A stretch of DNA of 64,000 nt from an uncultured Lachnospiraceae bacterium (GTDB lineage Bacteria; Bacillota; Clostridia; Lachnospirales; Lachnospiraceae). The notes beneath the pieces were generated by a model, which saw nothing but the letters and a program-made list of their open reading frames with translations, had not been told where the DNA came from and made no database searches. Where the stretch lies: the NCBI GenBank assembly GCA_900316665.1, contig ONDV01000002.1, positions 1 through 64,000 of the forward strand, given 5' to 3'. Positions 1 through 64,000 of this stretch are shown here, one piece after another (the first letter of the stretch is position 1; each line of letters begins with the position of its first letter). The position numbers were made by a program, and so were the translations under genes.

Positions 1-25
1 GACATGATTGCTTTAACAGGAACGC

Positions 26-223
26 TTACCAGTTATCCATATCCTCCTGTGTCGCCACCTCGCAGTAGTCGCCGTTCTCATCGTTATCAGCTTCTGAGAA
101 CACATCAAATACCATGCCTTCCTCGATCATGGAAAGCTCCGAAAGGGTAAAGCCCAACTGCTTGCAGCGTAAGAGATATACCGCTGTGTTTATTTCTCTG
201 TCAGTTGGGCGTCCTCTTTTTTT
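26..223 (-). CDS. Tail assembly chaperone, -1 frameshift extension (GT-like)
   Basis: Reading frame -1 relative to the 190-555 gene. It has no good start of its own and continues for about 57 codons after the slippery run to a stop at 26-28, ending in an acidic tail. Long-tailed phages make a minor, longer tail chaperone (lambda gpG-T) by -1 slippage near the end of the first gene, and both forms help load the tape measure protein. The heptamer A-AAA-AAA at 217-223 lies in the correct zero-frame phase, 8 codons before the short product's stop. Read as the C-terminal half of a fusion with the 190-555 product. Confidence 0.7.
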   Translation of the reverse strand, partial: KKRGRPTDREINTAVYLLRCKQLGFTLSELSMIEEGMVFDVFSEADNDENGDYCEVATQEDMDNW

Positions 224-555
224 GGCTCTGTGGTAGCGGTGCGGTTTCCGAGATAAACTGCCACGAAGGAATCAAGGCCCTCGATTAAGCTCATGCCGTC
301 AAAGCCTGCCGCCCAGTGGATGAAGTCATCGAGAGAAAGCTGAGAGGTGGGCGTGCTTTCTGCCTGCGCATGCATGATGTAAGCGAGCTTCGCGCCGACT
401 AAGGTATCAAGGTTTGCGCTGGAGAGATTGTTCATCGTAACCATCAGATCCTCATGGAAAACCATCCGATAGAGAATAGCGGTTGCTCCGTTTGCTTCAA
501 AGGAGAACGGCTTTATGCTGCCGTCCTCCAGAGTCATTTCGATTTCTTTTCTCAT
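190..555 (-). CDS. Phage tail assembly chaperone (short, G-like form)
   Basis: A 121-residue protein placed directly after the major tail protein, the standard slot for the tail assembly chaperone of siphophages. No catalytic motif is expected. The protein is helical and acidic with a Lys/Glu-rich tail. The start follows a GGGG-rich site about 10 bases upstream. Near its 3' end the coding strand carries CC followed by seven A residues (217-223), which reads as a -1 slippery heptamer and leads into the 26-223 extension. Function is inferred from position, size and the frameshift architecture. Confidence 0.7.
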   Translation of the reverse strand: MRKEIEMTLEDGSIKPFSFEANGATAILYRMVFHEDLMVTMNNLSSANLDTLVGAKLAYIMHAQAESTPTSQLSLDDFIHWAAGFDGMSLIEGLDSFVAVYLGNRTATTEPKKEDAQLTEK

Positions 556-565
556 GGTTTACCCC

Positions 566-1213
566 TTACTTTCCTGATGTTGAAGTGCTGGAAGTGCTAC
601 TCGTCCCTCCTGAAGCAGTAGAGCCGCTTGCGGCCTTCTTCGCCGGGAGGTGGACGGAATCATACCAGGAGCTGTAAGTCGCTTCGTCCGTTTCTGATGA
701 GGTGTCTGCCTTTACGATGTTTGCGTCGAGGTCCTTGTTGTAGATCGAGGATGCGTCGATCGTAAGGCTCTCAGTCTTGACCGAAACATTGTCCTCTTTG
801 GTCTGTGCTTCGATATCCGGGCGGCTTGCCGTGCAGTTATAAAGCACATGGCGGATGGCTTTGGCATCGCCGACAAACTCAAAGAGCAGGGCGAAGGGAA
901 CAGGCTGTGCGTCTGCATTCTCCACGAACACGCCGTTTGCGTCCTTGATCTCGCCGAGGACATCCGTCTTGAAATCCTCCGGGACAAGGGCTGTTTCCAG
1001 ATCGCCGTTGTAGCCGGTGTTGGAACTTGTCACGTAATACTTGATGTCGTCTGCATAGAACGGTTCCTGGCTTCCCTGTGCCGAGAACTTGATCGACACG
1101 GCACCGGGCCACGCCTTAGGCTTGCCGTAACTAACCGTCCCGTCTTCCGAGGAAGAAAGCAGGGCGTAGTGGACGTTTTTCAGGCCGTACCTCACCTTGT
1201 TTCTGTTACCCAT
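566..1213 (-). CDS. Phage major tail protein (phi13 type)
   Basis: A 215-residue protein resembling the phi13/HK97-type major tail (tube) protein, which stacks in rings to form the non-contractile tail tube. The N-terminal part carries a typical motif ([17 protein letters not shown]) and the body is a beta-rich domain of about 190 residues. The C-terminus is a low-complexity Ser/Thr/Gly tail, probably a flexible surface extension. A perfect AAGGAGG site lies upstream of the start. It sits between the neck genes and the frameshifting chaperone, as expected. Confidence 0.85.
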
Positions 1214-1225
1214 AGATATGCCTCC

Positions 1226-1543
1226 TTAAGGTGTGATCTGATAAAGTGTTTCAAAAAATCTCTCGGATTCGATCCAGTTCCCGGACTTCAAGTAATAGAC
1301 ATCATGCCGTCTGAAGATATCCTCAATCCGTCCTTCTAACTCCGGATCTTTTTTGTCAGTGTAAAGCTCCACATTGATCTCCGGGAAAGCGGCATAGGAA
1401 ATGTTGTCCGCGTCGAAGATCTCCTCCGATGGACTTAAGAAAACAAGAAAGGGCGGATCCGGTGACTCGCCCTCCGCGAAATGGTCATAGGCAAGGGGAA
1501 GGTTTGCTTCCTCAAGCATCGTTACGATTTCATCGTAGGTCAT
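1226..1543 (-). CDS. Putative tail terminator / neck protein
   Basis: A 105-residue protein of unclear family. Its position, between the HK97 gp10-like protein and the major tail protein, is where siphophages encode the tail terminator that caps the tail tube and joins it to the head. It starts with a Tyr/Asp/Glu-rich helix and is acidic throughout. Its start overlaps the upstream gene's stop by four bases, suggesting translational coupling. Family assignment is by synteny, not by a motif. Confidence 0.55.
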   Translation of the reverse strand: MTYDEIVTMLEEANLPLAYDHFAEGESPDPPFLVFLSPSEEIFDADNISYAAFPEINVELYTDKKDPELEGRIEDIFRRHDVYYLKSGNWIESERFFETLYQITP

Positions 1544-1929
1544 GAACCTTCTCCTTTCTCCAAAGCATCCGTGATCTCATCCTCAAGTTCCTTTACGCCG
1601 TCTGCTTCCGCAGGGGCGATGTGAGGGATGGCAACGACCCTGCCTCCGCCACGCTTGGCATGGCCATGCTCCAGAAGATGGGTCAGCTGATACCTCCCGG
1701 CATGGACAGTCATCACGAGCTTCTCGGCGTTCTCATCGGTCTTTGTCACCTTCCATGACTTCTTGTATTTTCCCGTTCGGACAGGGGCCTTGCCCTGTAT
1801 CTCTTTCTTTACATTCTTCGCCGTTTTCTCCACGACCTCCTTCATGGCATCCGTAGAGAGGTTCTTGTATTCCTCAAGGCCTTCCATGATGGCGTCAGAT
1901 AGCTGTTCCGGCTTTATCTTTTCATTCAT
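1540..1929 (-). CDS. HK97 gp10-like neck/tail protein
   Basis: A 129-residue basic protein with the pattern of the HK97 gp10 family: a helical N-terminus, then KAPVRTGKYKKSW and a C-terminal HGHAKRGGGRV segment. The APVRTG...LRxSW-like block and the conserved EHGH are typical. The family acts at the head-tail interface of siphophages. It overlaps both neighbours by four bases in a tightly coupled neck operon. Confidence 0.8.
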   Translation of the reverse strand: MNEKIKPEQLSDAIMEGLEEYKNLSTDAMKEVVEKTAKNVKKEIQGKAPVRTGKYKKSWKVTKTDENAEKLVMTVHAGRYQLTHLLEHGHAKRGGGRVVAIPHIAPAEADGVKELEDEITDALEKGEGS

Positions 1930-2255
1930 TTCCGCATCCTTTCACAGTGGAATTTCATGCACTTCCTGTGGTTTCCCATCGGGTTTACGTAGAGGATGTT
2001 GTAGATCTTTTTTCCTGCGGTAATCCGAAAGCCGTCCGAAGTGACTGCGTCAAGCGCCTTGTACCAGCGGACGGTAAAGTCGATTGTCTCCTTCGGTGTG
2101 GTAACACCCGCTTCCGTGATCTCGTTTCCGGAACCGGATGCTGTCGCATAGCAGGAGAAAAAATCCCTGTAAGCGTTCGTGTGGTTGCCGTATTTATCCG
2201 TTACAACAGACATCTTCTGGAAAGTAATCCGGAGATTTAAGTCTGCAATCCGCAT
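1926..2255 (-). CDS. Phage head closure protein (SPP1 gp16 type)
   Basis: A 109-residue protein resembling the phage head-tail adaptor/head closure family, which binds the connector after packaging and keeps the genome inside. Typical features are an N-terminal MRIADLNLRITFQK strand, a central EITEAGV...TIDFTVRWY segment and a final DGFRI...YNILYVNP core. It overlaps the next gene by four bases, and its start overlaps the stop of the upstream connector gene. Confidence 0.8.
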   Translation of the reverse strand: MRIADLNLRITFQKMSVVTDKYGNHTNAYRDFFSCYATASGSGNEITEAGVTTPKETIDFTVRWYKALDAVTSDGFRITAGKKIYNILYVNPMGNHRKCMKFHCERMRK

Positions 2256-2530
2256 CAGAACCTCTCCTCCCTGATTCCAAACAAAAGAGCACGGAGAGTG
2301 AGGATCAGACCATGGTGGTCCGCCTCCTCCCTGTGCTCGTAAAGGTAAGCAACCGTATAAAGCTCCGCAGCCATCATCACGGGTTTTGAAGCATCCGAAA
2401 TGTCAGGCTGACTCATCCTGCCGACATCCCGGACGAGGGAGTCAGCGGTCTTTATGAGACCCTCAATCAGCGTGTCCTCTTCGGAGCTGTCCACCCTTAA
2501 ATATTGTTTCACCTCGTCCAGTGTCAGCAT
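2255..2530 (-). CDS. Phage head-tail connector (gp6/gp15-like)
   Basis: A 91-residue all-helical protein beginning MLTLDEVKQYLRVD, the hallmark of the HK97 gp6/SPP1 gp15 head-tail connector family. These proteins form a ring under the portal. An AAGGAG site precedes the start. It lies directly downstream of the capsid gene, the usual order. Confidence 0.85.
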   Translation of the reverse strand: MLTLDEVKQYLRVDSSEEDTLIEGLIKTADSLVRDVGRMSQPDISDASKPVMMAAELYTVAYLYEHREEADHHGLILTLRALLFGIREERF

Positions 2531-2549
2531 GACTTATCAACTCCTTTCA

Positions 2550-3755
2550 TCAAGGCTTAGCCGCAGTGCCGCCCGCCTTCATGATCTGAACTGCCTCCGG
2601 GAGCACCAGGACGCCGTCCACACGCTCTTTGGCGACATAGCCGATCATGCCGTTGCCCGCGAAAAGCTCACGAAGCTGCTGCAGGGATCTTGTTCCTCTG
2701 TCTCCGATGTTGTAGTAGGAGAAGTCGCCGAACGCCATCACAGGCTTGCCTGCCTCAAGCGTCGGTGCGTATGCGGAGGTGTGGATCGTATAGCCGCAGA
2801 GTCTGTCCGGCTCGCCTGCCTGATAGGACGGCTGCCAGAGATAGGCTCCGTTATTGTCCTTAAGCTTTCTGATCTCGGAGAGCGTCTGGTCGTTCATGAA
2901 AAAGGATGCGTTCTGACGGTACGGTCTCTTCAGCTTGTAGATAAGGGAGAGCACATCGTCGCTTGCAATCTTTGTCGCAGAAAGAGTGACGCCGATCTGA
3001 CCGCCCTTGGTCGCATGGAAGAGTCCTGTAGGCTTACCGGATCCGTCCCCGTTTAAGAAGGCGTCCTCCTCGGCGTTTGCGAGAGCCTTGCCGAACTGGT
3101 CGGTGATGTAGTTCTCAAGGTCAAAAGCGCTGTCATAGAGCAGCTCCTCGGTCACCTTGATTGCCACATGGAGCTTGTGCGCATCGAGGATGATCTGGGA
3201 GAAGGTTGCGTCAGAGAACTGAAGCGCACCGCCTTCCTCAATCCATGCAGCAGCGGGCTTTGTGGCTGCGATGTTGATCTTATGCTCCCCGGCGGTCGTG
3301 ATCGTGGTGCCGAGCGAGCGCATGATGTTGTTCTCGGTCAGGGAATCGATAAGACGGCTGTCCCACTCAGCAGGAACGAGGTAGCCTCCGTCCGCGTCAG
3401 AGCCTTCCTGCAGGATGTCCGATACCTGGTGGAAGCCTGTCCTCATGGCAGCTACCATTGCCTTTGCGTAAGCGTGGGAAGCGCGGCCTTTTCTTTCCGG
3501 CTCGTCCTTTACACCTGCGCCCGGCTTTCCTGTGAGAGGAGTTGCAGTCGGTCTTCCCATCTGCTCCTCGATCGCTGCCTGACGGTTCAGGCGGTCGATC
3601 TCTTTGGTGTAATCGGTGATCTCCTTTTCCATTCGGTCATAGGTTTCGCCGTCCTCAGCGGAGAGGAGTCCGTTTTCGTTTCTGTGAGCGTCAAGGAAGG
3701 CCTTTGCAGCTTCCCATGCCTTTGCTCTCTTGTCCATAAGATCCTGTGTATTCAT
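2550..3755 (-). CDS. Phage major capsid protein, HK97 fold
   Basis: A 401-residue major capsid protein. Residues 1-100 form a charged coiled-coil delta domain, the internal scaffold cleaved by the adjacent protease. The HK97-fold body follows, including DADGGYLVPAEW near residue 123 and a long central segment ending in RVDGVLVLPEAV. The length matches unprocessed HK97-type capsid proteins. A strong GGAGG site lies before the start. The cleavage site should lie around residues 95-110, but this is inference. Confidence 0.95.
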   Translation of the reverse strand: MNTQDLMDKRAKAWEAAKAFLDAHRNENGLLSAEDGETYDRMEKEITDYTKEIDRLNRQAAIEEQMGRPTATPLTGKPGAGVKDEPERKGRASHAYAKAMVAAMRTGFHQVSDILQEGSDADGGYLVPAEWDSRLIDSLTENNIMRSLGTTITTAGEHKINIAATKPAAAWIEEGGALQFSDATFSQIILDAHKLHVAIKVTEELLYDSAFDLENYITDQFGKALANAEEDAFLNGDGSGKPTGLFHATKGGQIGVTLSATKIASDDVLSLIYKLKRPYRQNASFFMNDQTLSEIRKLKDNNGAYLWQPSYQAGEPDRLCGYTIHTSAYAPTLEAGKPVMAFGDFSYYNIGDRGTRSLQQLRELFAGNGMIGYVAKERVDGVLVLPEAVQIMKAGGTAAKP

Positions 3756-3768
3756 GTCTTAGTCCTCC

Positions 3769-4656
3769 TTAAATGAACTGTTTCATGAGGTCGAGCCTTT
3801 TTTCAAGATCAGCGACCCTGTATAAATGAGTGGTATCATTCACCTGTAAAGAGTGGGATTCCTTCTTTACAGGGTGATGTTTTGCGTAATCGCATAGCTT
3901 CCTGTTAATTGCAGCTGCGACCTGGTAACGGGAGAAGAGCATACCGGAAAGCTGATCTTCCTTAGACTGCTTCTTCTCATCGGAATCCTTGTCGGAGTTA
4001 TCCTTATCAGAATCCTTATCCGCATCGGTTTCTTCGTCTGGGGCATCCCCATCGGGAACAGAGACTGCCTTATTGCCATAAAGGTCATCACGCTCAATGA
4101 CTCCGTCCGCAAAATGAAGTTCGACTGCTTTTCCGGCATCCATCCAGGTCTCCTCGTCCATAAGCTTAGAAAGCTTGTTTCTGGAAAGACCTGTTTTTTC
4201 CTGATAGGCGTTGATGATGGAATCCTTTACCCCGGAGAGCATCTCGATTGCTTTCTGCATCTCTGCTGTATCGCCCATGGCAATAGTCGAGGGGTTATGG
4301 ATCATGATCATGGAGACCGGAGATACCAGTACCTCATCACCTGCCATCGCGATCACGGATGCAGCTGATGCCGCAAGCCCGTCAATCTTTACCGTTACTT
4401 TTCCCTTGTAATCGCGGAGCATGTTGTAGATCTGAGCCGCCGCGAAGCAGTCGCCTCCGGGGCTGTTCACCCAGACGGTGACATCTCCTGTGCCATTCTC
4501 CAGATCAGAACGGAAAAGAGCCGGTGTGACTTCATCGTCAAACCAGCTCTCCTCGGCTATCGTTCCATTTAAAAACAGGGTTCTTGTTTCCATCATCTTG
4601 TCCGGTTCGTCCGGATCCGGCGCTTTGTTACGCACCCATTTCCAGAATTTATTCAT
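3769..4656 (-). CDS. Prohead protease, ClpP/S14 family
   Basis: A 295-residue ClpP-like serine protease of the phage head-maturation type. The nucleophile lies in GLAASAASVIAMAGD and the catalytic His in MIIHNPS about 25 residues later. NSPGGDCFAAAQIYN forms the oxyanion region. The C-terminal third is a highly acidic Asp/Ser/Lys repeat followed by a helical domain, longer than in stand-alone ClpP and perhaps used for scaffold recruitment. It should cleave the capsid delta domain. The start overlaps the portal gene's stop by four bases. Confidence 0.92.
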   Translation of the reverse strand: MNKFWKWVRNKAPDPDEPDKMMETRTLFLNGTIAEESWFDDEVTPALFRSDLENGTGDVTVWVNSPGGDCFAAAQIYNMLRDYKGKVTVKIDGLAASAASVIAMAGDEVLVSPVSMIMIHNPSTIAMGDTAEMQKAIEMLSGVKDSIINAYQEKTGLSRNKLSKLMDEETWMDAGKAVELHFADGVIERDDLYGNKAVSVPDGDAPDEETDADKDSDKDNSDKDSDEKKQSKEDQLSGMLFSRYQVAAAINRKLCDYAKHHPVKKESHSLQVNDTTHLYRVADLEKRLDLMKQFI

Positions 4657-5960
4657 TTCCTTCTCCTTCCTGATTTCATGTTTTTCGTTTCATCCTCCGG
4701 CGGTTTGTCCGGCTCATTCTGTTCCCCGGATTTTGCATACGCTGATCCTGCATCGGCAAGCTTCACGACATTTCCGTTTAAGACATGGAGGTTGCCGCCT
4801 TCCTCATCGGAAAGCAGATCCATGTTTTCAAGCTCCCGGACATCGTTGATCGAGTAGATGCCGTTCTGGATGCCGGTCGCATATCCGCTCATCCGGCTTC
4901 CGTAGTCGCCTCGGAGGAGGCCGTCAACGTTAAAGCGGATGAAGTAGTTCTCTTTCTCCTGTGGCAGGAGAAGCGACCTCTGCATCGACTGCTCCCAGCG
5001 GACGAGCCACGGCTCTAAGGTGTAAGTCACGAACTCAAGGGACTGCTCCTCAATGTTACTGAAGGTGGCGTGTTCGAGGTCTCCAATGAGGTGGGGAGGG
5101 ATTCGAAAGATCCTCGCAATCTCATCAAGCTGGAACTTCCTGGTCTCCAGAAACTGCGCCTGTTCCGGCGAGATGGAGATCGGGGTATAAGTCATGCCTT
5201 CCTCTAAGATAGCGACCTTGTTCGCCCTGTGGCTTCCTCCAAAGCCCGCCTCCCACGAGGAGCGGATCTTCTCAGGATCCTTTACCGTTCCCGGCATGGA
5301 TAGGACGCCGGACGGATTCGCACCATTCTTGAAGAAGGACGCCCCGTATTCCTCGGTCGCCATCGCCATGCCGATGGAGTTCTTCGCCATCGCGATCGGC
5401 GAGTAGCCGACCAGTCCGTCAAAACCGAGTCCCGGCACGTGGAGCACGTCAGAGGGGGACAGCACGACCGTCCCGGTCTTCATGGTCGGGGCGTCTGATG
5501 TGCTCATCTGATATTCATAGTAGATCTGTCCGTTCTCATCGCGGTCGACACGCATCCTGTTTGCCATCAGAGGGTAAAGCCCTACGACCTCGCCGCGACC
5601 GTTCCGTATGATCTGGGCGTAGGCGTTTCCCCACAGGAGAAGGTGTGTCATCATGGTCTCCCGGAAGATGTAGGAAGTCATCTCGGGATTCGGCTCATCA
5701 TGCAGGAGACGATAGAGCGGATGTTTTACCGCTTTGACCTTGCTGCCTTCGTCAGTGTACTCATAAAGGTGAAGCGGCAGGCTTGCGACCGCCTCCGAGA
5801 GGACCCTCACACAGGCATAGACCGCGGAGATCTGCATGGCGGACCGTTCCGTTACCGTATTACCGGAAGTCGTGCCGCCGAAGTAGTAGCGGTAGCCAGA
5901 GCCGTTCGTTGAATCCTGAGGCTTGTCTCTTGATTTGAAAAGTTTTGAAAATACACTCAT
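4653..5960 (-). CDS. Phage portal protein, HK97 family
   Basis: A 435-residue portal protein that forms the dodecameric DNA gate at one capsid vertex. Recognisable blocks are AVYACVRVLSEAVASLPLH near residue 50, LLWGNAYAQI near 110 and the FRIPPHLIGD segment near 290. The C-terminus is disordered and charged. GGAGGAAACAG precedes the start. A minus-strand terminator-like hairpin lies just upstream (5974-6000), so late transcription must read through it or start after it. Confidence 0.93.
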   Translation of the reverse strand: MSVFSKLFKSRDKPQDSTNGSGYRYYFGGTTSGNTVTERSAMQISAVYACVRVLSEAVASLPLHLYEYTDEGSKVKAVKHPLYRLLHDEPNPEMTSYIFRETMMTHLLLWGNAYAQIIRNGRGEVVGLYPLMANRMRVDRDENGQIYYEYQMSTSDAPTMKTGTVVLSPSDVLHVPGLGFDGLVGYSPIAMAKNSIGMAMATEEYGASFFKNGANPSGVLSMPGTVKDPEKIRSSWEAGFGGSHRANKVAILEEGMTYTPISISPEQAQFLETRKFQLDEIARIFRIPPHLIGDLEHATFSNIEEQSLEFVTYTLEPWLVRWEQSMQRSLLLPQEKENYFIRFNVDGLLRGDYGSRMSGYATGIQNGIYSINDVRELENMDLLSDEEGGNLHVLNGNVVKLADAGSAYAKSGEQNEPDKPPEDETKNMKSGRRRK

Positions 5961-5973
5961 CTGTTTCCTCCAT

Positions 5974-6000
5974 CAAAAAAGCACCCGCTTTCGCAGGTGC
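5974..6000 (-). terminator. Intrinsic terminator after the 6014-6304 gene
   Basis: On the minus strand an 8-bp GC-rich stem with a GAAA tetraloop is followed by six T residues. It lies between the small gene at 6014-6304 and the portal gene, so the small gene looks like a self-contained transcription unit inside the late operon. Confidence 0.75.
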
Positions 6001-6013
6001 CGGTCATGAAGCC

Positions 6014-6304
6014 TTAAGCCTCAAGCCTGTCAATGTTTTCTTTTGCCCAGACCCTTTCCATTCTCATTGCCTCGCCGTCTGTCGCACAGGGCGATGTCAT
6101 TGTGAATACTCCAAAGCATCTGTTTCCCTCGTTCTTCCAGACTTGAACTTCCCACCAGGCGTTGCCGTCCTCGTGAAAAGCCTTTCCAAAGGAGATCGTA
6201 TAGTCTTTGTACTCCTCGGTCCATTCTGCGTTCTTCCTGAGCTGTCTTTTTGTGGCGCTTCCGCTGAATTCCTTAAATCCGAAGATCCTGTTGTAGTCTG
6301 TCAT
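6014..6304 (-). CDS. Unrecognised small accessory phage protein (96 aa)
   Basis: Not assigned to a family. The protein is 96 residues, rich in Trp, Lys and Glu, with no membrane segment and no metal-binding Cys pairs. It is inserted between the terminase and portal genes, has its own leader repeat (6345-6410) and a terminator right after it. Its start block, GGAGGACAAAG before the ATG, is nearly identical to those of the accessory genes at 8154 and 8571. This suggests an independently expressed moron-like cassette. Confidence 0.65.
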   Translation of the reverse strand: MTDYNRIFGFKEFSGSATKRQLRKNAEWTEEYKDYTISFGKAFHEDGNAWWEVQVWKNEGNRCFGVFTMTSPCATDGEAMRMERVWAKENIDRLEA

Positions 6305-6344
6305 GGCTTTGTCCTCCTGCCTTCCGGCTTCCTTGTTTTTTCGT

Positions 6345-6410
6345 TAGTGTATTAATCACTCTGAAGGCGGATTATATCAACTTATATGTGCGGATAAACT
6401 GCACAAAGAT
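6345..6410 (-). promoter_or_regulatory. Cassette leader element, copy D
   Basis: Diverged copy of an element also found at 8435, 9057 and 10381. On the minus strand it contains TTTGTGCA, then about 20 bases later TGATATAAT (a perfect extended -10), then an imperfect dyad around GCCTTCAGAGTG. It lies directly upstream of the 6014-6304 gene. Promoter function is inferred. Confidence 0.55.
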
Positions 6411-6438
6411 AAGGGAAAAAGACAGGGCAAAATGTACA

Positions 6439-8046
6439 TCACAGGAAGAGGATCCCGCGGTCATCGTAGACCGATTCGCCGCTGTCGTTACCACAGCGGA
6501 TCGCCCGGTCAAGCCCCATGATCATGGCGACAGCACCGTCGATCTTCTCGGTGGACTTCTCTTTGTCCGCTTTGATATTTCCGGCAGGGTCGCGGCGGAT
6601 GAAGATGTTGTCCATCATCCAGCGGAGTACCGGATGACCGCCGTGGGCGATCCGCTTCTCAAGGACGAGCTTCATCAGCTCCTTGGTAGGAGGGGACATA
6701 TCCTTAAATCCCTGACCGAAAGGAACAACAGTAAAGCCCATGCCCTCGAGGTTTTGCACCATTTGTACTGCTCCCCACCGGTCGAAGGCGATCTCCCGGA
6801 TGTTATAGCGTTCGCCTAAGTTCTCGATGAACTTCTCGATAAAGCCGTAGTGGATGACATTTCCTTCCGTTGTCTCAAGGTATCCTTCCTTTTTCCACAG
6901 GTCATATGGCACATGGTCACGGCGGACACGGAGGTCCACGTTATCCTCCGGTATCCAGAAGTAAGGAAGAATCACATACTTGTCCGTCTCATCCCTCGGA
7001 GGGAAGACAAGAACGAAAGCCGTAATATCCGTTGTACTTGATAGATCCAGTCCTCCGTAGCAGACCCTTCCTTCCAGTTCGTCCGGATCAACAGGAAAGG
7101 CACAGGCGTCCCACTTGTCCATCGGCATCCAGCGGACGGCCTGTTTCACCCACTGGTTCAGCCTGAGCTGCCGGAAAGCGTTCTCCTCGCCGGGGTTCTG
7201 CTTTGCGGAGTTGCAGGCAGCCTCCACCTTATCGATGCCTACCGTGATTCCGAGGGATGGATTTGCTTTCTTCCAGACCGCGGGGTCTGTCCAGTCATCG
7301 GATTCGTCTGCCCCGTAGATCACAGGATAAAAGGTCGGGTCGATCTTTCTGCCCTCGATGATATCGAGCGCCTTCTGGTGGACTTCGTAACAGATGCTGT
7401 TCGTATCTGTCCCGGCGGTCGTGATAAGAAAGTAAAGAGGCTGGGTTCTGGCGTCCCCGGATCCTTTCGTCATGACATCGTAGAGCTTCCGGTTCGGCTG
7501 GGTGTGGAGCTCATCAAAGATCACCCCGGAGGTGTTGAAACCATGCTTATTCGCAACATCCGCGGAGAGCACCTGGTAGGTACTGTTTGTCGGAAGGTAG
7601 ATGAGCTTCTTCTGGGACTCCAAAATTTTCACCCGCTTATCAAGCGCCGGACATAGGCGTACCATATCAACGGCCACATCGTAGACGATCTTAGCCTGGT
7701 TTCTGTCGGCAGCACAGCCATAGACCTCGGCGCGTTCCTCTCCGTCGCCACAGGTAAGAAGCAGTGCCACCGCAGCGGCAAGCTCAGACTTGCCCTGTTT
7801 CTTCGGGATCTCGATATAGGCGGTATTGAACTGCCGGTAGCCGTTCGGCTTTAAGATTCCGAAGATGTCCCGGATGATCTGCTCCTGCCAGTCGATAAGC
7901 TCGAACGGCTTTTTGTACCAGCTGCCTTTGGTGTGCCGCAGGCTTTCAATAAAAAGGACGGCATAGTCAGCGGCATCCTTGTTGTAGGAGGACGTCTCTG
8001 CCATGAACCGCGTTGGCTTGTAGTTTTTCAGTTTCCGCATTGCCAT
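6439..8046 (-). CDS. Phage terminase large subunit
   Basis: The ATPase-nuclease motor that packages phage DNA. The N-terminal ATPase has an atypical Walker A (IPKKQGKSELAA) and a Walker B region ending VIFDELHT. The C-terminal RNase H-like nuclease begins around CYGGLDLSSTTD. The start chosen, at 8046, is preceded by AAGGAGGAG; a longer frame to 8094 lacks a ribosome site. The resulting 535 residues fit the family. No small terminase gene is adjacent, which is unusual and fits loss of the upstream part of the prophage. Confidence 0.95.
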   Translation of the reverse strand: MAMRKLKNYKPTRFMAETSSYNKDAADYAVLFIESLRHTKGSWYKKPFELIDWQEQIIRDIFGILKPNGYRQFNTAYIEIPKKQGKSELAAAVALLLTCGDGEERAEVYGCAADRNQAKIVYDVAVDMVRLCPALDKRVKILESQKKLIYLPTNSTYQVLSADVANKHGFNTSGVIFDELHTQPNRKLYDVMTKGSGDARTQPLYFLITTAGTDTNSICYEVHQKALDIIEGRKIDPTFYPVIYGADESDDWTDPAVWKKANPSLGITVGIDKVEAACNSAKQNPGEENAFRQLRLNQWVKQAVRWMPMDKWDACAFPVDPDELEGRVCYGGLDLSSTTDITAFVLVFPPRDETDKYVILPYFWIPEDNVDLRVRRDHVPYDLWKKEGYLETTEGNVIHYGFIEKFIENLGERYNIREIAFDRWGAVQMVQNLEGMGFTVVPFGQGFKDMSPPTKELMKLVLEKRIAHGGHPVLRWMMDNIFIRRDPAGNIKADKEKSTEKIDGAVAMIMGLDRAIRCGNDSGESVYDDRGILFL

Positions 8047-8065
8047 AGAGCTCCTCCTTTCCGGC

Positions 8066-8092
8066 AAAAGAAAAGGACCGCCGAAGCGATCC
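8066..8092 (-). terminator. Intrinsic terminator before the terminase gene
   Basis: On the minus strand a 7-bp stem with a TTCG tetraloop is followed by TTTTCTTTT. It closes the accessory gene at 8154-8393 and lies just 20 bases upstream of the terminase start. A second hairpin (8119-8140) without a clear T tract lies before it. Confidence 0.65.
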
Positions 8093-8153
8093 AAACCATG
8101 TGGTATATATGTACAAGAGAAAGAGCCTTGTGGCCCTTTCCCGGAAAGTTCTT

Positions 8154-8393
8154 TTAGTTGAATTTTTTCAGAAGTACCGCGTAGGCAAGCTGGCTTGCTT
8201 CATCCTCCGGCTCGACTTCCCAGCCTCTTTCGTAGAGGAGGGTCTGCTTTCCGTCAACCTTGATCTCCATCTTTATGATCCTGCCGCCTTCGATTCCGTA
8301 GGTCTCGCTCTTTTCACCGCAGGTCTTTACGCAGTATCTGCAGGTTTTCTCTCCGTCGTCTGTTGGTATTAAAAGGCTTCCTTTGTTCCACAT
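8154..8393 (-). CDS. Unrecognised small accessory phage protein (79 aa)
   Basis: A 79-residue protein with no recognised family. It contains CRYCVKTCGEKSETYGIEGG, where the CxxC/Cys spacing could form a small metal knuckle, and an acidic C-terminus. GGAGGACAAAACC before the start matches the ribosome-site block of the other cassette genes. It is preceded by leader copy A (8435-8510) and followed by a terminator. Confidence 0.6.
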   Translation of the reverse strand: MWNKGSLLIPTDDGEKTCRYCVKTCGEKSETYGIEGGRIIKMEIKVDGKQTLLYERGWEVEPEDEASQLAYAVLLKKFN

Positions 8394-8434
8394 GGTTTTG
8401 TCCTCCGTTTTCTTTGTGTGTGCCTTTTCCTTTT

Positions 8435-8510
8435 GGCATGTACATATATCACTCTGCAGGCGATATATAGCAAGGAAAACAGACGCATAATGTGCACAAA
8501 TATCTGCCCC
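8435..8510 (-). promoter_or_regulatory. Cassette leader element, copy A
   Basis: Forty-four bases (8435-8478) are identical to copy B at 9057-9100. On the minus strand an extended -10 (TGC-TATATA) overlaps a 9-bp dyad with a 7-base loop, and TTTGTGCA lies about 25 bases upstream. The same core appears in degenerate form at 6345 and 10381. It could be a promoter with an operator, or an RNA hairpin in the leader. Confidence 0.6.
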
Positions 8511-8530
8511 GGAATCTGTGTATTTTATAC

Positions 8531-8560
8531 GAGGAAGATGCCCCGCTGTGGGGCATCCTC
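8531..8560 (-). terminator. Hairpin after the 8571-9014 gene
   Basis: An 8-bp GC-rich perfect stem (GATGCCCC and its complement) with a 5-base loop, just downstream of the stop of the accessory gene at 8571. The T tract is weak (TTCCTCGTAT), so termination may be partial. Confidence 0.5.
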
Positions 8561-8570
8561 CCTTTCTGTT

Positions 8571-9014
8571 TTAATTCAGGATCATCTTGAAGGCGTGGCC
8601 TTTTTCATATCCTTTGCCCCAGAGGTCTTTCCGGAGGTTGACCTCAACCATCTCGCCGATCGTGCAGCCTGCCTCTTTAAAAAGCCATAAGGTTTCGATT
8701 GCATCCGTTGCCCTGCAGGAGTAGGTGAAGGCCTTGATGCCGTTCTCCCTCATGCAGGCGACGAGGGCTTCCACGTCCCGGCCCCAGATGATATCGTCGA
8801 AGTCGAGGATTTCGTTCTCGTTGTCTCTCGATTTCTCGTAGGCCCTCCAGATCTTCCAGGCGATGTCGCGTCGGATTACCATCTCGCCGATCTTGTCCTC
8901 GGCCGCCTTCGCGGCTTCTCTTGCGGCATCCCTCTCCTCTGCTGAGGTGGCTGCCTTGTAGGCTTTCTTTGCTTCTGCGATGGTGTTGTAGGTTTCTTCA
9001 AAAATGTTCGTCAT
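8571..9014 (-). CDS. Unrecognised accessory phage protein (147 aa)
   Basis: A 147-residue protein with no family I recognise. Residues 5-45 are Ala/Glu/Lys-rich and probably helical. The remainder contains DFDDIIWGRDVEALVACMRENGIKAFTYS, which suggests a compact alpha/beta domain. The start at 9014 is preceded by CAAGGAGGAC; a longer frame to 9119 would run through the leader repeat and is rejected. It is preceded by leader copy B and followed by a hairpin, the same layout as the neighbouring cassettes. Confidence 0.65.
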   Translation of the reverse strand: MTNIFEETYNTIAEAKKAYKAATSAEERDAAREAAKAAEDKIGEMVIRRDIAWKIWRAYEKSRDNENEILDFDDIIWGRDVEALVACMRENGIKAFTYSCRATDAIETLWLFKEAGCTIGEMVEVNLRKDLWGKGYEKGHAFKMILN

Positions 9015-9056
9015 GACTTTGTCCTCCTTGCTATGTGCTTGTTTGCCTTTTCCTTT

Positions 9057-9120
9057 GGCATGTACATATATCACTCTGCAGGCGATATATAGCAAGGAAA
9101 TAAGCCTCATAACCTGCACA
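9057..9120 (-). promoter_or_regulatory. Cassette leader element, copy B
   Basis: Identical to copy A over 44 bases (9057-9100), with the same upstream TGCAC/TTTGTGCA block. It lies upstream of the 8571-9014 gene. Such identity between two intergenic regions about 620 bp apart points to recent duplication or gene conversion of the leader with its cassette. Confidence 0.6.
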
Positions 9121-9143
9121 AAAATGTACCGAAAATCCTTTGC

Positions 9144-9326
9144 TTATCTGACATCGCCGTGGAGGATGAAGTGGATATATTCATCCCGGTGTTCCTCGAT
9201 TAAGAGCACCAATTCCAAGAAGTTTCGGTCGAAGGCAAGCCTCTGGACCATTGGAAGGTCGAACATATTTGTAAGCCCTGAGGAGCGGATGACCTCGATT
9301 TCTTCCCTGACTGTCGGATCTATCAT
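9144..9326 (-). CDS. DUF5049-like protein
   Basis: A 60-residue protein resembling the DUF5049 family of Firmicutes phages and mobile elements. The block TNMFDLPMVQRLA followed by LVLLIEEHRDEYIHFI is the family pattern. Function is unknown. The start overlaps the stop of the DUF4314-like gene by four bases, so the two are translationally coupled. Confidence 0.75.
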   Translation of the reverse strand: MIDPTVREEIEVIRSSGLTNMFDLPMVQRLAFDRNFLELVLLIEEHRDEYIHFILHGDVR

Positions 9327-9547
9327 TCTGCCACCTTCCTTACGATGTCCTCTCCGTAGATCACGTTAAGCCCGGAACCGTTGTCCCAATGGACAAGCAG
9401 GCTTCCCTTGTCGTCAACACCATAGACCGTTCCTTTTGTCCCGGCAGGCGGTGCCTGGATGTCGTCCATCTGAACCAGCTCGATCCGGCTGCCCTGCGGG
9501 AATTCCTCCCGCAGAGCCGTAAGTTCCTTTTCGCTTATCATCCTCAT
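9323..9547 (-). CDS. DUF4314-like protein
   Basis: A 74-residue protein with the DUF4314 pattern: SRIELVQMDDIQAPPAGTKGTV followed by VHWDNGSGLNVIYGED, a small beta-barrel (SH3-like) fold by appearance. The family is common in clostridial phages and integrative elements and has no assigned role. Four-base overlaps with both neighbours make a three-gene coupled unit (10359 to 9144). Confidence 0.8.
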   Translation of the reverse strand: MRMISEKELTALREEFPQGSRIELVQMDDIQAPPAGTKGTVYGVDDKGSLLVHWDNGSGLNVIYGEDIVRKVAE

Positions 9548-10359
9548 GCCTGTACCTCCTTTGCCGGTGCGCCGTTTTTAAAGGCTGAGCTTCCAGTCAG
9601 GTTCTTAAGAAGCACCTTACGGTCTTCCTTGTATTCGGCTCCGATGAATCCGAGCCGGAGAAGGAAGCAGCGGAAGGTGTACTTTTCATTGGCTGCCGGA
9701 TGCTCTTTTCCGCTGCAGCGGTTCACCTCTTTGGAGAGCTTGCAGAGGAAGGAAAGAAATCTGGTGTAGGCGTTTACCTCTTCCGGGGTGAGTTCCCGGT
9801 CAAACCAGGGGAACTCGATCTTGTCTTCTGTGATGTTGATCCTTGTGTCGGTGATGGCGAGTGCCTTCTTGATAAGGCTCTCCTTAGAGCTGATCAGGTT
9901 CATAAGCGTTCCGGCGTTTGCGGATGCAAGGGGAAGAGAAATCGTAAATTCGGTGATCCCGTCCTCAGTAGATTCCGCTTCATTTGTATCCGGCACCTCG
10001 TTTTCTGTAGGAGCTTTTGCGGTCTCGCCTTCGCTTTCCGGGGCGGTATCTTTAAGCGCCTGTTCGGATGCTTCTTCTGAAATTGATTCCGGTTCGTTGG
10101 TTAGCTCCGTATCAGCTTCGATTTCAGCCTTGTCGCTCCCGACCAGTTCATATCCCTTTGCCTTCAGTGCTTCAAGCAGGGCGCTTAAGTCTTTGCCGTC
10201 CGGGGCGGTAAGCGTCGCGTCCCGGTTCACGGTGAGGTCACCGATTGCAAAAGCGTAGGTCGGTGTGAACTGGTAGACTGCCTTTTCTCCGGTGATCGCT
10301 GCGATGTCCTTTGCGAATGCTTTCTTGTTTTCTTTTGTTACGTTGAATGTAAGCTTCAT
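9544..10359 (-). CDS. Unrecognised phage/mobile-element protein (271 aa)
   Basis: A 271-residue protein with three parts. Residues 1-75 form a compact domain (MKLTFNVTKENKKAFAKDIA...). Residues 80-150 are an acidic, low-complexity Glu/Thr/Ser linker. Residues 150-265 are a second domain with FPWFDRELTPEEVNAYTRFL. Proteins of this layout are found beside DUF4314 and DUF5049 genes in clostridial mobile elements and are sometimes labelled 'virulence-related' without evidence. A good GGAGG site lies upstream, and leader copy C precedes it. Confidence 0.7.
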   Translation of the reverse strand: MKLTFNVTKENKKAFAKDIAAITGEKAVYQFTPTYAFAIGDLTVNRDATLTAPDGKDLSALLEALKAKGYELVGSDKAEIEADTELTNEPESISEEASEQALKDTAPESEGETAKAPTENEVPDTNEAESTEDGITEFTISLPLASANAGTLMNLISSKESLIKKALAITDTRINITEDKIEFPWFDRELTPEEVNAYTRFLSFLCKLSKEVNRCSGKEHPAANEKYTFRCFLLRLGFIGAEYKEDRKVLLKNLTGSSAFKNGAPAKEVQA

Positions 10360-10380
10360 GGTATGTACCTCCTTTGTTTT

Positions 10381-10470
10381 GGTAGTACATACATCACTCT
10401 ACAAAGCAGTAATAGCAAGGGAAACCGAGAGAAATACGTACCAAATATCAGCCCGCAATAGTGGCAGAGC
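10381..10470 (-). promoter_or_regulatory. Cassette leader element, copy C
   Basis: The most diverged copy. On the minus strand it retains TTTCCCTTGCTATTAC, the AGAGTGAT arm and a TATGTAC tail, upstream of the three-gene unit starting at 10359. The -10-like TATTAC is weaker than in the other copies. Confidence 0.45.
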
Positions 10471-10480
10471 ACTGTGTAAT

Positions 10481-11443
10481 TTATGCTGTCTCGGATTCCT
10501 TTGGCATCTGCTCCAGGGCTTCTTGGTAAGAGAGCTTCTTCCCGTCACGAATCAGGTAGACATCCGTGTCCGAGCCTTCCTTTAGCTTGATATAACGGTT
10601 GACCGCCACATCGATAAACTTCGGTTCCAGTTCCACACCGTAGCAGATGCGCCCCAGCTCCTCGCAGGCGATGAGGGTGGAGGCGGATCCTAGGAAGCCG
10701 TCAAGCACCAGTCCGTTCGTCTGGGTGCACTGTTTGATAAGGTAGGCGATCAGTGGAACCGGCTTGCTTGACGGATGTCCGCAGCCGTCTTCCTTGCTGT
10801 TTTTTATCCGATCGAACTGGAAAACGGTGACCTGCTTCTGGTCACCGTACCACACATGCTTTCCGTCTTTTCTCCATCCCCAGATGATCGGTTCATGGAT
10901 GTATTTCCAGTCCGTCCGTGTAAGTACCAGCCGGTCCTTCTTCCAGACAAGCCCCGCGCCAACCTTGAATCCCGCGTCCTCATAGGCATCGTGGAAGATC
11001 CTCGCTTTTGCCGTAGCATAGAACACGTAGATCGAGGCATCCTTTGCCATTGCGTCTCTAAAGCAGGAGAAAGCTTTCCTTAAGAACTCATATCCATCCT
11101 TATCGTTTAAGTCATCGTTTTTGATCTTCCCGGAAGTGCTCTCGAGGTTTACGAGATACGGAGGATCGGTACAGACAAGATTTACACTTTTGCCATCCAA
11201 GAGATGTGTGTATGTGTCCGGGTCTGTGGAATCGCCGCAGATCACGGTGTGTCTGCCAAGGTGCCAGATATCACCTGTCCTGGAGAAGCAGGGCTTCTGC
11301 AGTTCTTCATCTACATCGAAGTCATCCTGTTTTGCTTCGTCATCGTCCGGGTCGAGAAGTTTCTCAAGGTCTGCCTCGTCAAAACCGAGGAGGGAGAGAT
11401 CAAAGGAGTCGTCCTTTAAATCGGACAGCTCAACGGAGAGCAT
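10481..11443 (-). pseudogene. 5'-truncated DNA methyltransferase (ParB-methylase type)
   Basis: A DNA N4/N6-type methyltransferase. The catalytic motif DPPY lies near residue 93 and the AdoMet-binding DGFLGSAST near residue 250, with the usual order DPPY then FxGxxT seen in the beta class. Relatives in phages carry an N-terminal ParB-like domain of 100 or more residues, which is missing here. In-frame homology (SALNAGWDED) continues upstream of the first Met to a stop at 11480-11482, so the gene is cut there. The remaining methylase domain looks intact, but there is no good ribosome site before 11443. Confidence 0.75.
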
Positions 11444-11546
11444 GTCCTCGTCCCATCCGGCATTTAATGCAGAAAAGTTTTAGCATTCACTCCCTCTGAG
11501 TTTCTGGGTCGATACATCTGAGATTGGAGGGAATGGACATATAAGG

Positions 11547-11918
11547 ATGAATGTGGCTCCTTGTCCCGGCATCGGAAGATCTAGCGTGCTGTCCGAAGAG
11601 CTGGAGGCATCGCGCCGGATACTTACTGCGCTCGGTGACGAAAACCGCCAGTACCTGATTCTCGAGATGATGAAGATGGGAGACTGCTCGGGCGTTCGCG
11701 CCATTGATATTGCGGAACACACGCAGCTTTCACGGCCTGCGGTGTCTCATCACCTGCAGATTATGAAGGATGCGGGAATCCTGAAGTCCAGAAAAGAAGG
11801 GACGAAAATCTTCTATTATTTTGATCCGGACATGAAGGCGATGAATACATTGATTGATATGCTGAAGCTTTCCATGGAAATCACGCGGACGCTTCCGGAC
11901 AGGAGCATTGAAGCGTAA
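11547..11918 (+). CDS. ArsR-family transcriptional regulator
   Basis: A 123-residue winged-helix protein. The core is RRILTALGDENRQYLILEMM, then AIDIAEHTQLSRPAVSHHLQIMKDAGILKSRKEGTKIFYYF, the ArsR recognition helix and wing. The metal-binding ELCVCDL motif of classical ArsR proteins is absent, so it may sense something else or nothing. It stands alone on the plus strand beside the prophage break, with no obvious target gene downstream. A terminator follows at 12077. Confidence 0.85.
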   Translation: MNVAPCPGIGRSSVLSEELEASRRILTALGDENRQYLILEMMKMGDCSGVRAIDIAEHTQLSRPAVSHHLQIMKDAGILKSRKEGTKIFYYFDPDMKAMNTLIDMLKLSMEITRTLPDRSIEA

Positions 11919-12076
11919 AGCGATACGCAGGCATGGAAGCAGGAGCGCGGAAGCGTAACGATGTACAGGACGCAAAGTCAGCATTTGCAGCTTTTAGAGA
12001 GAGTCACAGATGAGAGAATATCCTGTAAAAATCAATCTAACTAGATGTTGATGCTTTTCTAGAGTTCGAATAACGG

Positions 12077-12122
12077 AAAAATCCCTGCAGAGCCTGTATT
12101 TCAGGACCTGCAGGGATTTTTT
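12077..12122. terminator. Bidirectional intrinsic terminator
   Basis: A perfect 14-bp inverted repeat (AAAAATCCCTGCAG and its complement) with A and T tracts on both sides, lying between the plus-strand ArsR gene and the convergent mgtC operon. Confidence 0.9.
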
Positions 12123-12156
12123 ACTGTGTGGATTCCTTCGGGTTATTCCGCCGCCG

Positions 12157-12852
12157 TTACCGGATCTCTTCAATGTAATGGATGTCCTCCATCTGGTTCA
12201 GCTCCTGGATCAGATGCGTGTGATTCTGCTTTTTCATGAGGTCGAGGGTAGCGATTACGACGACATCATTTCCGAGCAGCGTCTGCCGCTTCTGCTTTTC
12301 AATGGAATGGATGCGGAACCCGTGATCCTCTGTAAACCGGAAGATCGAGCGAAGCCCGGTCTCCCGGTCGACCTCCATATAGAGGGAAATACGGCGGGCC
12401 ATTTCGTCCACATGAGAACTGATCCGCGTCAGAACCGTCATCACGAAATAAATGAGGGCAAACGCGACGACGGCCGCAGTCAGATATCCGGCGCCGATGG
12501 TGATGCCAAGACAGGCAGTCGTCCAGAGACAGGCGGCAGTCGTAAGACCGCGGACATAATTCTTCCCTGTGACAATGATTGTACCGACGCCTAAGAACCC
12601 AATGCCGCTGATGACCTGGGCGGAAAGCCGGGCAGGATCGCCGGTTTGATAGGTCATTACCAGATAGTCATCGGTGATCTTGGCCAGGGCCGCTCCCAGG
12701 CAGACCAGGGCAAACGTCCGCGTGCCGGCCGCCTGTCCGTGGATGCTCCGCTCCATTCCGATCAGACTGCCGAAAAAGGCGGCAAGCGCCAGTCGGAAGA
12801 TGACGGAAAATGCGCCAGGATCCTGAGATAATAACTGCCGGATGATACTCAT
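12157..12852 (-). CDS. MgtC/SapB family membrane protein
   Basis: A 231-residue MgtC/SapB protein. The N-terminal 145 residues hold four to five membrane segments with the family blocks LIGMERSIHGQAAGTRT and VISGIGFLGVGTII. The C-terminal 85 residues form a soluble ACT-like domain. Family members are linked to magnesium limitation, membrane potential and phosphate handling. Its start overlaps the upstream PLP-enzyme stop by four bases, so it is co-translated with the phosphonate operon. Its role there is unknown; phosphate balance during phosphonate use is one idea. Confidence 0.9.
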   Translation of the reverse strand: MSIIRQLLSQDPGAFSVIFRLALAAFFGSLIGMERSIHGQAAGTRTFALVCLGAALAKITDDYLVMTYQTGDPARLSAQVISGIGFLGVGTIIVTGKNYVRGLTTAACLWTTACLGITIGAGYLTAAVVAFALIYFVMTVLTRISSHVDEMARRISLYMEVDRETGLRSIFRFTEDHGFRIHSIEKQKRQTLLGNDVVVIATLDLMKKQNHTHLIQELNQMEDIHYIEEIR

Positions 12853-14252
12853 GCATGTTCCTCTATAAAAATCGGACCGCAGTCAAACTTTCTTTGTGAG
12901 TATTTATCCTCCAGTTGTGTCAGACACTGATCCAGTGCGCTGGTTACCCAGTCGATGTCTTTCTCCTGAAAGACCATCGGGGGACGAAGCTTCAGAACAT
13001 TGCCATAAGGCCCTGCAACGGAGGTCAGTACATGATTGTCCCGAAGCAGCTCGATGAGATCCAGCGCCTTTGCCTGATCCGGACTCTTCATCCCGTCATT
13101 CTTCGCGATCTCGAATCCGATGAAGAGTCCTGCTCCGCGGACGTCTCCAACGGAGTCCGGATGCAGCTTCTGGACTTCCCGGAGAGCGTCAAGCAGCTTC
13201 TTTCCAACGGTGCGGCAGTGTTCCTGCAGATGTTCCTCTTTAATATAATGCAGCACGGCCTGCGCTGCGGCGATGGAGACCGGGTTTCCGCCAAAGGTGT
13301 TGAAGTAAGGAAGCTTATCACTGAACGCGGCAAGAACCTCGTGCTTTGCTGCCAGGGCTGAGACAGGGATTCCATTTCCCATGGGCTTTCCCATGGTCAC
13401 CATGTCCGGGATGACGCCATGGCGTGCAAATCCCCAGAAGGCATCCCCGCAGCGGGCAAATCCAGGCTGGACTTCATCCGCGATGAATACGCCACCATTT
13501 TTATGGACGACGTCTACCGCGGCTTTGACGTATCCGATGGGATCCGGATGCACACCGTCCGAGGAAAAAATGGAGTCCGCAAGGAAACAGGCAAACGGGT
13601 AACCAGCCGCGTTCAGCTCATCGATTTTCTTCTGCATTTCGGAGGCATACCAGCTGGAAAATTCCTCGGGCGTGCCGCCATGCCGGAAGTAGTCCGGAGT
13701 GGAAATCTTCCGGACATAGGGCAGCAGCGGCTGCTCGCTTCCAAGAGCCGGGGAGCATCCGGAGGTCAATGCGCTGGTTCCGTGATAGGCTTCCTGGGAA
13801 ATGATGATCCCCTTTCCACCGGTGTATTCCCATGCGACACGAAGAGCGAGATCATTGGCCTCCGAGCCGGTGCACATATACATGATCTTGTCAATCTCCT
13901 TCGGAAGCATGGCGAGGATTTCCTCACTGTAGTCGACGATCCGGGTATGAAGATAGCGGGTATGGGTGTTCAGAAGCTTCATCTGCTCATCCACGGCATC
14001 GACCACAGCAGGATTGCAATGGCCAACCCCCGCCACGTTATTGTACATATCGAGATATTGGGTGCCCTCAGCATCCCAGAGATATTCCCCTTGTCCACGA
14101 ACCAGATTGACCGGTTTCCGGTAGAAGAGGCGATAAGCGCCTCCCATGTACTTTTCTCTGCGTTCGATCAGCTCCTTTGTCGCTTCATCCAGGACTTCCC
14201 CGTTGCCGTCCCGGTAGCTGTTCGTATCCATGATACTGGATCTTGTTGCCAT
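12849..14252 (-). CDS. Class-III PLP enzyme, PbfA / phospho-lyase-like
   Basis: A 467-residue class-III aminotransferase-fold enzyme. Visible features are TGSEANDLALR, the ADEVQPGFARCG loop with the PLP-contacting Asp, and the Schiff-base Lys in MGKPMGNG. The branch containing AGXT2, ethanolamine-phosphate phospho-lyase and PbfA fits it best. PbfA, (R)-1-hydroxy-2-aminoethylphosphonate ammonia-lyase, yields phosphonoacetaldehyde. The divergent AEP-type transporter makes a phosphonate substrate likely, but no PhnW, PhnX or PhnY/PhnA gene is visible nearby. An ordinary aminotransferase is the alternative. AGGAGGG precedes the start. Confidence 0.8.
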   Translation of the reverse strand: MATRSSIMDTNSYRDGNGEVLDEATKELIERREKYMGGAYRLFYRKPVNLVRGQGEYLWDAEGTQYLDMYNNVAGVGHCNPAVVDAVDEQMKLLNTHTRYLHTRIVDYSEEILAMLPKEIDKIMYMCTGSEANDLALRVAWEYTGGKGIIISQEAYHGTSALTSGCSPALGSEQPLLPYVRKISTPDYFRHGGTPEEFSSWYASEMQKKIDELNAAGYPFACFLADSIFSSDGVHPDPIGYVKAAVDVVHKNGGVFIADEVQPGFARCGDAFWGFARHGVIPDMVTMGKPMGNGIPVSALAAKHEVLAAFSDKLPYFNTFGGNPVSIAAAQAVLHYIKEEHLQEHCRTVGKKLLDALREVQKLHPDSVGDVRGAGLFIGFEIAKNDGMKSPDQAKALDLIELLRDNHVLTSVAGPYGNVLKLRPPMVFQEKDIDWVTSALDQCLTQLEDKYSQRKFDCGPIFIEEHA

Positions 14253-14325
14253 ATAAACCCTCCTGACTTAAACCATCCGCCTGTTCCAGGGCAGGATCTT
14301 TTATCGTGGTGTCTGACAGGTGCGA

Positions 14326-14664
14326 TTACAGCGCGTCTTTCCCGCGCTCTCCAGTACGGATCCGGATGTAGTCCTCGACGTTATAGATAGCAATCTTGCC
14401 GTCGCCATACTGTCCGGTATTGACTTCCTCAAGGATTTCGTGAATGATCTTTTCGACGACTTCATCGGAGACGATACTCTCTACCTTGATTTTCGGAACA
14501 AATCCGATCTGGTATTCCTTTCCTGTGGAGGATTTTACGGTGCCGTTCTGTCTTCCGTATCCCATGGTGTTGACAAAATTCATGCCGTTGATACCGTTCC
14601 GGTCCAGGATTTCCTTGACGATTTCAAGCTTTTCCGGTTTGATGATGATTTCCAGCTTCTTCAT
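14326..14664 (-). CDS. P-II family nitrogen regulatory protein
   Basis: A 112-residue P-II (GlnB/GlnK-like) protein. The C-terminal signature TGQYGDGKIAIYNVEDYIRIRTGERG is clear. The T-loop is present, with FVPKIKVES after it and a Tyr in the KEY position equivalent to the uridylylated Tyr51 of enteric proteins. P-II trimers bind ATP/ADP and 2-oxoglutarate and usually control AmtB or other transport and nitrogen enzymes. Here it lies 18 bases after the GntR regulator and before a PLP enzyme, with no amtB in view. It may tie phosphonate-nitrogen use to nitrogen status. Confidence 0.9.
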   Translation of the reverse strand: MKKLEIIIKPEKLEIVKEILDRNGINGMNFVNTMGYGRQNGTVKSSTGKEYQIGFVPKIKVESIVSDEVVEKIIHEILEEVNTGQYGDGKIAIYNVEDYIRIRTGERGKDAL

Positions 14665-14682
14665 GTTCTTTCCTCCTTCTGA

Positions 14683-15429
14683 TTATTCAAACTCCATGGA
14701 AAAATGGAGCATGTCTCCTCTTGCGCGTACCATAAAGTATTCGATGGGTCCGAGATCCTGAATGACAAAGAGATTTTCCTGCTGGAGAATCGGCATATCG
14801 TCCGAGATCTCCAAAAGTTCCATTTCCCGGGCTGTCGGGAGGCTTGCCTCAAGGTAGACCCAGACACATTCCGGGTGCGGATAATGGTATCCGTTGACGA
14901 AAATATGGTTGGTACCATGAAAGTCTGACGTATGGGATTCAAGGTCCGGTACATATTTCTCAGGAATCACGGACAGGCATACCGCCAGTTTTTTCCCTCC
15001 CAGTGTCCGGAGCTGTTCGAGATAGTACACATTTTCCTCCGGACGGATGCGGAGCTTCTTGCAGTCCCGTTTCGTCGGTTTCCTCTTTGTTAATGACAAA
15101 AGGCTGCTGGTAAAGCTCCTCGTCCCGTTGTTCAGAATTTCCGAAAATCCCAGGGAATTATCATGGTGGTAGATGACGGGTTTCGGCCGTTCCGCAACGA
15201 AAAAGCCGCGTCCCTTTTCGGAATAGATAATTCCCTGCGCCTTCAGGATGGCCATCGCGCTTCGAACCGTATTGCGGTTTACATGAAACCGTTCGGAAAT
15301 TGCGTTTTCGGATGGAAGGCGATCGTTTTCCTTCAGCTCATTTTCCCAGATGTATCGTTTGAGATAGGAAGTGATTTTCCTTCTCAGCGTTTCTACTTCT
15401 GTTACTTCTGTGGTACGTTCTGCGGTCAT
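14683..15429 (-). CDS. GntR-family regulator with UTRA domain (HutC/PhnF type)
   Basis: A 248-residue regulator. Residues 12-75 form the GntR winged helix (RLPSENAISERFHVNRNTVRSAMAIL), and the rest is a UTRA ligand-binding domain of the HutC/PhnF type. The start at 15429 is preceded by GGAGGAAA; a longer frame runs into the promoter and is rejected. Its own promoter and the divergent transporter promoter each carry TGGTACCA between -35 and -10. Autorepression together with repression of the transporter is therefore likely, relieved by an AEP-related ligand. Confidence 0.9.
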   Translation of the reverse strand: MTAERTTEVTEVETLRRKITSYLKRYIWENELKENDRLPSENAISERFHVNRNTVRSAMAILKAQGIIYSEKGRGFFVAERPKPVIYHHDNSLGFSEILNNGTRSFTSSLLSLTKRKPTKRDCKKLRIRPEENVYYLEQLRTLGGKKLAVCLSVIPEKYVPDLESHTSDFHGTNHIFVNGYHYPHPECVWVYLEASLPTAREMELLEISDDMPILQQENLFVIQDLGPIEYFMVRARGDMLHFSMEFE

Positions 15430-15454
15430 AGGTTTCCTCCAATTGGATGTTTGT

Positions 15455-15483
15455 AATCTAACATGGTACCAAGTACGCGTCAA
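15455..15483 (-). promoter_or_regulatory. gntR operon promoter with internal operator
   Basis: On the minus strand, TTGACG at 15483-15478, a 17-bp spacer and TAGATT at 15460-15455. The spacer contains the palindrome TGGTACCA at 15464-15471 within the longer shared block ACATGGTACCA (plus strand, 15461-15471). A repressor bound there would block RNA polymerase. Confidence 0.8.
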
Positions 15484-15594
15484 TCCGAACCAGAAAAAAA
15501 TCGGAAATTCTATAGATTGCACAAACTGATCCCCATAAAATACAGGACTTGAGAGAATTCTTCACAAACCTGATTTTTCGTGCTGCTTCTGCTA

Positions 15595-15623
15595 TTGACA
15601 GCAACATGGTACCAGGATAGAAT
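15595..15623 (+). promoter_or_regulatory. AEP transporter promoter with internal operator
   Basis: TTGACA at 15595-15600, 17-bp spacer, TAGAAT at 15618-15623, a near-consensus sigma-A promoter. The spacer contains ACATGGTACCA at 15604-15614, the same 11 bases as in the divergent gntR promoter. The geometry is the mirror image of that promoter. Confidence 0.85.
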
Positions 15624-15640
15624 GCCATCAAGTCGAAAGC

Positions 15641-15681
15641 AAAGGCGTTTTCCGAACGAATCATCGGAGAGCGCCTTTTTT
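15641..15681 (+). terminator. Leader intrinsic terminator (possible attenuator)
   Basis: About 14 bp of stem (AAGGCG...CGCCTT plus TCCGA/TCGGA with G-U pairs) followed by a T tract, placed after the transporter promoter and 34 bases before the first gene. Transcripts should stop here unless antiterminated. A short leader of about 50 bases results. I see no leader peptide. Confidence 0.7.
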
Positions 15682-15715
15682 ATATCATCATTTGAAGGAC
15701 AAAGGAGGTACGACT

Positions 15716-16858
15716 ATGAACCCATCACCTGCGGATGTAAGAGATCAGGAGGAGATCCGGCCGCCGTTTCTGGAGCTAAGGCATATCCAGAAGAAATTCG
15801 GCCGGTTCACCGCACTGGATGATATTCATCTTTCTGTAAAGAAGGGAGAATTCGTCTGTCTTCTCGGTCCCTCCGGATGCGGGAAAACGACGCTGCTCAG
15901 GATCGTTGCCGGTCTCGAGAAACCAACGGCTGGCGAGGTTTACATTAATGGAAAGAACGCGACGAAGCTCGCACCGGTAAAGCGGAATTTCGGAATTGTC
16001 TTCCAGTCCTACGCGCTTTTTCCGAATATGACCGTGCGGCAGAATATCGCGTTCGGACTGAAGCGGATGAAACTCTCCCGGGAAGAACGGGAGGACCGGA
16101 TCCAGAAAATTCTGGAGCAGGTGAACATGTCGGATCAGATTGACAAATATCCCTCCCAGCTTTCTGGCGGGCAGCAGCAGAGGATCGCTCTTGCAAGGGC
16201 CCTGGTGGTGTCGCCGGACTTTCTGCTTCTGGATGAGCCGCTGTCCGCGCTGGATGCAAAGGTACGGCAGAAGGTCCGGAAGGAGATCCGGGCGCTTCAG
16301 CAGAAGCTCGGCATTACAACGATCATGGTGACCCATGACCAGGAGGAAGCGCTGACCATGGCGGATACCATTGTTGTCATGAACAATGCCTGCGTCATGC
16401 AGACCGGAACGCCGGAACAGATTTATGACGAACCGGTGAATCCCTTTGTGGCCGACTTTGTGGGATCCATCAATTTCTTCCAGGCGGATCTTCTGCCGAA
16501 TGCAAATGTGACGACAGATCAGGCGCTTCTGGAAAATCTTTCAAGAAACAGAGACGCACTGAAGGCCTGCCGGCCGGAGAATATCGAGATCGTGGAGCCG
16601 AAGTCGCTGAATTCCTTCAATGTCACCGTTCATGATATCGAATTCCGCGGATATGCGTACCGCTTGTGGCTGGATCTCACCGATTCGGAGAGCGGACCGG
16701 TCAATAACGATTATATTTCCTTTGATCTCTCCGCAGAGGAGATGAGAACAAGGAGGATCCGGATCGGAGACCAGATATCGATTCGTTTCCGAAGGGGAAG
16801 CCTGTGCTATTTCGGCCTCGAGGAGAATCCTGAGAAAAGAGAGGAGGAACCCGCATGA
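15716..16858 (+). CDS. phnT: AEP-type ABC transporter, ATP-binding subunit
   Basis: A 380-residue importer ATPase of the PotA/PhnT class: Walker A GPSGCGKTT, signature LSGGQQQR, Walker B LLLDEPLSALD, then a C-terminal TOBE-like regulatory domain from about residue 250. AAAGGAGG lies 6 bases before the start at 15716; an upstream ATG in frame is not supported. It overlaps the permease by four bases. The 2-aminoethylphosphonate assignment comes from the solute-binding subunit and the GntR neighbour; iron or polyamine transporters share this ATPase type. Confidence 0.85.
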   Translation: MNPSPADVRDQEEIRPPFLELRHIQKKFGRFTALDDIHLSVKKGEFVCLLGPSGCGKTTLLRIVAGLEKPTAGEVYINGKNATKLAPVKRNFGIVFQSYALFPNMTVRQNIAFGLKRMKLSREEREDRIQKILEQVNMSDQIDKYPSQLSGGQQQRIALARALVVSPDFLLLDEPLSALDAKVRQKVRKEIRALQQKLGITTIMVTHDQEEALTMADTIVVMNNACVMQTGTPEQIYDEPVNPFVADFVGSINFFQADLLPNANVTTDQALLENLSRNRDALKACRPENIEIVEPKSLNSFNVTVHDIEFRGYAYRLWLDLTDSESGPVNNDYISFDLSAEEMRTRRIRIGDQISIRFRRGSLCYFGLEENPEKREEEPA

Positions 16859-18603
16859 GCAGAGGAACGACTGGAAAAGGGAGCCCAAGGCAGAGCGGAA
16901 GCCTTCTCATTCAGAAGATCATGATCCTGGTGATGTTCGTATGGTTTCTGATTTTTCTTATCATGCCGCTCATCATGATGTTCGGTCAGATTTTCTCCGA
17001 TGACATGGGAAACTATGTGGGATTGAAGAATTTCAGGGATTATTTCAGCAATCCGCTGATGATTTCCTCGATCGGACATTCCATGGCGGTTGCTCTCCTG
17101 ACGGCTGCCATATCGACAATCCTCGGGTTCCTGTATGCCTATGGCATCACGAGAGCAAGAATCCGGTGGAAAAACGGATACCGTTACCTCGCTTTGATTC
17201 CGATTTTTATTCCGACCATGGTGCATGGCATGGCGCTGATTTATATTTTCGGGAAGATGGGACTCTTTACCGTCCACTTTGGCATCAATATCGGACTGTA
17301 CGGGATGAAGGGGATTGTGATGGCATTGATGATCTACTGTTTCCCGCAGTCCTATATGGTCCTGTCCGTTGCGCTGGATAATGCGGATAACCGGCTCTAT
17401 GAAGCGGCGGAGGTTCTTGGTTCTTCGCCGGCCCGGACGTTTTTCCGGGTAACGCTTCCCTCCGTCCGTTATGGTCTGGTGAATTCCTTCATTGCCTGTT
17501 TCACGATGGCCTTTACGGATTTCGGAGCGCCGGAGGTCGTCGGGGGAAATTACAATGTGCTGGCGACCGATGTCTATCGGCAGGTGGTCGGGCAGCAGAA
17601 GATGTCCATGGGAGCTGTGGTCGGACTCGTTCTGACGATTCCTGCGGTGATCTCTTTTTTGATTGATCTGGCCCTTCAGAAAAAGAACGCGAGGAATGAG
17701 CTCTCTTCGAAGGCGGTTGCCTTTGAACCAAAGCATTCCCGGGGGAGAGATGTCTTCTATCAGATCTATTGCAGCCTGATTGCTCTGATCTTTCTTTTCC
17801 TGATTGGCGTCATCGCTCTGTCTGCTTTCGTAAAGGTATGGCCCTATCATATGTCCTTTACCCTGTCCCATTTCGATTTCAGCGCAGCGCTCCACGGCAC
17901 AGGAATCGTCAGCTTCCTGAACAGCATCGGCCTTTCTTTGGGAACGGCATGTCTGGGGACAATCCTGGTTTTCTGCTTTGCCTACCTTATTGAAAAAGGG
18001 AAGACCTTTCGGAAACTCAGCGGATTCTGCAGGTTTCTCTCCATGATGCCGATGGCTCTCCCTGGGCTGGTTCTCGGACTTGGCTACATCATGTTCTTCA
18101 ATAAACGGTGGATCGATCTCCCCTTCCTCGGGATCGAGATTGAGAATCCATTCTCCGGATTGTACGGAACCTTTGCCATCATGATCTTCTGTACCACCAT
18201 CCATCTTTTTTCCGTTACCTATGTCACAGCATCCACCGCTTTAAAAAAGCTGGACCGGGAGTATGAGAATGTGGCGGAATCCATGAATATCCCGTTCTGG
18301 ACCGTCTTCATGAAAGTTTCTCTTCCGATGTGCATTGGCGCGGTACTGGAGATCTTCATGTATTTCTTCGTGAACGCGATGGTGACTGTTTCCGCTGTTG
18401 TGTTCCTGTATACACCGCAGAATAAGCCGGCCTCCATCGCCATCCTGAATATGGATGATAACGGAGATTATGCGGCGGCCGCGGCGATGTCCATCGTGAT
18501 TTTCCTCATCAATGTCGGATTTCGTACGGCGTATGAATTCATCAATGCGGGACTTTCCAGGCGTCTCGGGAAGTGGAAGGGAGGTGATGGCGCGCAGGCA
18601 TAG
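16855..18603 (+). CDS. phnU: AEP-type ABC transporter, fused permease
   Basis: A 582-residue permease made of two fused six-helix halves, as in PhnU-type and ferric-iron (FbpB) permeases. Two EAA loops are visible: EAAEVLGSSPARTFFRVTLP in the first half and ENVAESMNIPFWTVFMKVSLP in the second. Each would dock one copy of the ATPase. It starts inside the end of the ATPase gene. The fused form means that one gene gives the full membrane channel. Confidence 0.85.
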   Translation: MSRGTTGKGSPRQSGSLLIQKIMILVMFVWFLIFLIMPLIMMFGQIFSDDMGNYVGLKNFRDYFSNPLMISSIGHSMAVALLTAAISTILGFLYAYGITRARIRWKNGYRYLALIPIFIPTMVHGMALIYIFGKMGLFTVHFGINIGLYGMKGIVMALMIYCFPQSYMVLSVALDNADNRLYEAAEVLGSSPARTFFRVTLPSVRYGLVNSFIACFTMAFTDFGAPEVVGGNYNVLATDVYRQVVGQQKMSMGAVVGLVLTIPAVISFLIDLALQKKNARNELSSKAVAFEPKHSRGRDVFYQIYCSLIALIFLFLIGVIALSAFVKVWPYHMSFTLSHFDFSAALHGTGIVSFLNSIGLSLGTACLGTILVFCFAYLIEKGKTFRKLSGFCRFLSMMPMALPGLVLGLGYIMFFNKRWIDLPFLGIEIENPFSGLYGTFAIMIFCTTIHLFSVTYVTASTALKKLDREYENVAESMNIPFWTVFMKVSLPMCIGAVLEIFMYFFVNAMVTVSAVVFLYTPQNKPASIAILNMDDNGDYAAAAAMSIVIFLINVGFRTAYEFINAGLSRRLGKWKGGDGAQA

Positions 18604-18629
18604 AAGGAATAGAAGGATCAGGAGTTTTT

Positions 18630-19763
18630 ATGAAAGAGAGGTCGAGAACAATGAAAAAAAGTTTCAGAAAAATGGCGGCGGTCGGACTTTTGACTGCCAT
18701 GACGATCTTTTCACTGGCAGGGTGCGGTGTCCGGTCTGACAGTGCGAAGAACAGCTCCCAGAGTGCAGAGACAGCCGCAGACTCCGGCTCCGTCAAGAAG
18801 GCGACCAAGGGCTCCATCACGATTTATACCGCCTTTGAGGATGATCAGATCGATAAATATATGGCATCGTTCAAGAAAAAGTATCCGGATATCAAGACAA
18901 ATGTGGTTCGGGAATCCACCGGAACATTGATTGCGAAGGTCATCGCGGAAAAAGACAATCCGGTCGCGGATGTTATCTGGGGAACTTCCGCGTCGGTGAT
19001 GCTGCAGCTGAAGCCATATCACCTGATTAAGGCCTATAAGCCGGAAAAGACGGATCTTCTGGACAAGAAGTTCTATGACAGTACCGATGAGGTCCCTCTC
19101 TGGACCGGGTGTGATGTCTATGAGACCGCGTTTCTTGTAAATACAGATGCCTGCAAGAAGGCCGGCGTTCCGGTACCGACTTCCTTTGCGGATCTGACGG
19201 ACCCGAAGTACAAAGGCATGATCGTCATGCCGGATCCTACCTCTTCCGGGACCGGCATGCTGACGGTCAACGGGATCCTTCAGATCATGGGGAATGAGGA
19301 AGGATGGAAGTATATGGAGGCGTTGAACAAGAACATCGCAAGTTATACGACATCCGGATCCAAGCCCGCGAAGATGGCGGCAGCAGGAGAGTGCGCGATT
19401 GGCATTTCTTTCGGCTATCGCTGCGCACAGCTTCTGGACGAAGGAAATCCTGTTCAGGTCGTCTTCCCGTCGGAGGGCTGCGGCTGGGATGTAGAGGCAA
19501 ACTGCCTGATCAATAAGGACAAGATCAATCCGGCAGCGTATACGTTCCTTGACTGGGCGATCTCCGACGATGCCATGAAGGAATATGCTACCGAATATCC
19601 GATTACCGGCCGGGGAGTCATTGGAGATATTCCGAAGGGATACAGCGACAAGCCGCTGGATAATCTGTGCGATCTCGATCTGGAGAAGGCTGCCAATGAC
19701 CGGGACGGGATCATTGAGAAGTTTACCCCCTTCCTGTCCGGAAAGCAGGACAGCTCGGATTGA
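18630..19763 (+). CDS. phnS: AEP-type ABC transporter, solute-binding lipoprotein
   Basis: A 377-residue lipoprotein with a signal peptide ending FSLAGC (lipobox, Cys lipidated). The mature part matches the putative 2-aminoethylphosphonate-binding family (TIGR03261 type), with TIYTAFEDDQIDKYM at the start, VIWGTSASVML, MPDPTSSGTG and SGSKPAKMAAAGE. These blocks are shared with characterised AEP binders and separate it from plain iron binders. CAGGAG lies before the chosen start; a second Met seven codons later is possible. Confidence 0.88.
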   Translation: MKERSRTMKKSFRKMAAVGLLTAMTIFSLAGCGVRSDSAKNSSQSAETAADSGSVKKATKGSITIYTAFEDDQIDKYMASFKKKYPDIKTNVVRESTGTLIAKVIAEKDNPVADVIWGTSASVMLQLKPYHLIKAYKPEKTDLLDKKFYDSTDEVPLWTGCDVYETAFLVNTDACKKAGVPVPTSFADLTDPKYKGMIVMPDPTSSGTGMLTVNGILQIMGNEEGWKYMEALNKNIASYTTSGSKPAKMAAAGECAIGISFGYRCAQLLDEGNPVQVVFPSEGCGWDVEANCLINKDKINPAAYTFLDWAISDDAMKEYATEYPITGRGVIGDIPKGYSDKPLDNLCDLDLEKAANDRDGIIEKFTPFLSGKQDSSD

Positions 19764-19800
19764 CGGCATAAGTCCTGAGGAAAAAGAAAACGGATCATTG

Positions 19801-19835
19801 CGGACCGGGTCCCCTTTCGGATCCGGTCCGTTTTT
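19801..19835 (+). terminator. Intrinsic terminator of the AEP transporter operon
   Basis: A 12-bp GC-rich stem (CGGACCGG...CCGGTCCG) followed by TTTTT, 38 bases after the stop codon of the binding protein. Confidence 0.9.
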
Positions 19836-19861
19836 GCGCGATAAGGCCGGAGAATCGATGA

Positions 19862-19936
19862 CGTCCTTATTTTTTGCTGCTCCGTTGACTGTGTAAGTGT
19901 CAGTTGTCCATCAGCTTCGGTTCGTATATAATTCAT
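19862..19936 (-). pseudogene. Possible transposase 5' remnant
   Basis: On the minus strand AAAGGAGG is followed at a good distance by an ATG and about 25 codons (MNYIRTEADGQLTLTQ...). The frame then runs into the terminator of the phn operon, so any gene is cut. Upstream (19938-20013) lies an inverted repeat of ATAAAGGATC 55 bases apart, as in insertion-sequence ends. The transposase family could not be named. Confidence 0.3.
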
Positions 19937-20321
19937 GATAAAGGATCCTCCTTTTGATTGGGCTTGTTACATCCGTCACGATGCAACTCAATCGTAAAGG
20001 TTGATCCTTTATTTATGCAACTGTCAATGTACTATGCCGCCGGGTCAGTGGATGAGCTATCACATAGAAAAAAATGATTGACCCAAAAAAACGCAAAAAA
20101 GTTCCGTTAACTGACAAATTTTTGGTATTATATATGAGGATTCAATCAAACTCACAACAGCAGGTTTACACGGGTAGCGTTTATGGCAGAAATGCTTTAA
20201 ACTATTATCTAAACAACTTAAGCATCTTGTCTGCTCTGGGTCATAACTCTTTCGATGCTTTTTTCTAAAGTTTTGAAGATCAGATGACGATATAAAATAA
20301 GAACACTATAAGCAACGGAGT

Positions 20322-20367
20322 GCGTGCCATTTCAACGGAGTGAATGTTGAAGTGACACGCCTTTTTT
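20322..20367 (+). terminator. Strong hairpin with T tract before the 20399 gene
   Basis: A 15-bp near-perfect stem (GCGTG...CACGC and TTCAAC/GTTGAA) followed by six T residues. It lies only about 30 bases upstream of the 20399 gene, so it ends an upstream transcript or attenuates that gene. The 20,036-20,320 stretch before it has only a weak 64-codon frame (20074-20268), not called. Confidence 0.7.
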
Positions 20368-20398
20368 ATTCCGATTCGTTCGGGAAGGAGGAATGAAC

Positions 20399-21202
20399 AT
20401 GTCGTTTCTTTCTGGTATCACAAATATGAATTACAGTGTAACGAGCATGTATGCGCAATCTCGGTCAGTGAATTCGATAAAGGGTGAATCATTCTGTAAT
20501 GCTGTTATTGAACATAAGGGTACGGGCATTCGTGCAACAACACATAGTACGGTTGACGATTATTTATCCAGGCATCCTGAGAACAAAGCTCAGATTGACA
20601 GGCTTTTAAATCCGGGCTTTAGCGTAATGCAGCAATATGGAAAGTCTGACGCAGAAGTTGAAGAAATGTCTATGGATGAATATAAAGAATACATTTACGG
20701 GATTCTTGATAAATTGCCCTATCATCCAAGTCAGATGCGGGACATACAGTTTATTGATATAACAGAAAAAGGCTGGGAGCAAATGAAGAATGATCCCAAA
20801 TATGAGGCGTGGGTTGTAGGCTATTTTAAAGTTGATCGTTCGGTCTGTATACCATTTGCAAATTATCCGGGTGTAGAGCCGAGTATTCATACTGAGCATT
20901 TTGGCGCATCAATCGAGGAACATTTAGGACAGAGTTATCCGAAGTCTATGTCCAAAGGAAACGAGAAGGACTCAGAAGACTGGTGGAAAAAGCGTCATAA
21001 ACGGCACGAACAATATATGAAGCAGTTAGAGAAAGAGGCTGAAGAAAAGCGCTTTGGACAGAAGGAAAACCTAAGCAAAGCTATAAGCCGATTGATGGCT
21101 AAGGGAAGCCTCAATACTTACTTCGAATTTGATAATAATACTATGAGTGCGGCTGCTTCATTCTTTATGATTAACGCTCAAGTATTTGGATCGAAAATAT
21201 GA
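20399..21202 (+). CDS. Unrecognised protein (267 aa)
   Basis: A 267-residue cytoplasmic-looking protein with no signal peptide or membrane span and no family I recognise. The N-terminal 30 residues are Ser/Thr/Met-rich. Residues 50-110 hold VDDYLSRHPENKAQIDRLL and an acidic MSMDEYKEYIYGIL helix. The central part (PGVEPSIHTEHFG) and a Lys/Glu-rich coiled-coil (about 195-230) follow. The start at 20399 is 7 bases after GGAGG; the ATG at 20393 is too close to it. Base composition is lower in GC than the AEP cluster. Confidence 0.65.
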   Translation: MSFLSGITNMNYSVTSMYAQSRSVNSIKGESFCNAVIEHKGTGIRATTHSTVDDYLSRHPENKAQIDRLLNPGFSVMQQYGKSDAEVEEMSMDEYKEYIYGILDKLPYHPSQMRDIQFIDITEKGWEQMKNDPKYEAWVVGYFKVDRSVCIPFANYPGVEPSIHTEHFGASIEEHLGQSYPKSMSKGNEKDSEDWWKKRHKRHEQYMKQLEKEAEEKRFGQKENLSKAISRLMAKGSLNTYFEFDNNTMSAAASFFMINAQVFGSKI

Positions 21203-21281
21203 TAACAAAAGCATACCATTCGGACCTTTCCGGAGAGCGGTGCAGCTCTGACTGATAGATGGGCGGCGGAAAGGATGAATA

Positions 21282-21428
21282 ATGGGAATTGCAGGAATTC
21301 TGCCTGTTCAAAACAGAACTCTCTCGGTACTTCCGTTTCATAAAATGGGTCAGGCATCATTCCTGTCTTACTTGGATAAGGCAAACGAAACGGGAACAAA
21401 TCCGGAACTTCTCAGCATCGAGAATTGA
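21282..21428 (+). CDS. Possible small protein (48 aa)
   Basis: A 48-codon frame beginning MGIAGILPVQNRTLSVL, preceded by a modest GGAAAGGA site. It lies between the unrecognised 20399 gene and hsdR. No family recognised. The open frame, start and site are acceptable, but at this length it may be chance or the N-terminus of a lost gene. Confidence 0.3.
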   Translation: MGIAGILPVQNRTLSVLPFHKMGQASFLSYLDKANETGTNPELLSIEN

Positions 21429-21521
21429 GTAAATCAGGAATGTAGTGCCTGATAAAAATACTATTACTGAAGTGTGGAAGTTCTTCTTGAGTTTAAAGAC
21501 ATCATATTAAGGGGTGATTAT

Positions 21522-24500
21522 ATGTCAGATAGTTACAGCGAAGCGGACTATGAAAATACGATCATAGAGCTGTTCGAAAACATGGGATGGCGCCATGTAT
21601 ATGGTCCGGATATTCAACGAGATTATAAGGATCCGCTCTATGAAGAAGAGTTGAATGACGCAATTCATCGCATCAATCCTGAAATGCCGGAAAGCGCAAT
21701 TCATGAGGCACTATTTAAACTGAAAAATTTCGACAATGCTGATCTGGTCCAGAAGAATGCGGTATTTATAGACTACATTCAGCACGGTGTTGAAGTGCGC
21801 TATCTTGTCGGAAGCGAAGAACGCTCTGGACTGGTTTATCTGGTTGACTATAAGAATCCTGACAACAACTCCTTCGTTATTGCCAACCAGTGGACTTTTA
21901 TTGAAAATAGCAATAAGCGTCCTGATGTGCTTCTGTTTTTGAATGGTCTGCCTGTCGTGTTGATGGAGTTGAAGAGTCCTTCGCGCGAGGAGACAGATGC
22001 ATCGGAAGCCTATACTCAGATCCGAAACTACATGCATGAGATTCCATCTATGTTCATCTATAACTGCATTTGCGTGATGAGCGACCACCTGACGAGTAAA
22101 GCAGGCACGATCACTTCAGGCGAAGATCGGTTTATGGAATGGAAGACGAAGGATGGTAGCTACGAAAATACACAGTACGCACAATTTGATACGTTCTTTG
22201 AAGGCATGTTCCAGAAAGAACGACTGCTTGATATCATCAAGAATTTCATCTGCTTCTCCAATGAAGGATTGAAACAGTTCAAGATCCTTGCCGGATACCA
22301 TCAATACTTTGCTGTTCGTAAGGCAATTGAGTCTACAAAGAAAGGCATGGCGACGGACGGCAGAGGCGGTGTGTTTTGGCATACGCAAGGCAGCGGGAAA
22401 TCCCTTTCGATGGTCTTTTATGCACATCTTTTGCAGGATGCACTGGATTCCCCGACGATTGTAGTCATTACTGACCGTAACGACCTGGATGATCAGCTGT
22501 ATGGACAGTTTGCCAAGTGTAAGGATTTTCTTAGGCAGGTTCCAATTCATGCGCGGAGCCGACAGAACCTGAAGGAACTTCTCGATGGCAGACAGGCTAA
22601 CGGTATCATTTTCACCACAATGCAGAAGTTTGAGGAATCCCATGAGCCGCTGTCTGAGCGTCATAACATCATCGTCATGGCCGACGAGGCACACCGCGGG
22701 CAGTACGGATTAAAGGAAAAGATCGATTCTAAGACAGGTGAGATCAAAGTCGGCACAGCGCGTGTCATCCGGAATAGTCTGCCACATGCAACCTACATCG
22801 GATTCACTGGGACACCGATCGCACTTAAAGACAGAAATACACGCGAAGTGTTCGGTGATTATATCGACATCTATGATATGACGCAGGCTGTGGAAGACGG
22901 TGCAACAAGGCCAGTCTATTATGAGAGCCGTGTTATCAAGTTAAAGCTCGACCAAGATACGCTTGCTCTGATTGATAAAGAATATGACATTATGGCGGAG
23001 AACGCCGATCCTGATGTCATTGAGAGAAGCAAAAAAGAACTCGGTCAAATGGAGGCCATACTCGGAAATGACAAGACCATCGAATCCCTTGTGAATGATA
23101 TTCTTGATCACTACGAGAATTATCGTGAGAATCTGCTGACAGGCAAGGCTATGATCGTTGCCTATTCTCGTCCGATTGCAATGAAAATCTATAAGAGAAT
23201 CCTTGAATTACGCCCCGCATGGACGGACAAGGTTAAGGTCGTTATGACCAGCTCAAACAAGGATCCGGAGAAGTGGGCAAAGATTATTGGGAACAAGCAC
23301 CACAAGGATGAACTGGCAGCAGAATTTAAGGACAATGACAGTCCGTTTAAAATTGCTATCGTTGTTGATATGTGGCTGACAGGTTTTGATGTGCCCTCTC
23401 TTGCCACCATGTATATCTATAAGCCGATGAAGGGTTATAACCTGATGCAGGCTATTGCTCGTGTTAACCGCGTCTTTAAAGACAAGGAAGGCGGACTTAT
23501 CGTCGACTACGTTGGTATCGCTTCTGCTCTCAAAGAGGCCATGAATGATTACACGGCACGTGACCAGAAAAATTATGGTGATACCGATGTGGCGAAGGTC
23601 GCATATCCTAAGTTCCAAGAGAAACTGTCCGTTTGTCGAGATCTATTCTATGGGTATGACTATTCCGACTTCATTCATGGCAGCAATCTCGCCCGCTCGA
23701 GAGCTATCAGTGGTGCGGTGAACTTCATTGTTGCTGTGGGTAAGGAAGATGACCGGGATACGTTCCTAAAGGAAGCCCTTATGCTCAAGCAGGCTCTGTC
23801 CCTCTGTTCGTCCCTTGCAGCAGAGGACGAACGGATTGAAGCTGCGTTCTTTGAATCGGTCCGTGTGCTGGTAAATCGTCTTGTTAATCAGGGTGAAGGG
23901 AAGAAAATCTCTTTGCCAGAGATGAATGCACGAATCAATAACCTCCTGAAGGCCAGCATTCACAGCGATGGCGTAATTAACCTCTTCCAAGATGCCAACA
24001 GCGACTTCTCACTCTTTGACCCGAATTTTCTTCAGGAAATCGCAAACATGAAAGAGAAAAACCTTGCAGTGGAGCTTCTTAAGAAGCTTATCGCTGAGCA
24101 GGTGGTTGTGTACAAACACACGAATGTTGTTAAATCAGAAAAATTTAGTGAGATCTTGCAGAAAGCAATGAACCAGTATCTCAATGGAATGCTTACAAAT
24201 GAGCAGGTAATTGAGGAGATGCTAAATCTTGCAAAGCAAATACAGGCGGCGCATAAAGAGGGAGAAAAACTCGGACTTACCGCTGATGAGCTTGCCTTCT
24301 ATGATGCCCTGACCAAACCACAGGCTATCAAGGACTTCTATGAGAATGAAGAATTGATCGCAATCACAAAGGAATTGGCAGACACGCTCCGCAAGAATAG
24401 AACGATCGACTGGCAGAAAAGGGATTCTGCTCGCGCCAAGATGCGGATGCTTATTAAACGACTTCTGAAACATCATAAATATCCGCCAGAGGGCATGGAT

Positions 24501-24668
24501 GATGCAGTACAAACAGTAATGACGCAGTGTGAGCTGTGGGCTGATAATAACGATATGGGTGAGCGTGTTAATGCATATTCAGACAGGCTAAACCAGTACG
24601 TGAATGAAACATATGATATGGGAATGGTCGCGGAGCCAAAAACAGACTATAAAAAGAATGGTAACTAA
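21522..24668 (+). CDS. hsdR: Type I restriction enzyme subunit R
   Basis: A 1,048-residue HsdR, the translocase-nuclease of type I restriction. A PD-(D/E)xK nuclease lies near residues 130-155 (RPDVLLFLNG...MELKSP). The superfamily II helicase has Walker A HTQGSGKS near 287, DEAH near 387, GFTGTPI near 430 and later motifs up to QAIARVNR. A long helical C-terminus would bind HsdM. The start at 21522 follows AAGGGGTG; the 21474 start lacks a site. No hsdM or hsdS is next to it, so restriction activity needs those subunits from elsewhere. Confidence 0.93.
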   Translation: MSDSYSEADYENTIIELFENMGWRHVYGPDIQRDYKDPLYEEELNDAIHRINPEMPESAIHEALFKLKNFDNADLVQKNAVFIDYIQHGVEVRYLVGSEERSGLVYLVDYKNPDNNSFVIANQWTFIENSNKRPDVLLFLNGLPVVLMELKSPSREETDASEAYTQIRNYMHEIPSMFIYNCICVMSDHLTSKAGTITSGEDRFMEWKTKDGSYENTQYAQFDTFFEGMFQKERLLDIIKNFICFSNEGLKQFKILAGYHQYFAVRKAIESTKKGMATDGRGGVFWHTQGSGKSLSMVFYAHLLQDALDSPTIVVITDRNDLDDQLYGQFAKCKDFLRQVPIHARSRQNLKELLDGRQANGIIFTTMQKFEESHEPLSERHNIIVMADEAHRGQYGLKEKIDSKTGEIKVGTARVIRNSLPHATYIGFTGTPIALKDRNTREVFGDYIDIYDMTQAVEDGATRPVYYESRVIKLKLDQDTLALIDKEYDIMAENADPDVIERSKKELGQMEAILGNDKTIESLVNDILDHYENYRENLLTGKAMIVAYSRPIAMKIYKRILELRPAWTDKVKVVMTSSNKDPEKWAKIIGNKHHKDELAAEFKDNDSPFKIAIVVDMWLTGFDVPSLATMYIYKPMKGYNLMQAIARVNRVFKDKEGGLIVDYVGIASALKEAMNDYTARDQKNYGDTDVAKVAYPKFQEKLSVCRDLFYGYDYSDFIHGSNLARSRAISGAVNFIVAVGKEDDRDTFLKEALMLKQALSLCSSLAAEDERIEAAFFESVRVLVNRLVNQGEGKKISLPEMNARINNLLKASIHSDGVINLFQDANSDFSLFDPNFLQEIANMKEKNLAVELLKKLIAEQVVVYKHTNVVKSEKFSEILQKAMNQYLNGMLTNEQVIEEMLNLAKQIQAAHKEGEKLGLTADELAFYDALTKPQAIKDFYENEELIAITKELADTLRKNRTIDWQKRDSARAKMRMLIKRLLKHHKYPPEGMDDAVQTVMTQCELWADNNDMGERVNAYSDRLNQYVNETYDMGMVAEPKTDYKKNGN

Positions 24669-24960
24669 CAAGCTGTGAGTGAAATCAGTCAGACACTGTC
24701 TGACCTATTTACGGTACCGTGGCTATCAACATAAGACAGGACTTAATGCAGAATATGGTTCGGAAACCATAAAATGGCTTTCTCATGATCTGATCGAAAG
24801 ATATGTAAGAGGCATCGGCATGAGCAATGCTAATAAGATGCGCAAGCTATGTCTTACTTTTCCAATTTGCAGACACTGTCTGCAAAATTAAGCTGGGATC
24901 ATTATGTAGAGCTACTCACAATTGATGTTCCACAAGAACGATCTCTCTAGGTGCATTAAT
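24669..24960 (+). pseudogene. Broken DUF1016/YhcG-type nuclease N-terminal domain
   Basis: Two frames carry adjacent parts of the DUF1016 N-terminal domain. The first is YGSETIKWLSHDLIER... followed by MRKLCLTFP. About 24,870 the frame shifts by one base into LQTLSAKLSWDHYVELL, which ends at a stop. Intact proteins are 300-400 residues with a C-terminal PD-(D/E)xK nuclease and often lie in type I restriction loci. Only about 90 codons remain here, with stops and a frameshift. Confidence 0.7.
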
Positions 24961-25030
24961 GCGAACCAGAAGCAGTATAAGAATATGCAGATATTGAAAA
25001 AATTTTGGATGTATTCTGTAGAGAATGAGT

Positions 25031-25060
25031 TCAACCTGTCGGATTTTCCGACAGGTTAGA
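25031..25060 (+). terminator. Hairpin (AACCTGTCGGA stem)
   Basis: An 11-bp perfect stem with a 2-4 base loop, without a strong T tract on either strand. It lies in the degraded stretch 24,961-25,506, which otherwise holds only a weak frame (25025-25234) ending EQIRSAAKENGVL, another terminator and a repeat pair. Confidence 0.45.
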
Positions 25061-25289
25061 AAAGCAAAAGTGAGATTAAGGAGTGCACCATGGAATATGG
25101 TACAAAAATTCGGCTTTTATACTTATATCAATACCTTCTTGAGCATACGGATCCGGATCGAAGGCCAGGAAGAAACGGTTGAGGAGTATCGTGAGCAGAT
25201 CCGGTCCGCAGCAAAAGAAAATGGAGTCTTATAGAGCCATCTGATTTCCTGAGCTGCGCAATATTTTGTGCATGATCGTTTCAAATAGA

Positions 25290-25325
25290 AAGAACCGCTT
25301 GCCCTCGCCGGGCGGCGGTTTTATA
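25290..25325 (+). terminator. Intrinsic terminator
   Basis: GC-rich stem AACCGC..GCCC / GGGC..GCGGTT followed by a TTTTAT tract. The gene it once served is not clear, as the sequence upstream is degraded. Confidence 0.55.
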
Positions 25326-25330
25326 TTTGA

Positions 25331-25373
25331 TTACTATCTTATGCCACTTGCGTCCCAAGTACGTAATGTCATG
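25331..25373 (+). repeat. Diverged direct repeat, copy 1
   Basis: A 43-base unit beginning TTACTATCTTA and ending CGTAATGTCATG, matched by copy 2 at 25407 in 32 of 43 positions. Unit start spacing is 76 bases. Nature unknown. Confidence 0.5.
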
Positions 25374-25406
25374 TTGAACCGCAGGACTCAATGGGTTTTA
25401 CTTTTA

Positions 25407-25449
25407 TTACGATCTTAAGACGATTGTGGCCTAAGTGCGTAATTTCAGG
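25407..25449 (+). repeat. Diverged direct repeat, copy 2
   Basis: Second copy of the 43-base unit, beginning TTACGATCTTA and ending CGTAATTTCAGG. Only two copies are present, in noncoding sequence between the restriction remnant and the 25507 gene. Confidence 0.5.
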
Positions 25450-25506
25450 AGGTGCCGATGATACAACGTGATCTTTATCTTCACCATTCTTGGCCTGCCA
25501 AAGGTT

Positions 25507-25764
25507 CTACACCTCTTTTATCTCAAAGGTCTTCGGAGACTTCGTAGCTTTCTTTACAAATCCTTTCCAGTTCAATAGGAAGTCTTGATAGATTAGGAAT
25601 GAAACGGGGAGGGCGAGAACCCATTTATTCTCAAATTTATAGTATGAGACATCGGTTGGCACCACATGGAAGATATTGTCTTTATAGTCTTGATCAATGG
25701 CGGTATACTCTTTCCCGTCTTTTACCAGAGTGACATCTAAGAAGCAGGTGATGTCCTCATCCAT
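25507..25764 (-). CDS. Hypothetical protein (85 aa)
   Basis: An 85-residue open frame beginning MDEDITCFLDVTLVKDGKEYTAID, with an aromatic-rich centre (FHVVPTDVSYYKFENKW) and a Lys-rich end. It looks protein-like, but there is no clear ribosome site and no recognised family. It may be a fragment of a longer lost gene. Confidence 0.4.
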   Translation of the reverse strand: MDEDITCFLDVTLVKDGKEYTAIDQDYKDNIFHVVPTDVSYYKFENKWVLALPVSFLIYQDFLLNWKGFVKKATKSPKTFEIKEV

Positions 25765-25909
25765 AGGGGCATCGGTTCGATGGCTATATATATGTTAATA
25801 TTCATATTAATAACCTCCCATTGCACGTAGTATAATACTATGAGAAATAAGGAATAAGTGAGTGAAAATTCCAGCCCCATTCAGTTGGGAAATCTAAAGT
25901 ATTTTCCAC

Positions 25910-25938
25910 TTGCATGTCGCTATAAGATGGTTTAAAAT
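25910..25938 (+). promoter_or_regulatory. Promoter of the feo locus
   Basis: TTGCAT at 25910-25915, 17-bp spacer, TAAAAT at 25933-25938, about 120 bases before the first feoA. A partly palindromic TTAGATATATCTA lies at 25951-25963, just past the expected start of transcription. Confidence 0.6.
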
Positions 25939-25950
25939 AATGTCCGGCGG

Positions 25951-25963
25951 TTAGATATATCTA
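25951..25963. promoter_or_regulatory. Candidate metal-regulator operator
   Basis: TTAGATATATCTA contains the perfect palindrome TAGATATATCTA. Similar strings occur before the second feoA (26326-26340) and before the DtxR-family gene (29899-29912). The distribution fits a DtxR-family operator; binding is inferred. Confidence 0.45.
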
Positions 25964-26059
25964 TCCACGCTTACAAAGGAATAACCACCAGAAGATATAT
26001 GTAAATGCTAATTGAATCATCTTATGATGCAAGTAATGACTAGAAAGAAGGAAATGACA

Positions 26060-26281
26060 ATGCTACCTCTTTCCATGGCGAAAGCCGGAGAAAAATGTAT
26101 GCTTGCCCGAATCGGCGGGAGTCCGGATGTGAAGAAACACTTGGAAGATCTGGGATTTGTTGTCGGCAGTGAGATTCAGATCGTTTCAACACCTGGGAAT
26201 GGAAATATGATTGCCAAGGTAAAGGACGCCAGACTGGCCCTTACAAAAGAAATGACGAAAAGAATCATGGTAACGATGTAG
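26060..26281 (+). CDS. feoA: FeoA-like protein (first copy)
   Basis: A 73-residue FeoA, a small SH3-like protein that assists FeoB in ferrous iron uptake. The family blocks are ARIGGSPDVKKHLEDLGFVVGSEI and a C-terminal RLALTKEMTKRIMV. The start at 26060 is 6-8 bases after GAAGGAA; an ATG six bases earlier is too near the site. It is separated from the second feoA by 263 AT-rich bases holding a second operator-like motif, so each may have its own promoter. Confidence 0.85.
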   Translation: MLPLSMAKAGEKCMLARIGGSPDVKKHLEDLGFVVGSEIQIVSTPGNGNMIAKVKDARLALTKEMTKRIMVTM

Positions 26282-26325
26282 AGAATCCTATATATTATTT
26301 TAATTCTTTATTTTTTGGTTATAGG

Positions 26326-26340
26326 TTAGATATGTATAAC
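26326..26340. promoter_or_regulatory. Candidate metal-regulator operator (second copy)
   Basis: TTAGATATGTATAAC, related to the sites at 25951 and 29899, in the AT-rich gap (26,282-26,544) before the second feoA. The rest of that gap shows no gene. Confidence 0.4.
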
Positions 26341-26544
26341 AAAAGTTCGATTACATTACACAAAACTATATTGCTTAAAATATATTTTAACAACAGAAAA
26401 AGAGAGAAAAGATCACAAATTTCCATATAACAAAAGAGATACCGGAACAACATACCACAGAAAACATATAACAGATACTAATAAAGGCTGTTACTCCGGT
26501 GATTTGCCGGCGTTCAGAATATATCGATAGCAAGGAGGAAAAGC

Positions 26545-26766
26545 ATGAGAACATTAAGAGATGTGCAAATTGGTGAGACTTCTACTGTGGTGAAAATCCA
26601 TGGCAGCGGTGCTTTGAAGCGCCGGATCATGGACATGGGCATCACGAAGGGAACAGAAATATCGGTCCGAAAGGTGGCTCCACTTGGGGATCCTATTGAG
26701 GTGACCGTTCGGGGTTACGAGCTTTCGATACGAAAAGATGATGCGGACATTTTGGAGATGGCCTGA
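26545..26766 (+). CDS. feoA: FeoA-like protein (second copy)
   Basis: A 73-residue FeoA with the classic pattern GSGALKRRIMDMGITKGTEISVRKVAPLGDPIEVTVRGYELSIRK. AAGGAGG precedes the start. It lies 48 bases upstream of feoB and is the likely partner of that protein. Two FeoA proteins before one FeoB are common in Clostridia. Confidence 0.93.
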   Translation: MRTLRDVQIGETSTVVKIHGSGALKRRIMDMGITKGTEISVRKVAPLGDPIEVTVRGYELSIRKDDADILEMA

Positions 26767-26814
26767 ATTTCATCAGAAATTATAAACTTTTGAGATGTTA
26801 GAAGAGAGGTAGAT

Positions 26815-28950
26815 ATGGCAATGAAAATTGCACTGGCGGGAAATCCGAATTGCGGTAAAACGACCCTTTTCAATGATCTGACAGGAAGCACCCAATATGT
26901 CGGTAACTGGCCCGGTGTTACAGTAGAGAAGAAGGAAGGGCGTCTGATCGGACACAAGGATGTCATTATTCAGGACCTTCCGGGGATCTATTCCCTGAGT
27001 CCGTATACTTTGGAGGAGGTCGTCTCCCGGAATTATCTCGTCAATGAAAAACCGGATGTGATTTTGAATATCGTTGATGCGACCAATATCGAGAGAAATC
27101 TCTATCTGACCACACAGCTGGTGGAGATCGGTATACCGGTTGTGCTGACCTTCAATATGATGGATCTGGTTAAGAAAAAAGGCGACCAGATCGATACGAA
27201 GAAGCTGGGACAGGAATTGGGCTGTGAGACCATCGAAATCAGCGCCCTGCATTCTGAGAATACCAGAAAGGCAGCGGAGATTGCCGTTCAATATGCAGAA
27301 AAGAAAAAGAAAGACCTGCCCCATGTATTTACCGGAAGCGTTGAACATGCTCTGGCTCATATCGAGGAGTCGATCGAAGATCTGGTGCCAAAGGAACAGC
27401 TTCGCTGGTACGCGGTCAAACTTTTTGAAAGAGATCAGAAGGCAACGGAAAATCTGCAGCTTTCAGAGGATTTATTAAAGCATATCGATTCGCATATCAA
27501 AGATTGCGAAGCGGAAATGGATGATGATGCAGAAAGCATTATCACAAATCAGCGCTATACTTATATCCAGAAGCTGGTTTCCGATTCCGTGAAGAAGGCT
27601 GGCGTGAAAGACGAAATGACAACATCGGATAAGATCGATCGGATCGTTACCAATCGTTTTCTGGCTCTTCCGATCTTTGCCTTGATCATGTGGGGCGTCT
27701 ATTATGTATCCGTGACGACGATCGGATCTCAACTTACGGACTGGACGAATGACGTTTTCTTTGGCACCTGGATCACCAATGCGGCAAGTGCAGGACTGAA
27801 GGCAGTCGGTGTATCCGCTCCGGTCATCAGTTTGCTTGTGGATGGTGTCATAAACGGTGTCGGTACAGTCCTTGGCTTTGTCCCGCAGATGATCATCCTT
27901 TTCCTTTGTCTGTCTATTCTGGAGGATTCGGGTTATATGGCGCGTGTTGCCTTCATCATGGACCGGATCTTCCGAAAATTCGGTCTCTCCGGAAAGTCCT
28001 TCATTCCCATGCTGATTGGCACCGGCTGCGGTGTTCCGGCAATTATGGCTTCACGTACGATAGAGAATGAAAAAGACCGTCGGATGACGATTCTCCTCTC
28101 CACTTTCATGCCTTGCGGAGCCAAGATGGAAATTGTTGCCATGATGACCATGGTATGCTTTCCCGGCAGTATCTTTGTTGCACCTGGCATGTATTTCCTG
28201 GGTCTCGGTATTGTCGTTTTGTCCGGTATTGCTTTAAAGAAGACCAAATACTTCTCTGGAGATCCGGCACCCTTCGTTATGGAGCTTCCTGCTTATCACG
28301 TTCCAACGGTAAAGGGTGTTCTGATCCATGTCTGGGAGAGGACCAAAGCCTTCATGATCAAGGCTGGAACCATTATTTTTTCAATGTGTATCGTGATATG
28401 GCTTCTTATGCACTTCGGCCCGAGCGGTTTCCTTGCGGAAGATATTGATCACTCTTTTCTCCGCTATATCGGCGAAGGCCTGGCTTGGATCTTCAAACCG
28501 CTTGGCTTCGGAACCTGGCAGGGTGCTGTTGCATCGGTTTCTGCGGAAGTTGCCAAGGAGCAGGCAACCGCTACCCTTGGAATCCTTGCCCATGCAGCAA
28601 GTGACAGCAGCGCAGATGTCGCAACTGCAATCAATCATCTCTTTGGAGGAAGCAAACTGGTTGGTATGAGTTTCCTTCTCTTCAATATTTTCGACGCGCC
28701 ATGCATGGTTGCCATTGCAACCGCCTTCCGCGAGCAGGGCAGCAAGAAATGGGGCTGGATCACCTTCGGCTATCAGATGTTGATGGGTTACTGCCTGTCC
28801 CTGTGTGTCTTCCAGATCGGCTCTCTGGTCAGCGGATCCTTTACGGTCGGAACTGTAGTTGCGATCGCACTTATGGTCATTGCCGCTTACTTCATCTGCC
28901 GGCCCAACCCTTATAAAAAGACAGCTGTCGGCCGTTTCAATGAGGCATGA
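26815..28950 (+). CDS. feoB: Ferrous iron transporter FeoB
   Basis: A 711-residue FeoB. The N-terminal 165 residues form the GTPase with G1 GNPNCGKTT, G3 DLPGIYSL and G4 NMMD. A helical spacer and a membrane domain with two Gate regions follow (IGTGCGVPAIMASR and the second half near LLFNIFDAPCM). GAGAGGTAG precedes the start. It moves Fe(II) inward in anoxic conditions. Regulation is probably by the DtxR-family protein at 29449. Confidence 0.96.
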   Translation: MAMKIALAGNPNCGKTTLFNDLTGSTQYVGNWPGVTVEKKEGRLIGHKDVIIQDLPGIYSLSPYTLEEVVSRNYLVNEKPDVILNIVDATNIERNLYLTTQLVEIGIPVVLTFNMMDLVKKKGDQIDTKKLGQELGCETIEISALHSENTRKAAEIAVQYAEKKKKDLPHVFTGSVEHALAHIEESIEDLVPKEQLRWYAVKLFERDQKATENLQLSEDLLKHIDSHIKDCEAEMDDDAESIITNQRYTYIQKLVSDSVKKAGVKDEMTTSDKIDRIVTNRFLALPIFALIMWGVYYVSVTTIGSQLTDWTNDVFFGTWITNAASAGLKAVGVSAPVISLLVDGVINGVGTVLGFVPQMIILFLCLSILEDSGYMARVAFIMDRIFRKFGLSGKSFIPMLIGTGCGVPAIMASRTIENEKDRRMTILLSTFMPCGAKMEIVAMMTMVCFPGSIFVAPGMYFLGLGIVVLSGIALKKTKYFSGDPAPFVMELPAYHVPTVKGVLIHVWERTKAFMIKAGTIIFSMCIVIWLLMHFGPSGFLAEDIDHSFLRYIGEGLAWIFKPLGFGTWQGAVASVSAEVAKEQATATLGILAHAASDSSADVATAINHLFGGSKLVGMSFLLFNIFDAPCMVAIATAFREQGSKKWGWITFGYQMLMGYCLSLCVFQIGSLVSGSFTVGTVVAIALMVIAAYFICRPNPYKKTAVGRFNEA

Positions 28951-29037
28951 GTACAATTATGAAGGGTGGAAGAGTCAACGGCTGGGCCCTTTCGAACGTA
29001 TTGGGCTGAGCTTATTTTGGGACAAGTGAAATCAGAG

Positions 29038-29101
29038 ACGAAATCAGCGGATTCATCTTCCGGCATTTGGAGGAAAACGAGATCTGCTGATTCGTTTTTG
29101 A
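29038..29101 (+). terminator. Terminator-like hairpin after feoB
   Basis: A 13-bp imperfect inverted repeat (GAAATCAGCGGAT / ATCTGCTGATTC) followed by GTTTTT, between feoB and the HMA-domain gene. Some read-through may still reach the latter. Confidence 0.55.
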
Positions 29102-29131
29102 TAAAATATAGACCGAAGAAAGGGAATTGCT

Positions 29132-29383
29132 ATGTACAAAACAGTTGTAAAGATCGAAGGTATGGCCTGTGGAATGTGCGAATCCCATATCAATGATGCC
29201 ATTCGAAGAAACTTTTCGGATGCGAAGAAAGTGACATCTTCCAACAGAAAGGGAGAGGCAAGTTTTTTCACGGAAGATGCTATTGATGCAGATCGAATGA
29301 AAGCGGTCATTGAGGATACCGGTTATCATTTTAAAGGAATTCAGTCCGAACCCTATGTGAAAAAGGGACTTTTTAGGAGATGA
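29132..29383 (+). CDS. Heavy-metal-associated (HMA) domain protein
   Basis: An 83-residue ferredoxin-like-fold metal-binding protein with the motif GMACGMCESH (CxxC) near residue 12, as in copper chaperones. The remainder gives the usual beta-alpha-beta pattern (DAIRRNFSDAKKVTSS, AVIEDTGYHFKGI). GAAAGGGAA precedes the start. It lies after feoB; in related genomes such proteins ride with feo genes, but the metal cannot be read from sequence. Confidence 0.85.
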   Translation: MYKTVVKIEGMACGMCESHINDAIRRNFSDAKKVTSSNRKGEASFFTEDAIDADRMKAVIEDTGYHFKGIQSEPYVKKGLFRR

Positions 29384-29448
29384 TCCTTGTTCCAGTAAAA
29401 TGAAATTGTACTATTTGAAAAATATTCGATGGAATAGCCAGACGGAAT

Positions 29449-29856
29449 TCAGAAATTGATATTTTGCAGCTTATCGCTTAAAACCAGGGATTTCAGAGCC
29501 TGGAAGGATTCTTCTGAGAGATCATGCTCCACCTTACAGGCATCTGTCTGGGCCTGGTCTGCATTTACCCCAAGGGAAGTGAGAAGCTGTGTCAGGATCT
29601 GATGACGGTCCAGGGTGCGTTCGGCAATGGCTCTTCCCTCTTCGGTCAGGACCAGCATACCGGCGTGGTCGGTTGTGATGTAATTCTTTTCCTTCAGACG
29701 CTTCGTCGTATAGGTGACGCTGGGCTTGGAAACCTCGAGAAGGGCTGCAAGATCAATTGAACGGACATAGCCTTGTTTTTGGAAAATCTCAAGAATTGCT
29801 TCCAGGTAATCTTCTGTTGTTTTCTGGGTTCCATTATTTTCATCAGCTCTTCTCAT
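29449..29856 (-). CDS. DtxR/MntR-family metalloregulator
   Basis: A 135-residue regulator: winged helix TTEDYLEAILEIFQKQGYVRSIDLAALLEVSKPSVTYTTKRL, then the dimer and metal domain ending with ACKVEHDLSEESFQALKSL. The conserved His/Glu/Cys ligands (CKVEHDLS) fit a DtxR-type Fe/Mn sensor without the C-terminal SH3 domain. It is convergent with the feo genes, and its upstream region holds TTAGATACATATTA (29899-29912), related to motifs in front of the feoA genes. Confidence 0.9.
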   Translation of the reverse strand: MRRADENNGTQKTTEDYLEAILEIFQKQGYVRSIDLAALLEVSKPSVTYTTKRLKEKNYITTDHAGMLVLTEEGRAIAERTLDRHQILTQLLTSLGVNADQAQTDACKVEHDLSEESFQALKSLVLSDKLQNINF

Positions 29857-29898
29857 ATCAATATCATATCCCTTCTCAAGTTAATCTTTGAATTAAAA

Positions 29899-29912
29899 TT
29901 AGATACATATTA
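29899..29912. promoter_or_regulatory. Candidate metal-regulator operator (third copy)
   Basis: TTAGATACATATTA upstream of the DtxR-family gene, matching the consensus of the sites at 25951 and 26326. Suggests autoregulation. Confidence 0.4.
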
Positions 29913-29934
29913 CCACAGTACAGGATAATTGTGA

Positions 29935-29988
29935 AGTGGGGGTACTCCTAAGCGGAAGGTCGATGGTTCGAATCCCTTCTCATACATT
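29935..29988 (+). pseudogene. tRNA 3'-half remnant (possible att site)
   Basis: The sequence from CTCCTAA (an anticodon loop, CCT, Arg) through the variable loop (AGGTC) to a T-arm with TTCGAAT and a CATACA acceptor end looks like a tRNA 3' half. The 5' half, including the D-arm, is missing and the T-stem is imperfect, so it is not a functional tRNA. Such remnants arise when an element integrates at a tRNA gene. Confidence 0.5.
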
Positions 29989-30035
29989 AAAATTTGAATG
30001 TATTCAAATCAATACAAAAAAATAAAAGAAAATGC

Positions 30036-30064
30036 TTGCATTCTTAATCGGACTCGCATATAAT
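30036..30064 (+). promoter_or_regulatory. tRNA-Lys promoter
   Basis: TTGCAT at 30036-30041, 17-bp spacer, perfect TATAAT at 30059-30064, ending 35 bases before the mature tRNA. Confidence 0.85.
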
Positions 30065-30098
30065 ATTCATCGTGCCGAGCCGAGAGGCAGCATTAAAT

Positions 30099-30171
30099 GC
30101 GCGATTAGCTCAGCTGGCAGAGCACCTGACTCTTAATCAGGGTGTCCAGGGTTCGAACCCCTGATCGCGCA
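30099..30171 (+). tRNA. tRNA-Lys(CTT)
   Basis: A 73-base cloverleaf. The acceptor stem is GCGCGAT/ATCGCGC, the D-arm contains AGCTCAGCTGGCAGAGC, the anticodon loop CTCTTAA gives anticodon CTT (Lys, AAG), and the T-arm has GGTTCGAACC. CCA is not encoded. A terminator follows. Confidence 0.97.
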
Positions 30172-30174
30172 CGA

Positions 30175-30215
30175 AGTCTTAATTTTGCAGATGCAGAATT
30201 AAGACTTATTTTTTT
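30175..30215 (+). terminator. tRNA-Lys terminator
   Basis: AAGTCTTAATT paired with AATTAAGACTT around a short GC loop, followed by seven T residues. Confidence 0.9.
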
Positions 30216-30319
30216 AGAAATGAAAACAGATACCGGATTGACTCAACCGTTGCAGATTATCTATGAAAGACCAGAAGCTTATTGAAAATTGTTTATATAT
30301 GTCAGCATGAGTTTTAAAG

Positions 30320-30973
30320 TCATTTACGAATGGCAATAAGTTTCTTTATAGGATTGCCTGATGATGAGAATTTGTCTTCGTATTCGGTGGTGATGTTTCC
30401 GGCTGAGAGGCGGCTGTCATTATGGAGATCGTATGTTATTTCACTGATTTCATATCGTGGGTCGTTTTTGAATTCATCTAAAGAGAAGTCGAAGAGGGAT
30501 GAATTATCTGTCTTGAATTCGATTGCGGAACCGGGTAGAAGTAGCGTATAGTAGATATCGCGGAAACGCTTTGATGTAAGTCTTCGTTTCGCGTGACGTT
30601 TCTTAGGCCAGGGGTCTGAGAAGTTCAAATAGATACCGGATATCTCTCCGGATTCGAAAAAAAGTGGAAGGTCAGATGCGTCTCCTGAGATGAAAAGCAG
30701 ATTATCAGGCGCATCTTCGCCCATAGACAGAAGGTGCTGGATGGCACGCATAAGCACTGACGAATATCGTTCTATGCCGATGTAGTTGCAGTCCGGATGG
30801 GCAAGTGCCATATTTATTATGAATTGACCTTTTCCCATGCCGATCTCCAGGAATGTGGGCTGCGCCTTTTGAAATGCACTTGACCATCTTCCTTTCAGGG
30901 ATTCGGGATTGGATACGGTTATTGAAGACTGAGATACAAACTCATCAGCTTCCGGTATGTGGCGAAGACGCAT
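30320..30973 (-). CDS. trmB: tRNA (guanine-N7)-methyltransferase
   Basis: A 217-residue TrmB, which methylates G46 in the variable loop of tRNAs. Visible motifs are FLEIGMGKGQFI (AdoMet site) near residue 40, NYIGIERY, and the family-specific FSDPWPKKRHAKRRLTS near residue 118. Its stop faces the tRNA-Lys gene. It looks monocistronic. Confidence 0.96.
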   Translation of the reverse strand: MRLRHIPEADEFVSQSSITVSNPESLKGRWSSAFQKAQPTFLEIGMGKGQFIINMALAHPDCNYIGIERYSSVLMRAIQHLLSMGEDAPDNLLFISGDASDLPLFFESGEISGIYLNFSDPWPKKRHAKRRLTSKRFRDIYYTLLLPGSAIEFKTDNSSLFDFSLDEFKNDPRYEISEITYDLHNDSRLSAGNITTEYEDKFSSSGNPIKKLIAIRK

Positions 30974-31178
30974 GATAAACCTCCGTGAATGTGATGAAAC
31001 TGCGAAGTCCGTGGTGTCTGTGCGCAGTTATACCACATATAATTATAAATGTGTGTCAAAAGTCAGCCATAGCATGTAATATTTGGCATCCCGCGAGTAA
31101 TCCCGGGCGAGTGAAAAAATTTTGACATTCAAATCGTACAATAAGAAACAAGCTAATAATATCTGACGGGTGATATAA

Positions 31179-32597
31179 ATGCAAATAAAGAATAGTAATA
31201 TTATTAAGTCAATAAAGAGACTGACAGCAGCTGCTGTAGCGCTTTCGCTTATATTTTTCACCATATCTCCATCTTTAAGAGTTTCCGCAGAGGAGACCTG
31301 GCCGGGGGATGTAGCTATACAGGGACCTTCAGCAGTTGTAATGGATATAGATAGTGGTACTGTTCTTTATGATAAAGGTGGAGAGGATCAGCATTATCCC
31401 GCAAGCATCACGAAAATTATGACAGGTCTTCTGGCTGTAGAACATGGCAATCTGAAGGATACCGTTACTTTTTCTGATAAAGCGATAGACAACGTAAGGA
31501 ATGATTCCAGTAATATTGCAAGAGATGTCGGAGAAAAGATGACGCTGGAGGAGTGCCTTTATGGAATGTTTCTCGCATCGGCGAATGAATGTGCTTGGGC
31601 TATAGCGGAACATATAGGCGGTTCAGAGCCGAAGTTTATAGATATGATGAATGAGAAGGCAAAGGAACTTGGCTGCACCCATACTCATTTTGCCAATCCG
31701 AACGGTCTTCATATGGATGATCACTATACATGCGCATCCGACATGGCAAAAATTGCCTGCGCGGCATATAAAAATCCTGAGATAGCGAAGATCGTAGGTA
31801 CCAAATCGTATCAGATTCCGCCCACTAATAAACACACTGATGTGACGCCTCTTCATAACAGTCACTCGATGCTTTGCGCTAACAGGACATCTAAATATAT
31901 CTATAAACCATGCGTAGGCGGCAAGACCGGATTTACTGACCAGGCTAAGCATACCCTTATCACATTCGCCAAGAAGAACGGATTGAGTCTTGCCTGCGTG
32001 GTGATGTATGAGGATTCACTGCCGGCAATGTACGGCGATACAGAGACTTTGCTTGAATATTGTTTCAACAATTTCACATCGTCAAGAATCAGGGACAATG
32101 TAAACCTGAATTCAAATGGTGATACCGGAGCTCTTGGAAGGAAAATAAAGGTTCTGGAGATCGGGGACGGTAATGTGATCCTGCCAAAGGGTGTGGATAT
32201 AAAGGATGTATCATATAAGGTAAAAGGTGCCGACAGGAAAAACAATAAGGCCGGCCGGATAGTATACAGTTATGCCGGAAGAGAAGTGGGAAAAGCCGAT
32301 CTTATATATGCTGAAAATAAGTCTGATATATATCCTTTCCATAATATCCCGGAAAAGGATGGCGGGAGCAGCATTAAATACATTAGGATCGACGGCTTCA
32401 GGATAGCTGCTGTGGTTATTGTAATAATTCTTATTGTATTAGCAGTTGATGCAATAAGAAAGATGCGCCGGGCATTTATGAAGCGGCATGTGAGACGATC
32501 AAGAAAGCCAAAAAAGGAGAAGTCGGAATATAAGATTATAAGGAAGAAAAGGAAGACAAAGGCAGAGAGATTTTTGGATGATTTACGGGGAAAATGA
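31179..32597 (+). CDS. D-alanyl-D-alanine carboxypeptidase (DacF type)
   Basis: A 472-residue penicillin-binding protein 5-type carboxypeptidase with a signal peptide (residues 1-35). The SxxK motif is SITKIM near residue 77, SxN is SSNIA/SANE near 130, and KTG is GGKTGFT near 247. A C-terminal PBP5 beta domain, a membrane segment (IAAVVIVIILIVLAV) and a Lys/Arg-rich cytoplasmic tail follow, longer than usual. It trims peptidoglycan side chains. It overlaps the next gene's region by four bases. Confidence 0.92.
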   Translation: MQIKNSNIIKSIKRLTAAAVALSLIFFTISPSLRVSAEETWPGDVAIQGPSAVVMDIDSGTVLYDKGGEDQHYPASITKIMTGLLAVEHGNLKDTVTFSDKAIDNVRNDSSNIARDVGEKMTLEECLYGMFLASANECAWAIAEHIGGSEPKFIDMMNEKAKELGCTHTHFANPNGLHMDDHYTCASDMAKIACAAYKNPEIAKIVGTKSYQIPPTNKHTDVTPLHNSHSMLCANRTSKYIYKPCVGGKTGFTDQAKHTLITFAKKNGLSLACVVMYEDSLPAMYGDTETLLEYCFNNFTSSRIRDNVNLNSNGDTGALGRKIKVLEIGDGNVILPKGVDIKDVSYKVKGADRKNNKAGRIVYSYAGREVGKADLIYAENKSDIYPFHNIPEKDGGSSIKYIRIDGFRIAAVVIVIILIVLAVDAIRKMRRAFMKRHVRRSRKPKKEKSEYKIIRKKRKTKAERFLDDLRGK

Positions 32598-32602
32598 TAT
32601 TT

Positions 32603-33190
32603 ATGGGCAGAATCTATGTAATTATCGGAAAGAGTGCCAGCGGCAAGGATACCATCTGCCAGGAAGTCTTCAAGAGGATGCCGGATCTACATCTGAAAGT
32701 CACATGCACCACCAGACCGATGCGTGACGGGGAGAGAGACGGCGAGGAATATCATTTTCTTACGGAGACAGAGAGAGACAGACTCGAAGAGAGCGGACGG
32801 ATAATAGAAAGACGCGACTATAATACCAGAGAAGGGGTCTGGAGTTATTTTACAACGGATGATGAGAGTGAGAAAAGGGAAGATAATTATCTCATGATCG
32901 GCACTCTGGAATCATGCAGAAAGCTGATCGCCTACTATGGAGAGGACAGAATACGTCCGATATATATAGAAACAGATGATTACAGCCGGCTTAGAAGAGC
33001 TGTCGAGAGGGAAAGATCTGAGAAGACTCCCAGATACGATGAGGTATGCCGGAGATTTCTGGCTGATAAGGACGATTTTTCAGAGGAGCAGCTTGAAAAA
33101 AATCATATCAGAGTCAGATTTGAAAATAAGGATCTGGATCGTACTGTGAACGAGGTATGCAGGTATATATCAGAAGACATGAAGGGATAG
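32603..33190 (+). CDS. Guanylate kinase-like protein
   Basis: A 195-residue P-loop kinase of guanylate kinase type: P-loop GKSASGKDT (canonical GPSGxGKxT altered), TTRPMRDGERDGEEYHF and a lid-region Arg cluster. It lies directly before yaaR-holB, where Bacillus carries tmk, so it might be a paralogue with a changed nucleotide preference. The start at 32603 is better spaced from GGGGAAA than 32594. Confidence 0.75.
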   Translation: MGRIYVIIGKSASGKDTICQEVFKRMPDLHLKVTCTTRPMRDGERDGEEYHFLTETERDRLEESGRIIERRDYNTREGVWSYFTTDDESEKREDNYLMIGTLESCRKLIAYYGEDRIRPIYIETDDYSRLRRAVERERSEKTPRYDEVCRRFLADKDDFSEEQLEKNHIRVRFENKDLDRTVNEVCRYISEDMKG

Positions 33191-33637
33191 ATGCCTATGG
33201 ATATCAAGGTCAGCAAAGCAATGGCGCCTGAGATGGCGCAGAATGTCAAGGCACCTGAAAAAACTGACGGTGATTTCAGGTTTACACTGGAGTCAGCCAT
33301 TGATGACGCAGAGTTAAAAGAGAAGCTTTCGGGACTGATGAATCAGATCGATGCTCAGGGTAAAATGATCTGTGAGCATATGGATATAAGGGATATGAGG
33401 AAATACCGCTCTTTAGTCAGGGATTTTTTGAACGAGGTGGTATCGCGGTCTCATAAATTTTCTAGGGAAAATTTTCTTGACAGGCATGGAAGGCACAGAG
33501 TATTCGGAATAATAAAGGTTCTGGATAAGAATCTGGATGAGCTGGCGGAGGAATTAATAAAGGAAGAAAAGGATCATATCTCTATTCTGTCAAAGATAGG
33601 TGAAATAAGAGGTCTTCTTCTGGATATTGTGACTTGA
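33191..33637 (+). CDS. yaaR: YaaR family protein (DUF327)
   Basis: A 148-residue helical protein of the YaaR/DUF327 family. The conserved core is MRKYRSLVRDFLNEVVSRSHKF followed by RHRVFGIIKVLDKNLDEL. Function is unknown, but it is kept beside holB across Firmicutes. It starts right after the guanylate kinase-like stop. Confidence 0.9.
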   Translation: MPMDIKVSKAMAPEMAQNVKAPEKTDGDFRFTLESAIDDAELKEKLSGLMNQIDAQGKMICEHMDIRDMRKYRSLVRDFLNEVVSRSHKFSRENFLDRHGRHRVFGIIKVLDKNLDELAEELIKEEKDHISILSKIGEIRGLLLDIVT

Positions 33638-33648
33638 ATGGTGATCAG

Positions 33649-34671
33649 ATGGAAGAAAAGACGGACAATAAATTAAATGTTTCGTTTGATAATATAATAG
33701 GAGAAGATGCGGTTAAAAACAGTCTCATTAACAGGCTAAAGCAAGATATTCCGGGAGGGACATATCTGATTTCGGGTTCGAGAGGATCCGGAAAGAGAAT
33801 GATAGCAGAGGCTTTTGCCGCCGGGATACTTTGTGAATCGAATGAGAAGCCGTGTGGATCCTGCCGGTCATGTAAGCTGATGAGGGATCATAACCATCCC
33901 GATTTTATAGAAATTTCCCGTGAGAAAAGTTATTACAGCGTAAGTGAGATAAGGGAGCAGCTGAATAGCGCTATAGAGTTTGCTCCGAGACTGGGTAAGA
34001 AAAAAGTTGTATTTCTGGAGGACGCTGAGCTTCTTAATACGGCGGCTCAGAATGCAATGCTTAAGACAATAGAAGAGCCTCCGGAATATGCTGTGATCAT
34101 TATGACTTCATGCAATCCGGATCTATTGCTGGAGACTGTGAGATCCAGAGTGATTGAACTTTATACCATGCCGGTGCCGATGGAGACTGAGGCTGAATAT
34201 CTTATGAGAAAATATAAGATACCTGATTACAAGGCCATGGAATATGCTTCTTTTTCGCGTGGAAATATAGGAGAGGCTCAAGAACTGATGGAGTCAGCTT
34301 CATTTAAGGATGTGCTGGAAAAGACACTGACGCTTACGGATAAGATTTTGAATGGGAAATCTGATACCGAAGGACTTGTGAAGGAACTGTCAGACAAGAA
34401 GGCAAAGGACGATATAAAAGCTTTCCTGGATCTGCTTAGGATATGGTATCGCGATGTGTTAATATATAAGGCAACGGGATCAGATGATTATCTGATAGTA
34501 AGAGATGAGGACATGAGAATTCATGAACAGGCCAAAAAAGTAGGATTTGAAGGGCTCAATAATTCGTTTCGTATCATATCGGAAACAGAGAGACGGATAC
34601 AGGCTAACATGAAGATGGAGAATGCCATCGGTCTCATGATAATGCAGCTGAAGGAGAATATCGGAAAATGA
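33649..34671 (+). CDS. holB: DNA polymerase III subunit delta'
   Basis: A 340-residue delta' subunit of the clamp loader. It contains a sensor-less AAA+ core with SGSRGSGKRM, the zinc-binding quartet CESNEKPCGSCRSC, the DAELLNTAAQNAMLKTIEEPP block and the SRV-like motif TVRSRVIEL. A TTG in frame at 33634 overlaps the upstream stop; the ATG at 33649 after GGTGATC is preferred. Overlaps ricT by four bases. Confidence 0.9.
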   Translation: MEEKTDNKLNVSFDNIIGEDAVKNSLINRLKQDIPGGTYLISGSRGSGKRMIAEAFAAGILCESNEKPCGSCRSCKLMRDHNHPDFIEISREKSYYSVSEIREQLNSAIEFAPRLGKKKVVFLEDAELLNTAAQNAMLKTIEEPPEYAVIIMTSCNPDLLLETVRSRVIELYTMPVPMETEAEYLMRKYKIPDYKAMEYASFSRGNIGEAQELMESASFKDVLEKTLTLTDKILNGKSDTEGLVKELSDKKAKDDIKAFLDLLRIWYRDVLIYKATGSDDYLIVRDEDMRIHEQAKKVGFEGLNNSFRIISETERRIQANMKMENAIGLMIMQLKENIGK

Positions 34672-35714
34672 AGATAGCAGCGCTGAAATTCCGCAAGGGC
34701 GGAAGAACGTATTATTATAACGCGGATGAGATAGATAATATTCATATACATGATAAGGTAATAGCGAAGACTTCGAGAGGAGAGGAATTCGGAACAGTAT
34801 CGGTGGTCTTTGATGATACGAATGGACTTATAAAAAAGACTCCTCTTTCAGGTCTTCTCAGGATCGCTACAGAGAATGACCTTGAGTTGGAAAAAACAAA
34901 TGAACATGACGAGAATGAAGCCATGAAGATCTGCCGGGAGAAGATAGCTGAACATGGGCTGCCGATGAAGCTTGTAGACGCGGAATATATTTTCGACAGA
35001 ACAAAGCTGGTTTTTTATTTCTCCGCAGACGGACGTGTGGACTTCAGGAGTCTGGTAAAGGATCTGGCGGGAATTTTTCATATACGAATTGATTTAAGAC
35101 AGATAGGCGTAAGGGATGAGACCAGGGTTTTAGGCGGCATAGGTCCCTGCGGCAGAGAGCTTTGCTGCAGAGAATTTATTACAGAATTTGCTCCGGTCTC
35201 GATCAAGATGGCAAAGGAGCAGAATCTGTCCCTGAATCCGACAAAGATATCCGGAGTATGTGGCCGCCTAATGTGCTGTCTTAATAACGAGGCACAGACA
35301 TATGAGTATCTGAACAGGCAGATGCCGAGAAAAGGGGATCTTGTAAAGACAAGAGACTCAAGATCAGGTGAAGTCGTGAATGTGAATATTCTGACCCAGA
35401 GAGTATCAGTAATGTTTACTGATAAGGATACGAGAGAGGTCGAGGAATTTGCCGTTTCAGATCTGTTATTTGATCCAAAGCAGCATATCAAGGCTAAAAC
35501 TGTGCTGAAGGATCCGGATACGGATGATGGTAATAATAAAAAGAATACAGAGATACCGGCTGAAAAGATCGAAGAGAAAAATTCAAGACCTAAACCCAGA
35601 CGAAAGAAGGAATGGAAAAACGACAGAAAAGACGGCTTCAAAGGTGATAGGAAATATAACCGTAATGATTCAAGAAATATGAAGCCATACAGGAAAAGGG
35701 ATAATGATGACTGA
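34668..35714 (+). CDS. ricT: PSP1 domain protein RicT/YaaT
   Basis: A 348-residue RicT (YaaT) protein. It has the PSP1 domain (residues 1-90) and two Cys pairs in GPCGRELCCREF and VCGRLMCCL, which bind iron-sulfur clusters in the Ric (Y) complex that assists RNase Y processing. The tail is Lys/Arg/Asn/Asp-rich and disordered. The yaaR-holB-ricT-trmN-rsmI order matches Bacillus. Confidence 0.93.
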   Translation: MKIAALKFRKGGRTYYYNADEIDNIHIHDKVIAKTSRGEEFGTVSVVFDDTNGLIKKTPLSGLLRIATENDLELEKTNEHDENEAMKICREKIAEHGLPMKLVDAEYIFDRTKLVFYFSADGRVDFRSLVKDLAGIFHIRIDLRQIGVRDETRVLGGIGPCGRELCCREFITEFAPVSIKMAKEQNLSLNPTKISGVCGRLMCCLNNEAQTYEYLNRQMPRKGDLVKTRDSRSGEVVNVNILTQRVSVMFTDKDTREVEEFAVSDLLFDPKQHIKAKTVLKDPDTDDGNNKKNTEIPAEKIEEKNSRPKPRRKKEWKNDRKDGFKGDRKYNRNDSRNMKPYRKRDNDD

Positions 35715-36450
35715 AGAGAATTATCTCTGCCCGGGTGAGAGAATAGATGATCTGGAGAGATCGGGACTTAAGATAATTCAGAATCCCGCGAAATTCTGCT
35801 TTGGTATGGATGCCGTGCTTTTATCAGGTTTTGCCAGGGCTTATAAGGGGGAGCGTACGATAGATCTTGGAACCGGGACCGGTATCATTCCCATTCTCAT
35901 GTCGGCAAAAACAAAGGGAGAGAGCTTCGTCGGTCTTGAAATTCAGAAGGAAAGCGCAGACATGGCTGAAAGATCCGTAAGTATGAATGATCTTCAAAAG
36001 AAGATCACCATAGCATGCTGTGATTTCCGAGATGCGCCGGATATGTTCGGAAAAGGTTCTTTTGATGTCGTGACGTCTAATCCTCCTTATATCAAGGATA
36101 TGTGCGGCATATCAAATCCGAATGACGCAAAAAAAATAGCCCGACATGAAATCTACGGATCTCTTGAAGATCTGATAAGGACATCAGCTGCCCTCTTGAT
36201 AAACGGCGGCAGAGCATACTTCGTTCATCGTCCGTCCAGACTGGCGGAAATAATGTATTTCATGCATTTATATAAGCTTGAGCCGAAGCGCATGCGGATG
36301 GTTTATCCTTTTATTGACAGGGAACCCAATATGGTTCTTATTGAGGGTAGGCGCGGGGCAGGATCTGAGCTTCGTATTGAAAAGCCGCTTATTATTTACG
36401 GCGGTGACGGGAAATATACTGACGAGATATATGATATCTATGGCTATTGA
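35704..36450 (+). CDS. trmN: tRNA1(Val) adenine-N6 methyltransferase-like
   Basis: A 248-residue Rossmann-fold methyltransferase (YabB/TrmN6 type). The AdoMet site is TIDLGTGTGIIPI and the base-flipping motif TSNPPYIKD. The family methylates tRNA adenine-37. Start overlaps ricT by 11 bases. An ATG three bases later is equally possible. Confidence 0.88.
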   Translation: MMTEENYLCPGERIDDLERSGLKIIQNPAKFCFGMDAVLLSGFARAYKGERTIDLGTGTGIIPILMSAKTKGESFVGLEIQKESADMAERSVSMNDLQKKITIACCDFRDAPDMFGKGSFDVVTSNPPYIKDMCGISNPNDAKKIARHEIYGSLEDLIRTSAALLINGGRAYFVHRPSRLAEIMYFMHLYKLEPKRMRMVYPFIDREPNMVLIEGRRGAGSELRIEKPLIIYGGDGKYTDEIYDIYGY

Positions 36451-36459
36451 GGCATTTAT

Positions 36460-37329
36460 ATGACAGGACAGCTCTATCTGGTAGGAACTCCCATAGGAAA
36501 TCTTGAGGATATGACTTATCGGGCAATAAGGATCCTTAAGGAAGCTGATGTGATAGCGGCAGAAGATACGAGGACATCAGCTGTGCTTCTGAATCATTTT
36601 GACATACATAATAAGGTCACAAGTTACCACGAATTCAATAAGATCGAAAAGGCAAAGGTTCTTGTTGAAAAAATGCTTGAAGGTGAAAACGTGGCTCTTA
36701 TTACTGACGCGGGAATGCCTGGAATATCGGATCCCGGCGAGGAACTTGTGAAAGAGGCATACAGAAATGGAATAAAGGTGAGCGTTATTCCGGGACCTAC
36801 GGCTTTTGTGTCGGCAGCAGTAATTTCAGGATTATCAACCAGAAGAATTGCCTTCGAGGCCTTCCTGCCGAAAGATAAGAAGGAAAGACAAAGAGTGCTT
36901 TCGGAACTTGCAGATGAGACCAGGACCATGGTGATTTATGAGGCGCCGCATCATTTAAAGAAGACCCTGCAGGAACTCTCAGAAGTATTCGGGTCTGAGA
37001 GAAGGATAAGCCTTATAAGAGAGCTGACGAAGAAGTATGAGGAAGTGAATTTATGTACGTTCAAAGAGGCTCTTTATTTATATGATGATAAAGAGCCGAG
37101 GGGTGAGTATGTCCTGGTGATAGAGGGAAAATCAAAGGCGGAGGTTCAGGCGGAGATAAATAAAAAATACGAGAACATCTCCATAAAGGACCATGTTGAG
37201 TCTTATATAAATAAGGGTTATGACAAAAAGACCGCAATGAAGATGGCTGCCGGAGACAGGGGAGTGTCTAAAAGAGATATTTATTCAGCACTGCTTGTCG
37301 AGGAGGCGGGGGACGCCGGCGATAAATGA
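36460..37329 (+). CDS. rsmI: 16S rRNA (cytidine-1402-2'-O)-methyltransferase
   Basis: A 289-residue tetrapyrrole-methylase-fold enzyme. The blocks GTPIGNLEDMTYRAI, AEDTRTSAVLL, ITDAGMPGISDPG and VIPGPTAFVSA are the RsmI signature. It 2'-O-methylates C1402 in 16S rRNA. GAGGCATT precedes the start. Confidence 0.97.
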   Translation: MTGQLYLVGTPIGNLEDMTYRAIRILKEADVIAAEDTRTSAVLLNHFDIHNKVTSYHEFNKIEKAKVLVEKMLEGENVALITDAGMPGISDPGEELVKEAYRNGIKVSVIPGPTAFVSAAVISGLSTRRIAFEAFLPKDKKERQRVLSELADETRTMVIYEAPHHLKKTLQELSEVFGSERRISLIRELTKKYEEVNLCTFKEALYLYDDKEPRGEYVLVIEGKSKAEVQAEINKKYENISIKDHVESYINKGYDKKTAMKMAAGDRGVSKRDIYSALLVEEAGDAGDK

Positions 37330-37360
37330 AGAAACCGATGGGAAATTTTTGGATAAGCTA

Positions 37361-37389
37361 TTGTAATGCTTTTGAATTCCTGTTAGAAT
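37361..37389 (+). promoter_or_regulatory. rpsF-ssb-rpsR promoter
   Basis: TTGTAA at 37361-37366, 17-bp spacer, TAGAAT at 37384-37389. The -10 is near consensus. The start of transcription near 37396 gives a 70-base leader. Confidence 0.7.
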
Positions 37390-37412
37390 AGAAAAACGTG
37401 GTATATGATAAT

Positions 37413-37450
37413 TCCTTGCCTGTCTTCTGTAGAGACAGGCCGCATGACCA
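37413..37450 (+). promoter_or_regulatory. Possible S6:S18 ribosomal protein leader
   Basis: A hairpin (GCCTGTC / GACAGGC) followed by CCGC in the rpsF leader, just before the ribosome site. S6:S18-binding leaders upstream of rpsF use a hairpin with a CCG element to autoregulate. The assignment rests on position and this motif. Confidence 0.45.
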
Positions 37451-37466
37451 GAAGGAGGTAAATCGC

Positions 37467-37793
37467 ATGAACAAATATGAATTAGCACTCGTTGTGAATG
37501 CCAAGATCGAAGACGATGCGAGAACAGCTACAGTAGAGAAGGCAAAAGAGACAATTGCCCGCTATGGTGGAACTGTTACGAATGTTGACGATAAGGGTAA
37601 GGTTCGCATGGCTTATGAAGTCAACAAGATGAGAGAAGCATTTTATTACTTCATCCAGTTTGACGCAGAAGCAGATGCACCTGCGCAGATTGAAAACGAT
37701 GTTCGTATTATGGATAATGTTCTTCGTTTCTTATGTGTTCGCGCTGACGAGGTTGCAAAGCCGGTTCAGCCTGCAAAAGCTGAAGAGGCTTGA
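37467..37793 (+). CDS. rpsF: Ribosomal protein S6
   Basis: A 108-residue S6: NKYELALVVNAK at the start, then KGKVRMAYEVNKMREAFYYFIQF and a C-terminal VLRFLCVRADE. AGAAGGAGG precedes the start. First gene of the conserved rpsF-ssb-rpsR set. Confidence 0.97.
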   Translation: MNKYELALVVNAKIEDDARTATVEKAKETIARYGGTVTNVDDKGKVRMAYEVNKMREAFYYFIQFDAEADAPAQIENDVRIMDNVLRFLCVRADEVAKPVQPAKAEEA

Positions 37794-37818
37794 AGCATAA
37801 GAGAAAGAAGGTAAATAT

Positions 37819-38265
37819 ATGAATAAAGTCATTCTCATGGGCAGACTTACAAGAGACCCTGAAGTAAGATACGGTGGATCTAGCAATATGGCTATCGCAA
37901 AATTTTCGATTGCAGTAGACCGCCGCTTCAAGAGAGACGGAGAGCCGACAGCAGACTTTTTCAACTGCACGGCATTCGGCAAGACGGGCGAATTTATAGA
38001 GAAGTATGTCCACAAGGGAACCAAGGTGGTAATAGACGGCGAACTCCGTAATGACAACTATACCAATAAGGAAGGTCAGAAAGTATACGGAATGAATATC
38101 ATAGCCAACAGTGTTGAGTTCGCTGAATCTAAAGCTGCTTCGCAAGGGTACAACGCCGGAGCTGCCGGACAGCAGCCTGCGGGATCAGCTGACACAGGAG
38201 CTGACGCCGGGGATGATTTTATGAATATTCCGGACAGCGTCGATGAGAAGCTGCCCTTCAAATAA
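37819..38265 (+). CDS. ssb: Single-stranded DNA-binding protein
   Basis: A 148-residue SSB. The OB fold starts MNKVILMGRLTRDPEVRYGG and contains FNCTAFGKTGEFIEKYV and KGTKVVIDGELR. The acidic C-terminal tip (DSVDEKLPFK) is a variant of the DDDLPF partner-binding tail, ending LPFK. It lies between the two ribosomal genes as usual. Confidence 0.97.
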   Translation: MNKVILMGRLTRDPEVRYGGSSNMAIAKFSIAVDRRFKRDGEPTADFFNCTAFGKTGEFIEKYVHKGTKVVIDGELRNDNYTNKEGQKVYGMNIIANSVEFAESKAASQGYNAGAAGQQPAGSADTGADAGDDFMNIPDSVDEKLPFK

Positions 38266-38280
38266 TATGGAGGTTTTATA

Positions 38281-38538
38281 ATGGCATTTAATAAAGATGA
38301 ACATGCATCCGGAGCTAGAAGACGTCCTGTACGCAGGAGAAGAAAGGTATGCATCTTTTGTGGAAATACGGCTGTAGTTGACTACAAGGATGTCAATCTT
38401 CTCAGAAAATTCGTATCAGAGAGAGGAAAGATCCTTCCCCGTCGTATTACAGGTAACTGTGCTAAGCATCAGAGAGAGCTTACAACAGCTATTAAGCGCG
38501 CCCGCCATCTGGCACTTATGCCTTATGTAGAGGACTGA
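38281..38538 (+). CDS. rpsR: Ribosomal protein S18
   Basis: An 85-residue S18 with [56 protein letters not shown] site precedes the start. A terminator follows at 38555. Confidence 0.97.
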
Positions 38539-38554
38539 TGTAACATCAATAATT

Positions 38555-38580
38555 GGAGCTGCCGTTTGGCAGCTCTTTTC
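38555..38580 (+). terminator. rpsR terminator
   Basis: GAGCTGCC / GGCAGCTC stem with a GTTT loop and TTTTC. It overlaps the earliest in-frame ATG of the next gene, which argues for a later start there. Confidence 0.85.
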
Positions 38581-38598
38581 TTCATAATGGGAATTATT

Positions 38599-39921
38599 AT
38601 GATAGGACATTCAAAGAGAATGACCGTGTTTTCCATCATTCTGGCAACTGTAATTTTATTTATTACATCAGGCTGTGGCAGAAAAGGAAACAGAAAAAGC
38701 GGATATAAAGTTACATCGGATGATCCGGATACCCTTACGGTATATGCCTGGGATCAATCCTTTAACGTTCCGGCATTGAAAGCCGCTGAGAAGGCTTATA
38801 AAGAAAAGGACCCAAAATTTAAATTAAAAATTGTTTTACAGGCTGATTCTTCTGATGTAGAAAATGCAGTCACATCAGCCGGACTATCCCATGATTTTTC
38901 ATCACTTCCGGATATAGTGCTTTTTCAGGATCATTATATACAACGCTTTATTGAAGAATTTCCCGGAGCCTTTGAAAGTATAGACAATACAGGTATCGAA
39001 TGGGACAATTTTTCCAGAGATAAAGTAAGCATGTCACTGAAAGATGGAGTGCATTATGGAATTCCGGTTGACAATGGGACTGTAATTATGGCGTACAGGA
39101 CAGATTATCTGGAAGCAGCCGGTCACAGTATAAGCGAGATGGACGGTATCTCATGGTCTGACTTTATTAAGGTAGCCAGAGATGTCAAAGCTCATACAGG
39201 AAAATGTATGCTTTCTGTTAATCAAAGCGGGAATCCAATGCCTTTTATCATGATGCAGGCTGAAGGAAAATCTTTTTTTTCAAATGGGAAACCTGCTTTT
39301 ACGGATAACGATAAGGCATCGGAAGTAATGTCGGTAATCGTTACAATGGAGAAGGACGGAACTCTAATGTTGCTGGACTCTCAGAATCGGTACGACCGCT
39401 CTATTTCAAGTGATGATGTGGCAGCAGTAATGGATGGTAATTGGGTCTTGTCAAAAATCAGAAAGAATGAAAATGCCAAGGGAAAATGGGCGATCCTGCC
39501 TCTTCCTACCCTGTCAGGCAAAAGGGGTTACGCAGCGACCGGCGGCTCTTCTCTTTATATTACATCGAACTGCCACAACAAGAGACTGGCAAACGACTTT
39601 CTCAAATATACCTTCGGAGGAGGCAAGGGCGCTATGGAGACATACAGCCATGCTCTTACGGAAGGCGGACTTATATCAACCTATTTTCCTGCAATAGAAC
39701 TTGATGCTTATAAGAAGACAGATGATTTCTTTGGCGGAGACGCGATTTACAGTAAGATCCTTAGCTATTCAGCTAAAGTTGAGCCTGTAGATGAGAGCAG
39801 TTTTTATTACAGTGCCAGAAGTTATCTGAATGATGCCATCCGAAGTGTGATTGAAGGAAATTCAATGCATACGGCGCTCTTGGAGGCGCAGAACAAATTG
39901 ACGTATCTAATGGAGAATTAA
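38599..39921 (+). CDS. Extracellular sugar-type solute-binding lipoprotein
   Basis: A 440-residue family-1 solute-binding lipoprotein with a signal peptide and lipobox (ITSGC). The mature part starts DPDTLTVYAWDQSFNV and has the usual VMDGNWVLSKI and YAATGGSSLYIT segments. The start is chosen at 38599; earlier Met codons lie in the rpsR terminator. No permease genes are adjacent, so the partner transporter is elsewhere. Confidence 0.85.
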   Translation: MIGHSKRMTVFSIILATVILFITSGCGRKGNRKSGYKVTSDDPDTLTVYAWDQSFNVPALKAAEKAYKEKDPKFKLKIVLQADSSDVENAVTSAGLSHDFSSLPDIVLFQDHYIQRFIEEFPGAFESIDNTGIEWDNFSRDKVSMSLKDGVHYGIPVDNGTVIMAYRTDYLEAAGHSISEMDGISWSDFIKVARDVKAHTGKCMLSVNQSGNPMPFIMMQAEGKSFFSNGKPAFTDNDKASEVMSVIVTMEKDGTLMLLDSQNRYDRSISSDDVAAVMDGNWVLSKIRKNENAKGKWAILPLPTLSGKRGYAATGGSSLYITSNCHNKRLANDFLKYTFGGGKGAMETYSHALTEGGLISTYFPAIELDAYKKTDDFFGGDAIYSKILSYSAKVEPVDESSFYYSARSYLNDAIRSVIEGNSMHTALLEAQNKLTYLMEN

Positions 39922-39935
39922 AAAGGAGGATGTAA

Positions 39936-40442
39936 ATGATTCAGCAGGATATTTTTCTTGAAAAGACAGTCAAAAGAATAGTGCCGAAGCAAGCTGAAAG
40001 GGTGACAAAGGTAACACTTGTAACAGCGGTTATTTGTCTCGCTCTTTTATTTTTTCATCCTGTTTTCCTGATAGGCTCGGTGCTTTTTTTCATATTGTAT
40101 GCCTATGATGTGAACAATCTTCATATCGAATATGATTATTCATATACGAATGGTGAAATCGATATTGTAAAGGTAATAAACGGCAGCAGACGTAAGAAGC
40201 TCATCACATTCGAGCAGGATGATATAGAGATTATGGCTTCTCCGGAAAATGAAGAGTTGAAGAGGTATCTGAACGGTCAGATAAAAAAGATAGATTGCGT
40301 CTCTCATGAAAAGGGCAGGAAAAATTACGCCATGGTTGTAAAAAAAAGTGAAAACCAAGGTAAGGTTATGATTCTCTGGGAGCCCGGAGATGAAATTGCT
40401 GAGATGCTTAAAAGGTTTGAATCTTCGAAAGTCTATTTATAG
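39936..40442 (+). CDS. Two-helix membrane protein (DUF6106-like)
   Basis: A 168-residue protein with two membrane segments (residues 25-60: LVTAVICLALLFF and IGSVLFFILYA) and a soluble C-terminal half that includes EQDDIEIMASPENEELKRYL. The pattern resembles DUF6106, a Lachnospiraceae family without known function. An AAAGGAGG site precedes the start. Its end overlaps the convergent PucR-type gene by 10 bases. Confidence 0.7.
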   Translation: MIQQDIFLEKTVKRIVPKQAERVTKVTLVTAVICLALLFFHPVFLIGSVLFFILYAYDVNNLHIEYDYSYTNGEIDIVKVINGSRRKKLITFEQDDIEIMASPENEELKRYLNGQIKKIDCVSHEKGRKNYAMVVKKSENQGKVMILWEPGDEIAEMLKRFESSKVYL

Positions 40443-41329
40443 GATTTTAGTGATTCATATAGGAGCATACCCACACGAATTTTTATGGCATCATCGAAAT
40501 TTCTGATGTCAAGTCCTGTCATCTTCCTGAAGCGGTCTAGCCGGTAGACAAGCGTATTTCTGTGCAGATAGAGAGCACGGGCGGTCTCTGCTATATTAAG
40601 ACCTGAATCAAAAAATGTCTGGATAGTGACGAGTGTCTCGTTGTCAAATGAACGGAAATCAACACCCGGCAACTCATCCTCCAGGTATTCATGTGCCGAC
40701 TGTTCAGGTATGGATGAGACAAGCCTGATAAGTCCCATCTTCCTGAAAAGAAAGATATGATCTCTTGATTTGAATATCAAACCGAGAGATAAGGCAGTGG
40801 TCAGATTAGCGTAAGTTGTCGGAAGTGCCTGATAGTCTGTAACCGGCCTGTCATAAGATATATAAGCCTCAGTCATGGCCTCGGTATTTATAGTATCCAC
40901 AAGACCGGAGATAAATGATAGATTGTCTTCGGCACTCAATGGAGTATGTCTGTGATATATAAGGAGCATCTTTTTATCAGAAAGCCTAAGGATATCTGTG
41001 GATGATGGAGAAGTGAATAAGGAAATAGTGGATGAGATCATATTGTCATGTACATTTCCCGAGGGGAAATATATAAGATACATATCTGCAAAACCAAATT
41101 TTTCTTTCAGAGAAGGCAGCGAAAGCAGGGCATCCTCCGGTGAGATCGCCCCTGTGAGGAAATGGATGAATATGTCTTCTTTAGATCTGCCTGATCTCAG
41201 GCGCTGAAGCAGATCCTCAAGCCTTCGCTGTACATCCTCCATATCATCGCCGGACTTTTCATCAAGACAGAGATGAAGCCCTGTCTCTTCTCGTATTGAT
41301 TTTAATAGAAGATCGATATTTTCAGACAT
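40433..41329 (-). CDS. PucR/CdaR-type transcriptional regulator
   Basis: A 298-residue protein with a C-terminal PucR-type helix-turn-helix: FFDSGLNIAETARALYLHRNTLVYRLDRFRKMTGLDIRNFDD. The N-terminal 200 residues lack a recognised sensor. The target is unknown. It lies between the DUF6106-like gene and the terminator shared with the ABC ATPase. Confidence 0.85.
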   Translation of the reverse strand: MSENIDLLLKSIREETGLHLCLDEKSGDDMEDVQRRLEDLLQRLRSGRSKEDIFIHFLTGAISPEDALLSLPSLKEKFGFADMYLIYFPSGNVHDNMISSTISLFTSPSSTDILRLSDKKMLLIYHRHTPLSAEDNLSFISGLVDTINTEAMTEAYISYDRPVTDYQALPTTYANLTTALSLGLIFKSRDHIFLFRKMGLIRLVSSIPEQSAHEYLEDELPGVDFRSFDNETLVTIQTFFDSGLNIAETARALYLHRNTLVYRLDRFRKMTGLDIRNFDDAIKIRVGMLLYESLKSYK

Positions 41330-41394
41330 AGAAACTCCTGTATATTCTTATGATTACGCGTTGATTTTTTATACTGTAATCATTCTAATTAAAA

Positions 41395-41432
41395 AAGAGC
41401 CATCCGGTCAAGACCGAATGGCTCTTTTATAC
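41395..41432. terminator. Bidirectional terminator
   Basis: AAGAGCCATCCGGTC paired with GACCGAATGGCTCTT, with A and T tracts, directly 3' of the minus-strand ABC ATPase gene. Confidence 0.85.
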
Positions 41433-41443
41433 GTCTGCTTTTA

Positions 41444-42553
41444 TTAGTTTGTTATAGTCTGTTCTGTATCTTTGTCAAAGAAATGAACCATATCCATATC
41501 GACTGTGAATGTAACAGTATCATTCATCTTTGCATTTGTCTTCGGATCAACACGGGCAGTCATCTGAGAACCAGCGTAATCGAAATACAGGTAAACTTCT
41601 GCGCCGAGGAGCTCGTATACACGAATCTTTGCAGTAAGTGTGTTGGATGAAGGATTTGTCTCCAGAGCTGCATCGTTCAGGTGTTCCGGACGGATACCCA
41701 TAACTACTGTCCTGCCGACATAGCCCTTGCTCTTCAGAACGTTTGCCTTGCTTTCAGGAATGGAAAGCTTAGCGTCAGAAACCTGAGCATAGAGCTGACC
41801 GTTCTCTTCAATGATTCTCGTATCCATGAAGTTCATCTGAGGAGAGCCGATGAATCCGGCAACAAAGAGATTGTTAGGCTTCTGATACAGATTCTGAGGT
41901 GTATCTGTCTGCTGGATGATACCATCCTTCATAACGACGATACGGGTACCGAGCGTCATAGCCTCTGTCTGATCGTGTGTAACGTAGATCATTGTAGCAC
42001 CGAGTCTGTCATGGAGACGGGAAATCTCGGTACGCATCTGTACACGAAGCTTTGCGTCGAGGTTGGAGAGAGGCTCGTCCATAAGGAATACCTTGGGCTT
42101 ACGGACTATAGCACGTCCCATTGCAACACGCTGTCTCTGACCACCGGAAAGAGCCTTGGGTTTACGATCGAGGTAAGGCTTGAGTCCGAGGATATCAGCT
42201 GCCTCGTCAACCTTTCTCTTGATCTCGTCCTTAGGAACCTTACGAAGCTTAAGACCGAAAGCCATGTTGTCGAAAACAGTCATATGAGGATAGAGAGCAT
42301 AGTTCTGGAAAACCATTGCAATATCACGATCCTTCGGCTCTACGTCGTTCATGCGCTTGCCGTCGATGTAAAGATCTCCTTCTGAAATATCCTCGAGACC
42401 TGCAATCATACGGAGCGTAGTAGATTTACCGCATCCGGAAGGTCCGACGAAGATGATGAATTCCTTGTCCTGAACATCAAGATTGAAATTCTTTACAGCC
42501 TTGACGTTGTTGCCATAAATTTTGGTAACATTTGTAAGCTTGATATTTGCCAT
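41444..42553 (-). CDS. Carbohydrate ABC importer ATPase (MsmX/UgpC type)
   Basis: A 369-residue ATPase: Walker A GPSGCGKSTT, signature LSGGQRQRVAMGRA, Walker B FLMDEPLSNLD, and the C-terminal MalK-type OB/TOBE domain. Single orphan copies like this usually serve several sugar importers in Firmicutes, and it could power the transporter of the orphan binding protein at 38599. Confidence 0.92.
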   Translation of the reverse strand: MANIKLTNVTKIYGNNVKAVKNFNLDVQDKEFIIFVGPSGCGKSTTLRMIAGLEDISEGDLYIDGKRMNDVEPKDRDIAMVFQNYALYPHMTVFDNMAFGLKLRKVPKDEIKRKVDEAADILGLKPYLDRKPKALSGGQRQRVAMGRAIVRKPKVFLMDEPLSNLDAKLRVQMRTEISRLHDRLGATMIYVTHDQTEAMTLGTRIVVMKDGIIQQTDTPQNLYQKPNNLFVAGFIGSPQMNFMDTRIIEENGQLYAQVSDAKLSIPESKANVLKSKGYVGRTVVMGIRPEHLNDAALETNPSSNTLTAKIRVYELLGAEVYLYFDYAGSQMTARVDPKTNAKMNDTVTFTVDMDMVHFFDKDTEQTITN

Positions 42554-42713
42554 TGTTTACCCCTTTCAAGTAACAATATAAAATAGGACTTTCGTCCGAT
42601 CTTTTAACTATCTGTATTATATAAACTGTAAGTTTTTTTCACAATGTCATAATAAACAAACTTCGGTTTGAAAATCTGTCGTTCTGACCAAGGTGCAATT
42701 TATGAACATTTTG

Positions 42714-42722
42714 TGATATAAT
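42714..42722 (+). promoter_or_regulatory. gdpP extended -10 promoter
   Basis: TGATATAAT (TGn plus TATAAT), 25 bases before the gdpP start. The -35 match (TGCAAT) is weak, as is common for extended -10 promoters. Confidence 0.5.
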
Positions 42723-42747
42723 GGTGGACTATCGAGAAAGGTAAGCA

Positions 42748-44799
42748 ATGGACAGATTAACTTATAAAGCAAAATTCAGCGCCTACCTGTCGGCTCCCAT
42801 CTTTCTGGGACTGACCTTTCTGCCGCTGAATATATATGAATATATAAAAGATACATGGACAGCGATATGGATGACTATTATCATAATAGTCTATCTTATC
42901 CTGATGCTCTTTTTCTATATAGGATTCAGACATAAATTCTCTGAATCCATAGTTAATTTTGCGACAAGCTACGGGACTGTACAGAAGAAGCTGCTGGAAA
43001 AGTTTCAGATTCCATATGCGCTTATTGACGGCAATGCAAGGATCCTGTGGATGAACCAGGAATTCAGGAAGCTTACGGGTCTTAATCAGCATGACCAGAA
43101 GATCATATCATCCGTCTTCCCGAAGATTACCAGGAAAGTGTTAAGCGAGACCGGAGATGAAATCAGGGCTGTAAGTTTCAGGTTTCAGGACAGAAATATC
43201 CGCGCCGAACTACGTAACCTGTCTTTTCGCGATGAGGAGGAAAATAACGAGCTTATAACATCGGGAGAGGGACTGAACAGGCTGACGGCGCTGCTTCTTT
43301 TTGATACGACCGAATATGACAGGATATATTCTGAGAGAGAGGGCAGCAGACTTATCCCGGCTATTATTTATATAGATAATTATGAAGAGACTGTAGAGAA
43401 TGTGGAGATGGTGAAACGGTCGCTTCTCACAGCTGTCATTGACAGAAGAATAACCCAGTATTTTCAGGCGGTTGATGGAATAGTTGAAAAAATCGAGAAG
43501 GATAAATACTTCATTATATTCCAGAATAAATATCTTAAGCAGCTCGAAGACGACAAATTCAGCGTGCTCGAGGAAGTAAGAGGAATAAGAGTCGGCAACG
43601 AGAATGAAGTGACACTTTCCATAGGAATGGGAGCCGGCGCCGATACTTATCTGGGTCTGGTGGAATACGCGAGAGCTGCAATAAATATTGCTCTTGGACG
43701 GGGAGGCTCCCAGGCAATTCTAAAAGACGGCACGAATGTATTCTATTTTGGAGCACATGGAAAAGAAGTAGAGAAACATACCAGAGTCAAGGCCAGGGTA
43801 GAGGCGCAGGCGCTTCGCGAGATGATGCAGACAAGAGACCATGTCATTGTCATGGGCCACCAGATAAGCGATATAGATGCTTTCGGAGCTGCTGTGGGAA
43901 TAGCGTGCGCGGCGCGTGAACTTGGCAAAAAGACACAAATTGTGCTTAATACAATTACAACGTCTCTGAGACCGATTGTAAATCTGGTCCTGTCAGAGAA
44001 GGACTGTCCGCATGATCTTATTATCACGAGCGAACAGGCTATGGAGGAAGTGACTGACAAGACGCTCATTGTGGTGGTAGATACCAACAAGGCATCATAT
44101 ACTGAGTGTCCGGGGCTTCTCATGCGGAATGAGAATGTGGTCGTTTTTGATCACCACAGACAGGGTGACGGTCAGATTCAGAACCCTCTCTTAAGTTATA
44201 TTGAGCCATATGCCTCATCTACATGCGAGATGATAGCTGAAGTACTGCAGTATTTTTCTGACAATATTGATATCAGACCGTTTGAAGCAGACTGCATGTA
44301 TGCAGGTATTCTAATTGATACTAATAATTTCATGGCTAAGACAGGAGTCAGGACTTTCGAGGCAGCGGCTTATTTAAGGCGCTGCGGGGCGGATATGATA
44401 CGTGTCAGGAAGCTTCTAAGGGAAGACATGGATTCCTACAAGGCAAGAGCTGAGATAGTAAGGAATGCGGAAGTATACAGGGGCGCCTTTGCCATATCCG
44501 TATGCACGTCGGAGAAACTGGAAAGTCCGACAGTCGTGGGAGCCCAGGCTGCCAATGAATTGCTGGACATAGTAGGAGTAAAGGCATCGTTTGTGCTTAC
44601 ATCATTCAAGAAAAAAATTTACGTCAGCTCGCGTTCTATTGATGATATAGACGTTCAGAGAATAATGGAGAGAATGGGCGGAGGCGGTCATCTGAATGTG
44701 GCCGGCGCCCAGATCGAGGATTCGACAGTAGACGAAGTGATTGCGCGAATCAAATCAATACTTGATAATATGATCCAGGAAGGAGAGATAATCTTATGA
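42748..44799 (+). CDS. gdpP: c-di-AMP phosphodiesterase GdpP
   Basis: A 683-residue GdpP. Two membrane helices (residues 10-60), a degenerate PAS domain, a degenerate GGDEF domain (around VTLSIGMGAGADT), and the DHH/DHHA1 phosphodiesterase (DHHRQGDG near residue 468; GGGGHLNVAGA near the end). It degrades cyclic di-AMP and affects cell wall and potassium control. Order gdpP-rplI-dnaB is conserved; start overlaps none. Confidence 0.96.
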   Translation: MDRLTYKAKFSAYLSAPIFLGLTFLPLNIYEYIKDTWTAIWMTIIIIVYLILMLFFYIGFRHKFSESIVNFATSYGTVQKKLLEKFQIPYALIDGNARILWMNQEFRKLTGLNQHDQKIISSVFPKITRKVLSETGDEIRAVSFRFQDRNIRAELRNLSFRDEEENNELITSGEGLNRLTALLLFDTTEYDRIYSEREGSRLIPAIIYIDNYEETVENVEMVKRSLLTAVIDRRITQYFQAVDGIVEKIEKDKYFIIFQNKYLKQLEDDKFSVLEEVRGIRVGNENEVTLSIGMGAGADTYLGLVEYARAAINIALGRGGSQAILKDGTNVFYFGAHGKEVEKHTRVKARVEAQALREMMQTRDHVIVMGHQISDIDAFGAAVGIACAARELGKKTQIVLNTITTSLRPIVNLVLSEKDCPHDLIITSEQAMEEVTDKTLIVVVDTNKASYTECPGLLMRNENVVVFDHHRQGDGQIQNPLLSYIEPYASSTCEMIAEVLQYFSDNIDIRPFEADCMYAGILIDTNNFMAKTGVRTFEAAAYLRRCGADMIRVRKLLREDMDSYKARAEIVRNAEVYRGAFAISVCTSEKLESPTVVGAQAANELLDIVGVKASFVLTSFKKKIYVSSRSIDDIDVQRIMERMGGGGHLNVAGAQIEDSTVDEVIARIKSILDNMIQEGEIIL

Positions 44800-45245
44800 A
44801 AATAATATTGCTGTCCGATGTGGCTTCACTCGGAAAGAAGGATGATGTAGTAGAGGTGAGCGCCGGATACGCCCGTAATTCCCTTATCCCTAAGCATCTG
44901 GGAGAAGAGGCTACACCTGCAAACCTGAACAATCTGAAACTCAGAAAAAAGCACGAGGCAAAAATCGAGAAGGAAAATCTTGAAAAAGCTCTTGAGCTCA
45001 AGAAAAAAATAGAGGACTGGAAGGTGGAAGTCTCAATTAAGACCGGTGAAGGCGGACGTGTATTCGGATCTGTTTCCACAAAGGAGATCGCCGAGGCTGC
45101 CGAGAAACAGTACGGAGTGAAGATCGACAAGAAAAAGCTCGAATGTGATGTGCCTGTCAAGGCTCCCGGAGGATATGACGTGAATGTACGTCTTCACAGG
45201 GATGTAACAGCAGTAATGCATGTCCATGTAAGCGGTACGAACTGA
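44796..45245 (+). CDS. rplI: Ribosomal protein L9
   Basis: A 149-residue L9 with the N-terminal globular domain (LSDVASLGKKDDVVEVSAGYARNSLIPK), a long connecting helix and a C-terminal domain. The start overlaps the gdpP stop by four bases. Confidence 0.97.
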   Translation: MKIILLSDVASLGKKDDVVEVSAGYARNSLIPKHLGEEATPANLNNLKLRKKHEAKIEKENLEKALELKKKIEDWKVEVSIKTGEGGRVFGSVSTKEIAEAAEKQYGVKIDKKKLECDVPVKAPGGYDVNVRLHRDVTAVMHVHVSGTN

Positions 45246-46609
45246 TGACTGATGCAATTGATTCGGAAAATATAGCAGCGAGACTTCCTGAATCTCCTGA
45301 CGCCGAGAGGGCAGTGCTTGGTGCCATGCTGATGGATCCCGATGCCATCAGCGCCGCCGCGTCAATAATCAAGGCTGAAGATTTTTGCAACAAGGGGAAC
45401 GGCATACTCTTTGAGACCATAGTCGAGTTGAATAATGAAGGTACAAGCGTAGATGATCTGATTTTGCATGACCGGCTTATAAAAAAAGGCGCACCGGCGG
45501 AGATCGCCGACAGGGATCATCTGACCTCGATTGTCGAGTCAGTGCCCATATCGACGAATGTCGAGGATTATGCTGCGATAGTAAAGGAAAAGTCGAGGCT
45601 CAGACAGATAATTCATCTCTGCCAGGATACGGAGAGTGAATGTTTTAAGCAGGACGATGATCCGAAGACTATACTCGGTCGTATCGAAAAGCAGATATTT
45701 GATATGTCGCAGTCAGGCAGAAAAGGTGAAATCACTCCTATACGCGAGATAGTCTACAATACGATGCAGACTATTAACAGAGCCGCAATGACTGACGGCA
45801 ATATAACCGGAATTGCTACGGGTTTTACTGATCTGGATTACAGGCTGTCGGGTCTTCAGCCTGCAGATATGGTGCTTATAGCGGCGCGTCCTTCTATGGG
45901 AAAGACAGCTCTGGCCTTGAACATAGCTGCATACGTTGCATTGCATGAGAAGCTGCCCGTTGCCATTTTTTCTCTGGAAATGCCGAAAGAGGCACTGGTC
46001 AGGAGACTTTTATCCATGGAATCCCATATTGATGCGCAAAATCTCCGTAATGGGCATCTCGATGAAAGCGGCTGGGAAGAACTTATGAGAATGGGCGACA
46101 GGATTGCCGGATCGGAACTGATCATTGACGATGAGACAGGTCTTACTCCCACTATGCTATTAAGCAAATGCAGAAAAATAAAGATGGAGCATGATGACCT
46201 CTCGCTTGTAGTGATCGACTACCTTCAGCTTATGCAGGGCGATGGACGGTATGATTCAAAACAGCAGGAGATATCGGATATCTCCAGAGCAATAAAGCAG
46301 GTGGCCAGGGAAATAAATGCTCCGGTGATTGCTCTTTCACAGCTTTCTAGAGCGCCTGAACAGCGTCCGGATCACAGACCCATGCTTTCTGATCTTCGTG
46401 AATCAGGCGCTATCGAGCAGGATGCTGATGTAGTTATGTTTATTTACAGGGATGATTATTATCATCCGGATACTGAGAAGAAGAATATTTCTGAAATCAA
46501 TATAGCAAAACAGAGAAATGGTCCGGTGGGAGTGGTCAGTTTGGCCTGGCTGCCGGAATATACAAAATTTGCGAATCTGGAACGTGATCCGCATGAAAAA
46601 TTCAATTAA
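45245..46609 (+). CDS. dnaB: Replicative DNA helicase
   Basis: A 454-residue DnaB. N-terminal helical domain (PDAERAVLGAMLMD), linker, then a RecA-like helicase with Walker A ARPSMGKTALALN, Walker B VVIDYLQLM and QLSRAPEQR. The start overlaps the rplI stop by one base. No intein seen. Confidence 0.97.
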   Translation: MTDAIDSENIAARLPESPDAERAVLGAMLMDPDAISAAASIIKAEDFCNKGNGILFETIVELNNEGTSVDDLILHDRLIKKGAPAEIADRDHLTSIVESVPISTNVEDYAAIVKEKSRLRQIIHLCQDTESECFKQDDDPKTILGRIEKQIFDMSQSGRKGEITPIREIVYNTMQTINRAAMTDGNITGIATGFTDLDYRLSGLQPADMVLIAARPSMGKTALALNIAAYVALHEKLPVAIFSLEMPKEALVRRLLSMESHIDAQNLRNGHLDESGWEELMRMGDRIAGSELIIDDETGLTPTMLLSKCRKIKMEHDDLSLVVIDYLQLMQGDGRYDSKQQEISDISRAIKQVAREINAPVIALSQLSRAPEQRPDHRPMLSDLRESGAIEQDADVVMFIYRDDYYHPDTEKKNISEINIAKQRNGPVGVVSLAWLPEYTKFANLERDPHEKFN

Positions 46610-46639
46610 AAAAGGAACGGGCATTGCCCGTTCCTTTTT
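46608..46639. terminator. dnaB / ferredoxin convergent terminator
   Basis: GGAACGGGC paired with GCCCGTTCC, ATT loop, flanked by an A-rich and a T-rich tract; usable on both strands. Confidence 0.9.
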
Positions 46640-46649
46640 CGCGATTCTA

Positions 46650-46847
<198 letters not shown>

Positions 46848-47018
46848 TTATTGGTATAATTGATATTAAGATATAGACAGGATATATACAAGTTTTTTAA
46901 AAGAAACATGAATAAAAACGAAAAAACCTGTTAAATTTTTGTGAAATCTGAAATTGATGTGGGATTATTTGGATCAAGGTGTTATACTTCCAAATATAAC
47001 TTTTTAAGGAGGCAAATT

Positions 47019-47258
47019 ATGAAGATAGAAGTTAATAAGGATACCAGTATTGGAGAGCTTGTGACTATAGATCAGGGTGTTGTGCCCATACTTATGGCTG
47101 TGGGAATGCACTGCATAGGATGCCCGGCTTCCCAGATGGAGACCATTGAAGAAGCTGCAATGGTTCATGGCATTGATCCCCAGTCGCTGGTGGATGAGAT
47201 CAATGATTATCTGAATTCGGAACATTCTGATGAAGACAGCGCGGCTGAAACCGTATAA
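47019..47258 (+). CDS. DUF1858 domain protein
   Basis: A 79-residue protein: EVNKDTSIGELVTIDQGVVPILMAVGMHCIGCPASQMETIEEAAMVHGID, the DUF1858 pattern with two Cys (CIGC). Such small proteins may carry sulfur or take part in redox reactions; role unknown. The start at 47019 follows AAGGAGG; the 46941 start runs through the promoter area. Confidence 0.88.
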   Translation: MKIEVNKDTSIGELVTIDQGVVPILMAVGMHCIGCPASQMETIEEAAMVHGIDPQSLVDEINDYLNSEHSDEDSAAETV

Positions 47259-47305
47259 GTCATAAATAAGGCATACCGCATTCAAAAAATACTTTCCATG
47301 GCAAC

Positions 47306-47337
47306 AAAAACCTTCGCAGGATTTGCGAAGGTTTTTA
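47306..47337 (+). terminator. Intrinsic terminator after the DUF1858 gene
   Basis: AAAAACCTTCGCA paired with TTGCGAAGGTTTTT, short loop, T tract on the plus strand. Confidence 0.85.
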
Positions 47338-47343
47338 ATTGAT

Positions 47344-47413
47344 GCAAGCGCATTTAAAGTGCAAACTTCGTTTGCGAGCGCTTGCACTTGTAACATCACT
47401 TCGTGGTGTTACA
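47344..47413. repeat. Nested hairpin cluster
   Basis: GCAAGCGC (47344) pairs with GCGCTTGC (47378). AAGTGCAA and GCAAAC-TTCG-TTTGC give competing inner stems. A third hairpin, TGTAACATCAC-TTCG-TGGTGTTACA, follows at 47389-47413. They lie between the DUF1858 terminator and the convergent mecA. Confidence 0.55.
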
Positions 47414-47415
47414 TG

Positions 47416-48039
47416 TTATAGAGATGAAAGTGATGAAACGGCCTTGTTTTTTATTACCGCTACGGGATGTTTGTTCGAACCTCCGGCGTATTGAAAAATG
47501 CTTCCGTATTCCGCCAGATGAAAAAGAAGTTTTGATCTGACATCATCTGAAATATCGCGGGTCTCCAGGGACATCATGTATTCGTGTGAGTCCGGAATAC
47601 TGTAGAGTGAGCTCTTTCCACTGAAGAAAGGTGCAATGATCCTGGATGCGCTGATGGCATCTTTAAGAGTCTTGAACCTGACAAATATAAATCCGGAAGG
47701 TGAAAAATGATTTTTTCCGGATGGTTTTATAGCTCTTTCATCCAGTGGAATGTATTTTGAAAATCTGGCGAATCTGTTGTCAAGCTCCTCAAGAGAATCA
47801 GCAGCACTGATCGTAAACAGTATATCTCCGCCCGGAAGCGGCACGGCTTCCGTCATAATCGGATTTTCGCTTATGTCAAAATTCAGCTTACGGTATGCAA
47901 TATCGAGAAGCATGGCTGTAAAGCCTGTCATGAAGCGGCTGCCGTATCTGAATTGATCTAATGTGATCTTTTTTTCTTTTAATTCGTCCATTTCTATTAA
48001 GAAGCGGACTGAAGTATCGCTTATTTTTTTAAATTTCAA
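47416..48039 (-). CDS. mecA: Adaptor protein MecA
   Basis: A 207-residue MecA-type adaptor, which delivers substrates to the ClpCP protease. The N-terminal domain starts MKFKKISDTSVRFLIEMDEL. The C-terminal domain has FIFVRFKTLKDAISASRIIAPFFSGKSSLY, the ClpC-binding core, and a final GGSNKHPVAVI segment. Convergent with the upstream DUF1858 gene; a 250-base divergent intergenic gap separates it from the kinase-like gene. Confidence 0.85.
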   Translation of the reverse strand: MKFKKISDTSVRFLIEMDELKEKKITLDQFRYGSRFMTGFTAMLLDIAYRKLNFDISENPIMTEAVPLPGGDILFTISAADSLEELDNRFARFSKYIPLDERAIKPSGKNHFSPSGFIFVRFKTLKDAISASRIIAPFFSGKSSLYSIPDSHEYMMSLETRDISDDVRSKLLFHLAEYGSIFQYAGGSNKHPVAVIKNKAVSSLSSL

Positions 48040-48289
48040 TAGGTCTCTCCTGATAATATGATGATAAGAGTCACTGGAATTTCGAATGTGGCATGTTAAA
48101 GGTTTCTTAAGCTAATATAGATACATTTCAAAATTATAATAGTAAGACCTGCTTAAGTAAAGAAAATAATTATTAATTTTTGATAAAATCTAAAACCTTT
48201 ATAAAGAAACTGAAAATCTATTGAAATTGCTTACATACAGATGATATAACAAATTCAGAATAACCGCAGAATATAGAAAGGAGGTTGAT

Positions 48290-49555
48290 ATGGAGAACGG
48301 GATATATGAAACGGTAAAAGTCCTGAAGAAAACAGTTGACGTGGAAGTGTCACTCGTCCGGCACGTACAGCTCGACAGGCTGAGGATAAGAAAGAAAATC
48401 CGGATAGGAAATGACATCCAGGGTCAGAAGGAAGCATATATTCTCAGAGATCTTGATCATCCGGGGATTCCTGTTCTCTATGATCTGACGGTTCATGAGG
48501 GAATAATGGAGCTGATCGAGGAATATGCCGAGGGGGAGAGTCTGTCAGACTTTCTTCTCTCACATGTTATGACGGAAAGAGAAATAGTAGATATAGCATA
48601 TAAAGTAGCAAAGATACTGGCATATCTTCACGGACACGGCATATCGCACAGGGATCTGAAGCCGGAGCACATAATCATACGCGGGAAGAGTGTAAAACTA
48701 ATTGATTACGGTATATCAGGCCTGGCGGATGATAAAACGAAATGCAGGTTTGGAACAGGCAGATATATGCCGGCTGATGGAAGTGTTTCTGATGGTAAGG
48801 CGGCAGATATTTTTTCCTTTGCAATCATAATCGAGGAGATGGTAAATGCTTCACATTGCAGCATGTCATATTCTTTGAGGAGGATCATAAGGAAGGGAAA
48901 GAATAGAGAGTCAGGCGGACGCTACAGGTCTTTTGATGAGATCCTGCCTGATTTATTACGCTGCAGCAGGAGAAATGATCTTTCTCTTCCACGAGAACTT
49001 CCGTCTTCCATTGCCGTTGCCGGTTTTCAAAGGGGCTGTGGCTGTACTCACATAGCAATTTCCCTCACGATACTTTTCAGGCACGCGGGACAGGATGCCT
49101 GGTACGACGGTCTTCAGAAAGGCAATCTGGAGAATATACTGATGACTGACGAAGCGTTCGAAGAAAGACAGGGGATCATATACCACGAATTGTTTGAAGG
49201 CATGGAAGATTACGGCTCCAGCGCCGAAAAACAGATACCTCCTGACGGAATCAGAATAATCGACCGCGGAGACGGATATTCGGGAGGGGATGCCGAACTG
49301 GATATTTATGTTATCTCAGGCAGCCTCTGGAAGATGAGACGTACACCGGCAGATGCCGGGCTGCCTGATATGTTTATGGTGAATCCATGGAATCGCCATG
49401 CTGCACGTAAATTAATTGAAGAATATCCGGATATTCCTGTTATGGGATTTCCGGCTGACGGAGATGCGTTTTCCATAACAGAGGAGAAGAAAGTATTTTT
49501 CAGATCATTTCTAAAAATTGTAAAAAAAGACATCTCATCAGTGATGAGAGGATGA
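48290..49555 (+). CDS. Atypical Ser/Thr kinase fused to a degenerate P-loop domain
   Basis: A 421-residue protein. Residues 1-210 form a Hanks-type kinase fold with HGISHRDLKPEHIII near 119 (HRD Asp present, the usual Asn replaced by His) and IDYGISG in place of DFG near 139. The Gly-rich loop is lost (VLKKTVDVEV), though a Lys is present (RKKI). Residues 235-420 look like a SIMIBI/CpaE-type ATPase with a deviant P-loop AGFQRGCGCTH that lacks the catalytic Lys. AAAGGAGG precedes the start. It may be a pseudokinase or a weak kinase. Confidence 0.75.
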   Translation: MENGIYETVKVLKKTVDVEVSLVRHVQLDRLRIRKKIRIGNDIQGQKEAYILRDLDHPGIPVLYDLTVHEGIMELIEEYAEGESLSDFLLSHVMTEREIVDIAYKVAKILAYLHGHGISHRDLKPEHIIIRGKSVKLIDYGISGLADDKTKCRFGTGRYMPADGSVSDGKAADIFSFAIIIEEMVNASHCSMSYSLRRIIRKGKNRESGGRYRSFDEILPDLLRCSRRNDLSLPRELPSSIAVAGFQRGCGCTHIAISLTILFRHAGQDAWYDGLQKGNLENILMTDEAFEERQGIIYHELFEGMEDYGSSAEKQIPPDGIRIIDRGDGYSGGDAELDIYVISGSLWKMRRTPADAGLPDMFMVNPWNRHAARKLIEEYPDIPVMGFPADGDAFSITEEKKVFFRSFLKIVKKDISSVMRG

Positions 49556-50220
49556 GAGTGTATATTCTGGGTGCATCCGGAGAAAGCTGTATATCGATGG
49601 CTCTTTCTTTTTCTTATTATTTTTCGGAGGTTCAGAGAAAGAAGACATGTCTTATAGAATTCTGTCCGGACAGGAAAAAGAGCGTCATGGATGTCCTCTT
49701 GACTGACCGGATATCAGTCAATCGTGAAACGATAGGATTTATAAAAAATGGAGTTAAGATATATCCGGGAATTGACATTGAAGAGACAGTAAGGATCGCG
49801 GAATCGGGATTTGAACGAAGCGTGATCCTAATGGAATGTGTTTCCAAAGAAATAATTTCATCTGCAGAAAGAGGAAATCTGAAGATCATTGTCGGAAGTC
49901 TGAGGAGCTGGAAGAAAAAAGAATTTTTCGAATTCATCAGAGAATGGAGATACAAAAATGAAATGCTCAGGGGCTTTAGATGCTTTGCGGCGAACAGCAA
50001 TGAGCTGGAGAGAGATGAATTCGAAAGAAAGACCGGTCTTGCAATATATAATTATCCGGAGATAAATCCTGACTGCATGATGGATAGTGACCGTTTGTGG
50101 CTCAGAGATACACTGAAGAAGGAGGCGGGGACAAAAAATAAGTGTAGAGGGTTGAAGAAGAATGTAAGAACAGGAAACAAAAGGACAAGAATAAAAACAG
50201 ATAGAAGGATAAAAAAATAA
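49552..50220 (+). CDS. Degenerate P-loop-like partner of the kinase gene
   Basis: A 222-residue protein overlapping the kinase-like gene by four bases. The start, MRVYILGASGESCISMALSFSYYF, copies the shape of a MinD/CpaE P-loop with no Lys. A beta strand (CLIEFCPDRKK) follows at the place of the Walker A' strand. The C-terminal 45 residues are highly basic and Lys/Arg-rich, perhaps contacting nucleic acid or membrane. Not assigned to a known family. Confidence 0.6.
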   Translation: MRVYILGASGESCISMALSFSYYFSEVQRKKTCLIEFCPDRKKSVMDVLLTDRISVNRETIGFIKNGVKIYPGIDIEETVRIAESGFERSVILMECVSKEIISSAERGNLKIIVGSLRSWKKKEFFEFIREWRYKNEMLRGFRCFAANSNELERDEFERKTGLAIYNYPEINPDCMMDSDRLWLRDTLKKEAGTKNKCRGLKKNVRTGNKRTRIKTDRRIKK

Positions 50221-50313
50221 CAGGATAAGCCTGCTGCCATATGCGCGGCAATGTCTCGGTCAAAAAAGAGATGTTGCTGCGTCTTTTTGTTTTCGGCAGG
50301 GAGAGACTCTTTA

Positions 50314-50322
50314 TGTTATAAT
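50314..50322 (+). promoter_or_regulatory. Extended -10 promoter of the GH18 gene
   Basis: TGTTATAAT before the GH18 gene, about 110 bases from its start; no strong -35. Confidence 0.35.
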
Positions 50323-50432
50323 GAATTACAAAAATGATATGAGTGACCGGAGTATCTTTAACCGCTCATTTATGACATAGCAATCATAAATATAGATAGA
50401 ATATAATTCTGAAAGGATATTCAGCAAAAATA

Positions 50433-52157
50433 ATGGCAGAAGATGAGATAGGGAAAGATCAGAAATCAATAAAAGGGAAAAACGGGGTATTAATACTGAC
50501 TATAACTGTCTTTATTATTACAGTCATGTTTTCAATAATTCTTGTAAAGAAGTATGCACCGTCAAAGGAGAAGATGCCGCTTAATGATTATTTTGGCGTG
50601 AAGGGAAAGGGATGTGCTGTGGTCCTGAACGGAAAGCTGATGAAGCCATACTATGCAATTGTTTCTTCGGACAGAGTCTATCTTTCTCTTGATTTCATAA
50701 AGTCGAATCTTGATGACGGATATGTATATGACAGCGATGACAAGATCTTAAGATATGCGACTGACAGGCAGATCATATCCGTTGCCGCAGGCGATGATCA
50801 TTATTATTCCGATAAGGAATATAAGAAGGCGGAAGCTGAAATATTGGTTGAAGCTGATGGGGAAGCGTATCTTGACCTTGAGTGGATAAAAAAGTATACG
50901 GATTTTGAAAGTTATGTGAAGAAGGATCCGAGCCGTGTCATTTTAAGCACTGCGGGATGGAAATATAAGACGGCAGCAGTAAAGAGTGATACATATCTCA
51001 GGCGGCACGGCGGCGTCAAGAGCCCTATACTTGGAACCGTAAAGAAGGGTGAAAAGGTAATTATTCTGGAAAATTACGGGAAATGGAAGTTCGTGCAGTC
51101 TGAAGATGGAATTCAGGGATGCCTTATGTCAAAGACACTTGAACCATCGAAGACAGTGACAGTAAAAAAGAGTCTTCCGAAGAGAAAATACAGCCATACT
51201 AAATTCAAGGGGAAGGTATGTCTCCTCTGGCATCAGCTGACAAATGCAAATGCGAACAGCTCAATTGATAAGGTGCTGTCGACCAGAGGACCAGTAAATG
51301 TTATATCGCCGACATGGTATTCGCTTTCAGACAATAATGGGAATATCTCGGATATATCTGATACAGCTTATGTGAATAAATGCCACAGCGTCGGAGTCCA
51401 GGTATGGGGACTGGTTTCGAATTTTGGAAAAGACGATGTGGATTCGACATTAGTATTGAATTCTACAACTAAGAGAGATGCCCTGATAGGAAATATTCTC
51501 GCTGCTGCGATAAAAAGTGATCTGGATGGGATCAATATTGATTTTGAGTCTCTTTCTAAAAACGCACAGGACGGATATATAGAATTTATACGTGAACTTG
51601 CTCTTAAGTGCAGAAAGAATGATATTATTCTTTCTGTGGATAATTATAAGCCAACTGGCTATACACAGTTTTATAACAGAAAGGTACAGGCTGATTATGC
51701 TGATTATGTAGTGCTGATGGCTTATGATGAACATTACAGCGGAAGCAAAAAGGCAGGTTCGAATTCCTCTATAAGCTTTGTAAAGACAGGAATAAGTGAT
51801 ACCTTAAAAGAAGTGCCGAAAGACGAACTTATACTGGCGCTGCCTTTCTATACAAGAGTCTTTACGGTAAACAGTTCAAACGCAGTCGTGTCTTCGAAGG
51901 CGCTTGGGATGAAAGCGGCATCTGATCTGGTCGAAAGCTGGGGAACCGAAAAGACCTGGGATGAGAAGAAGGGTCAGTATTTTGCGTCTGTAGAAAACAG
52001 TGACGGAACAAAGAGTGAAGTATGGCTTGAAGATGCCAGGAGTCTCGGACTAAAGCTTGACGAGATGAAGGAAAACAAGCTGGCAGGAGCGGCTTTCTGG
52101 AAATCAGGATTTGAGACCTCTGACATATGGGATACCGTAACTCCTTATTTTAATTGA
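50433..52157 (+). CDS. Membrane-anchored GH18 glycoside hydrolase with SH3 domain
   Basis: A 574-residue extracellular protein. A single N-terminal membrane helix (residues 20-42) anchors it. Residues 50-180 look like a copper-amine-oxidase-N-type repeat, an SH3b domain follows around 185-245, and the GH18 barrel from about 260 to the end has the catalytic LDGINIDFESL near residue 365. The family includes spore cortex and cell wall hydrolases such as SleL/YaaH type enzymes. Substrate unproven. Confidence 0.85.
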   Translation: MAEDEIGKDQKSIKGKNGVLILTITVFIITVMFSIILVKKYAPSKEKMPLNDYFGVKGKGCAVVLNGKLMKPYYAIVSSDRVYLSLDFIKSNLDDGYVYDSDDKILRYATDRQIISVAAGDDHYYSDKEYKKAEAEILVEADGEAYLDLEWIKKYTDFESYVKKDPSRVILSTAGWKYKTAAVKSDTYLRRHGGVKSPILGTVKKGEKVIILENYGKWKFVQSEDGIQGCLMSKTLEPSKTVTVKKSLPKRKYSHTKFKGKVCLLWHQLTNANANSSIDKVLSTRGPVNVISPTWYSLSDNNGNISDISDTAYVNKCHSVGVQVWGLVSNFGKDDVDSTLVLNSTTKRDALIGNILAAAIKSDLDGINIDFESLSKNAQDGYIEFIRELALKCRKNDIILSVDNYKPTGYTQFYNRKVQADYADYVVLMAYDEHYSGSKKAGSNSSISFVKTGISDTLKEVPKDELILALPFYTRVFTVNSSNAVVSSKALGMKAASDLVESWGTEKTWDEKKGQYFASVENSDGTKSEVWLEDARSLGLKLDEMKENKLAGAAFWKSGFETSDIWDTVTPYFN

Positions 52158-52171
52158 GAAGAAGTGTTTTT

Positions 52172-53704
52172 ATGGTCACAAAAATAATAAAAATCGATCC
52201 GGACAATCCGGACAAAGAGGCTCTGAAAGAAGCATGTGAAATATTAAAAAGCGGAGGTCTGGTTGCCTTTCCTACAGAGACTGTATACGGTCTCGGAGGT
52301 GATGCCAAAAACAGATATGCGTCAGAGAAGATTTATGCCGCAAAAGGAAGACCATCTGATAATCCCCTGATCGTGCATATACATGATTTCAGCGAACTTG
52401 AAGAAATAGCGGCTAATGTTCCTGACAGTGCGAGAAAGCTGGCAGACCGTTTCTGGCCAGGTCCCTTGACCATGATTCTTCCGAAGAATAATGTGATCCC
52501 ATTGGAAACTACAGGCGGGCTTGATACCGTCGCAGTGAGAATGCCAAGCCATCCTGTGGCCAGGGCGCTTCTGACTCTATCAAATGTAATGGTTGCGGCT
52601 CCGTCAGCGAACACTTCAGGCAGACCCAGCCCCACGCTTGCTGAGCATGTGGAAGAAGATCTGTCAGGCAAGATCGACTGCATAATTGACGGCGGTCCTG
52701 TGAATATAGGCCTGGAATCAACCATCGTCGATCTGTCATCACCCGTGCCTACAATTTTAAGACCCGGATATATCAATAAGGCTATGCTTGAAGAAGTGCT
52801 TGGAGAGGTGAATATAGATCCCGGTATCCTGGATTCAAACGCAAATAAGAATATCAGACCGAAAGCACCTGGAATGCGCTACAGGCACTATGCTCCCAAA
52901 GGCGACCTTACAGTTGTGGAGGGAGATGAATCTGTCGTAATAAAAAAAATAAACGACCTTGTCGAAAAAGATAAAAAAGACGGCAAAAAGACCGGTGTAA
53001 TAGCGACGGTTGAGACAAAGGACATGTATCATTGTGATAATGTCCTTGTGGCAGGCGACAGGAATGACGAATATACGATTGCGCATAATCTCTATGATGT
53101 CCTGAGAAAATTCGATGAACTTGGTACCGAGAAGATGTATTCGGAGAGCTTTGAAACGCCGAAAATCGGCATGGCCATTATGAACAGATTATTGAAGGCT
53201 GCCGGTCACAGGGTAATTCATGCAGAAGATAATAAAAGTGTATTAAGGTTGCAGGATTTCAGGAGAGTCATATTTGCTGCCGGGAACGGAATATGCCGCG
53301 CTCCGATGGCTGCCGGAATTCTTATTAAGCTTTTACCTGAGAATTCTCCCGTGGAGGTTCTGTCGAGAGGACTGGTGGTACCGTTTCCCGAACCTCTCAA
53401 TCAGAAGTCGGAAGCTGTGATGGCAAGCAACGGAATTTCTTTTGAAGGCTTTGAATCAAGAGAGCTTCTTAATGAGGAAATTACTGATAAAACCATAGTG
53501 ATAACGATGGACGAGAAACAGAGAAAATTTATTCTCGACAAGTATCCGTCAGCAAATGAGAATAATACAAGAGTTCTGGCTCAAATGGCCGGAGAGGAGC
53601 TTGAGACCATGGATCCATACGGTGGTTCGCTCGCAAAGTACGGGCTCTGCTTCGAGGCTATGAAGACTTCGCTTCAAAAGGTTCTTTCGTCCGGAGAAGA
53701 ATGA
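52172..53704 (+). CDS. Sua5-type threonylcarbamoyl-AMP synthase fused to inactive LMW phosphatase
   Basis: A 510-residue fusion. Residues 1-340 are Sua5/TsaC, which makes threonylcarbamoyl-AMP for tRNA t6A (VAFPTETVYGLGG, AAKGRPSDNPLIVHI, and the extra Sua5 domain around MRYRHYAPKGDL). Residues 365-510 are a low-molecular-weight tyrosine phosphatase domain. The P-loop should read Cys-X5-Arg, but here the first position is Ala370 (AGNGICRAP), so the domain lacks its nucleophile. The start is at 52172; a TTG at 52154 overlaps the upstream stop. Confidence 0.88.
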   Translation: MVTKIIKIDPDNPDKEALKEACEILKSGGLVAFPTETVYGLGGDAKNRYASEKIYAAKGRPSDNPLIVHIHDFSELEEIAANVPDSARKLADRFWPGPLTMILPKNNVIPLETTGGLDTVAVRMPSHPVARALLTLSNVMVAAPSANTSGRPSPTLAEHVEEDLSGKIDCIIDGGPVNIGLESTIVDLSSPVPTILRPGYINKAMLEEVLGEVNIDPGILDSNANKNIRPKAPGMRYRHYAPKGDLTVVEGDESVVIKKINDLVEKDKKDGKKTGVIATVETKDMYHCDNVLVAGDRNDEYTIAHNLYDVLRKFDELGTEKMYSESFETPKIGMAIMNRLLKAAGHRVIHAEDNKSVLRLQDFRRVIFAAGNGICRAPMAAGILIKLLPENSPVEVLSRGLVVPFPEPLNQKSEAVMASNGISFEGFESRELLNEEITDKTIVITMDEKQRKFILDKYPSANENNTRVLAQMAGEELETMDPYGGSLAKYGLCFEAMKTSLQKVLSSGEE

Positions 53705-53713
53705 GGAGGTTGA

Positions 53714-54202
53714 ATGGTGAGCGACAAGCGCAGGGATTATATCTCTTGGGATGAATATTTTATGGGCGTTGCTTTTCTGTCGGGAATGCGATCAAAAGAT
53801 CCGCATACTCAGGTAGGCGCATGCATAGTCAGTCAGGATAACAAAATTCTGTCTATGGGATACAATGGTTTTCCAAATGGCTGCTCTGATGATGAATTTC
53901 CGTGGAAGAGAGAGGGCGAGCCGCTGGAGAATAAATATTTTTACACTACTCACAGCGAGCTTAACGCCATATTAAATTACAGAGGAGGGTCTCTTGAAGG
54001 CTCAAAGCTTTATGTGTCGCTTTTTCCATGCAACGAATGCGCCAAGGCCATTATCCAGGCAGGAATAAAGGAAATAATTTATGACTCGGATAAATACGAG
54101 CATACTCCTTCTGTGATTGCGTCAAAGAGAATGCTGAGGGCTGCCGGCGTTAAATTCAGAAAATATGAGAGAACCGGCAGAGAGTTAAAAATCAGCTTGT
54201 AA
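53714..54202 (+). CDS. Deoxycytidylate deaminase (ComEB type)
   Basis: A 162-residue dCMP deaminase making dUMP for dTMP synthesis. The zinc motif THSEL (HxE) and PCNEC (PCxxC) are intact, with GYNGFPNGCSD typical of dCMP deaminases. AGGAGG precedes the start. Confidence 0.93.
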   Translation: MVSDKRRDYISWDEYFMGVAFLSGMRSKDPHTQVGACIVSQDNKILSMGYNGFPNGCSDDEFPWKREGEPLENKYFYTTHSELNAILNYRGGSLEGSKLYVSLFPCNECAKAIIQAGIKEIIYDSDKYEHTPSVIASKRMLRAAGVKFRKYERTGRELKISL

Positions 54203-54223
54203 TTTCGGGAGGATTGCTGTATC

Positions 54224-54466
54224 GTGAAGAGGAAAGAAACGGGAAAGATTATCGTCTTGCTCGGTATGATAGGGCAGGTTACCGTGACTATGCTGGTTCC
54301 GGTTTTTATTTGTACTTTTTTGGGCTGGCTGGTCGGGAAGAAAATCGGGTTGCTTTGGATATCGGTGATAGGTTTCTTTATCGGAGCCGTTTCCGGTTTC
54401 CTGAGCGTATATAAAGTGGTTGAGAGGTATATTGAAAGGGATAAGGACGATACAAAACGCGCTTAA
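54224..54466 (+). CDS. atpZ: AtpZ-like F0 accessory protein
   Basis: An 80-residue protein with two membrane helices, of the AtpZ/AtpI type that precedes F-ATPase operons and aids assembly or Mg/Ca entry. It starts with GTG at 54224 after GGGAGG. It is the first gene of the ATP synthase cluster. Confidence 0.75.
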   Translation: MKRKETGKIIVLLGMIGQVTVTMLVPVFICTFLGWLVGKKIGLLWISVIGFFIGAVSGFLSVYKVVERYIERDKDDTKRA

Positions 54467-54488
54467 GCGACTGAATGAGGGACTTCCC

Positions 54489-54854
54489 ATGCTGGTGGGG
54501 TCGATACTTGCCTGGGGAGCTTTAGTCGGTATTGCGTTAATATGGTTTTTCAGTGACAAATTAAGATTTGTCACGGGACTTGCAACGGGAACCGGGCTTG
54601 CTGTTTTTATGGCAGTTCATATATCGATGGTAGTCAGGGATTCCATCGACGGCAGCAAGAGTCCTGTAAGGTTAAAGATAATGGCGGCAATGAGATATCC
54701 TGTGGTGCTTCTTGTGATGGTGATCATGTGTGTCACAAAAGCCGGTTCGCCGATACCGGCCTTTCTGGGTCTTATCGGACTGAAAGCAGGAGCTTATTTT
54801 ACGATTCTTCGCATAAACAAAAGGGAGCTGCACCAGAGCGTGATTGACAGCTGA
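54489..54854 (+). CDS. atpI: ATP synthase subunit I
   Basis: A 121-residue protein with four predicted membrane helices, between atpZ and atpB where atpI normally lies. The ATG at 54489 follows GAGGG at a good distance; an in-frame TTG at 54420 overlapping atpZ would add 23 residues. Confidence 0.7.
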   Translation: MLVGSILAWGALVGIALIWFFSDKLRFVTGLATGTGLAVFMAVHISMVVRDSIDGSKSPVRLKIMAAMRYPVVLLVMVIMCVTKAGSPIPAFLGLIGLKAGAYFTILRINKRELHQSVIDS

Positions 54855-54875
54855 TTAATAAGGGGGCTTTTTCTT

Positions 54876-55890
<1,015 letters not shown>

Positions 55891-55923
55891 CGACCACAGA
55901 CATTAGAGGAGGAACGGTCAGAT

Positions 55924-56439
55924 ATGACAAGATTATTCAATCTGGATTTCCAGCTTGTGCACGATACGGTGCTGCTGGCTATATCCGTTTTCTTCCTGTT
56001 TCTCATTATGTCCCATCTTCTCTTTAATCCCGTAAGGGATTTCCTGGAGAAGAGACGTAAAAAAATCGCTGATCAGCTGAAGAATGCAGAGGATTCTGAG
56101 AAAGACGCACAGGCGCTTAAGGCGGAATATGAGGCGAAGCTGAAAAATGCCGATAAAGAGGCTGAGTCTATACTGGTGGAAGCCAGGGCTAAGGCTAAGA
56201 AAAACGGCGAGCGCATCATATCTGAGGCAAGCGAAGAGGCGTCGAGGATCATTGCGAGAGCGAAGGATGAGGCGGCGCTTGAGGAGAAACGGGCTGAAGA
56301 CGACATAAAGCAGGAAATCATCAGGGTGGCGTGTGCCATGGCGGGAAAGATTGTATCCGTAAATATGAATGAGGATACAGAGAACCGTCTTCTGGATGAG
56401 ACCTTAAGCGAAATAGGAGAGAAGACATGGCAAGACTGA
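55924..56439 (+). CDS. atpF: ATP synthase F0 subunit b
   Basis: A 171-residue subunit b: one N-terminal membrane helix (residues 12-32) and a long charged coiled-coil stalk (residues 40-150). Start follows AGGAGG. Overlaps atpH by 13 bases. Confidence 0.95.
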   Translation: MTRLFNLDFQLVHDTVLLAISVFFLFLIMSHLLFNPVRDFLEKRRKKIADQLKNAEDSEKDAQALKAEYEAKLKNADKEAESILVEARAKAKKNGERIISEASEEASRIIARAKDEAALEEKRAEDDIKQEIIRVACAMAGKIVSVNMNEDTENRLLDETLSEIGEKTWQD

Positions 56440-56978
56440 TATCTGAAATCTACGGGAATGCCATGTACGAACTGGCGGTTGAAGAACCTTTACGCATGGA
56501 TGATTTTGAAGCTGAGGCAAACGCTCTTAAAGATATCTTGAAGGCGAACCCGGACTTCATAACCGTAATGACTCATCCCGAAATAAGCGGTGAAGAGAAG
56601 AGCGCTCTTATTGACAGCACTTTTTCCGGCTCTGTATCGGATGAAATACTTGAGCTTATGCACATTCTTTCCGACAAGCATCATTTCGGAAAAATTATGG
56701 ATGTGCTGAATGACTTTACAGCCAGAGTGCGTGAATTTAAGCGCGAAGGAAATGCCATTGTAACATCAGCGGTGGAGCTGAATGACGGACAAAAGCAGAA
56801 GATAGAGAAGAGACTGATAGAGACTACGGATTATGACACTATCGACATTGATTACAGGATCGATCCTGCGCTTCTGGGAGGATTGATAATAAGAATCGGT
56901 GACCGTGTGGTTGACAGCAGTGTCAGAACCGCGATTTCGGATCTTCGCCGCGATCTGCTTTTATTACAGTTAAGGTAG
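56427..56978 (+). CDS. atpH: ATP synthase F1 subunit delta
   Basis: A 183-residue delta subunit: helical N-terminus (EIYGNAMYELAVEE), and the C-terminal signature DPALLGGLIIRIGDRVVDSSVRT. It links the b stalk to the top of F1. Confidence 0.93.
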   Translation: MARLISEIYGNAMYELAVEEPLRMDDFEAEANALKDILKANPDFITVMTHPEISGEEKSALIDSTFSGSVSDEILELMHILSDKHHFGKIMDVLNDFTARVREFKREGNAIVTSAVELNDGQKQKIEKRLIETTDYDTIDIDYRIDPALLGGLIIRIGDRVVDSSVRTAISDLRRDLLLLQLR

Positions 56979-56990
56979 GTGAGACAGTTC

Positions 56991-58502
56991 ATGAATCTTA
57001 AACCGGAAGAGATTAGCTCGGTTATCAGGGAAGAGATGAAGAAATATGCGTCAAAGCTTGAGGTATCGGATGTGGGCACTGTTGTTCAGACAGCTGACGG
57101 TATCGCGCATATTCATGGTCTCAAGAACGCAATGCAGGGAGAGCTTCTGGCTTTTCCAAATGATATCTACGGCATGGTCATGAATCTTGATGAAGACAGT
57201 GTCGGCGCCGCATTGCTTGGAGACGCTGACGCAGTCCGGGAAGGCGATGAAGTAAAGACAACAGGCCGTGTAGTGGAGGTCCCTGTAGGAGATGCAATGC
57301 TCGGAAGAGTAGTGAATGCTCTGGGGCAGCCTATAGACGGCAAAGGACCGATACAGACCGACAAGAGACGGCGCGTAGAAAGAGTGGCTTCAGGAGTAAT
57401 ATCAAGAAAGTCAGTCGATACTCCTCTCCAGACCGGTATCAAGGCAATCGATTCCATGATCCCGATTGGACGCGGACAGAGAGAGTTGATTATTGGTGAT
57501 AAGCAGACAGGAAAGACTGCCATTGCCATAGATACTATAATCAACCAGAAAAAAGAAGGCGTGAAATGTATATATGTGGCAATTGGGCAGAAGCAGTCCA
57601 CAGTTGCAAATATTGTAAAGACGCTTGAAGAAAATGGAGCTATGGCTTATACGGTCGTCGTTGCTGCCACAGCATCAGAGCTGGCTCCTCTTCAGTATCT
57701 GGCTCCCTATGCGGGCTGCGCTATTGGTGAGGAATGGATGGAAAACGGCGAGGATGCCCTGATCATATATGATGATCTTTCGAAGCACGCTCAGGCTTAC
57801 AGGACACTCTCACTTCTTTTGAGAAGACCGCCAGGAAGAGAAGCATATCCGGGAGACGTATTCTATCTGCATTCGAGACTTCTTGAAAGAGCCGCAAAGC
57901 TTTCTGACAAGCTGGGAGGAGGTTCACTCACAGCGTTGCCGATTATTGAAACACAGGCAGGAGACGTATCGGCATACATTCCAACGAATGTTATCTCGAT
58001 TACAGACGGACAGATATATCTGGAGACAGATGCTTTCAATGAGGGATTCAGACCCGCAATAAATGCAGGCTTGTCAGTATCCAGAGTCGGCGGCGCAGCG
58101 CAGATAAAGGCTATGAAGAAAATAGCCGCTCCAATAAGAGTGGAACTAGCTCAGTACAGAGAACTCGCATCTTTTGCCCAGTTCGGATCAGAACTTGACA
58201 AATCGACAGCAGAGCAGCTGGCAATGGGAGAGAGAATAAGAGAGATGCTGAAGCAGCCTCAATATGAGCCTATGAGCGTAGAGCATCAGATACTTATTAT
58301 CTATGCAGCCACAAAGAAATACCTTCTGGATATTCCTACAGCTGATGTGCTTCAGTTTGAAAAGGCGCTGATTGAAATCGTGGAGACAAAATATCCGGAA
58401 ATAACCGAGTCGATCAGGACGAGTCATGAGATCTCGGCGGAGACAGAAGAAAAATTAAAGAGCGCGATTGAAGAATGCAAAGGAAGCTACAAAGATAATT
58501 AG
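56991..58502 (+). CDS. atpA: ATP synthase F1 subunit alpha
   Basis: A 503-residue alpha subunit. Walker [24 protein letters not shown] and [21 protein letters not shown] are intact. The start at 56991 follows AGGTGAG; an upstream GTG lacks support. Confidence 0.97.
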
Positions 58503-58519
58503 AAGGCAGGTGATATGTC

Positions 58520-59377
58520 ATGGCCTCGATGCGTGATATCAAAAGAAGAAAATCAAGCATTACAAGTACACAGCAGATTACCAAGGCCATGAAGCTTGTA
58601 GCGACAGTCAAGCTGCAGAAGGCAAGAGCGAGGGCTGAAGGAAACGATCCATATTTCAGATATATGTACCGCACTATTCAGACTATGCTTGGTGAGACTG
58701 AATCTTTTGATCATCCTTATCTTACCGGAGGCGTGTCGGATAAGAAAGCTCTGGTTGTGATTACAAGTAACAGGGGACTGGCCGGCGGATACAATCAGAA
58801 TATAGTAAAACAGGTGTTATCATCCGGAATTGACAGAAATGACGCTATGATAATAAGTATAGGTCAGAAAGGACGTGACGCTCTTTCGGGAAGAGGTTAT
58901 GAAATTTCTTCTGATTATTCGGAGATGATTGATGAACCGTGCTTTTCAGACGCGCAGAAGATAGCATTGGAGCTGCTGGACAAATACAAAAAAGGTGAGA
59001 TAGGAGAGATATATCTGTTTTATACTCATTTTAAAAATACTGTTTCTCATATTCCGACCAAAATAAAGCTCCTGCCTGTGGAAAAGGAAGATGAAAAGGA
59101 AGATACAGAAACTCATGGTCTTAAGATGAATTATGAGCCGAGTGTAGAAGAGGCGCTTGAACAGATAATACCGTCTTATGTGACAAGTATTTTGTATGGT
59201 GCGATGGCAGAGTCAAGCGCAAGTGAAAACGGAGCCAGGATGCAGGCAATGGATTCAGCTACCGATAATGCCAGCGATCTCATAGATGAGCTGACACTGA
59301 GGTATAACCAGGCGCGTCAGAGTTCTATCACTCAGGAGCTTACGGAGATAGTAGCAGGCGCTGAGAGTCTGGCATAG
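58520..59377 (+). CDS. atpG: ATP synthase F1 subunit gamma
   Basis: A 285-residue gamma subunit: N-terminal MASMRDIKRRKSSITSTQQITKAMKLVATVKL and the C-terminal rotor helix SENGARMQAMDSATDNASDLI. AAGGCAGGTG precedes the start. Confidence 0.97.
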   Translation: MASMRDIKRRKSSITSTQQITKAMKLVATVKLQKARARAEGNDPYFRYMYRTIQTMLGETESFDHPYLTGGVSDKKALVVITSNRGLAGGYNQNIVKQVLSSGIDRNDAMIISIGQKGRDALSGRGYEISSDYSEMIDEPCFSDAQKIALELLDKYKKGEIGEIYLFYTHFKNTVSHIPTKIKLLPVEKEDEKEDTETHGLKMNYEPSVEEALEQIIPSYVTSILYGAMAESSASENGARMQAMDSATDNASDLIDELTLRYNQARQSSITQELTEIVAGAESLA

Positions 59378-60799
<1,422 letters not shown>

Positions 60800-60819
60800 T
60801 AATGCTTTAAGAGGTTGAG

Positions 60820-61227
60820 ATGGCTGATAATGAATTTACGGTTCAGATAATCACTCCTGACAGAGTATTCTATGAGGGAAGTGTGTCTATGGTTGAATTC
60901 AATACCAGAGAAGGCGAGATTGGAGTATATAAGGATCATATTCCACTGACAAGTGTGCTTTCGCCGGGAATTGTAACGCTTCATGAAAACGGAGGCTTGA
61001 AAGAAGCAGCTGTTCATTCCGGTTTTGCGCAGATTCTGCCGGATAAAGTGACGATGCTGGCGGAAATTGCCGAATGGCCTGATGAGATTGATGTGGAGCG
61101 CGCGAAGAGAGCGGAGAAACGCGCAAGAGATCGTATAGCAAGACATGATAAAAATCTGGATCTTGTGCGCGCAGAGACGGCGCTGAGAAAGTCTCTTGTG
61201 AGACAGAATCTGGCAGAATACAGATAA
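60820..61227 (+). CDS. atpC: ATP synthase F1 subunit epsilon
   Basis: A 135-residue epsilon subunit: a beta-sandwich (FTVQIITPDRVFYEGSV, TREGEIGVYKDHIPL) and two C-terminal helices. Last gene of the operon, followed by a terminator. Confidence 0.96.
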   Translation: MADNEFTVQIITPDRVFYEGSVSMVEFNTREGEIGVYKDHIPLTSVLSPGIVTLHENGGLKEAAVHSGFAQILPDKVTMLAEIAEWPDEIDVERAKRAEKRARDRIARHDKNLDLVRAETALRKSLVRQNLAEYR

Positions 61228-61271
61228 AAAAAGGCGTTTGAAAAGCTTTATGCTTTTCAAACGCCTTTTTG
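61227..61271. terminator. atp operon terminator
   Basis: A perfect long stem (AAAAAGGCGTTTGAAAAGC and its complement) with T tract; it can also end the convergent greA transcript. Confidence 0.95.
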
Positions 61272-61292
61272 GATCATATAAAAACAATTCGG

Positions 61293-61802
61293 CTAGAAGG
61301 AGCGGAGATCATCGTCTCCGTTAGTGGTGCTGTCAATTTTAAGGATTTTCACATCATAATTTACATCAGGTGAGACATGCACGGTGACCGTTTCACCCTC
61401 GTGATGGTGCATAATAGCCTTCGCAAGAGGAGATTCGACATCAAGTCTGCCCTCCATTGAGTTGGAACGGATGGAAGTTGTGATCTTAAATGTCTGTTCT
61501 TCATCATCATCGGGATAATAAATGGTAACGGTATTATTTATGCAGACTTCACCTGATACGGATTTATCTGAAATGACAGTAGAATTCTTTAATACGTTTT
61601 CCAGATAGCGGATGCGGGACTCGTTTTGATTTTTCGCTTTTTTAGCGGCATATAGCTCGAAATTTTCCGAATAATCTCCCTGAGCCCGGGCTTCCTTTAC
61701 TTCATCGAGAAGTTTGTGCCTGGTAACAACCTTCCTCTCGTTTAGCTCCTCTTTTATTTTTTCAACATCCTGTGCTGTAAGATACTGATGAGTTCCTGAC
61801 AT
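61293..61802 (-). CDS. greA: Transcript cleavage factor GreA
   Basis: A 169-residue GreA/GreB-type factor that rescues backtracked RNA polymerase. The N-terminal coiled coil has EARAQGDYSENFELYAAKKAKNQNE with the acidic tip residues, then the FKBP-like domain. The start at 61802 follows GGAGGAAAT; a longer frame reaches into the tRNA-Ser gene. Confidence 0.9.
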   Translation of the reverse strand: MSGTHQYLTAQDVEKIKEELNERKVVTRHKLLDEVKEARAQGDYSENFELYAAKKAKNQNESRIRYLENVLKNSTVISDKSVSGEVCINNTVTIYYPDDDEEQTFKITTSIRSNSMEGRLDVESPLAKAIMHHHEGETVTVHVSPDVNYDVKILKIDSTTNGDDDLRSF

Positions 61803-61854
61803 ATTTCCTCCAAAAAACGACCGTTCCCGGAAAAGAGGAACGGTCATGATACAG

Positions 61855-61942
61855 CGGAGAGCAAGGGATTCGAACCCTCGCACCGGTAACCCGGCCTAGC
61901 GCATTTCGAGTGCGCCCCCTTGAACCGCTTGGGTAACTCTCC
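61855..61942 (-). tRNA. tRNA-Ser(CGA)
   Basis: An 88-base class II tRNA on the minus strand. Acceptor GGAGAG/CTCTCC, D-arm with AAGCGGTTCAAGG, anticodon loop CTCGAAA (anticodon CGA, Ser UCG), a long variable arm and T-arm GGTTCGAATCC. Discriminator G, no encoded CCA. Confidence 0.96.
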
Positions 61943-62065
61943 ATAAAAAGCAGATATCATATTACAATATTAATGATAATTTATCAAGATAGATTATCAA
62001 ATTCATGTTATAATCAATAAAAATGCGTGAAAGGCAAGAGAATATATGCTAATGAGAGGCATTTT

Positions 62066-63316
62066 ATGGAATTACCTAAGATAGATCTTAAAAATATTGA
62101 ATTTCCAAAAGTTGATATCAAAAAGCTGAAAACGGCTCTGTCGGAGAAGACAGCATCAGGAGATAATACGGAAATATCTTTTAACAAGCCTGATGAGAAT
62201 AAGGATCTTTTCATGCTGGACGGACGACTGGCCGATCATGGCATTGACATGTGGAGGCAGATGTTCATCGGACATAATAAAGAGACCGGTGATGAGAAAA
62301 TCTTTTTCATTGATTTCATTGCAGTAAACCCGGGGAATGGCGGACCGGATCCGGTATTTGGTCAGCTCCCTGAAAATAAAAAAAGCGGGAAAAGACCATC
62401 ATATCTTATGATACATGCCGGTGCATATGGTGAAAAACCGATTCAGCTCCAAAGGTATTTCGGATGGGATAATGTGACGATAAAAGCGGACGCTCCCTTC
62501 CTCATAAGCGCTGATAATTGTTTCCTGTCTGAGTCAAGGACTCTTGGAATGATAGGAGTAAGTGAGGAAGAGGCCACGGAACATCCGGAATGGATGACAA
62601 ATGCCGGAAACATGATCTGGGATCTGAAGATAGATAAGAAAATTGCCTTTAATGCAGGATATGGAACAGGAAAGGTTTTCAGAGACAGCGACGCTTCGCA
62701 GATATACTGGCATATTCAGGGAATGAAGACAGAATATTCGGGCGACGTCTCATTAAATGGCGTATTATATCATATAGATCCGGAAACATCCTATGGCTAT
62801 GCCGATAAAAGCTGGGGATCCGATATCGCAAAGCCGGTGATATGTCTTTCTTCATCAGATCTTTATGATAATAAGACCGGAGAGAGGCTGTATAACAGCG
62901 CATTTACAATAGGCGGAGGAAATTTCAGGGTCGGTCCCATAAAGCTTAGTAATAAGCTGATGTCTGCATTCTGGATAGAAGGACGACCTTACGAATTCAA
63001 TTTTTCTAAGGTGTGGACAATGACCAGGACGGTGGCCAAGGTCAAGAAAAACAAAAATGAGATAGTCTGGAGAATAGAGCAGGAGACACCGATCCATAAG
63101 GTGTCTGCAGAACTTAGATCTCCGATAAAGGAAATGGTCAGAGAGAGATATGAATCTCCTGACGGAGAAGCGTATGCCGGAAATATCATGTCTGGCGGCA
63201 GCGGCACAGGAGAGATCAGGATATACACAAAAAAGATCTCATTGAAAAATAAATGGGAATGGGAACTCGCAGAAGAGCTGACTGCGTCTCATGTCTTATG
63301 TGAATACGGCAGATAA
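62066..63316 (+). CDS. Tocopherol cyclase-like (AttH/lipocalin-type) protein
   Basis: A 416-residue protein resembling the tocopherol-cyclase-like family (PF14249): the block IYWHIQGMKTEYSGDV and GYADKSWGSD is typical, with beta-rich N- and C-terminal barrels. Plant relatives cyclise quinones, but bacterial members such as this have no known reaction. The start at 62066 follows GAGAGG. Confidence 0.8.
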   Translation: MELPKIDLKNIEFPKVDIKKLKTALSEKTASGDNTEISFNKPDENKDLFMLDGRLADHGIDMWRQMFIGHNKETGDEKIFFIDFIAVNPGNGGPDPVFGQLPENKKSGKRPSYLMIHAGAYGEKPIQLQRYFGWDNVTIKADAPFLISADNCFLSESRTLGMIGVSEEEATEHPEWMTNAGNMIWDLKIDKKIAFNAGYGTGKVFRDSDASQIYWHIQGMKTEYSGDVSLNGVLYHIDPETSYGYADKSWGSDIAKPVICLSSSDLYDNKTGERLYNSAFTIGGGNFRVGPIKLSNKLMSAFWIEGRPYEFNFSKVWTMTRTVAKVKKNKNEIVWRIEQETPIHKVSAELRSPIKEMVRERYESPDGEAYAGNIMSGGSGTGEIRIYTKKISLKNKWEWELAEELTASHVLCEYGR

Positions 63317-63340
63317 TTTCTGTAATGAAGGGAGCAATAA

Positions 63341-64000
63341 ATGAAGATTGGAATGTTGACCAGCGGAGGTGACTGTCAGGCACTGAACGCAGCTATGAGA
63401 GGAGTGGTGAAGGCTCTGTCAAATAAGGTCGATGACCTTACTATATACGGATTTCTGAATGGATATCAGGGACTTATATATGGCAAATACAGACTTCTGA
63501 CCAGACAGGATTTCTCGGGAATTCTTACAGTCGGAGGAACCATACTTGGTTCATCAAGGACACCTTTCAAGGACATCAGAAAGCCGGACGCAAACGGCCT
63601 CGACAAGGTTGAGGCGATGAAGGCAAATTACAATAAACTTAAGCTGGACTGTCTGGTGATACTTGGAGGAAACGGCACTCAGAAGACAGCAAATCTACTG
63701 TCCAGGGAAGGGCTGAACATTATCCATCTTCCAAAGACCATTGACAACGATATATATGGCACTGATGTGACGTTTGGCTTCTACAGCGCCATCGATATAG
63801 CTACACATGCCATTGACTGCATCCATACGACTGCGGCATCTCATAACAGAGTATTTATAGTAGAAGTAATGGGGCATAAGGTCGGCTGGCTCACTCTCTA
63901 TGCAGGAGTTGGCGGTGGAGCAGACATCATCCTGATTCCGGAGATCCCGTATGATATCAATAACGTAATATCGGCAATTAAGAAAAGACATGATTCAGGA
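63341..64000 (+). CDS. 6-phosphofructokinase, 5' part
   Basis: The first 220 residues of a phosphofructokinase, cut by the window end. TSGGDCQALNAAMRG, GGTILGSSR, LGGNGTQKTA and PKTIDNDIYGTDVTFGF are present. The residue matching E. coli Gly104 is Gly (ATP-type), while the one matching Gly124 is Lys (PPi-type or clade X). Phosphate donor therefore uncertain. AAGGGAGC precedes the start. Confidence 0.9.
   Translation, partial: MKIGMLTSGGDCQALNAAMRGVVKALSNKVDDLTIYGFLNGYQGLIYGKYRLLTRQDFSGILTVGGTILGSSRTPFKDIRKPDANGLDKVEAMKANYNKLKLDCLVILGGNGTQKTANLLSREGLNIIHLPKTIDNDIYGTDVTFGFYSAIDIATHAIDCIHTTAASHNRVFIVEVMGHKVGWLTLYAGVGGGADIILIPEIPYDINNVISAIKKRHDSG

Follow-up and report, generated by a model that had tools for sequence, protein, structure and literature searches.

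In other families of the order Lachnospirales, a gene pair encoding a kinase-SIMIBI protein and a second SIMIBI protein heads a Tad-like operon, and the split, orphan, fused and empty states of the locus form a series; both observations are new here. We studied the pair (48290..50220) in the window, a stretch of 64,000 nucleotides from contig ONDV01000002.1 of an uncultured Lachnospiraceae bacterium. With somewhat better than even confidence, we read it as a kinase tethered to a heterodimeric switch of TadZ type that came from a Tad-like machine and is now orphaned.

The first protein, P0001 (48290..49555, forward strand, 421 aa), joins a kinase to a Lys-less, TadZ-like SIMIBI domain, and the second, P0002 (49552..50220, forward strand, 222 aa), is a stand-alone second SIMIBI copy (c3 type). 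Neither reading frame is interrupted, and the two share 4 bases; the coordinates and the overlap given in the initial annotation are correct. In P0001, the PknB/StkP-like Ser/Thr kinase domain, which is without a Gly-rich loop, spans residues 1–230 (48290..48979, forward strand), and the C-terminal SIMIBI domain (KC type, the same domain as P0002) spans residues 231–421 (48980..49552, forward strand). The site is marked upstream by a divergent mecA homologue (47416..48039, reverse strand; PF05389, 2.4e-24; present in 41/41 chosen loci) and downstream by an SH3/GH18 protein (50433..52157, forward strand; PF00704, 6.9e-24; 40/41 chosen loci).

Pfam Pkinase matches P0001 at 4.2e-26 (92.4 bits, cut-off 31.7), and the best PDB matches of the kinase-family profile are PknB/Stk1 kinases. 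The initial annotation had noted HRD, DYG, no Gly-rich loop and a His at the metal-binding Asn position, and all four hold: the catalytic loop reads HRDLKPEH (residues 120–127; 48647..48670, forward strand) with His127 at the Asn position, the DFG-equivalent is DYG (residues 139–141; 48704..48712, forward strand), and no GxGxxG precedes Lys35 (YETVKVLKKTVDVEVSLVR). The APE position reads PAD, and the Gly-loop, the catalytic-loop Asn and APE are all three missing. The label “pseudokinase” that had been attached to these features is nevertheless not supported, since neither the catalytic Lys nor a catalytic Asp is lost: Lys35 (the VAIK-type Lys; 48392..48394, forward strand), Glu48 (alpha-C), Asp122 (HRD), Asp139 (DFG) and Asp173 are retained in 54/54 aligned family kinase domains. 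Of 41 family kinases from loci chosen by kinase similarity, 22 have His and 19 have Asn at residue 127, so that His127 is a family variant; a separate Asn-to-His count in named-record loci was discarded because one search pattern itself required that His. A Gly-loop is present in 26/41 aligned family kinases (frames read up to the previous stop), and those without it are mostly nearer relatives of the window protein. Because the nine kinases parsed from operons of other families in the order have the Asn in 9/9 and the Gly-loop in 7/9, the loss of both in the window kinase is probably a derived state. P0001 shares with PknB, StkP and PrkC the kinase fold and the catalytic Lys, Glu, Asp and Asp, but it has no PASTA or transmembrane part, carries a SIMIBI tail and has lost the Gly-loop and the Asn; it is a Hanks-type Ser/Thr kinase, most likely still able to transfer phosphate.

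P0002 matches no Pfam or NCBIfam family, and the P0001 tail is likewise unnamed by both libraries. Profiles of the two domain types nevertheless align with each other (hhalign 99.8%, E = 5.6e-28, 183 columns, 35 P0002-type vs. 36 kinase-tail proteins), and by this measure P0002 is a paralogue, or second copy, of the P0001 C-terminal domain. The AlphaFold models have a pLDDT of 85.7 for P0001 and about 86 (86.1) for P0002. Structures similar to the P0002 model are SIMIBI proteins of the ParA/MinD type (Foldseek E = 1.4e-6; in VIA, Z reaches 14.4 over 189 residues), including ParA, MinD, FlhG, HypB and 3fkq. The last of these, from E. rectale, bears the PDB title of an NtrC-like two-domain protein and is, we take it, TadZ; its match (Z = 12.8, rmsd 3.8, 179 residues) is tied with those of other ParA/MinD proteins, rows up to 1 Z unit apart being counted as tied. 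The SIMIBI profiles reach SRP54 at 3.7e-5, and the kinase-tail profile reaches ParA, Soj and FleN in the PDB weakly (E = 0.025–0.5). The SIMIBI fold is thus assigned to P0002 by structural matches and to P0001 by its profile link to P0002; together with the Pkinase match and the models of both proteins, this agrees with the kinase and SIMIBI folds that the initial annotation had expected structure prediction to recover. Sequence comparison with TadZ itself is less clear. The similarity of the SIMIBI domain to the genome's own TadZ, which is itself diverged, is marginal at most (hhalign 27% and 0.5%), and relatives give sub-cut-off CpaE_hom_Actino scores. Solved structures were also searched with the sequence of this TadZ and with that of a relative combining receiver and SIMIBI domains, and nothing useful came back.

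The P-loop of the P0001 tail (GFQRGCGCTH; 49022..49051, forward strand) has no Walker A Lys, as had been read from AGFQRGCGCTH, and this Lys is missing in 41/41 kinase tails and in 37/37 P0002-type proteins (2 of the 37 being gapped there). Thr253 and His254 are each found in 38/41 kinase tails, and GxGxTH aligns where GKT sits in the P-loops of the Soj/FleN/SRP54 type; the pair shares fold and P-loop position with MinD, FlhG, FleN and ParA but not the Walker lysine. P0002 had been said to begin with the same kind of degenerate P-loop. It is indeed Lys-less; in the alignment with its 37 relatives, however, its motif (GASGESCI; 49570..49593, forward strand) is strongly eroded, more so than that description implied. 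The strongly basic C-terminal tail reported for P0002 (50128..50217, forward strand) is real, its final 30 residues having a net charge of +13, but it is a feature of this lineage only, since the 37 proteins in the alignment have a median of 0; low model confidence suggests that it is probably disordered.

In these alignments the Lys-less Walker A is family-wide and TadZ-like. Where TadZ/CpaE has a receiver-like N-terminal domain, P0001 has a Ser/Thr kinase and P0002 has nothing, and there are two different copies here with no clear sequence match to TadZ. Published work reports that the deviant Walker A of E. rectale TadZ, which has an atypical receiver domain alongside, binds ATP for dimerisation (PMC13170226), that the protein has ATPase activity despite the loss of both lysines, a lysine of a neighbouring helix substituting for them (PMC10482377), and that TadZ binds ATP, dimerises and hydrolyses slowly (PMC13170226, PMC10482377, PMC6668835). 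Given these accounts of Lys-less TadZ, a missing Walker lysine does not imply an inert domain, and the initial argument from inactive ATPase domains to a scaffold was too strong.

P0001 and P0002 were each searched against 397 genomes of the family Lachnospiraceae, followed by a P0002-type profile search, which gave matches in 125/397 genomes, some of them other SIMIBI proteins; the family proved to be dispersed. The pairing is not a chance one: for 83 of 90 stand-alone second-gene matches taken from the 397-genome search, a P0001-like kinase lies within 2.6 kb. We then compared 41 loci, namely the window and 40 regions from the best P0001 matches, a choice that accounts for the kinase being present in 41/41. 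The second gene is clustered with it in 37/41 (the exceptions being L072, L081, L085 and L096; the second gene of L085 was detected by profile), at a spacing of no more than 85 bp in 37/37 and overlapping in 23/37. The co-occurrence in Lachnospiraceae on which the initial annotation had staked the pair is therefore found. In named-record loci (the best 80 of 151), the second gene stands beside the kinase in 71/80, the hosts being Roseburia, Pseudobutyrivibrio, Butyrivibrio fibrisolvens 16/4, Agathobacter, unnamed Lachnospiraceae and a small number of bins that bear other names. P0001 and P0002 are 37% and 29% identical to their counterparts in a same-genus relative, compared with 75–89% for sua5, dcmp and atpB; by these identities the pair evolves fast. 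Two further observations concern the site. The window mecA (47416–48039) is unusually diverged, with 31% identity to the same-genus relative vs. 47–82% in five non-window pairs, and a conserved small protein of ∼70–115 aa with an LREIHFDRV-like ending lies between the pair and GH18 in 8/41 loci (e.g., L081:9781-10020 and L089:10864-11142; one was tested and had no Pfam match).

When 146 genomes of the order were searched by profile, 24 gave matches, three of them in the window's family, and 17 regions were fetched, 12 of which contain a kinase-SIMIBI protein. The pair or its fused form stands in a Tad-like run in 7 of these 12 kinase loci (L269, L271, L273, L276, L278, L279 and L282), and in two more (L268 and L270) the contig ends too early. 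The Tad neighbours suggested by the initial annotation thus do exist, though in families of the order other than the window's own. The run reads kinase-SIMIBI, stand-alone SIMIBI, SAF, X201, SIM277, motor and, last, a platform-like protein of large size; in L276 and L279 the stand-alone SIMIBI is fused to the kinase, and a small pilin-like protein was matched in 7/7 full runs. SIM277 is a third Lys-less SIMIBI protein (hhalign to the c3 type 96%, E = 3.1e-9). The motor retains G-x-G-K-T, and the best solved relatives of its profile are CpaF (3.9e-22), then FlaI (1e-9) and PilT/VirB11; the names of Tad parts beyond the motor rest on weak scores, the SAF protein matching CpaB at 7.8e-7, below the cut-off. 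In profile tests the platform-like protein had no detectable similarity to TadB/TadC or T2SSF, nor any other resemblance, so that it is the motor, SAF and SIMIBI proteins that justify the term “Tad-like”; “platform” and “pilin-like” are our reading of hydrophobic stretches and operon position.

These operons thus share with Tad/type IVc pili a CpaF-type motor, a CpaB-like SAF protein, proteins of TadZ type and small proteins that are hydrophobic in a single stretch near the N terminus, but differ from them in a platform of ∼485–690 aa without T2SSF similarity, in up to three SIMIBI proteins and in the kinase; neither a prepilin peptidase nor a Flp-family pilin was identified in them. The operon of L269 lies at the same site as the pair in the window, with mecA divergent alongside and one 300 aa ORF between. 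In L271 the pair is beside genes that we read as prs- and glmU-like.

P0002-type P-loop domains also occur without the kinase. Behind what we read as a receiver-like stretch, the domain is found in L204–L206, L210–L212, L214 and L215, and in L206:569-14910 a SAF-X201-SIM277-motor cassette lies beside VirD4-, TrbL- and VirB4-type genes and a C39-type peptidase. In Thermobacillus composti and Paenibacillus sp. 37 (L298 and L299), plasmids carry a SAF-X201-SIM277-TadA-platform-pilin-like set, whose annotations include SAF protein, ParA and, for the motor, “Flp pilus assembly complex ATPase component TadA”; on the large Thermobacillus/Paenibacillus plasmids a P0002-type domain lies just upstream of the set, with S-layer and DUF5704 proteins nearby. 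P0002-type domains were also seen in long proteins with charged, repetitive middles (L207:8636-11326, 896 aa; L209:6715-9039, 774 aa), in a genome that has a fused kinase as well. An ordinary tad locus (L113:9622-18718, ∼72.6–81.7 kb on the window's contig and so outside the window) lies ∼22 kb downstream of the pair and contains a prepilin peptidase, a TadZ-like protein whose P-loop is also lost, CpaF, T2SSF-type proteins, Flp1, DUF5702, TadE and a DUF6382-FHA protein. Elsewhere in the window genome, L115:122-4553 is a second, small operon that encodes a 447 aa ATPase resembling CpaF, a membrane-type protein of 449 aa and small N-terminally hydrophobic proteins.

Within Lachnospiraceae, we searched for the platform protein in 44 genomes, 41 with a kinase locus and three positive controls (3/3 matched). 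It was found in 11/41, namely 6/6 genomes with SAF at the kinase locus and 5/35 without (Fisher P = 1.0e-4). Ten of the 11 platform loci were fetched (G158 was excluded, being at a contig end), and SAF lies at the platform/motor locus in 5/5 genomes without SAF at the kinase locus and in 0/5 with SAF there. Since SAF sits at one locus or the other in this complementary manner, the two loci appear to be the two parts of a single machine. Neither a SAF nor a platform match was obtained in the window genome (97 draft contigs, 96.7% complete), so the machine itself is absent from the evidence there; the two CpaF-like ATPases scored from it, in L113 and L115, at 65 and 32 bits, score far below the family motor members. 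Retention of neither kinase motif was associated with the machine (Gly-loop: 8/11 with, 18/30 without, P = 0.72; Asn: 8/11 with, 11/30 without, P = 0.075, not significant).

Fused and empty states complete the series. In 11 of 14 further loci, the kinase tail scores as P0002 type and there is no separate second gene, and at least one fusion (the pair L216/L245) is nested among two-gene relatives in both trees, which are FastTree trees with mixed support, the “fused” set of one wrongly including two kinase-tail proteins (L254 and L255). Such a reversion to a single fusion suggests that the kinase tail can be replaced by the second copy. Among 13 regions from genomes where no pair had been listed, seven have mecA and GH18 facing each other with only small ORFs between, four of these empty sites coming from the window's genus (L237, L241, L243 and L244); the other six have additional mecA copies in different surroundings, lack GH18 or, in L234, have an unclassified protein of 213 aa at the site. 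From this series we infer that the orphan pair of the window is a reduced state derived from a machine-bearing ancestor.

We envisage that the ancestral pair headed a Tad-like (type IVc pilus-like) gene set and was later detached from the machine. In the simplest model, a TadZ-like dimer would position the machine and one half would in the kinase branch carry the kinase, duplication having replaced a TadZ homodimer with an asymmetric heterodimer of the P0001 and P0002 SIMIBI domains. The P0001 kinase would be tethered via its C-terminal TadZ/CpaE-like domain, and the two SIMIBI domains most likely pair with each other, bind nucleotide without the Walker lysine and form a slow platform at the membrane or the pole, by which the kinase is put in place and its contact with substrate is controlled. 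Where the system is complete, this platform would serve a CpaF-type motor and the SAF/CpaB-like membrane protein. As motor and SAF partners were not found in the window genome, the pair would act there alone or with another, perhaps new, partner, or would be a remnant.

The last possibility, that motor, platform and SAF are lost and the pair is on its way out with little or no function here, is to us somewhat unlikely. The missing Gly-loop, Asn, APE and P-loop motifs, the low identity between relatives and the four empty mecA–GH18 sites in the window's own genus all agree with decay; against it, both frames are intact and overlapping, the Lys, the Glu, both Asp and GxGxTH persist, and the pair stays together in most of those best 80 named-record loci. 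The loss of kinase motifs and the erosion of the P-loop would fit decay as well as a specialised switch. The missing Gly-loop, His127 and the missing Walker lysines underlie the proposal of a signalling scaffold, in which other proteins would be brought together by a pseudokinase and two inactive ATPase domains. This we regard as distinctly unlikely, given the catalytic Lys, Glu and two Asp in 54/54 kinase domains and the ATP binding reported for Lys-less TadZ (PMC13170226, PMC10482377); in the window genome specifically the pair may yet serve as a scaffold.

The neighbourhood invites two other readings, and the rivals are not all mutually exclusive. The locus with TadZ, CpaF, Flp1 and DUF6382-FHA ∼22 kb downstream might have the pair as an accessory, the FHA protein serving as phospho-reader. 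DUF6382 occurs, however, in 384/397 family genomes and P0002-type profile matches in 125, so the ordinary tad locus does not need the pair, and we think such a role unlikely; as a marker of Tad co-occurrence DUF6382 was discarded as uninformative, the family being nearly universal. Least probable, in our view, is that the pair regulates proteolysis by MecA/ClpC or the cell-wall enzyme GH18. In almost every chosen Lachnospiraceae locus it does lie between mecA and GH18, but the two are adjacent without it in 7/13 regions, and in L271 it lies in the prs-/glmU-like setting. The neighbourhood thus looks like a matter of position and not of partnership, and after the empty sites were seen we set it aside as a functional clue. 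We return to the TadZ-like switch as the preferred reading. Its extension, in which a kinase in a TadZ-like platform governs a Bacillota Tad-like pilus or secretion machine, an asymmetric, slow switch of kinase-TadZ and its Lys-less paralogue couples motor assembly to phosphorylation, and the switch has repeatedly been split off, fused or kept alone after motor loss, is one that we offer tentatively, as a possibility short of even confidence.

No description of a kinase-TadZ fusion was found in the literature searched, which lay mostly outside subscription journals. In gut Lachnospirales, a eukaryotic-type kinase is physically linked to that component of a pilus-type machine which resembles TadZ, and a kinase-less version of the gene set is present on plasmids of Bacilli and also next to conjugation genes. 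Full operon, split machine, orphan pair, fused protein and empty site provide ready comparisons, and this natural series lets one ask what roles the kinase and the Lys-less ATPase fold play.
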